Shown: positions 1 through 35,908 of the stretch, one piece after another | Layout: every line of letters starts with the position of its first letter | Numbering within the stretch: the first letter of the stretch is position 1 | Source: Bacteroidota bacterium | GTDB lineage: Bacteria; Bacteroidota; Bacteroidia; UKL13-3 | DNA: 35,908 nucleotides | Assembly: GCA_947485745.1 (NCBI GenBank) | Contig: CANKQY010000019.1 | Coordinates: 1-35,908 of the forward strand | Direction of reading: 5' to 3' | Program-made: the position numbers and the translations under genes | The notes under the pieces: model-generated | Database searches by the model: none | What the model saw: only the letters and a program-made list of their open reading frames with translations | What the model was told of the DNA's origin: nothing

Positions 1-166
1 AGGCTTGTTTGATAGTCTCATGAAAGCCTCACTAGCAGTATAATGGCGTCTGCATTTATAAATGCAGCAGGGTTTGAAATCAGTAGATTTGGCTTTTTTG
101 AAAAGGCCTGTTTCTCGCTTTTACTTATTGCACCAATTACTTTTTAGAGACGTTCAAAAAGTGAAT

Positions 167-1588
167 ATGAAAGATAAATCCTTAATTTTTGGAATTGTCG
201 CACTCCTAAATTTTACATTGATTATAGGTGTTTCGGCTTATGGTATTGGGTTAAATGTGGACTCTGCCAACTATTTTTCAGTTGCTCAAAATTTAGCAAA
301 AGGAATTGGTTTTTTGCAGTTTGATGGCTTTCCTTTTCTGAATGCCCCACCCCTTTATAGTTTGATGTTAGCACCAGCTTATTTATTGGACCTCAATCCG
401 CTTATTTATGCACTAGTTTTACAGTTGGTATTTTTCAATGTCAGCATCTTTTATTTATATAAAATAATTGAAAATGAAATTGAACAAAGTCTAACAAGTT
501 TAACTTTTTGGATTATTGCAGGCTCTTATTTTAGTTACTTACATGTGTTTATTTTTGCTTTGAGCGAGGCTGGTTTTGTGGCCTTGTTGTTACCTTGGAC
601 CTATTTTGTTTTAGCACAGAATAAGCAAGGGAACATAGCTTCTTCCATTCTTTTTGCATTGATGTCGCTACAGCGCTATTCCTTGTGGTTAATGTTGCCT
701 GGAGTCTTGTTTTTTTGGTTCAAACAGAAAAGAAAGTTGGCCTATATTTTTTATCAAATTGCGCCTGCTATTTTTGTGAGCGCTATTTGGTGGATGAGAA
801 ACTATTTGATAGCAGGTAATCCAATTGGCGAGCACGCGCTTGATAAAAAAATTAGTTTTATATCCTTTCTTGAGAACCTGCAAACAATGGTTCATGGTGT
901 TTTGTTGTTGCAGCCATTGTTTGCAAGTATTGCCTTGTTTTTGATATGTTTGTTAATTGGCATGATAAGTCTGTTTTTTTATCAAGAAAAAAAGCGGCCA
1001 GTTACTCTTTTACTTGTATCCATTAGCCTTTCACATTTTTTGTTTTTGATGTTGCAACAAGGTTTATCTATGGTTCAATTGCCAAGGTACCTTTCTATAC
1101 TTTGGCTGTTGGTTTTGCTTTTACCCATTCTCGGTTTGAACCAACTTAGAATAAATAACAAGTTTGTTATTGCGTTTTTATTCTTGATTGCTTTGATGCA
1201 AACCATTGCTGTATCAAGGCAAATGTATCTTTTATCGAAGAATGGGTCAGGAGGATATAACAGTGTTGTATGGAAAAAACAATTTGATGCGCATCCTTTG
1301 GTTCTTTCTAAAATGGCTTCATTTGGGCTCCTATCTAACTATCCAGATATGGTTTGGTGGGCAACGGGAAAACCTTGCGCTTATACTCCATTTAAAGATG
1401 AAAACAAGGTTGATTTTTACAAGAGAGTAGGGGAGTCTCAAGTATTGATTTGGTTTAGCAGTGATAGTCGAAATGGAATTATGAATGTGGATTTCATTCA
1501 TTCATTAGAAGATTTTCAGCAAATTGATAGTAACTCTTTTTATAGAATAGGTTTTATTAATAGTTCAATTGGAACCCTTGAAAAGTAG
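167..1588 (+). CDS. Multi-pass membrane protein, ArnT/PMT-like glycosyltransferase-type (family 39-like)
   Basis: ORF 62..1588; many hydrophobic helices, N-terminal loop 'YGIGLNVDSANYFSVAQNLAKGIGF...PPLYSLMLAP' resembles GT-C/PMT-like proteins. Start set to internal ATG at 167 (preceding residues are not membrane-like). Confidence 0.55.
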   Translation: MKDKSLIFGIVALLNFTLIIGVSAYGIGLNVDSANYFSVAQNLAKGIGFLQFDGFPFLNAPPLYSLMLAPAYLLDLNPLIYALVLQLVFFNVSIFYLYKIIENEIEQSLTSLTFWIIAGSYFSYLHVFIFALSEAGFVALLLPWTYFVLAQNKQGNIASSILFALMSLQRYSLWLMLPGVLFFWFKQKRKLAYIFYQIAPAIFVSAIWWMRNYLIAGNPIGEHALDKKISFISFLENLQTMVHGVLLLQPLFASIALFLICLLIGMISLFFYQEKKRPVTLLLVSISLSHFLFLMLQQGLSMVQLPRYLSILWLLVLLLPILGLNQLRINNKFVIAFLFLIALMQTIAVSRQMYLLSKNGSGGYNSVVWKKQFDAHPLVLSKMASFGLLSNYPDMVWWATGKPCAYTPFKDENKVDFYKRVGESQVLIWFSSDSRNGIMNVDFIHSLEDFQQIDSNSFYRIGFINSSIGTLEK

Positions 1589-1674
1589 GGGCAATTCTGT
1601 TTTGCAATTAATACCTTTGTTGGATAGGGTTGAGTGAGTATTTTTGCAATAACATTTCAATAAGGCATTCATTT

Positions 1675-2865
1675 ATGAATAATAGGCAACTTTTTATGCT
1701 TCATCAGGCTCAAACCACGCATTTTCCAATGATGTTAGAGGTTGCGGGTACTGATGGCAATTATATTATTGATGTGGAAGGCAAAAGGTATTTGGATCTT
1801 ATTTCGGGTATTAGCGTAAATCACCTTGGGCATGGAAATGAGCGGGTAAAAGAGGCTATTATTGGGCAATTAAATAAGCATCAGCATGTAATGGTATATG
1901 GAGAGTTTGTGCAAAGTGCTCAGGCGCAATTGTCTGCTGCCATTTGTGATTTATTGCCAAAGGAGTTAAATTCGGTATACCTGCTAAGTTCTGGAGCTGA
2001 GGCAACAGATGTGGCCATGAAATTAGCCAAAAGGGCCACTGGAAAATCAAATGTGGTTGCCTGTAAAAATGCCTATCATGGAAGTACCCATGCTGCTCTG
2101 AGCATCAACAGCGATGAATATTACAAGCAGGCATTTAGGCCACTGTTACCGGGTGTTTCCTTTATTACCTTCAACGATATAGTCTCTTTGGATCAAATAG
2201 ACCACAATACTGCTTGCGTTTTTACTGAGGTTATACAAGGTGAAGCGGGATATATTGCTGCCAACCGCGAATTTTTATTGGCATTGAAAAACAAGTGTAA
2301 AGAAACGGGAGCACTCTTGGTATTTGACGAAATTCAAAGTGGCATGGGTAAAACGGGAAAAATGTTTGCCTTTGAACATTATGGAATAAATCCTGACATT
2401 TTATTACTTGGAAAAGCCCTTGGAGCAGGCATGCCAATTGGGGCTGTTATTGCGAGCAATGACCTAATGGTTTTATTTGCAGACCAGCCAATACTTGGAC
2501 ACATTACAACCTTTGGCGGACATCCAGTTATAGCGGCAGCGGCACATGCAGGCATTCAATTTTTAGTGGCAAGTAATCTTTTAAATGAAGTGGCCGAAAA
2601 GGAAGCGCTATTCAGAGAAAAATTGGTTCACCCAAAAATTAAGGGCATTTCTGGTAAGGGGCTAATGATTGCTGTTGAGTTAGATAACTTTGACAACAAC
2701 TTAAAAGCGATTCAAGCTTGCTTGGCTGATGGTCTTATTACCGATTGGTTTTTATTTGCCAATAACAGAATAAGAATTGCACCTCCCTTAACCATTACAA
2801 AAGACGAAATAGAACACGCTTGTTTTATAATAATTAGAGTCTTAACGCAGGTTTATGGTGTTTAA
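1675..2865 (+). CDS. Aspartate aminotransferase family protein (class III, PLP-dependent; acetylornithine/ornithine aminotransferase-like)
   Basis: ORF 1630..2865 (track start is TTG; ATG at 1675). Motifs 'SGAEATDVAMKLAKRATG', 'VFDEIQSGMGKTG', PLP-lysine region 'LLLGKALGAGMPIGAV'. Confidence 0.88.
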   Translation: MNNRQLFMLHQAQTTHFPMMLEVAGTDGNYIIDVEGKRYLDLISGISVNHLGHGNERVKEAIIGQLNKHQHVMVYGEFVQSAQAQLSAAICDLLPKELNSVYLLSSGAEATDVAMKLAKRATGKSNVVACKNAYHGSTHAALSINSDEYYKQAFRPLLPGVSFITFNDIVSLDQIDHNTACVFTEVIQGEAGYIAANREFLLALKNKCKETGALLVFDEIQSGMGKTGKMFAFEHYGINPDILLLGKALGAGMPIGAVIASNDLMVLFADQPILGHITTFGGHPVIAAAAHAGIQFLVASNLLNEVAEKEALFREKLVHPKIKGISGKGLMIAVELDNFDNNLKAIQACLADGLITDWFLFANNRIRIAPPLTITKDEIEHACFIIIRVLTQVYGV

Positions 2866-3260
2866 TCTTGGGCGGTGGGTTCAAACAATTCATTGTCATC
2901 GTAGTAAGCTACAATTAGTTTTCGCAACCTGTTTTCTTGGCTCATTAAATCTATGTATGGCGGCTTTTTAACCATTGAATAATGTGGCCAACCATCGTCG
3001 TCAAAACCATCTAATTCATAATAGCCTTCATAGCTTAATAACTTGCAAGTAGCAATGTGCATGAGGTCCATTTTTTCGTGTTTTTCGAATTCGCGCATCT
3101 GGCCAAGCTCTCTAACACCTATTAGGAATAGGAGGCCGTTCATGTCGGGTTTTTTGTTAAAGTTTTTCTTGATATCGAATACTATTCTATACCATTTGGC
3201 CTTGGTAATATCATCTAAAATATATGCCTGAAAAGAATCTGGCTGTGTAGGTGTTTCCAT
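2862..3260 (-). CDS. Conserved hypothetical protein
   Basis: 132 aa ORF, convergent with and slightly overlapping the aminotransferase 3' end; no family recognised. Confidence 0.65.
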   Translation of the reverse strand: METPTQPDSFQAYILDDITKAKWYRIVFDIKKNFNKKPDMNGLLFLIGVRELGQMREFEKHEKMDLMHIATCKLLSYEGYYELDGFDDDGWPHYSMVKKPPYIDLMSQENRLRKLIVAYYDDNELFEPTAQD

Positions 3261-3340
3261 ATTAATATAATGTTACAAACCTACTTAAAGTATTAATCGA
3301 AACTAATTTATTTAGTATTATTGATGGATAATTTAAAAAC

Positions 3341-4714
3341 ATGAGAAAGCTTTTATTCATTATTTTTCTTTTTTCATTTCAAATTGCATTTGCACAAAAG
3401 GAAAGCAAAGCTATATCAAAAATTATTGCGGGCCCTATGTTAGGCTATATGGAGCATACCGAATGTTTGGTTTGGGTTCAAACAGCATGCGCCAAAAAAA
3501 TAACCATTCAATATAGAATAAAAGGTGCAAATGGCGCTTTGATGAGCAATTCTTTGATCAATACAGAGTTGGCAATTTGCAAGCCCTTTATTAGCAAATT
3601 TGTGCTAACAGGCCTTGAAATGGGTACAAAATATGAATATCAAATTTTGTTAGACAACCAAGCCCAACAATTTAACTATCCCTTGACCTTTAAAACTAAA
3701 GTGCTTTGGGAATGGCGCACCCCGCCGCCAGATTTCTCCTTTGTGCTTGGCTCTTGTTTGTATATAAATGATTCGGCCTTTGATAGACCAGGAAAACCTT
3801 ATGGTGGTAGCGATGAAATATTAAAAACCATGACAAACACCCCGGCAGATTTTATGATTTGGTTGGGAGATAATACTTACACACGCGAGGCAGATTACAG
3901 CAGTGCAAGTGGAATTGCAAACAGGTATTTACACACAAGGAGCGCGCCACAAATGCAGCCACTTCTTGCTAAGATGAATCATTATGCCATCTGGGATGAC
4001 CATGATTATGGCGACAATGATGCTAACAAGCACTTTGATTTAAAAGAAGTATCTGCGGCATGTTTTAAAGCCTATTGGGGGAATAAAACTTACGGCGAAA
4101 ACGGCCAAGGCATTTACCATAATTTTAGGTTTAGTGATGCGGAGTTTTTTTTATTAGATGACCGTTGGTTTAGAGATGAATCTGAATTGCAAGAAAGCAA
4201 ATATGCTAAAACACAATTAGGTTCGAACCAATTAAGTTGGCTAAAAAACAAGCTAAAACACAGTAAGGCCTCTTTTAAATTTGTGGCTGCGGGCGGTCAA
4301 TTTATCAACGAAAATACCAATGTAGAATCATATAATTTGTATAAAAAAGAAAGAGAAGAAATTATTCAATTCATTATAGATCAAAAAATTAGTGGTGTGT
4401 TTTTCCTTAGCGGAGATAGACACCATACAGAGTTGTTAAAAAATGAAAAAGTAACTTCCACCCTTGGCTATCCATTATACGATTTAACCAGCAGCAGCAT
4501 AACGGCAGGTAGCAGCAGTGTTTTGAAAACAGCCGAAGCGCAAAACCCGCAAAGGGTAGAAAATACCCTAACGGTAGAAAACAATTTCTGCACTATTATA
4601 ATTAGCGGGCCAAAGCGGGGTGAAAGGGTTTTAACTATAACATGTTTCGACGCAAAAGGAATTGTGAAATGGGGTAAAAGCCTTAAGGAAAGCGAATTAA
4701 AAGCAATTAATTGA
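3341..4714 (+). CDS. PhoD-like alkaline phosphatase/phosphodiesterase family secreted protein
   Basis: Signal peptide 'MRKLLFIIFLFSFQIAFAQ'; metallophosphatase motifs 'GSCLY', 'WLGDNTYTRE', 'AIWDDHDYGDND', 'FLSGDRHHTEL'. Confidence 0.85.
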   Translation: MRKLLFIIFLFSFQIAFAQKESKAISKIIAGPMLGYMEHTECLVWVQTACAKKITIQYRIKGANGALMSNSLINTELAICKPFISKFVLTGLEMGTKYEYQILLDNQAQQFNYPLTFKTKVLWEWRTPPPDFSFVLGSCLYINDSAFDRPGKPYGGSDEILKTMTNTPADFMIWLGDNTYTREADYSSASGIANRYLHTRSAPQMQPLLAKMNHYAIWDDHDYGDNDANKHFDLKEVSAACFKAYWGNKTYGENGQGIYHNFRFSDAEFFLLDDRWFRDESELQESKYAKTQLGSNQLSWLKNKLKHSKASFKFVAAGGQFINENTNVESYNLYKKEREEIIQFIIDQKISGVFFLSGDRHHTELLKNEKVTSTLGYPLYDLTSSSITAGSSSVLKTAEAQNPQRVENTLTVENNFCTIIISGPKRGERVLTITCFDAKGIVKWGKSLKESELKAIN

Positions 4715-4802
4715 AAAGGAACTTAGTTTTGTTTAAAGAGATTTTTGTATAACTTGCATTAAATTGATTTAAAGCCCGCAATTATTTATCCTAAAGCATC
4801 TA

Positions 4803-5807
4803 ATGGAAAACAAACCTAAATTTATTCAAGAGCAGTTTTTGATGCGCGTAAAATCGGGCATACCATCAAATGTTTCTTTTGTAGATGAGTTGGCTGATTT
4901 ATTAACGCTGAGCACAGATAGCGCTTACAGGAGAATAAGGTGCGAAACCCTCTTTAATATTGAAGAAATAACCCTAATCTGTAAACATTTTAGGGTTTCT
5001 TTTGACCCAGAGGTGCAGCACATGAGCAATAAGGTAACCTTTGATTATTTGAAGTTAGATGATAAAAAAGAAAACTTTAAGCTTTGGTTAATGTATATTT
5101 CTGGAGATGTGAAAAAGATAGGTACCTCTGTAAACAACCAAATAATTTATGGGGCAGATGATGTTCCGTTGTGGCATCATTTCTTTAACAGAGATCTCAT
5201 TGCCTTTAAGCTGTTTTATTGGTTAAAGTCGATTTTAAACTCACCAGATTTTGCAGATCAAAATTATGACCCTAGTTTAATTGATGAGGAGATGATAATT
5301 AGCGCTTCGGAGATGTTGAGGAATTATAATGAAATTAACTCAATTGAAATTTGGACAGAAGACACATTAAACAGTAACCTCAAGCAAATTGAATATTTTT
5401 GGGAATCGGGATTTTTTAACCATAAAACCGAAGCCTTGCACCTTTGTGATTTATTTTTAGAGGAATTAAACTTGGTGTTAAAAAAAGCGGCTAAGAGCAG
5501 TAAGTTGATTGAAAAGGGAGAATCTGGAAGAGAGAATTTTAAGCTCTATAAAAGCGAAGTGATGATTGGCAACAATAGCATCTTAGCCAATATTGGTTCA
5601 ACCAAAATTGCGTATGTGAGCAACAATACCTTTAATATGATGAGCACCACTAGCGCCGATTTTGTTCATGAGAATGAACTATGGCTGAACAATTTGTTGA
5701 GAAAATCAACTTTAATTAGCGGTGTTGGAGAAAAGCAAAGAAATCAGTTTTTTAGGGTATTAAGAGAAAAGGTGGAGGCTTTAAAACAAAAAATAACACT
5801 TAGCTAA
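4803..5807 (+). CDS. Helix-turn-helix (BetR-like) regulatory protein
   Basis: N-terminal 'FVDELADLLTLSTDSAYRRIRCETLFNIEEITLICKHFRVSFD' is typical of Bacteroidota HTH proteins of this type. Confidence 0.6.
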   Translation: MENKPKFIQEQFLMRVKSGIPSNVSFVDELADLLTLSTDSAYRRIRCETLFNIEEITLICKHFRVSFDPEVQHMSNKVTFDYLKLDDKKENFKLWLMYISGDVKKIGTSVNNQIIYGADDVPLWHHFFNRDLIAFKLFYWLKSILNSPDFADQNYDPSLIDEEMIISASEMLRNYNEINSIEIWTEDTLNSNLKQIEYFWESGFFNHKTEALHLCDLFLEELNLVLKKAAKSSKLIEKGESGRENFKLYKSEVMIGNNSILANIGSTKIAYVSNNTFNMMSTTSADFVHENELWLNNLLRKSTLISGVGEKQRNQFFRVLREKVEALKQKITLS

Positions 5808-6547
5808 CTCCCTGCAATTTTCCTTTGAATCATGGCCTCGTACATTGCTATGCCAGCAGCCACAGAAACATTTAAAGAAGCCAATCCAAAGTCCATAGGA
5901 ATTTTCCCAAGCTCGGTACACTTTTTAATTAAGTCGTTACTAATGCCCGTTTCTTCATTTCCCATAATAATGGCAAGTGGGCCACTTAATTCTATTTGAT
6001 CCAAATTATTATTGGCTTTTTCTGTGCAAGCAAGAGTCGTAAAGCCACATTGGTTTAAGAACTCAATAACAGTTTTTAAATTCTTTTCTCTACAAACAGG
6101 CAGCTGCATCAACGCACCAGCAGAAGTTTTTACGGCATCATCATTAACAGGGGCCGAATCTGTATGAGGAATAACAATGGCGTGAACACCAGCACACAAG
6201 GCGGTTCGGGCAATTGCACCTAAATTTCGCACATCGGTTAACCTGTCTAAAACCATGATAAAAGGGGTTTTACCTTCTTCAAAAAGCTGGGGAACAATTT
6301 GCTCTATGCTGTGGTAAGAAATAGGTGAAATATAGCCAACTAAACCTTGGTGATTTTTTTCTTTAAAGGAGTAGAATTTTTCTTTAGGAACAAATTGTAC
6401 AGGAACTTGTTGTTTTCTACAAATGCTTAATATTTCTTCTACTTGGGGGTTTAATAATCCCTTTTGTACTTGAATTTTGATTAGCTCACGGCCGGCGTTA
6501 AAAGCCTCTTTAATTGCATGAACGCCATAAATAGTTGTTTGGCTCAT
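5804..6547 (-). CDS. rlmB: 23S rRNA (guanosine-2'-O-)-methyltransferase, RlmB/SpoU family
   Basis: 'TTIYGVHAIKEAF', 'LDRLTDVRNLGAIARTALCAGVHAIVIP', 'IIMGNEETGISNDLIKKC', 'LNVSVAAGIAMYEA'. Start set to ATG at 6547; the longer ORF reads through the upstream gene's terminator. Confidence 0.9.
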   Translation of the reverse strand: MSQTTIYGVHAIKEAFNAGRELIKIQVQKGLLNPQVEEILSICRKQQVPVQFVPKEKFYSFKEKNHQGLVGYISPISYHSIEQIVPQLFEEGKTPFIMVLDRLTDVRNLGAIARTALCAGVHAIVIPHTDSAPVNDDAVKTSAGALMQLPVCREKNLKTVIEFLNQCGFTTLACTEKANNNLDQIELSGPLAIIMGNEETGISNDLIKKCTELGKIPMDFGLASLNVSVAAGIAMYEAMIQRKIAGS

Positions 6548-6575
6548 AAAAATAATCTTGAGGTGCAAAGAAAAC

Positions 6576-6604
6576 AAAAAAGCTGCCCATTGAGCAGCTT
6601 TTTT
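6576..6604 (-). terminator. Rho-independent terminator for the DUF2723 gene
   Basis: AAAAAAGCTGC-ccattga-GCAGCTTTTTT: 11-bp stem with T-run, just downstream of the stop at 6627. Confidence 0.8.
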
Positions 6605-6626
6605 GTTGGTTTGTTGAATATAAAAA

Positions 6627-9600
6627 TTATAAACCTGTTTGAACCGAATTAATTCGTTTGGTAAAATCGTTGGATAAAGCATCTTGTCTGTTTGCTTTCG
6701 CAACCTGTTGGATGTAATTCATGATTTGAATGTTATCTTCAATATCTGGCTTAACAGCATTGCGTTTATTTTTAAAGCTAGAGAAATAACGAGCTTTTTC
6801 TTCGTGAATGGTCATTAGTTCTTTGGCAAGATTATTTGCTTTTTCGTTTGCTCCTGCTAGGTAATAACCTTCTACTAAACGCACCACAAAAACATCGTAT
6901 TGAACCTTCTCGTTTGGCATTACTTTTAAGCAGTAGTCTAAAGCTTTAATAGCAGAATCTTTTTTGCCTTCCATAATAAGTTGTTCAGCTAAACGGTAGA
7001 ATATATTTCTAAAGTTTTTAGATTGACGTAAGATGGTTTCGTCTAAATACACATTACTTTCGGCCATGTTACCCCACTTAAACTTCTCCATAAGGTTGGT
7101 ATAAAGGATATCTGAATTGATCCTACCAGTAGTGCCATCTCTCTGGATATTGTTAGCAATTGGTACTAATCTATAAGTTAAACCTTCTAATTGGAAATAA
7201 CTTTGGAGGTTCATATAAACATCTGAACCGGTAGTAATTGCCCAATAAATAGGCCGGGTATTGATATTGCTTGCTATAATATCTAATAAGATTAAATCGG
7301 CTTTCATGAGGTTATTGTTACCAATTTCCCATTTAATGGTATCTAGCATGTACATTTCGTCTTTTGCCTTAACCACACCATTTTTTAAGCAGGTAGCCCT
7401 ATCAACGATGATGCTAAACTTTTTGGTAGGGAAATAACGCAATGCTTCTCCGCCTTGAGTTTGAACAGTCCCCATTGGGTCCTTATCGTCATTAACAAAA
7501 GCAAGAATGTTTTTGAGAGGGTAATAATCGTTTTTATTGATTCCATATCTTGCCTCTAGTTCAGGATTTTCATAATAAACAACGTAATCTCTGGTGCCTT
7601 GTTTATACTGGTCGGGACGCATAGAAAACTCAACAGGTTTGCTATCATAAGCAGGACGTTTAAGGCCATCTGCATACCAATCTGTATTGAGTAAACTCAT
7701 GTTAATTACCCGTATGTCGCTTCTGATATTTTCAACATTTTGCGCGTACCATAATGGGTAAGTATCATTGTCGCCATTGGTAAATAGGATAGCATCTTTT
7801 TCGCATGAATTTAAATAATCTTCTGCAAAATGTAGGGCAGTAAAACGATTGCTGCGGTCATGGTCGTTCCAGTTTTGTGAACCCATTAATAGCGGAACTG
7901 CGGCCAACGAAATAACTGTGGCACCAACTGCTGCTGTGGTTTTATTCATCTTTTTAGCCAACCAATCTACAATGGCCAAAACACCTAATCCAATCCAAAT
8001 CATAAAAGTTTGGTACGAACCTACATAGGCATAATCTCTTTCACGTGGTTGATGCGCAGGGAAATTCAAGTATAAGATAATGAAGAACCCTGTGAATAGG
8101 AATAGGGTCATCACTACGGAGGCATCTTCTTTTGCTTTTTTGAAGTGGTAAAGCACCCCAATTATGCCAAGAATAAGCGGCAGGAAGAAATAGGTGTTTT
8201 TTGCCCTATTCGATTTCATGCTTTCTGGCATAGTTGTTTGAGGACCTAAACGCCATTCGTCTAAGAAAGCAATACCGCTGATCCAATTACCTTTTGTAAT
8301 GTCTCCGTATCCTTGTTCATCGTTTTGTCTGCCAATAAAATTCCAAAAGAAATAGCGCCAATACATAAACCCTAATTGATAACTTAGCAAGAAATCAATG
8401 TTTTTGCCCATATTGGCTCTTTTCTCACCCGGCATTTTTTCCCACTCTCTATATGCGTTTACATAATCAGCCCTATCGGCCCACATACGAGGGAAAAGGG
8501 TACAATCTTTTGGATCATAAATGCGCTCAATTTTTTGCCCAACTTTTTCATATTTACCATCTGCTCCTTTGGCAAATTGGGAGGCTCCCTTTTTGTAATC
8601 AATTACCTTTGCATAGAAATATTGGCCGTAAAGGAGTGGATTTTCGCCATATTGTTCGCGATTTAAATAGCTTAATAAAGAAAAAGGCTGCTCTGGGTCG
8701 TTCATATCTATAGGCGGATTAGCCAGAGACCGAATGATAATCATTGAGTAGGATGAATAGCCAATAACTACAAATGAAAAACAAAGTACAACCAAATTTA
8801 CTACATCCATGGCTGCTTTTCTTTGGAAAATAAAAAAGTAAAGTGCGCCAGTAATAATTGCCCATACAACTAGTCCAGAGAAGCTTCCATTTACTGAAAA
8901 GCTGCTTAACACCAATATAGCATAAGAGGCTACAGCAATATAAAGGCTCGTTTTACTTAAGCTATGTGTATAGTGTAGGAAAGAGGCTAATAAAGTAACT
9001 AACAAGAAAATTAATATCAATGCACCGGAGTTAAAACTCATACCAAATGAGTTAACAACCAGGTAGTCTAATTTAGTTGCAAGTCCAGGTAAGCCAGGAA
9101 TAATACCAAATTGAACAATTCCTATTGCTAAAATAGCTACAGCTGATGCGCCAATAAAACCGTTTCTTGAAGGCTTGTATTTTTTGAAATAATACACATA
9201 AACAATTGCTGGAATAACCAATAAGTTTAATAAATGGACGCCAATTGAAAGGCCAACTAAATAGGCGATAAGCACTAACCAGCGTTGCGAATGTTTTTGA
9301 TCTGCTAGGTCTTCCCATTTAAGGATACACCAAAAGGTTAAGGTTGTAAAAAAACTTGAGGAAGCGTATACTTCAGCTTCAACGGCAGAAAACCAAAAAG
9401 TATCTGAAAAGGTTAAAGTTAATGCACCAACGGCCCCAGCGCCCATTATAGCAATGGTTTGCCAAGATTCTAGCTCTGCTGCACCTTTGAGCAATATTTT
9501 TTTAGCCAAATGGGTGATGGTCCAAAACATAAATAAAACAGTTAAGGCACTTGTAACGGCTGAAACCATGTTTACCCAAAACGCCACTTTGCTTGGGTCA

Positions 9601-9806
9601 GATGCCATTAAACTAAAAACACGCCCAATCATTAAAAACAAAGGGGCCCCCGGTGGGTGGCAGATTTGTAATCGATATGACGCAGAAATAAACTCACCGC
9701 AATCCCAGAAACTTACTGTAGGTTCAAGGGTGAGCGTGTAGGTAACTAATGAAACTACAAAAAGTAGCCAGCCCAACACATTGTTTAATTGATTGTATTT
9801 ACTCAT
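6627..9806 (-). CDS. DUF2723 domain membrane protein (TMEM260/protein O-mannosyltransferase-like)
   Basis: 'TYTLTLEPTVSFWDCGEFISASYRLQICHPPGAPLFLMIGR' N-terminal motif, many TM helices, long soluble C-terminus. Start ATG at 9806. Confidence 0.88.
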   Translation of the reverse strand: MSKYNQLNNVLGWLLFVVSLVTYTLTLEPTVSFWDCGEFISASYRLQICHPPGAPLFLMIGRVFSLMASDPSKVAFWVNMVSAVTSALTVLFMFWTITHLAKKILLKGAAELESWQTIAIMGAGAVGALTLTFSDTFWFSAVEAEVYASSSFFTTLTFWCILKWEDLADQKHSQRWLVLIAYLVGLSIGVHLLNLLVIPAIVYVYYFKKYKPSRNGFIGASAVAILAIGIVQFGIIPGLPGLATKLDYLVVNSFGMSFNSGALILIFLLVTLLASFLHYTHSLSKTSLYIAVASYAILVLSSFSVNGSFSGLVVWAIITGALYFFIFQRKAAMDVVNLVVLCFSFVVIGYSSYSMIIIRSLANPPIDMNDPEQPFSLLSYLNREQYGENPLLYGQYFYAKVIDYKKGASQFAKGADGKYEKVGQKIERIYDPKDCTLFPRMWADRADYVNAYREWEKMPGEKRANMGKNIDFLLSYQLGFMYWRYFFWNFIGRQNDEQGYGDITKGNWISGIAFLDEWRLGPQTTMPESMKSNRAKNTYFFLPLILGIIGVLYHFKKAKEDASVVMTLFLFTGFFIILYLNFPAHQPRERDYAYVGSYQTFMIWIGLGVLAIVDWLAKKMNKTTAAVGATVISLAAVPLLMGSQNWNDHDRSNRFTALHFAEDYLNSCEKDAILFTNGDNDTYPLWYAQNVENIRSDIRVINMSLLNTDWYADGLKRPAYDSKPVEFSMRPDQYKQGTRDYVVYYENPELEARYGINKNDYYPLKNILAFVNDDKDPMGTVQTQGGEALRYFPTKKFSIIVDRATCLKNGVVKAKDEMYMLDTIKWEIGNNNLMKADLILLDIIASNINTRPIYWAITTGSDVYMNLQSYFQLEGLTYRLVPIANNIQRDGTTGRINSDILYTNLMEKFKWGNMAESNVYLDETILRQSKNFRNIFYRLAEQLIMEGKKDSAIKALDYCLKVMPNEKVQYDVFVVRLVEGYYLAGANEKANNLAKELMTIHEEKARYFSSFKNKRNAVKPDIEDNIQIMNYIQQVAKANRQDALSNDFTKRINSVQTGL

Positions 9807-10037
9807 TCTATATCTGTTTTGATTGCTATTAACGCTAATGGGCAAACATAAATGATTTTGTGAAACCAACAAACAACTATCTTAAGATAACTTTAAGATA
9901 ATTTTGTTAAAATGCCACAAAACAAGCTCTTTCAATTGCTTATTGCATATGGTAAAATTGGGAAAAACTAAAAAATTGGGGAAAATTAGCTCATTCTGCC
10001 TATTTTTGCAGTTGCAAAGTAAAGGAGAAAAAGCTTA

Positions 10038-11264
10038 GTGTCACATAAAGTAGTTGTTATAGGAGGGGGAGCCGCAGGCTATTTTGCTGCCATCAATTGC
10101 GCCCTGGCAAATAAGAATTCTGAGGTAATTCTTTTCGAAAAATCATCTAAGGTGTTGCAGAAAGTAAAAGTTTCTGGTGGTGGAAGGTGCAATGTAACGA
10201 ATGCATGTTTCGACCTTAAACAGCTCTCTTTGAGCTATCCTAGGGGAGAAAGACAACTAAAAAGCGCATTTGCAAGGTTTAGCCCAAAAGATACAATAGA
10301 ATGGTTTGAATCCAGAAAGGTAAAGCTAAAAACTGAGCCAGATGGGCGAATGTTTCCTGTTAGCGATGATTCACAAACCGTTATTGATTGCTTACAAAAG
10401 GAAGCTAAAAAAAGCAAGGTTAACATTATTTTAGAAAAAGGGGTTAAAAAAATACATCCAAACTTTTATGGCGGATTTGAGTTATTATTAGATAATGGCG
10501 AAAAAGTTTCATGCAGCAGAATTATTGTTGCATCTGGCGGTAGTCCGAAGGAAGATGGTCTTCAATGGCTAAAAGATTTGGGTCATAGAATTGAGGCTCC
10601 TGTTCCTTCTTTATTTACTTTTAATATTCCAAACAACCCAATTATTGAATTGCAAGGTATTGCTGTGCAATTGGCTAAGGTTAGAATTTTAAATTCCAAA
10701 TTGGAATGCAGCGGACCAATATTAATAACCCATTGGGGATTAAGTGGTCCTGCAATTTTGAAAACCTCTTCTATGGGAGCCAGAATTTTGGCCGAAAAAA
10801 ACTATGAGTTTGAGGTTCAAATTTCTTGGTTAGATAATAAAAAGGAAGATTCTGTAAGACAAGAACTTTTTAACTTAAAAGCAGCCAATCCAAGCAAGCA
10901 AGTTGGTAAGTTGTTTCCATTTATACTTCCGAAAAGATTAATTTCATATTTACTAGATAAGGCCGGCGTTAACGAGTATGCCAATTGGGGAGAGGTTAGT
11001 AAAGAAATGTTGAATTTAGTAATTCAAGGTTTGTTATATGATACTTACCAGGTAAAAGGAAAAACAACGTTTAAAGAAGAATTTGTTACTTGTGGCGGTC
11101 TGAACCTAGATGATGTTGACTTTAAAAGCATGGAAAGTAAGCGCGTGAAAGGCCTTCACTTTGCGGGTGAGGTTTTGGATATTGACGGCATAACTGGAGG
11201 CTTTAATTTTCAAGCAGCCTGGACAACCGGCTTTATTGCAGGTAGAGCTGCCTCTATAGAATAA
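10038..11264 (+). CDS. NAD(P)/FAD-dependent oxidoreductase (BaiN/HI0933-like flavoprotein)
   Basis: 'VVIGGGAAGYFAAINCALAN', 'VKVSGGGRCNVTNAC', 'CGGLNLDDVDFKSMESKRVKGLHFAGEVLDIDGITGGFNFQAAWTTGFIAGRAA'. Upstream TATTTTTG at 10001-10008 matches a Bacteroidota -7 box. Confidence 0.92.
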   Translation: MSHKVVVIGGGAAGYFAAINCALANKNSEVILFEKSSKVLQKVKVSGGGRCNVTNACFDLKQLSLSYPRGERQLKSAFARFSPKDTIEWFESRKVKLKTEPDGRMFPVSDDSQTVIDCLQKEAKKSKVNIILEKGVKKIHPNFYGGFELLLDNGEKVSCSRIIVASGGSPKEDGLQWLKDLGHRIEAPVPSLFTFNIPNNPIIELQGIAVQLAKVRILNSKLECSGPILITHWGLSGPAILKTSSMGARILAEKNYEFEVQISWLDNKKEDSVRQELFNLKAANPSKQVGKLFPFILPKRLISYLLDKAGVNEYANWGEVSKEMLNLVIQGLLYDTYQVKGKTTFKEEFVTCGGLNLDDVDFKSMESKRVKGLHFAGEVLDIDGITGGFNFQAAWTTGFIAGRAASIE

Positions 11265-11269
11265 ATCCT

Positions 11270-11434
11270 TTACTTCTTGGTTTTGGTTCGAGCCGAGTCT
11301 TTAATTGCTCTGGTAAGTAACCACTCAATTTTACTTTGGGTACTGCGAAACTCATCTGTAGCCCATTTTTCAATTGCTTCCATTAGCTCTTTGTTGAGGC
11401 GCAATGCAAATGGTTTCTTTTCCTTAATTGCCAT
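11270..11434 (-). CDS. Arc-family ribbon-helix-helix DNA-binding protein (54 aa)
   Basis: Read manually (absent from ORF track): MAIKEKKPFALRLNKELMEAIEKWATDEFRSTQSKIEWLLTRAIKDSARTKTKK*; Arc/RHH pattern 'FALRLNKELMEAIEKWA...S.SKIEWLL'. Confidence 0.8.
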   Translation of the reverse strand: MAIKEKKPFALRLNKELMEAIEKWATDEFRSTQSKIEWLLTRAIKDSARTKTKK

Positions 11435-11438
11435 AAAA

Positions 11439-11933
11439 CTATAGTATGCAGATTATTTGGTTTTCCGCTTTTAATTGAGTTAAAAACTGTGCTAGTTCTG
11501 TGTGTTTTTGCGTTCCTATCAAAAACTTTTTACCACTTTTTAAAACCAATTGTAAACCTTGATTTCCAGAAATATTGTAGGCTTTGCCGTTTCTAAAACT
11601 GTAACGTAAACCCCAGCCTCCATATTCCATAATGGGCTTGTATTTACGAACTTGAACAGACTCCAACTCTTCCCACTTTACATAGTAATAAACGCGTTGA
11701 AATGGAAAGAAACGAATGGTAATTCCTGTTTCATCTAAGCGCGTTTCTAGTTTGGTAAAATAAAATAACACAGCAACAAAAACTACCACCACAGACGAAA
11801 TTAGCATAGGTGTTCCTTGTTCACTTTGGTTCTTTCCAAGCGCTATTCCAATGATAAATATTAGCAAAGGAATGGCTAGGATTAGTTTCATCCACCACTT
11901 GTTAAATTTTTGTACTTCGTAATAATTTTCCAT
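11439..11933 (-). CDS. Small membrane protein with two TM helices and a PH-like soluble domain
   Basis: 164 aa; 'LILAIPLLIFIIGIAL' and 'LISSVVVVFVAVLFYF' helices followed by a beta-rich domain. Confidence 0.65.
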   Translation of the reverse strand: MENYYEVQKFNKWWMKLILAIPLLIFIIGIALGKNQSEQGTPMLISSVVVVFVAVLFYFTKLETRLDETGITIRFFPFQRVYYYVKWEELESVQVRKYKPIMEYGGWGLRYSFRNGKAYNISGNQGLQLVLKSGKKFLIGTQKHTELAQFLTQLKAENQIICIL

Positions 11934-12265
11934 TTTAATTAGTGATTGAGCATTTTAGAATTGATTACAGAGCGTAAAGAGGTTTTGGCCAAAAACAATC
12001 TTAGGGCTGCTTTTAATAAAAGTCCTAAAATTAAAAAGCCAATCCCAACAATGACTTTGTTCTCTTGTTTTCTGTTTTTGATATTAAAACAATAGAACAA
12101 AGATATCTTAGTTTTTTACGGCTTTTTAATTAAAACTTTTATAAATTTATAAAAGGTTAAATTTGATTTGGCAGTTTAAATTAATTGAAGAGAGGGTAAG
12201 TCTTGGTTCAAACCGCCAAAAGAATTTTTGATTACAAAGAGTTGCCTTACATTTGCCTTATATTT

Positions 12266-14347
12266 ATGAGCAAGAATTTTAAGAGATATTTAGTTACCGC
12301 CGCATTGCCTTATGCCAATGGTCCGGTTCATATTGGTCATTTAGCTGGTTGTTATTTACCAGCTGATATTTATGTGCGCTACCTAAAAGCAACAGGAAAG
12401 GATGTATTGTATATTTGTGGTAGCGATGAGCACGGTGTTCCTATAACCATTAAAGCAAAGAAGGAAGGGATAACGCCACAACAGGTAGTTGATAAATATG
12501 ATGGCATCATGAAAAATGCTTTCAAGGAGTTTGGGATCGACTTTACTTATTATGGTAGAACAAGCTCAAAAACACACCATGACACTGCCCAAGATTTTTT
12601 TAGAAACTTGTATGATAAGGGTGTTTTTAAAGAAGAAATTACCAAGCAATATTATGATGAAGAGGCTAAGCAATTTTTAGCCGACAGGTATATTACAGGA
12701 ACTTGCCCTCGTTGCGGAAACCCTAGTGCTTACGGAGATCAGTGTGAGAAATGTGGAACAGCATTAAGTCCAACCGATTTAATAAATCCGAAGTCTGCGT
12801 TGAGTGGTGCTGCACCTGTTTTAAAAGAAACAAAAAATTGGTTTTTGCCTATGGGCGAAATTCAACAATCTGAAGATTTTCAAAACTATATCAAACGATT
12901 TGATGATTGGAAATCAAATATCAAAGGTCAGTGCAACAGTTGGCTAACAGAAGGCTTGCAAAGCAGGGCCATGACCAGAGATTTGAATTGGGGTGTGCCG
13001 GTGCCAATTGAAGGAGCAGATGGCAAGGTATTGTATGTTTGGTTTGATGCGCCAATTGGCTATATCAGTGCTACTAAGGAATATTTAAATAATCAAAATG
13101 AAGCTAACGAATGGACCAAATGGTGGCAGGATGATGAAACTGCTTTGATCCATTTTATAGGCAAAGACAATATTGTTTTTCATGCCATTATTTTTCCAAT
13201 GATGTTGATGACTCACGGAAAATTTATTTTGCCTAGCAACGTGCCAGCCAATGAGTTTTTGAACCTAGAGGGCGATAAAATTTCAACAAGCAGAAACTGG
13301 GCGGTATGGTTACATGAATACCTCATTGATTTTCCTGATAAGCAAGACGAATTACGTTATGTGTTAACAAGCATTGCACCAGAAACCAAAGACAGTGAGT
13401 TTACTTGGAAAGATTACCAAACGCGCGTAAATAGTGAACTGGTAAGCATCTTCGGCAATTTTGTTAACCGTGTTTTGGTGTTATCAGATAAATATTATAG
13501 CGGTTTGATCCCAACTGTTGCTGGTGGATTATCAGATGAAAGATTGATTGCTGCCAGAAATTTATGCATGGATCAAGTGGCAAAAAGTATTGACATGATG
13601 CAGAAAAATTTGGAGTCGATTAAGCTAAGAGATGCCCAAGCAGATTTTATCAATATTGCCAGAGCTGGTAACAAATATTTAGCCGACACCGAACCTTGGA
13701 AACTAATAAAAACGGATGAGGAAAGTGTAAAGCATATTTTGTTTGATGCCTTGCAGATCTGCGCCAAGCTTGCCATTGCAGCACAGCCGTTTTTACCGCA
13801 AACTACAGAGAACTTATTGGGAATGCTAAATACACAAGATAAAACTTGGAGCTTATTGCAAAAAGAAACCATACTCAACTCCGGTCACCAATTGGGTAAG
13901 GCATCTATACTTTATAAGCAAGTAGAAGACGAAGATATTGCCAAACAATTGTTGCGTTTAGAGGAGATAAAAAAGGCCAACAGCCAAGAGCCAATGGCCA
14001 AAAGCATAGCCCAAAAAAAGGCCGATATTGCCTATGAAGATTTTGAAAAATTGGATTTGCGTGTTGGTAAAGTTATTGATGCAGAAAAGGTGCCTAAAGC
14101 AGATAAATTATTGAAGCTTACCGTAGATTTAGGATATGAACAGCGCACCATTTTAAGCGGAATAGCCGAATATTATAAGCCCGAAGAATTAGTAGGTAAA
14201 CTTGTAACAGTAGTAGCAAACTTAGCACCCAGAAAAATTCGCGGTATCGAAAGTCAAGGCATGTTATTAATGGCCGGGAACGATTTTGGCAAATTATACA
14301 GCGTTGGCCCCGAACAAGATATCGAACCGGGTAGCGCGGTGAAGTAG
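12266..14347 (+). CDS. metG: Methionine--tRNA ligase with C-terminal Trbp111-like tRNA-binding domain
   Basis: 'TAALPYANGPVHIGHLAGCYLPADIYVRYLKA' (HIGH), zinc cysteines 'CPRCGNPSAYGDQCEKCG', 'KISTSRNW' (KMSKS-like), C-terminal 'FEKLDLRVGKVIDAEKVPKADKLLKLTVDLG...GIESQGMLLMA'. Start ATG at 12266. Confidence 0.96.
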   Translation: MSKNFKRYLVTAALPYANGPVHIGHLAGCYLPADIYVRYLKATGKDVLYICGSDEHGVPITIKAKKEGITPQQVVDKYDGIMKNAFKEFGIDFTYYGRTSSKTHHDTAQDFFRNLYDKGVFKEEITKQYYDEEAKQFLADRYITGTCPRCGNPSAYGDQCEKCGTALSPTDLINPKSALSGAAPVLKETKNWFLPMGEIQQSEDFQNYIKRFDDWKSNIKGQCNSWLTEGLQSRAMTRDLNWGVPVPIEGADGKVLYVWFDAPIGYISATKEYLNNQNEANEWTKWWQDDETALIHFIGKDNIVFHAIIFPMMLMTHGKFILPSNVPANEFLNLEGDKISTSRNWAVWLHEYLIDFPDKQDELRYVLTSIAPETKDSEFTWKDYQTRVNSELVSIFGNFVNRVLVLSDKYYSGLIPTVAGGLSDERLIAARNLCMDQVAKSIDMMQKNLESIKLRDAQADFINIARAGNKYLADTEPWKLIKTDEESVKHILFDALQICAKLAIAAQPFLPQTTENLLGMLNTQDKTWSLLQKETILNSGHQLGKASILYKQVEDEDIAKQLLRLEEIKKANSQEPMAKSIAQKKADIAYEDFEKLDLRVGKVIDAEKVPKADKLLKLTVDLGYEQRTILSGIAEYYKPEELVGKLVTVVANLAPRKIRGIESQGMLLMAGNDFGKLYSVGPEQDIEPGSAVK

Positions 14348-14440
14348 GGGCGAAACAATTTTCGCCCTTACATTCCGTTCACCCGGGTTAAGATCCGTAG
14401 GGGCGAAAATTTTTTCGCCCCTACGGGGTTTGTCCGGGTT
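14344..14440. repeat. Two tandem REP-like palindromic units
   Basis: Unit 1 GTAGGGGCGAAACAATTTTCGCCCTTAC...ACCCGGGTT (14344-14389); unit 2 GTAGGGGCGAAAATTTTTTCGCCCCTACGG...TCCGGGTT (14397-14440). Each has a hairpin and a shared CCGGGTT tail. Confidence 0.8.
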
Positions 14441-14446
14441 GACTTC

Positions 14447-14477
14447 TTTGAAAAACATCCGGTTTTAGCTAACTTTG
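14447..14477 (+). promoter_or_regulatory. Putative Bacteroidota-type promoter for the GH13 gene
   Basis: TTTG (14447-14450), 19-nt spacer, TAACTTTG (14470-14477), matching TTTG-N~19-TAnnTTTG. Confidence 0.55.
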
Positions 14478-14514
14478 TTAGGGTTTTATTTAAGTGTTAA
14501 ACATTACTGTGAAG

Positions 14515-17322
14515 ATGATATTTTTTGAAAAGTCTTTTTTTAGTTTGCTATTTTTTATAGGTAGTTATTCAATCAGCGCTCAGCAAATTGCGGTTATTTC
14601 GCCACCATTTGCAACAAGCTCAGATAACAATGTGGTGCTAACTTATGATGCCTTGCAAGGAAATGCAGGTTTGTTGGGAGAGTCGGTTATCTATGCCCAT
14701 ACGGGAGTAATTACCAATTTAAGTGCTTCGGGTAGCGACTGGAAATATGTTTTAACCAATTGGACAACTAATTTGCCAAAAGCTTTGTTAACAAGAGTTG
14801 GTTCAAGCAATTTGTATACTTTGAATATTGGTAACATTAAAACTTTTTATGGGGTGCCTGCAAATGAAACGGTATTAAAATTAGCGCTAGTTTTTAGAAA
14901 TGCAGATGGTTCAAAAACTGGCAAAACAGCCTCTGGAGGCGATATATTTTTAGATATCAATCAGGGAGGTTTTCAAGTAAAATTGAATTCACCCAGCAAG
15001 GCAAGTTTTTATTTACCAACCGACAGTGTGAGCTTTTTAGGAACGGCGTCTGTTAAATCGGCCCTTAAAATTTATGCCAATGGTACGCAAATGGCCTCCG
15101 TTATTAACGATAGTGTTATCTCTAAAAAAATGCGCTTTTCAGATATTGGTTCAGGCCGAATAAATATTGTTTTAGAAGGAGACAATGGGAGCGCCAAAAG
15201 CTATGATACCAGCTATATGATGCAACGCCAGTACTCCAATGTTGCTGTGACTCCAAATGGGGTAGTTGATGGCATAAATTACATCAGTGATAGTTCTGTA
15301 ACGCTTCAAATTTTTGCACCCAATAAGAGTTATATTTATGTTATTGGTGATTTTACCAATTGGGAGTACCATCCTAATTATATCATGAACCGAACTCCTG
15401 ATGGCACCAGGTTTTGGCTTACTATAAATGGATTAATTAGTGGAAAGGAATATGGGTTTCAATATAGCATTGATGATGTGCAAATGCGGGTAGCAGATGT
15501 ATATGCAGATAAGATTTTAGACCCCAATAATGATAAATGGATAGCTGCAAGTACTTATCCTAATTTGATGTCTTATCCAACAGGAAAAACCACCGAAATT
15601 GTTTCTGTATTGCAAACATCTCAAGTTCCATATGTATGGAAAACCAATGTGTTTAATAAGCCCAAGAGCGAGCAATTAGTTATTTATGAATTATTGCTGA
15701 GAGATTTTATTGGCGCTCATGATTATAAAACATTAAAAGATACCATTAGCTATTTTAAAAGAGCAGGAATAAATTGTGTTCAATTGATGCCAATTATGGA
15801 GTTTGAAGGCAATGAAAGCTGGGGTTATAATACCTCATTTATTTTTGCACCTGATAAATATTATGGTACTAAAAATGACTTGAAAGCCTTTATTGATGCT
15901 TGCCATCAAGAAGGAATTGCAGTAGTTTTTGATGTTGTATATAACCATTCCTTTGGCCAAAATCCTCAGGTACGTATGTATTTTGATCCAACTACAGGCC
16001 CGTACGGACAGCCAACAGCGCAAAATCCTTGGTTCAACCAAGTAGATAAACATCCTTATGGTGTAGGTTATGATTATAACCACGAAGCCCAGCCTACCAA
16101 GGATTTTGTAGATAGAAATTTGAAGTATTGGCTCACAGAATACAAAATAGATGGTTATCGATTTGATTTGTCGAAAGGATTTACCCAAAAAAATACAGGA
16201 ACAGATGTAGGAGCTTGGAATGCTTTTGATCAAAGTAGGGTAGACATCTTGAATAGAATAAAAGGTGAGGTGGTGAAATATGCCCCTGATGCATATTTAA
16301 TTTTAGAGCATTTGGGAGAAAATGCCGAAGAAAAAGTACTGGCAAATGCCGGGTTTATGCTTTGGGGGAAAATGACAGAAAACTATGCTGAAGCCTTAAT
16401 GGGATATAAGAATTCTAAAGCTAATTTAACTTGGGGAGATTACAGGGCACGTAGTTTTAACAGCCCTAATTTAGTTACCTATGCCGAAAGTCATGATGAG
16501 GAACGCGCAATGTTTACCTGTTTAACTTATGGTAATACTAGTGGTACTTATAGCACTAAAAATTTAAATACAGCGCTTAAAAGAGCTGCAGCTTATCACG
16601 CTTTATTAATTCCATTGAGAGGTCCAAAAATGATATGGCAAGGAGGAGAGTTGGGCTATGAAGTTTCAATTAACACCAATGGAAGAACAGGCAATAAGCC
16701 CTTTAAATGGGATTATTTAAAAGTGCCTGAAAGGTTGGCAGTACTTGATGCTGTTGGCGAATTGGCCAGATTAAAACAACATGTATCATTTACTTCTGAT
16801 AACTATATTTTTAGTAGCATATTAGAAACAGGAAAGTTTTTAAAAGTTACACATGATAGTCTTAATACAATTATAGTTGGTAACTTTGACCTAGTAAACA
16901 TGAACCTCGCACCTGGATTTCACCACACAGGTTGGTGGTACAATTATATGACAGGCGATTCGGTTAATGTGACCGCATTGAACCAGAATATTCCTTTAAC
17001 ACCTGGTCAATATTTGGTGTATACCGATAAAAAACTAAACAATAAAATCCCTCAAAACCCTGTAGGTTTAAATGAAGCATCTGTTTCAATGTTTAGTGTA
17101 TTTCCAAATCCTTCAACAGGTAGTTTTTATGTACATTCTGATAAGGACGTAATTGATGAAATTACTTTATTTGATGCGAATGGAAGACAGCAATTTCAGA
17201 GAACTTTTAACGGGAATAACACGCAGGTTTCTATTGATAACACTGGTCTTTCAAGCGGTTTGTATTTGTTGCATGTAAAATCTGGAGAGCGCAATCAAGT
17301 TGTTAAGTTGATGATAGATTAG
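14515..17322 (+). CDS. Secreted alpha-amylase family (GH13) protein with CBM48-like N-domain and T9SS type A sorting domain
   Basis: Signal peptide; CBM48-like 'VTLQIFAPNKSYIYVIGDFTNW'; GH13 motifs 'VVFDVVYNHS', 'DGYRFDLSKGF', 'ILEHLGEN', 'YAESHDEERAM'; C-terminal 'VFPNPSTGSFYV...LSSGLYLLHVKSGERNQVVKLMID'. Confidence 0.9.
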   Translation: MIFFEKSFFSLLFFIGSYSISAQQIAVISPPFATSSDNNVVLTYDALQGNAGLLGESVIYAHTGVITNLSASGSDWKYVLTNWTTNLPKALLTRVGSSNLYTLNIGNIKTFYGVPANETVLKLALVFRNADGSKTGKTASGGDIFLDINQGGFQVKLNSPSKASFYLPTDSVSFLGTASVKSALKIYANGTQMASVINDSVISKKMRFSDIGSGRINIVLEGDNGSAKSYDTSYMMQRQYSNVAVTPNGVVDGINYISDSSVTLQIFAPNKSYIYVIGDFTNWEYHPNYIMNRTPDGTRFWLTINGLISGKEYGFQYSIDDVQMRVADVYADKILDPNNDKWIAASTYPNLMSYPTGKTTEIVSVLQTSQVPYVWKTNVFNKPKSEQLVIYELLLRDFIGAHDYKTLKDTISYFKRAGINCVQLMPIMEFEGNESWGYNTSFIFAPDKYYGTKNDLKAFIDACHQEGIAVVFDVVYNHSFGQNPQVRMYFDPTTGPYGQPTAQNPWFNQVDKHPYGVGYDYNHEAQPTKDFVDRNLKYWLTEYKIDGYRFDLSKGFTQKNTGTDVGAWNAFDQSRVDILNRIKGEVVKYAPDAYLILEHLGENAEEKVLANAGFMLWGKMTENYAEALMGYKNSKANLTWGDYRARSFNSPNLVTYAESHDEERAMFTCLTYGNTSGTYSTKNLNTALKRAAAYHALLIPLRGPKMIWQGGELGYEVSINTNGRTGNKPFKWDYLKVPERLAVLDAVGELARLKQHVSFTSDNYIFSSILETGKFLKVTHDSLNTIIVGNFDLVNMNLAPGFHHTGWWYNYMTGDSVNVTALNQNIPLTPGQYLVYTDKKLNNKIPQNPVGLNEASVSMFSVFPNPSTGSFYVHSDKDVIDEITLFDANGRQQFQRTFNGNNTQVSIDNTGLSSGLYLLHVKSGERNQVVKLMID

Positions 17323-17338
17323 CTTAGAATAGGAGTAT

Positions 17339-17378
17339 AAAAAAAGGCAGTGTAGATTTCTCTTCACTGCCTTTTTTA
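17339..17378. terminator. Bidirectional Rho-independent terminator between convergent GH13 gene and metK
   Basis: AAAAAAAGGCAGTG-tagatttctctt-CACTGCCTTTTTT with A/T runs on both sides. Confidence 0.85.
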
Positions 17379-17396
17379 TTCGGTTTGAACCAAAAA

Positions 17397-18650
17397 CTAT
17401 TTGATTTTAAATGCTTTTTTAACAGCATCAACCATGTCTAATTTTTCCCAAGTAAATAACTCAACTTTAAATGAGTGATCTTTACCATCTGGTCCTTTAA
17501 ACTTCTTGGTTACAACTTCATTTTTACGACCCATGTGCCCGTAAGCAGCGGTTTCGCTATAGATAGGATTACGTAATTTCAAACGAGTTTCGATACCATA
17601 AGGGGTCATATCGAATAATTTTTCTACCACCTTAGCAATTTGACCATCTGTCATTTTTACTTTAGCAGTACCATAAGTTTCGATGAAAATACCCATTGGA
17701 TCTTTTACGCCAATTGCATAAGATACCTGTACCAATACTTCGGTACAAACGCCAGCAGCTACTAAGTTTTTAGCAATGTGACGGGTTGCGTATGCAGCAG
17801 AACGGTCAACCTTTGAAGGATCTTTACCAGAGAAAGCACCCCCACCGTGTGCACCCTTACCGCCATAGGTATCAACAATGATTTTACGACCAGTTAAACC
17901 AGTATCGCCGTGCGGACCACCAATTACAAACTTACCTGTTGGGTTGATATGGTAGGTAATTTTATCGTTGAACAAATGGGCGAATTTTTTGTATTTGGTT
18001 TTTACGCGAGGGATTAAAATCTTAACGATATCCTCTTTGATTTTAGCCAACATTTTAGGCTCTTTATCAAAATCATCGTGCTGAGTTGAAAGCACAATAG
18101 CTTCAATGCGAACTGGGTTATTATTGTCATCATACTCTAGCGTAACCTGGCTTTTAGCATCTGGGCGTAAGTATTTAATTGCTTTGTTCTCGCGACGTAA
18201 GGCAGCAAGTTCAATTAATATTTTGTGGGCTAAATCTAAAGCCAAAGGCATGTAGTCTGCCGTTTCATTGGTAGCATAACCAAACATCATACCTTGATCG
18301 CCGGCACCTTGATCTTGCTTTTTCTTGCGATCTACGCCTTGGTTAATATCTGCAGATTGCTCATGGATTGCAGAGATGATACCACAAGAATTAGCCTCAA
18401 ACATATATTCGCTTTTGGTATAACCAATTTTGCCAATAACGCCACGCGCAATTTCTTGTACATCTAAGTATGCCTTAGATTTAACTTCACCGGCTAGCAC
18501 AACTAAACCGGTAGTAACAAGTGTTTCACAAGCCACTTTCGACTCTGGGTCAAAGGCTAGGAAATTATCAATTAATGCATCCGATATTTGATCGGCAACT
18601 TTGTCTGGGTGTCCTTCACTAACGGACTCTGACGTGAATAAATAAGCCAT
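17397..18650 (-). CDS. metK: S-adenosylmethionine synthase
   Basis: '[21 protein letters not shown]', '[14 protein letters not shown]', '[21 protein letters not shown]', '[20 protein letters not shown]'. Confidence 0.98.
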
Positions 18651-18739
18651 GTTTTTTTATATGTTTTTTTAATGGTTCAAACTATATGATTAAGCAAACT
18701 TTGAGGATTCTTCGCAGATATTTGGGAACTATATTTGAC

Positions 18740-18819
18740 AAGAAAGTCCGCATTGTTTTACCACCGTGGTGTTCTTCCCGGTTGGCATCCCGCAAGTGTG
18801 CGGGATTCTTAATGCACTG
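18740..18819 (-). ncRNA. Candidate structured RNA in the metK 5' leader (three-way-junction-like)
   Basis: Minus strand: UGCAUU (18816-18811) pairs AAUGCG (18754-18749), enclosing hairpin AUCCCGCA-CACU-UGCGGGAU (18806-18787) and hairpin CCaACCG-GGAAGAACACCA-CGGUGG (18785-18761). Confidence 0.55.
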
Positions 18820-18849
18820 CAAAAGTATTGGAATTTAATAAAAAACAAA
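18820..18849 (-). promoter_or_regulatory. Putative metK promoter
   Basis: Minus strand TTTG (18849-18846), 18-nt spacer, TACTTTTG (18827-18820), matching Bacteroidota -33/-7 consensus. Confidence 0.6.
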
Positions 18850-18988
18850 GCCTAAATAAAAAAAGGCGAGAAATATTCGGTTTTATTCTTTTAGGCAAGG
18901 GTATTTAAACCTTTTTTACCTTATTTATTCCTTAATTAAATAATTAAAAAAAAATAAAATAAAGAATATTTACTTTGTTTGTATAGTT

Positions 18989-21900
18989 ATGAAAAGTAAG
19001 ATAATATATATTGAAGATGATGAAGCTGACTTTTTGGCTCTTAAAAGAATTTTAAAACCTTTACATAATGAAATTGATTTAGTATGGATTAATACTCCAA
19101 GTTCTTTAAAGGAGTTCAAAGAAAGTGCCGAATTGCCCGATCTTATTTTGTTAGACTATCAATTTCCAGGTTCCAATGCAATAGATATTTTCCAATATTT
19201 TAAAAGCATTTCCTCGGATATAGAAATTATAATGCTAACGGCATTTCAGGAAAACACATTCAAGGATTCAATTAGGAAACTAGGAATAAACAATATTTTT
19301 AGTAAATACGAATTGGAAGAGGTATTTCAATTTATTATAAGAAATAATTTTGTAACAAATAAAACCAAAGAAATTAATCAAAAACCGAGCATATTCAAGG
19401 GATCAAAAGCCGAAGAAATTAATAACAAGGAAAGACGGCTAATGATGGGTGCATTTTTATCTATTACCGACCCTATTGTTATTTTGGATAACCACTTTAC
19501 TATTTTCTCAAAAAATCCGGCATTCGATCATTTAGCTGAAACTGAATTCCCCAATAGAGGCGAAAATTTTATTGACCTAATTTATTATGATGGTTCTAAA
19601 ATTAAAGACGTTATAACATCCACAAAATTGGGTCATAGCCAAAACACATTTATCCAAATTGAAAATAAACATGGTAGATTTTTATCTGTTGAAGTTGGCT
19701 GTTCTTTTGTGCCAAAAGATGATGGATATTATTGCCTTATATTTAAGAATCACAGTGTTTTAGAAATCAGTCAAGAGAATTTAAAAACGATAGATTATTA
19801 CCAGAAACTAATTCCAGGTTATTTTTTCAATGAATTAGCCATTAATGCTAACCCACAAATACTGCTCAATCACAATTTTCATATTCTTGGTTTGAACCCC
19901 AAAGCAATTATATTATTTAAAGGTACCATTAAAGAAGGTGAGAATTTTTTGAATAGCGTTACTCCTAAAAACGCGATTTTGATTTCGGACACGATTCAAA
20001 AATGTATTAAAGATTCAATTTCATTCCCATGTAATATAAACAACATCACATACGAATTGTATGTTAATCCTATTGAAATTAACAAGATAGATAGGATATA
20101 TTCGGTATCTTTTGTGGAATATGTCAATAACCCACAAAATGATAGCCTTATTTTTGATCCAATAAAGAATTCACAGTTACTCATTGAGAATTCTGAAAGT
20201 ATTACTTTCCAATTAAACAATAAGGGAGAGGTAATACTTTTAAGCGACAGCTATGAGAGCATAAGTGGTTTTTTAAAACAAGAAGTGTTAAACAAACCAT
20301 TTGGAATAAAGCAAGGCGCTGATATACAAGAAAAAGTAAAAAATATTTTTCTTAGACTTGCCAAGGGTGAATTAACAAAAGCTACAGGCTATTCAATTAT
20401 TCAAACAAAAGATAATATAACAAAAAATGTTCGTTATAGGGTTGAATCCATAGTAGATGTATTTGGCAATTTTATTGGCGTTAGCGGTGTTTTAACAGAT
20501 GTTACGTATGCATTTCAAACTTCAATCGCCTTAAAAAGAACAGAAGAATCATTAAAGCAAATAGTCACCAACATCAGTGAACTTATATTTGTGATTGACA
20601 ATAGAACCCGAATTAATTTTATAACCCCTAGCAGTTTACAAATAACGGGCTATACACCAGATGAATTACTCTCCAAGAGCGTTATTGATTTTATTCATCC
20701 ACATGAATACCAAAAAATAAAAAAGGCAATAAAGCAAAATGGTTCTGAAAAATATACAGAGGGAAAGTCAGAATTGATTATAATTCGGTTTAAAAAGAAA
20801 AACGGTGTTTATACGAATTTAGAAACTTCATTAAGAAAAGCAGATAGCACAATTGGAGAAAAAACAAATTATATTGGAACTTCAAGGAGTGTGGATGATA
20901 AAATTGCTAAAGATTTAAAGTTAAATGAAACAAAAAAACACCTAGAAATAATCACGCATATTCAAAAATTATATATTGAAACAAAAGATATAAGCAAGGT
21001 ATTTGAAATCTTACTTAACAGCATTTTGCAGGAAACCAGAAGTAAATTTGGGTTTATTTGCGATGTATTTTTTGATGAAAAGGAGAATCCATGTATGAGA
21101 TCCATTGCACTAATAAATATTTCTGGGGACCAAGCAAGCGGTGAGTTTTATGAAAAACAGGCCATTAAAGGTTTTGAGATAAGAAACTTAAATACCCTAT
21201 TTGGAAGAGTATTGGTGGAGAAAAAACAATATATAAATAATGATGCCTTAAACGACCCTTTTTTTGTTGAAACCCTTTCACCAGAATATCCCCCAATAAA
21301 AACATTTGTAGGCATACCAATTTTTAAAAACAACGAAATCGTATCTGTTTTAGGATTGGCTAATAATGCCAAAGGATATTCTCAAGATATGATTGAGAAA
21401 ATTCAACCTCTGTTGGGTAATATCAGAAGTATATTACAAAAAAATAAATATGAGATAGATATACTCAAAGCGCATGAAGAGCTTGCCAAAAGTGAGATCC
21501 ATTTAAAAGCCCTTTTAACCTCCATTAAGGATATTGTATTCGAAATCAATGATGAGTTAGTAATTACTAATGTTTGGGCAAAAGATTCTGGTAAATTAGC
21601 GTTACCCGAGCACCAATTTTTGAATAAAAGTTTGGCATCGTTAATTGACCCATTTCCTTTTACAGAACCAATTTATAAAATACTGTTGGAAGTAGCTAAT
21701 GATGGCATTGAAAGGTTTTTAGAATACCAACTACCAATAAATCTTGATCTGAATTGGTATAAAGCCAGAATTTTTATTTTAATAGAAAAACCCAATAGAA
21801 TATATTGTTTACAAATTAGCGACATAACAACCAGCAAAAATGCAGAAGAAAATTTGAGGAAAAATTTGCTTCACGAAAAAGAACTGACCGAATTAAAAAG

Positions 21901-22570
21901 CAGATTTATTTCACTTACCTCCCATGAATTTAGAACACCCTTAACCAGTATTAGCTCTAGTAATGAGTTAATTTCTATGCATTTAAAAAAATTAAATATT
22001 CCAATTAGTGAAAAATTGGAAAAGTACATGCAAATTATTCAATCGGAGGTAAAACACATGTCTAATTTGCTCAATGATGTTCTTGTTCTTGGAAAAATTG
22101 GTGCTAATAAGATGGATATTAATTTACACGACACCAAATTAAATGAGGCCGTTATTGAGATTATGGAAAATCTCCTGCTTAAGCATAAAATTCCAAAGAT
22201 AATTAAGATGAGTATTAAGGGAAAACCACATGAAATTAAAATGGATATTAAAGTTCTTGAACACATCTTAGAAAACATTTTCAATAATGCATTTAAATAT
22301 TCAAGAGAAGGCCCCGATCCAATTTTAGAAATTGATTTTCAAAGCAGTCAAATTATACTGGCATTGCAAGATTTTGGGATTGGAATTCCCAAATTGGACC
22401 AATCTAAATTGTTTGAACAGTTCTACAGGGCAAGTAATGTTGGAAAAATTCACGGGGTAGGTTTAGGCTTAGTTATTGTTAAAAACATGGTAGAAATGCT
22501 CAAAGGAAGTATAAGAATTGAATCTGAGGAAGGAAAGGGAACTAAGGTAGTAATTACATTTAATAAATAG
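18989..22570 (+). CDS. Multi-domain sensor histidine kinase (REC-PAS-PAS-GAF-PAS-HisKA-HATPase)
   Basis: N-terminal receiver 'IIYIEDDEADFLALKRIL...LILLDYQFPG'; PAS segments; GAF-like 'FVGIPIFKNNEIVSVLGLANNAKGYS'; H-box 'LTSHEFRTPLTSISS', N-box 'NIFNNAFKYS', G-boxes 'DFGIGIP', 'GVGLGLVIVKNMVEMLKGSI'. Confidence 0.92.
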   Translation: MKSKIIYIEDDEADFLALKRILKPLHNEIDLVWINTPSSLKEFKESAELPDLILLDYQFPGSNAIDIFQYFKSISSDIEIIMLTAFQENTFKDSIRKLGINNIFSKYELEEVFQFIIRNNFVTNKTKEINQKPSIFKGSKAEEINNKERRLMMGAFLSITDPIVILDNHFTIFSKNPAFDHLAETEFPNRGENFIDLIYYDGSKIKDVITSTKLGHSQNTFIQIENKHGRFLSVEVGCSFVPKDDGYYCLIFKNHSVLEISQENLKTIDYYQKLIPGYFFNELAINANPQILLNHNFHILGLNPKAIILFKGTIKEGENFLNSVTPKNAILISDTIQKCIKDSISFPCNINNITYELYVNPIEINKIDRIYSVSFVEYVNNPQNDSLIFDPIKNSQLLIENSESITFQLNNKGEVILLSDSYESISGFLKQEVLNKPFGIKQGADIQEKVKNIFLRLAKGELTKATGYSIIQTKDNITKNVRYRVESIVDVFGNFIGVSGVLTDVTYAFQTSIALKRTEESLKQIVTNISELIFVIDNRTRINFITPSSLQITGYTPDELLSKSVIDFIHPHEYQKIKKAIKQNGSEKYTEGKSELIIIRFKKKNGVYTNLETSLRKADSTIGEKTNYIGTSRSVDDKIAKDLKLNETKKHLEIITHIQKLYIETKDISKVFEILLNSILQETRSKFGFICDVFFDEKENPCMRSIALINISGDQASGEFYEKQAIKGFEIRNLNTLFGRVLVEKKQYINNDALNDPFFVETLSPEYPPIKTFVGIPIFKNNEIVSVLGLANNAKGYSQDMIEKIQPLLGNIRSILQKNKYEIDILKAHEELAKSEIHLKALLTSIKDIVFEINDELVITNVWAKDSGKLALPEHQFLNKSLASLIDPFPFTEPIYKILLEVANDGIERFLEYQLPINLDLNWYKARIFILIEKPNRIYCLQISDITTSKNAEENLRKNLLHEKELTELKSRFISLTSHEFRTPLTSISSSNELISMHLKKLNIPISEKLEKYMQIIQSEVKHMSNLLNDVLVLGKIGANKMDINLHDTKLNEAVIEIMENLLLKHKIPKIIKMSIKGKPHEIKMDIKVLEHILENIFNNAFKYSREGPDPILEIDFQSSQIILALQDFGIGIPKLDQSKLFEQFYRASNVGKIHGVGLGLVIVKNMVEMLKGSIRIESEEGKGTKVVITFNK

Positions 22571-22578
22571 ATTTTTAA

Positions 22579-23685
22579 ATGAAAAAAATATTAGTAGTGG
22601 AGGATGAGGATGCTATAAGGGAAAATATTTCGGATGCCCTTTCTTTAAACGATTATCAGGTTTTTATCGCCGATAATGGCTTTGACGGGGTGCATTTGGC
22701 TCATGAAATAAAGCCAGATTTAATCCTTTGTGATATAATGATGCCTAAAATGGATGGTTATCAAGTGTTAAAGGCGATTAAAAGTGATGAAATAGGAGTA
22801 ATAACACCTTTTATTTTTATTTCTGCAAAAGGCAAATACGAAGACATTCGACAAGGAATGGATATGGGAGCAGATGATTACCTGATAAAGCCATTTCTGT
22901 TTCAAGATTTATTGAATATGGTATCGTCGAAATTAGAAGAGGCTGAACTAAAGCAAAAAACTTATTTTGATAAGCAGCAAGATTTAAAAGCGCAATATGG
23001 TTTGATCCAAATGCATGAACTCAATACGCCAATGAATGGCATATTAACTTCGATTTCATTGCTCAAACAAATGGAATCGCAGTTTCATTCAGTGGAGGCT
23101 TTAGAGTTATTGCAAATAATAAATATTTCGAGTAAGCGCTTGCACAGATATTTGTCGAATATCTTCTTTTACAAACAATTAAAAGATGTAAATTACACTT
23201 TTTACTCTGAAATAATTGGAGAAGCAAGTATAAAAGCTGCCATAGAAAATGTATCTAAATACTATTACAGAACCGAGGATTTGGTGTTATCAATAGAAAA
23301 TTTTTCTATTCAATTTGATAGGAAATTATTGCTGGCACTTATTATAGAATTGACAGACAATGCATTTAAATTTAGCAAGAAAAATGACCAGGTATTATTT
23401 AGTTTAACAAAAACGGCAGACACAATTCAAATAAGGATTCAACAAAGCAACAGCAACAATTTTGAAATCAATGAATTTGTTAACTCTCAACCGTTTCTAC
23501 AATTTAAGAAAGAAAAAAAGGAACAAGCTGGTATTGGATTAGGCTTAGCCATTGTTAAACTTATATCTGAGCAGTATGGAGTAAAATTAAGTTATGAAAT
23601 TGACCAAAAAAACAATGCTTTTTTTACGCTAATTATTCCTCAAGTTGGCATTTTACCATCCAAATCGCTTAAAAATATTGATTAA
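22579..23685 (+). CDS. Response regulator-histidine kinase (N-terminal REC, C-terminal HisKA/HATPase)
   Basis: 'ILVVEDEDAIRENISDAL', 'LILCDIMMPKMDGYQVL', 'DDYLIKPF'; 'MHELNTPMNGILTSI', 'ELTDNAFKFSK', 'GIGLGLAIVKLISE'. Confidence 0.88.
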   Translation: MKKILVVEDEDAIRENISDALSLNDYQVFIADNGFDGVHLAHEIKPDLILCDIMMPKMDGYQVLKAIKSDEIGVITPFIFISAKGKYEDIRQGMDMGADDYLIKPFLFQDLLNMVSSKLEEAELKQKTYFDKQQDLKAQYGLIQMHELNTPMNGILTSISLLKQMESQFHSVEALELLQIINISSKRLHRYLSNIFFYKQLKDVNYTFYSEIIGEASIKAAIENVSKYYYRTEDLVLSIENFSIQFDRKLLLALIIELTDNAFKFSKKNDQVLFSLTKTADTIQIRIQQSNSNNFEINEFVNSQPFLQFKKEKKEQAGIGLGLAIVKLISEQYGVKLSYEIDQKNNAFFTLIIPQVGILPSKSLKNID

Positions 23686-23821
23686 AAGAGTATTAGTTAT
23701 TGACGACGAAAGAATGAACCTTATCTTATTCAAGATTTTGTTGATGAATTTCAACATCTCGTTAACTACTGCTCAATCTGGCAAGGAAGGCATACAATTA
23801 GTTGGTTCAAGCTGCTCTTGA
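23678..23821 (+). pseudogene. Truncated response-regulator receiver fragment (47 aa)
   Basis: TTG-start frame overlapping the upstream stop: (M/L)IKRVLVIDDERMNLILFKILLMNFNISLTTAQSGKEGIQLVGSSCS*; matches REC beta1-alpha1-beta2 with acidic pair, ends before the phospho-Asp. Confidence 0.65.
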
Positions 23822-23938
23822 CATTTTTTAATTCAAGTGAATATAATTTCAATGGTTAAGGCAGTGTTTAATGCTTTTATAGATTCGCATATTGCCGTCT
23901 TTAAGAAAAAACCAAATGGCGAAATATGGGCTTATTAC

Positions 23939-24688
23939 TTATTTTTCAATTAATATTTTGTTGATATAGGAAGTAGGACTGCAAGAAAACTGCATTTTGA
24001 ATGACCTGCTGAAATATGAAATTGACCCAAAGCCTGACATTAAGGCTATTTCTTCTATGCTGTGCTTGCCTTCTTTGAGCAGCGACAAAGATTTATTAAG
24101 GCGATAATTGTGAATATATTTACAAATTGTATATCCAGTTGTTAATTTAAATTTACGATCTAAAGTGTTTACTGAAACAGAGAGTTTTTCAGCAATTATT
24201 GAAATATTTAATGATTTATTAGCATACTCATTTTCTATAATATTAGAAACTGCTATACCAAAATCTGTATAGCTTACCGGCTTATTTAATAACTTTTTGT
24301 TATTGCTTTGTTTTGAAATATAATTCAATGAATTGGCCACTATAAGCAATAATTCTTCGTTATTAAAAGGCTTCCGAATAAAATGCAATGCTCCTGCTTT
24401 TAATCCCCTAATTTTATTAAAATCATCAGTTAAACCAGTTAGAAATATAATAGGTATGTTTATGTATTGAATCATTGATTTAATTTTTTCTATAAACATA
24501 AATCCATCAATACCAGGCATCATCACATCGCTTATTATTAAATCAGGATGAATATCATCCAAATTTAGTAATGCTTCTGAAGCATTATTGAAATAATGCA
24601 CGTCATAATTTTCTGATAATAATTCTATCAATAATTCACTTAAAACTTCATTGTCTTCTATTAAAAGTATTTTTTTCTTAATATCCAT
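23939..24688 (-). CDS. Response regulator with AraC-type HTH output domain
   Basis: 'ILLIEDNEVLSELLIELL', 'DLIISDVMMPGIDGFMFIEKI', 'FIRKPFNNEELL'; C-terminal AraC 'LSVSVNTLDRKFKLTTGYTICKYIHNYRLNKSLSLLKEGKHSIEEIALMSGFGSISYFSRSFKMQFSCSPTSY'. Confidence 0.92.
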   Translation of the reverse strand: MDIKKKILLIEDNEVLSELLIELLSENYDVHYFNNASEALLNLDDIHPDLIISDVMMPGIDGFMFIEKIKSMIQYINIPIIFLTGLTDDFNKIRGLKAGALHFIRKPFNNEELLLIVANSLNYISKQSNNKKLLNKPVSYTDFGIAVSNIIENEYANKSLNISIIAEKLSVSVNTLDRKFKLTTGYTICKYIHNYRLNKSLSLLKEGKHSIEEIALMSGFGSISYFSRSFKMQFSCSPTSYINKILIEK

Positions 24689-24731
24689 AGATCGATAAGT
24701 AACCTTTTAAATGGTTGCTTTTAAAATTAGT

Positions 24732-24929
24732 TTATAAATCATGTTTAGTTTCAATGCTTGATTTTTTGATTTTCTTGGCACCAAATACCAAACCAGAAGC
24801 GATTAGAATTGCGATACCGCCATCTATTGGAGTATCAACCACATCGTCATCAAATTCTGGTTGAGCCATGGTGCTATTTGAAAGGCCGAAAAATAGCACA
24901 AATAATATAAATATTAATCTTTTTTCCAT
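24732..24929 (-). CDS. PID-CTERM-like sorting-signal microprotein, copy 1 (65 aa)
   Basis: Signal peptide 'MEKRLIFILFVLFFGLSNSTMAQ', acidic 'PEFDDDVVDT', then PIDGG-hydrophobic-basic tail 'PIDGGIAILIASGLVFGAKKIKK'. Confidence 0.75.
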   Translation of the reverse strand: MEKRLIFILFVLFFGLSNSTMAQPEFDDDVVDTPIDGGIAILIASGLVFGAKKIKKSSIETKHDL

Positions 24930-24953
24930 TTTTTAAATTAATGGTAGCGTTAT

Positions 24954-25250
24954 TTATTTACAAAATTTAGTCGTTTGCGTTCCTGTATCACTGGTGATGA
25001 TCATAAAATAAACACCTTTAGGTAGGTCTAAAACATTTATTTCTTTCGAAGTTCCATTATCAAAACTCAACTTATTTTCTTGCAGCGTTTGACTCAATTG
25101 GTTAACAACTGTATAAGAATAATCAGCAGAAGAAACATTATTAGTCAATGCAATTCTTACTTTTTCATTAGCAGGGTTAGGGTATACACTAAAGCTGTTT
25201 GTGTTATTTTTAGACTCTAGTATGCCGTTTGCCATCTTGGTAAAATATAA
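24954..25250 (-). pseudogene. Orphan T9SS C-terminal sorting domain, near-copy of the 1023-aa protein C-terminus (copy 1)
   Basis: 93-aa frame 'MANGILESKNNTNSFSVYPNPANEKVRIALTNN...PKGVYFMIITSDTGTQTTKFCK' differs at about 7 positions from the last 93 aa of the 26237..29251 product; no signal peptide. DNA homology extends ~15 nt upstream of the frame's ATG. Confidence 0.8.
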
Positions 25251-25447
25251 CTTCCTATATATTCATTTATTTTCTCAATTTTGAGTGAAGGAAGGTTTAA
25301 ATTATTTTATTATAATCTCGAAATGCTGCAAGCTGAACATAATGGCTAGTGAATTGGATATAATACCCAATTAATTGATCAAATCAATTACATAATTTTA
25401 CGAAACTTTTTTATAAAAATATTTGAATAAACCGTTTTTTGGTTTAG

Positions 25448-25630
25448 TACCACCCAAACAAAAACGATGGGCCTATTTACACGAACCAAAAATACGAATA
25501 TCCCATTATTGCACCACTATTAACAGGTATTAAAACGCAAGATAGCGTGTATGTTATGGCTGACGTTAAACGCTACGCCATTAAAATCATCGAAAGCATT
25601 ACAATATACTTGTGCCTGAGCCTTTTTTAA
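25448..25630 (+). pseudogene. Gene remnant of unknown family
   Basis: Start-less open frame YHPNKNDGPIYTNQKYEYPIIAPLLTGIKTQDSVYVMADVKRYAIKIIESITIYLCLSLF*; opposite orientation to neighbours and less AT-rich than the flanks. Confidence 0.35.
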
Positions 25631-25661
25631 CTAGGCAAAGTTTTGGATGAGTATGAAATAC

Positions 25662-25865
25662 TTATAAAGTATTTTTAGTTTCAGTTTCAGTACTTGATTT
25701 TTTGATTTTCTTGGCACCAAAAATCAAACCAGAAGCAATAAGAATTGCGATACCTCCATCTATTGGGGTATCAGTCACCTCGTCATCAAAACCTGGCTGA
25801 GCCATAGTACTATTTGACAAACCGAAAAATAGCACAAATAATATATATAGTAATTTCTTTTTCAT
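25662..25865 (-). CDS. PID-CTERM-like sorting-signal microprotein, copy 2 (67 aa)
   Basis: MKKKLLYILFVLFFGLSNSTMAQPGFDDEVTDTPIDGGIAILIASGLIFGAKKIKKSSTETETKNTL. Confidence 0.75.
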   Translation of the reverse strand: MKKKLLYILFVLFFGLSNSTMAQPGFDDEVTDTPIDGGIAILIASGLIFGAKKIKKSSTETETKNTL

Positions 25866-25885
25866 TTTTTTAATTAGTGATGACG

Positions 25886-25985
25886 TTATTTATTTATAAA
25901 ATTTAATTTTTGGCGTTCTACATTAGTTAGCGAAAGTAATAAAATAAAGACTTTTAGGCAAATATATTTAAAATTGTCATCAGCT
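25886..25985 (-). pseudogene. Decayed T9SS sorting-domain remnant (copy 2)
   Basis: Minus strand GCCTAAAAGTCTTTATTTTATTACTTTCGCTAACTAATGTAGAACGCCAAAAATTAAATTTTATAAATAA aligns with GCCTAAAGGTGTTTATTTTATGATCATTACCAGTGATGCAGGAACGCAAACGACTAAATTTTGTAAATAA of the intact domain; in-frame stop: PKSLYFITFAN*CRTPKIKFYK*. Confidence 0.7.
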
Positions 25986-26040
25986 TATTAGTTAACATAT
26001 AGACAATGTGTGTTTTATAAACTATTTTTAGTTCAGTACT

Positions 26041-26211
26041 TTATTTTTTGATTTTCTTGGCACCAAAAACCAAGCTGGAAGCGATAAGAATTGCAATACC
26101 TCCATCTATTGGGGTATCAACCACATCGTCATCAAACTCTGGTTGAGCCATGGTGCTATTTGAAAAACAGAAAAACAGCATAAAAAATATAAATATATAT
26201 CCCTTTTTCAT
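26041..26211 (-). CDS. PID-CTERM-like sorting-signal microprotein, copy 3 (56 aa, shortened tail)
   Basis: Absent from ORF track: MKKGYIFIFFMLFFCFSNSTMAQPEFDDDVVDTPIDGGIAILIASSLVFGAKKIKK*. Stop TAA replaces the TCA serine codon of copies 1 and 2. Confidence 0.75.
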   Translation of the reverse strand: MKKGYIFIFFMLFFCFSNSTMAQPEFDDDVVDTPIDGGIAILIASSLVFGAKKIKK

Positions 26212-26236
26212 TTTTCTTAATTAATGATATCATTAT

Positions 26237-29200
26237 TTATTTACAAAATTTAGTCGTTTGCGTTCCTGCATCACTGGTAATGATCATAAAATAAACACCT
26301 TTAGGCAGGTCTAACACATTAATTTCTTCCGATGTTCCATTATCAAAACTCAATTTGTTTTCTAGTAGCGTTTGTCCTAATTGGTTAACTACGGTATAAG
26401 AATAATTAGCAGAAGAAACATTATTAGTCAATGCAATTCTTACTTTATCATTAGCTGGGTTAGGGTATACACTAAAGTTGTTTGTGTTATTTTTAGACTC
26501 TAGTATGCCGTTTGCCATTTTGGTAAAATATAACTGAAAACGACTATCTCCTTTACTTAGCGGATCGGCATTAGTTGAAAAATCATATTTAAAATTATTA
26601 GATAGTAAGGTTTGAGTTTTTAGGTAATTATCCTTGAAATAAACATCAAAACCAGGCATATCTAAATTAGCAACGCGTGCAGTAAAATGATAATCGGAAG
26701 TAGTGTTAAAACCTAAGTTTACCATACTTTCCGCTACAATATTGCGGTGGTCTATTGCTAGTTTATCATTAGCAGCAGAAAGGCTATAAAAATTAACATC
26801 AGGATTTTGCATTTTATAAGCATCCATTTTATCAATTCCGTCTAAGCCATCCATCCTGTTCCGCAAAACATAGCTATCCCAAAAAATGGTATCATCAGAT
26901 TTAATATCAAGTTGAATTGCGTTTAATTTAAGTGGATCAGATTTTAATAAAACAGCTGAGGGGGCAGAACTTGTTTTATTAGCCTCTGTAAATGTAAAGT
27001 TAGCTGGGCCTGCAGTTTTTACAAAGAACGCTCCGCCAGCAGGGATAATATAAGAAGAACCAAATGACGCTGTGGTGTAAGCACCCCTAGTACCGTTTGA
27101 AGGCAACCATACTGAAAAAGAAGTTATATTATTTTTATTTGCATCTACTATAGTACCAATATCCACGTTTGAAGCATATGGGTTAGGAATTAAATTCCAA
27201 CCAGCATTAGTGCTGCCATTAGCTGATGTATATGTCATAGGTATATTTTTTGTGCCTTGATTAACAAGCCCAGTTAAATCAATAATACCCTCATTTGGCG
27301 CTGGGGGGCCATTGCCTAAAACAACTGTTCCCTGAGTTCTTGGCCCTCTATAGAAAATCCTTAGAGCAGAATTTGCTGGTATATTAGTAGTTGAGGAACC
27401 TGAGGTTAAAGCAGACCAACCCGAATTGGTAGCTCCATTAAAATCACCTTCAGCAAATGAAAATGCCGTTGGGTTATTTGAAGTTGTAGGATCAAATCCA
27501 TTGGTAGCACCATTTAGACCAGTAACAAATATATCATCAATTAGAGAAGCTAAACCAATTGCCCCAGAAAACGGATTAGCCATTAAACGAAAGGCGCGTT
27601 TATTACTTGGTATATATATATCAACAGTTGTATTTCCTGTAATAGTTCCCGCGCTATTTCCTATACTAGCAACTCCTGAAGCCGTAGCTTCTAAAGTTAA
27701 AAAGCCTCCTGTTGCTAGTGTTGCTCCGCTGCCAACTATAACAACACCGGGTGCCTTAATTGTTGTTGCAGAGCCTATTGTTTTGGTTCCACTTCCTGAT
27801 ATGCCTAGGTTGCTATAATTTTGGCTTTTCACTGTTTGGTTCCCTAAACCAGTATAGTTAACAGTATTACCTGCTGCACTTGTGGTAAGAGTTGTGAATG
27901 TAGGAACCGTTGGTGTTGTGCTAATATTTAACGTACTTGTTGCTGTGGCATTATTAAAACTTGCGATGGTACTTGAGCCTGAATGATTTACTATACCCGC
28001 CGCATTATTTGTAATACCTGTTATAGCTCCAGAACCACTTAGATTAATGGTACCAGTATTGGTAAAATTAGTAACAGCTGTAGTAATAGTTCCTGTACTA
28101 TTATGATTTAATGTACCTGAATTGGTAAGTCTTGTAATAGATGCTGCAGTACCTGTAGCACTTAAATTTAAATTGCCAGCGTTAGTTATAGTACCTGAAC
28201 CACTTAGGGTAAATGTAGATCCAGCTGTCAATGTAGCTCCTGAGTTAATATTTAGTGGCGCATTCATTATTTTTGCTGCATTTAATGAGATAGCGCCTCC
28301 ACCGTTTTTTATTAATACTCCTCCTGAAGCTGAAAAAGTTGCAAGCCATTCCACTCCTGAAGTAAATGGTGCAGTTTTATTATAACATAAAGTTGCAGCA
28401 GCACCATATGTTGGTGCTGCACTTGTTGTTACTGCTGCATTTCCTCCCAGTTCAAATATACCGGTAACAGTAATGCCGGTCATGGTTTTTGCTTCAGTAC
28501 CACTTAAAGTTAAATTGGTGTAGGTTGCAGCAAATACTGTTTGAGCAGCTCCTGTATAATTTACTGTACTAGAAGTTACATTAACTGTTACAAGACCACT
28601 ACCTGTTTGAGTCCTTACAATTGTACTACTAGTAAGCGACAGGGTAGTGGAACTAATGGTCAAAGTAGCAGCTTGATTGGTATTATTATTGGTAACCGAA
28701 ACTGAACCAATATTAACTGTTGTGCCTCCTATTGAAGCAGTACAACCTTGTTTGGTATTTGAGCCTACAGTCAAGGCACCCGAAACACTTAAATTTGTAA
28801 CATTAGATGTAAGATTTGTAGACTGACCATTGCCACTTCCTACACCGTTAGTAATGTTTAAATTTGCACAAGAAAGTGTACCAAGACCGCTTATAGTATG
28901 AGTAACTACAACATTTATAACAGTATTAGCAATTCCAACATCTCCTGAAACAGTCAACGTAAATCCAGAACTAATGGTAAGTGTAGATGCTGTGGTTCCT
29001 GCAAAAGAAACTGAAGCTGCTGCAGCGTTTGCTGTAACTGTAATAGTATGACCAGCTGCAATGGTTACCACATCACCTGCAACGGGAACAACACCACCAA
29101 CCCAAGTAGCTGTGGTACTCCAATTTCCAGAAGCTAAACTTGTTATGTTTGCAGCTTTGGCATTCAAACTCATGCCCAGCATAAGTATTGTTAAGCTCGC

Positions 29201-29251
29201 TAGGGTAATGAATTTACGGCTAGATTTTTTAGTATTGTGTATATGTCCCAT
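26237..29251 (-). CDS. Large secreted surface protein: G8-like N-terminus, Ser/Thr/Gly-rich repeats, T9SS type A sorting domain
   Basis: Start ATG 29251 followed by a signal peptide 'KFITLASLTILMLGMSLNAKA'; 'SGNWSTTATWVGGVVPVAGDVVTIAAGHTITVTA'; repeated 'NYTG..QTV....Y.NL..SG...KT'; C-terminus 'FSVYPNPANDKVRIALTNN...LPKGVYFMIITSDAGTQTTKFCK'. Confidence 0.85.
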   Translation of the reverse strand: MGHIHNTKKSSRKFITLASLTILMLGMSLNAKAANITSLASGNWSTTATWVGGVVPVAGDVVTIAAGHTITVTANAAAASVSFAGTTASTLTISSGFTLTVSGDVGIANTVINVVVTHTISGLGTLSCANLNITNGVGSGNGQSTNLTSNVTNLSVSGALTVGSNTKQGCTASIGGTTVNIGSVSVTNNNTNQAATLTISSTTLSLTSSTIVRTQTGSGLVTVNVTSSTVNYTGAAQTVFAATYTNLTLSGTEAKTMTGITVTGIFELGGNAAVTTSAAPTYGAAATLCYNKTAPFTSGVEWLATFSASGGVLIKNGGGAISLNAAKIMNAPLNINSGATLTAGSTFTLSGSGTITNAGNLNLSATGTAASITRLTNSGTLNHNSTGTITTAVTNFTNTGTINLSGSGAITGITNNAAGIVNHSGSSTIASFNNATATSTLNISTTPTVPTFTTLTTSAAGNTVNYTGLGNQTVKSQNYSNLGISGSGTKTIGSATTIKAPGVVIVGSGATLATGGFLTLEATASGVASIGNSAGTITGNTTVDIYIPSNKRAFRLMANPFSGAIGLASLIDDIFVTGLNGATNGFDPTTSNNPTAFSFAEGDFNGATNSGWSALTSGSSTTNIPANSALRIFYRGPRTQGTVVLGNGPPAPNEGIIDLTGLVNQGTKNIPMTYTSANGSTNAGWNLIPNPYASNVDIGTIVDANKNNITSFSVWLPSNGTRGAYTTASFGSSYIIPAGGAFFVKTAGPANFTFTEANKTSSAPSAVLLKSDPLKLNAIQLDIKSDDTIFWDSYVLRNRMDGLDGIDKMDAYKMQNPDVNFYSLSAANDKLAIDHRNIVAESMVNLGFNTTSDYHFTARVANLDMPGFDVYFKDNYLKTQTLLSNNFKYDFSTNADPLSKGDSRFQLYFTKMANGILESKNNTNNFSVYPNPANDKVRIALTNNVSSANYSYTVVNQLGQTLLENKLSFDNGTSEEINVLDLPKGVYFMIITSDAGTQTTKFCK

Positions 29252-29484
29252 AGGTGTACATTTTGTTGATAACAAAAGTAAATTGATCAATTTGTAATAT
29301 TTCACCATTATTTTTAATTTTTTAATTAATTTATGACTTAACTATTTGATAATAAAACAAATAATTCAAACAAAAAGTTTATCTGTTTTAGAATAAATTA
29401 AAAGTTTTTTGAATTGAACATATTGGCTAATTAATTGAACTTTATTTATTTTTAATAGAATCCGGTATAAATTCAAAGTTTGCA

Positions 29485-29685
29485 TTATTTATCTGTTTTG
29501 TCATTTTTGATAGTTTTAAAGCCTATTACTTTTTGGCAATTATCACATTTATATGCTTTAATCTTGTATTGGTTAGAAATGAAAATTGCAATTAGTTTAT
29601 GGCTTATTTTTCTGGGTATTCTGTCTAGTTTCCCTGTTTTGCATTTAGGGCAATCATCTAATGTTCCCTGATAAAAAATATTCAT
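29485..29685 (-). CDS. Small zinc-ribbon-like protein
   Basis: 66 aa with 'DDCPKCKTGKL' and 'YKCDNCQKVIGFK' CxxC pairs. Confidence 0.5.
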   Translation of the reverse strand: MNIFYQGTLDDCPKCKTGKLDRIPRKISHKLIAIFISNQYKIKAYKCDNCQKVIGFKTIKNDKTDK

Positions 29686-29839
29686 TTATAATTGGATTTA
29701 CATATTGATTATTAAACTTGTACAGCATTTTTGCTGCTCATTACTTACATTTTTATAGTTGCAAGGTAGTATGGCATAAAATTGTTTTTATGCATTAAAC
29801 CTTTAACTAACCACATATGCTTGCGAGTTGATAATAATT

Positions 29840-29891
29840 ATACCTCAATTGTAAAAAAGACACTTTGGAGGTAAATAAAGAATTGAGGTAT
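29840..29891. repeat. 11-bp perfect inverted repeat, 30-nt spacer
   Basis: ATACCTCAATT (29840-29850) and AATTGAGGTAT (29881-29891). Confidence 0.6.
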
Positions 29892-29962
29892 TTAAATAGC
29901 ATAAAACAGCTTGGTTCAGCTTTTCAATGGAATCAAATTTGCCAGAGGAAATAAATTGAGAA

Positions 29963-30943
29963 TTAGAACAACCGCAAAAATGTTTTGTAATGGGTTTCGC
30001 CTTGCTCTATAACAACGCCATCAGCTATACCCGTGAGTTCATAACTATTTGTTAAATATTTAATTCCTTGATCAAATTCGTTGTCTCTAATTTTCTTAGG
30101 TTGGTAATTATTTGAAACTTCGAGTAAATTGGCATCCGAAATAGTAATTTGAATTTTCAATGGATGTAACTCAGAAATTACATTATTTTTAATACAAGCA
30201 TCAACCAATAATTGCAAGGCAAATACGGGCAAATTGAAATGTAAAGATTCCTTCTTTATTTGAATATCAACTATTAGTGAATCTTGGTGCCTTATCTTCA
30301 ATAAATAGAGATAATTGTTTAAGAATTTGATTTCTTCTTTTAACGTTATATTTGAAACCAAGCGATTTTTTAGTATTTGTCTAAATACATCTGAAAATTT
30401 TAAAATGTATTCTTCAGAGTGGATACTATTTATTCTTACCATCGAGCTTAAGGTGCTTAAACTGTTGAATATAAAATGAGGATTTATTTGATTGCGCAGT
30501 AAATTAAGCTGTGAGTTAAAATTTTCTGTTTGAAGACTGTTATTTTTTAACAATAACTTTTCTCTTTCCTGGTAATATTTACGGCTTAGACTAATTGAAA
30601 AAAATAAAATAAATGCAAAGCCAAGTCTGACAGTAAAAACAATTAACCAATTAACTTTTGCTTCATTTTTAATTGGATTAAAATAAATTGCTGCTATAAA
30701 CGCAAAGATAGTAAATACTGTAATAGTAAGAATCACAAACAAAAGCTTATAACGTTTCTTTAAATCTGTATGAAAAATTGAAATGCCTTGCCACATTATT
30801 ACCAAGCAACTGAATGAAGCAAAATAGATTCCTAATGTTGATGTGAAACTAAAATTAAAATTAAAAGAATTATTGGATAAAATTACTAACAAAGGTAGAA
30901 TTGCAGCAATAATGTAAGGCGTATATTTTTCTTTGTCATTCAT
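29963..30943 (-). CDS. LytS-type sensor histidine kinase paralogue, probably ATPase-impaired
   Basis: TM helices then 'LNLLRNQINPHFIFNSLSTLSSMV' (His_kinase); N-box region 'LLVDACIKNN' lacks the canonical ENxxKH. Confidence 0.85.
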   Translation of the reverse strand: MNDKEKYTPYIIAAILPLLVILSNNSFNFNFSFTSTLGIYFASFSCLVIMWQGISIFHTDLKKRYKLLFVILTITVFTIFAFIAAIYFNPIKNEAKVNWLIVFTVRLGFAFILFFSISLSRKYYQEREKLLLKNNSLQTENFNSQLNLLRNQINPHFIFNSLSTLSSMVRINSIHSEEYILKFSDVFRQILKNRLVSNITLKEEIKFLNNYLYLLKIRHQDSLIVDIQIKKESLHFNLPVFALQLLVDACIKNNVISELHPLKIQITISDANLLEVSNNYQPKKIRDNEFDQGIKYLTNSYELTGIADGVVIEQGETHYKTFLRLF

Positions 30944-31106
30944 TTTCTAGCAAAGTTTCGGTCGTTAATTATTTACCTTTTTTAGGTTTATTTTAATTTA
31001 AGGGCCGGAAGATTAATATAACATTAACAAAAAATTGCTGTTAAATTAATGAATTGAACTTTTACGAATTTGAAATGATTTAAAAAGCAAGTTAAACGGT
31101 TACTGA

Positions 31107-31871
31107 TTAATGACGCATTTCAATCCATTTTAAAAACGGGGTTACTTTTAAACGACTAACAATGGCTTTTTCTGGGGAATTAACCTTTAAATGAACAACT
31201 ACCTTTCGCATAAAATAGGGTTCAATCTCTTTTACTGCTTTTCTATTTAAAATCATTTTGCGGTTGATGCGAAAGAAATCATTGTAGGAATCGGCCTCCA
31301 TAAATTGCTCAAGTGTTTTAGAAATCAAATATTTTTCACTATTAAAATTAAAAACGAATACATTATTATTTTCGATAAATAGAAAAGCAATATCGCTCGT
31401 GTTCATTGCAAACATTTTTTGGCGGTATCGAACCAAAAAGGTACTTTGCTTAGGCCCATTATCTGCTAATGTTTTACTTATTAAATCAGACTTAAGTGTT
31501 GCATTTGCATACTTATCTTTTAATTGATTCAATTTTGCAAAAGCCATTTCAATTTCCTCATCCCTAAATGGCTTTAGAATATAATCAAGGCCACTATTTT
31601 TAAAGGCTTTAAGCATATAGCTATCATAGGCAGTGCAGAAAACCACTGGAATTTGCACTTGTACCTGTTTAAAAATCTCAAAACTAATCCCATCTGCCAG
31701 TTGAATATCCATAAAAATCAAATCTATTTTCATTTGATTTTTAATTAAATAGGGCACTGCCTCTTCAATACTATCTAATACATTTACTACCAGCCGCTCT
31801 GAATTTGATTCAATAATTTCACGAAGCAATAGGGCAGTTTTTTTCTCGTCTTCAATAATTAATACTTTCAT
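31107..31871 (-). CDS. LytTR-family response regulator
   Basis: REC 'VLIIEDEKKTALLLREI', 'DLIFMDIQLADG', 'YILKPFRDEEIEMAF'; LytTR 'IAFLFIENNNVFVFN...DSYNDFFRINRKMILNRKAVKEIEPYF'. Confidence 0.93.
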   Translation of the reverse strand: MKVLIIEDEKKTALLLREIIESNSERLVVNVLDSIEEAVPYLIKNQMKIDLIFMDIQLADGISFEIFKQVQVQIPVVFCTAYDSYMLKAFKNSGLDYILKPFRDEEIEMAFAKLNQLKDKYANATLKSDLISKTLADNGPKQSTFLVRYRQKMFAMNTSDIAFLFIENNNVFVFNFNSEKYLISKTLEQFMEADSYNDFFRINRKMILNRKAVKEIEPYFMRKVVVHLKVNSPEKAIVSRLKVTPFLKWIEMRH

Positions 31872-32864
31872 CTAAATCAACTTCAAAATGGTTTTGTAAT
31901 GTTCATCATTTTTTTCAATCTCAATTCCGTTTTCTACTTTGAGTAAAATATAGCTATTAGCTATATAGTTAGTTCCTAATCCAAATGACTCTTCTATATT
32001 TTTTTTTGGTTGTAAATTATTTGAAACAGCGAGTCTTTTTTGGTCTAGATTATAAATACAAATTTCCAATGGGCGAGCCTGAGAAACGATATTATGTTTG
32101 ATGCAATTTTCAATAAGTAATTGCAATGTAAATGCTGGCAAATTGTATTGCAGAGATTCTTCTGTAATTTCAATCTTAACATTCAAAGAATTTTCGTGGT
32201 TTATCTTTAATAAAAATATGTAAGCATTTAAAAAGCTTAATTCCTCTTTTAGGGAAACTTTTGTTGCATCTGTGTTTTTTAGAATTTGCCTATAAACAGT
32301 AGAAAGGTTTAAAATATACTCTTCTATTTGAACCTCTTTATTTCGGGCCATTGACCGCAAAGTGCTCAAACTATTAAACAAAAAATGAGGATTAATCTGG
32401 TTTCGAAGAAGGTTGAGCTTAGCACTGACATTTTCTATTTGAAGCGCACTGTTATTTAGGATGAATGTTTCTCGATCTTTTGAATATTTAATAAGTAATA
32501 AACCACCCGCAAAAATAGAACCTACAAATAAATAACGAACGGCTAAAATTGTAAGATAATTAACGGTGGAGTTGGCACTCATAGGGTTAAAAAATTTAAT
32601 ATTAATTAGGTTAACTAATACAAAGGAGCTTAATAAACCAATTATGTATATTATTGTTTTTGATGTTAATTGACCATTCAATAGTTTTTTAAGGATGGTA
32701 TAAATTATAAATAAACTTGTACTTGATATTAGCCAATAACCTAGAATTGTAAGCCATTCTTGGTGGTAATTATAAGCGCTATTTACTGCAATGCCCAGAA
32801 GAGGAAACATGGCACATAATACAAACGGCCAATTTTTAAATAGTTTCTTCATAAAAACAGACAA
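31872..32864 (-). CDS. LytS-type sensor histidine kinase, cognate partner of the LytTR regulator
   Basis: TM helices, 'LNLLRNQINPHFLFNSLSTLRSMA', canonical N-box 'LLIENCIKHN'; stop abuts the regulator start. Confidence 0.92.
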   Translation of the reverse strand: MSVFMKKLFKNWPFVLCAMFPLLGIAVNSAYNYHQEWLTILGYWLISSTSLFIIYTILKKLLNGQLTSKTIIYIIGLLSSFVLVNLINIKFFNPMSANSTVNYLTILAVRYLFVGSIFAGGLLLIKYSKDRETFILNNSALQIENVSAKLNLLRNQINPHFLFNSLSTLRSMARNKEVQIEEYILNLSTVYRQILKNTDATKVSLKEELSFLNAYIFLLKINHENSLNVKIEITEESLQYNLPAFTLQLLIENCIKHNIVSQARPLEICIYNLDQKRLAVSNNLQPKKNIEESFGLGTNYIANSYILLKVENGIEIEKNDEHYKTILKLI

Positions 32865-33126
32865 TTTTTAGGCCAAGTTATGCGCATAGGAATTTATTCA
32901 TCAAAAACACGTTGTTTGCAAATTTTTATAATTTTCGAAGTTATTATAAAAAACGAAAATTAATAAGCTACCAAAATCATTTATCTGCAAATTGCATAAA
33001 AAGATACCTGATAGCATTGAAACTATTTACTGGGGAGGCTTATATTAGTTAATCAAAGAATAAAAAATATAAAATTTAATTACCTATTTTAATGCATGCA
33101 ATTCATGCTTGGAAGCACAATTACGC

Positions 33127-35151
33127 TTATTTCTTAAGCTTCAAAAGCAGGTCTGTTAAGTCGTAGCTTACGCCAATATGTTGTTGAAAAAACATGTCTG
33201 GCAATAAATTATTTGTACGTATAATGTTTGAGTTATATCTAGGAAAAGCTCTTTCAAAAACAACAGGCTTGCCTGTTGTCAGGTCTATTGGCATTTCAAC
33301 ATCTCCAACATTTGCTTTCCATTTATCGTAATTTCCCCCATAGGTATATCCTTGTCCATAGTCGTCGAGGTAATCCGACATTGAAAGGACCGTTTTAACT
33401 TCATATCTGAACCTAAACTTTTTATATACATAGGCTAATTGAAATGAAACATTAAAATTGATGGTATAGGCGCCATATCCCTTTTTGCTGCTTAAGAAGT
33501 TCTGACCCTCCATTCCAAGTGGGCGCAGGGCGATGAATTTTGCTGTATCTTTACTTTGATTATAAACTAGGCATCTGTATGGATCAAAGCGCATAAAACC
33601 TACGCCAAAACCTACTGCAGGTATCCAATGGCCCACACCATCTTTTTTATTAGCCAATAGATAATCGTGTTTTGGGGCAAAATAATAAATGGCATCAAAA
33701 TCTAAGATGTACATTTTAGTTTTAAAATTGGATTCCCAACTTCGACGTTGTTTTATAACGCCATTATTTGTAGCATAAGTTGGGGCACTCTGCCAAACCT
33801 GAAGCGCCGCTGTTGGGTTGTGCATACCAATATTGGTTCTGTAGAAAGTTCCTCTATAACTCCAATTTCTTTTGCGGTTATACTGTACATATAAACCACC
33901 AGACCAATCATATGAACCTGGTATTCCAAACTTGTGACGTAAGTCGCCAACATAAAATGCTAGGCCACCCCAAACACCCGCCTCGTAGCTCGGTACAAAA
34001 GGAACTCCGGGGTTAATTAACAGCGAATCGATATTCACTATTTTTGGTGCCTTTAATTTTGCTTGAGAGATAGAATCCTGCTCGGCTTGCAATGCTGGCA
34101 ATTCAATTTGTAATCCCAAACTTGTAACTATGCTTTTGGCAATTCCATCTGAGTAAAAAATCTCTAGCGAATCATTTTGGATTCTTTGTGTATAGGGTAA
34201 TTTATTGCCTGCCGAATCTTGCACAGCAGCAATTTTGCAACCTTTTGCTGATTTTAATAAAATGGTGCCACTTAAATGAGTGAGGTCTTGCACAAAGCAG
34301 TTATCTCCAGGCCATTGATTTAAATTCTTAACCTCACCTTTTATTAATGGTAACCTTGGATCGGCGTAATAATCATATACGGGCCTGTTAGTATTGGAAG
34401 TGTAAAGCCCTTCTGTTAAAACGTTTTCGGCATTACCGCTAACCGACAAACCTATAGGTGAATTGGAGGCGAAATTTCTATTAAAAGCTAAATGACCAAT
34501 TTGAAGGTTTTGTTCAAAAAAAGGCTTTGCAATATTTAAATGTAAAACACCTAATGAGGTATCGTTTCCAAACACCTTATTGTCTTCAAATGTTAGATAA
34601 TCTAATTGGTATTTTATGCCCGACCCACCAGCATTGTCGATAATAATACCCGATTTGTTGTTGTAAAAACTGCTATTGGTTAATTTAAACGAGATTGGTT
34701 TTTCATTTAAATTACTCATAGGGCTAGCCACAAAAAGCACCGACTCATTATACGCTGATTTGCTGATAGTAATATTGTCGAAAACCACATTTTCTCTCGA
34801 CCAAAAAGGCTCAAAACTTATTGGCTGCATGAGGCCTGAAAAGCTTGCATTTGATATGTATATTGAACTTTTTTCATCAATCCCATTAATAACTATGCCG
34901 GCTCCAGGATCGTTTGTATTTTCAGAGATAAAACTGACAGGTTGTTCTTTTGTTCCACCTACGAATAGGCCACCTTCTATCCAAATTCTGGCTCCAGCTT
35001 TAAAAACAACTACTGTTCCTGCCTTAATTTTATATTCTTCACCTTTTGCCACCTTTAATACTTGGCTAATTTGTAGCGTATCTTGGGCCGTGGTTCCTTT
35101 CACAAGAAACAAAAGCAAAAAGCTTAATACTATTTTAGATATGATTTTCAT
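33127..35151 (-). CDS. Secreted/outer-membrane protein: N-terminal beta-helix-like, C-terminal beta-barrel-like (DUF6089-like)
   Basis: Start ATG 35151 (track start is TTG 35157). Signal peptide; 'GTVVVFKAGARIWIEGGLFVGGTKEQPVSF' beta-helix pattern; C-terminal 'VWGGLAFYVGDLRHKFGIPGSYDWSGGLYVQYNRKRNWSYR'. Confidence 0.65.
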   Translation of the reverse strand: MKIISKIVLSFLLLFLVKGTTAQDTLQISQVLKVAKGEEYKIKAGTVVVFKAGARIWIEGGLFVGGTKEQPVSFISENTNDPGAGIVINGIDEKSSIYISNASFSGLMQPISFEPFWSRENVVFDNITISKSAYNESVLFVASPMSNLNEKPISFKLTNSSFYNNKSGIIIDNAGGSGIKYQLDYLTFEDNKVFGNDTSLGVLHLNIAKPFFEQNLQIGHLAFNRNFASNSPIGLSVSGNAENVLTEGLYTSNTNRPVYDYYADPRLPLIKGEVKNLNQWPGDNCFVQDLTHLSGTILLKSAKGCKIAAVQDSAGNKLPYTQRIQNDSLEIFYSDGIAKSIVTSLGLQIELPALQAEQDSISQAKLKAPKIVNIDSLLINPGVPFVPSYEAGVWGGLAFYVGDLRHKFGIPGSYDWSGGLYVQYNRKRNWSYRGTFYRTNIGMHNPTAALQVWQSAPTYATNNGVIKQRRSWESNFKTKMYILDFDAIYYFAPKHDYLLANKKDGVGHWIPAVGFGVGFMRFDPYRCLVYNQSKDTAKFIALRPLGMEGQNFLSSKKGYGAYTINFNVSFQLAYVYKKFRFRYEVKTVLSMSDYLDDYGQGYTYGGNYDKWKANVGDVEMPIDLTTGKPVVFERAFPRYNSNIIRTNNLLPDMFFQQHIGVSYDLTDLLLKLKK

Positions 35152-35153
35152 GC

Positions 35154-35908
35154 TCAAATAAGTTGAATGATGATTGGTTTTTCAAATTTTCTACTTTCAT
35201 TCCCCGCCCTAACCGCTATATTATAAATAATAATATATTGAATTTGTGACATTGATTTTCCTGTTATATTTAGTTGGGTTCCGTTTACTTTTTCTATTTG
35301 AGTGTTGCTTCCTACCCATCTAACATCGAATGATTCTACTTCAAAAACACCCTCTTCAAAAGATGGATGTATGGCCTGAATTTCAATTTTCCCTTCGCGT
35401 TCAAGCCTCCTTTTACTGATACTTAATGAAGGCAAGTTCTTAACCTTAAAAATTGGATCAGGTAAGCTTTTTACAAATACAGAGTCTAAAAAGAGTGTTC
35501 CTTCAGCAGCGCTTATTTTAATGGTGCACCAGCCTTCTTTCTTAGGGTTAAAACTAAGCTTTCCGGTTTTAGTTTCCATGGTTGCCTCTGGGTCGGCCTC
35601 ACACATTAGCTTAGCAACTTGGTTAAACAAGGGAATTTTCTGTACGTAAGTAACTCCTGAATAACAAACTCTAAAGGGTAGCGCCTCTTTTTGTGGAAAG
35701 CCAGCTGGTAATACTTGAATCACCATTGTTTCGGTCTTAATTAAGCCCTTAACTTTAAGGGTATATAAACCTGCAACGCTTGGTTTAAAATTAAAACTGT
35801 TCCCATTTATTGTAAAATCTTTACTAGAAAACCCATCTCTATCTACAAACAGTTCTACAAGCTTATCGCCTCTGGTTGCCAGGTTTGCTAAATCACCTAC
35901 ACGCATTG
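35154..35908 (-). CDS. GldM C-terminal-domain-like protein, 5' end outside the window
   Basis: 'FVKSLPDPIFKVKNLPSLSISKRRLEREGKIEIQAIHPSFEEGVFEVESFDV' resembles the GldM C-terminal domain; frame open to the window edge. Confidence 0.55.
   Translation of the reverse strand, partial: MRVGDLANLATRGDKLVELFVDRDGFSSKDFTINGNSFNFKPSVAGLYTLKVKGLIKTETMVIQVLPAGFPQKEALPFRVCYSGVTYVQKIPLFNQVAKLMCEADPEATMETKTGKLSFNPKKEGWCTIKISAAEGTLFLDSVFVKSLPDPIFKVKNLPSLSISKRRLEREGKIEIQAIHPSFEEGVFEVESFDVRWVGSNTQIEKVNGTQLNITGKSMSQIQYIIIYNIAVRAGNESRKFEKPIIIQLI

Follow-up and report, generated by a model that had tools for sequence, protein, structure and literature searches.

The metK leader of a Bacteroidota bacterium very probably carries a SAM-I/IV riboswitch

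The leader of metK, the gene whose product makes S-adenosylmethionine (SAM), very probably carries in this genome a SAM-I/IV riboswitch, an already described class, through which SAM would lower metK expression by feedback. A cmscan search of the whole window (the complete stretch of 35,908 nt analysed here) gave a match to RF01725, the SAM-I/IV riboswitch of the SAM clan CL00012, at 18820-18721 on the minus strand, with 56.6 bits against a gathering score of 41.1 and an E-value of 6.8e-07. This match covered the full model (1-99), lay 15 bits over gathering and was the only one above any gathering score; those to the hairpin ribozyme, CRISPR-DR22 and RAGATH-7 fell far below gathering and were taken as chance. 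We filed the element under RF01725 because it shows every structural hallmark of the Rfam family, namely a P2 without internal loop, a SAM-I-like core and PK2 joining the P3 loop to the sequence 3' of P5, together with a score above gathering.

The first-pass annotation had proposed a cis-regulatory RNA with a link to SAM in front of metK, and the above-gathering match with metK downstream supports this reading. It had also implied novelty, having seen no SAM-I core and recognised neither SAM-II nor SMK-box elements; the core letters of the SAM-I type are nevertheless present, and RF01725 is a family already catalogued in Rfam, a match to which the annotation had itself named among the results that would overturn its proposal. 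A new class of RNA, responsive to SAM or to something else, is thus highly improbable: the lack of a SAM-I (RF00162) match at the locus (E 0.001) and of a SAM-II (RF01726) match anywhere in the genome would agree with it, but we ruled it out on the full-length RF01725 match, well over gathering, the core, P5 and PK2 being shared with that family. The features of the riboswitch and of its gene are the following, in the order of the transcript.

18820..18849, minus strand: Bacteroidota-type promoter (sequence; kept in 18 metK leaders; consensus in PMC6847099)
18721..18820, minus strand: SAM-I/IV riboswitch aptamer (RF01725; 56.6 bits, gathering 41.1, model 1-99)
18811..18816, minus strand: P1 5' strand UGCAUU (covariance-model alignment)
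18807..18810, minus strand: J1/2 core AAGA, letters of the SAM pocket (relatives; SAM-I residues in PMC6890682)
18787..18806, minus strand: P2 hairpin AUCCCGCA-CACU-UGCGGGAU (covaries; as many as five standard pair types at a position)
18761..18785, minus strand: P3 hairpin CCAACCG ... CGGUGG (12-nt loop GGAAGAACACCA at 18778-18767)
18771..18774, minus strand: PK2 5' strand GAAC, within the P3 loop (covaries with 18729-18726 across clades)
18749..18754, minus strand: P1 3' strand AAUGCG (covariance-model alignment)
18737..18748, minus strand: P5 hairpin GAC-UUUCUU-GUC (covariance-model alignment, folding)
18726..18729, minus strand: PK2 3' strand GUUC (covaries with the GAAC of the P3 loop)
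17397..18650, minus strand: metK, methionine adenosyltransferase, 417 aa (TIGR01034 equivalog, 520 bits)

The secondary structure drawn in the first-pass annotation was recovered base for base. The pairing of UGCAUU (18816-18811) with AAUGCG (18754-18749) around two hairpins is there at exactly these positions and corresponds to P1, whose outermost pair is U-G. The perfect hairpin AUCCCGCA-CACU-UGCGGGAU is P2, with 8 bp, a 4-nt loop and no internal loop; neither the P2a/P2b arrangement nor the PK-1 of SAM-IV (RF00634) was found in this single short hairpin. The second hairpin, with its purine-rich 12-nt loop, is P3 and also stands, except that its loop is not free, since it holds one half of PK2. 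Only 7 unpaired nt separate P3 from P1, hence there is no P4 helix. A competing PK2 register, GGGAA/UUCCC, exists in the window sequence. The three-way junction placed at the 5' end of the mRNA is also the minimum-energy fold of the 100-nt element (-29 kcal/mol; z -2.47 versus shuffles, with 2 of 200 shuffles equally good).

The pocket letters AAGA, CCAACC and GGUGG are conserved among the relatives. For SAM-I residues 57-59 the match by position relies on what we take to be the native sequence. Eleven of the 13 SAM-I pocket residues given in PMC6890682 are identical by position in the window (A18813, U18812, G18808, A18807, C18784, A18783, A18782, C18781, U18763, G18762, and A18753) and invariant in the relatives. 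The remaining two do not match: SAM-I C8, in P1, is replaced by U18811, and SAM-I C59 by G18761; at the latter the partner has changed as well, G-C becoming C-G relative to the SAM-I/IV sequence of 4L81 printed in PMC5393176. With such a pocket, the aptamer presumably binds SAM.

The start codon of metK (AUG at 18650) lies 70 nt beyond the end of the aptamer, and the linkage to metK recurs in relatives. RF01725 was found in 26 of 98 related genomes, mostly upstream of metK, and in 23 of 64 genomes of the order in a second search that overlapped the 98. Counting the window, 22 collected leaders have metK directly downstream, 54-152 nt beyond the aptamer, and the metK homologues behind these aptamers are close, 90-99% identical where measured. 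Among 31 distinct aptamers from Bacteroidota relatives, both P2 and PK2 covaried. Single positions of P2 took as many as five standard pair types, the first five being paired in 29-31 of the 31, and PK2 shifted in step between clades (GAAC/GUUC, GCUGAAC/GUUUAGC, UUAGAU/AUCUAG, AAAACC/GGUUUU). P1 and P3 were nearly invariant in the relatives.

The class also occurs in other settings. A more distant genome, Emticicia (L061), has SAM-I/IV upstream of metK as well. L003 (G094:C87 4355-4265 and 4203-4111, minus strand) has a tandem pair of SAM-I/IV aptamers separated by 61 nt, an arrangement that may sharpen the response; they precede a metK just 52% identical to that of the window. Six aptamers (L002, L004, L005, L008, L029, and L113) stand before proteins of about 120-140 aa that are not metK and are candidate members of a SAM/methionine regulon; the two searched, from L002 and L029, had no Pfam match. 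Past the aptamer of L024 (G061:C87), the first ORF begins after 56 nt and encodes 197 aa without a Pfam match. The genome of the window itself has, at the end of another contig (G000:C27:12-62, minus strand), a partial match to SAM-I (RF00162) of 31.5 bits. A single full SAM-I element is present at another locus in most genomes of the genus, so that SAM-I and SAM-I/IV coexist.

The promoter reported upstream of metK is present on the minus strand, with TTTG at 18849-18846, an 18-nt spacer and TACTTTTG at 18827-18820. The pattern by itself was not significant (7 matches in the AT-rich window versus 4.7 expected), and we rejected it as stand-alone evidence, its frequency being that expected by chance. 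Its weight comes instead from conservation: across 18 aligned metK leaders TACTTTTG did not vary and the upstream TTTG hardly did, the spacer being variable. Promoters of F. johnsoniae have the form TAHHTTTG, 4-5 nt from the transcription start (PMC6847099). With this spacing the predicted +1 falls near 18815, on the first base of P1 to form a Watson-Crick pair, in agreement with the earlier suggestion of a transcript starting at its first stem.

Under the mechanism we propose, the transcript would start roughly where P1 begins and the aptamer P1-P2-P3-P5, closed by PK2, would bind SAM, which would stabilise P1 and lower metK expression in a feedback loop. With SAM absent, a downstream strand (18713-18689) would pair with the two strands of P1 and with J3/1 and P5, dismantling the aptamer but leaving P2 and P3 folded. 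This strand and the start region of metK complete the leader.

18689..18713, minus strand: candidate anti-aptamer (switching) strand GAAGAAUCCUCAAAGUUUGCUUAAU (colinear complementarity; relatives)
18651..18670, minus strand: A-rich translation initiation region without Shine-Dalgarno sequence (16 of 20 nt are A)

The GAAGAAUCCUCAAAGUUUGCUUAAU strand is colinearly complementary to the P5 5'/P1 3' segment (GGACUUU, UG), to AAAC of J3/1 and to AUUAAG of P1-5'/J1-2. When most leaders were folded freely, the aptamer was replaced by pairing with the 18713-18689 strand and P2 and P3 were retained. Across 17 aligned leaders the alternative pairing had 90.2% of its cells paired, and 94% in the main helix; slid by 1-3 columns in the same alignment, it had 38-56%. 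In all 23 leaders compared, which are related and do not count as independent, the interaction between aptamer and downstream leader exceeded the mean of the shuffles, and no shuffle matched it in L019, L012, L020, L007, and L018. In L007, L023, and L016 the leader paired clearly better with its own aptamer strand than with those of other clades. In the window, the alternative pairing was not significant (z about -1, with a fraction of 0.14-0.17 of the shuffles as good); being weak alone, it leaves the case for a switching strand to the relatives. Within the genus, double changes were seen at 2 pairs of the switching helix, and the aptamer side hardly varies, so that covariation at this level is nearly untestable.

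The downstream complementarity could also be a by-product of a conserved leader sequence, with no switching and an aptamer acting through steric or stability effects. We consider this unlikely; in the window and several members of the genus the pairing is indeed no better than that of 10-20% of the shuffles, but the diverged strands of L007, L012, L019, L020, L016, and L023 still pair as well or better. The alternative pairing holds its register throughout the genus and is readjusted from clade to clade, so that it is probably the SAM-free fold. A different strand, CGGGUAUUCAAUGCAC, was found in the metK leaders of L030, L031, and L114, where it complements the 5' strands of P1 and P2 as well as P1 3'/P5; it appears to be another solution to the same switching problem.

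How the riboswitch would act on metK is less clear-cut. No intrinsic terminator was found in the leader of the window or, with a looser loop limit, in 23 metK leaders, as the first-pass annotation had already remarked for the window. The alternative helix was rejected as a terminator stem (SAM-free OFF) because no U-tract lies behind it and metK would then be switched in the wrong direction. The metK leaders have no Shine-Dalgarno sequence either, and their last 20 nt before the AUG hold 10-16 A. Lacking both signals, we ranked translation initiation first, followed by Rho-dependent termination or decay. Locking the aptamer lowered the accessibility of the start region in 15 of 22 leaders, but the drop was strong in just two of them, L019 and L020, so that it argues weakly for a translational readout; elsewhere the effect was small or reversed, and sequestration of the start codon by the locked aptamer is not claimed. 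A readout through the initiation of translation at the A-rich stretch before the AUG is our tentative model, about which we have slightly more doubt than confidence. The same riboswitch could act instead on transcription, the bound aptamer exposing the leader to Rho or to a nuclease, such that untranslated leader RNA would be terminated or decayed, and the alternative fold protecting it. The missing terminator and the nearly equal accessibility of the start region between states in most leaders agree with this reading, but in L019 and L020 the start is occluded once the aptamer is locked; we regard this reading as rather doubtful.

These results add no new RNA class, and only the expression platform of this lineage is possibly of some interest. 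A rather unlikely reading makes it a distinct Bacteroidota platform, in which one strand, with neither terminator nor Shine-Dalgarno sequence to act on, invades P1 on both sides as well as J3/1 and P5; if true, the readout would work in a new way, through SD-independent translation, Rho or decay. The leader also offers an ordinary, testable model of riboswitch action in bacteria without Shine-Dalgarno sequences.

Among known systems, the window element most resembles SAM-I/IV (RF01725), of which a crystal structure, 4L81, was reportedly obtained by Trausch in 2014. It shares with this class P1, an unbroken P2, P3, P5, PK2 (between the P3 loop and the 3' tail) and the core letters. The 4L81 RNA has a P4 between P3 and P1, whereas the window element has none; the Rfam consensus is without P4 too, so membership of the family does not depend on this helix. 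The expression platform of the window element is specific to its lineage. Relatives of SAM-I and SAM-IV without internal loop in P2 were described from "several phyla, marine" under the name "SAM-I-IV-variant" (Weinberg 2010, PMC2864571). With SAM-I (S-box, RF00162) the element has in common the SAM-pocket letters in J1/2, J2/3, and P3, but it has P5 and PK2 in place of the P2 internal loop/kink-turn, P4 and the SAM-I pseudoknot. The topology of P5 and PK2 is that of SAM-IV (RF00634); unlike SAM-IV, the window has a P2 made of one short helix, thus no P2a/P2b and no PK-1. SAM-II (RF01726) is alike in gene (metK), phylum and approximate position in the leader, whereas its fold is unrelated. It is the usual SAM switch of metK in other Bacteroidota, many lineages of which often have it in the metK leader instead, while metK in the genus studied here is under SAM-I/IV; two unrelated SAM sensors thus do the same job at the same gene.
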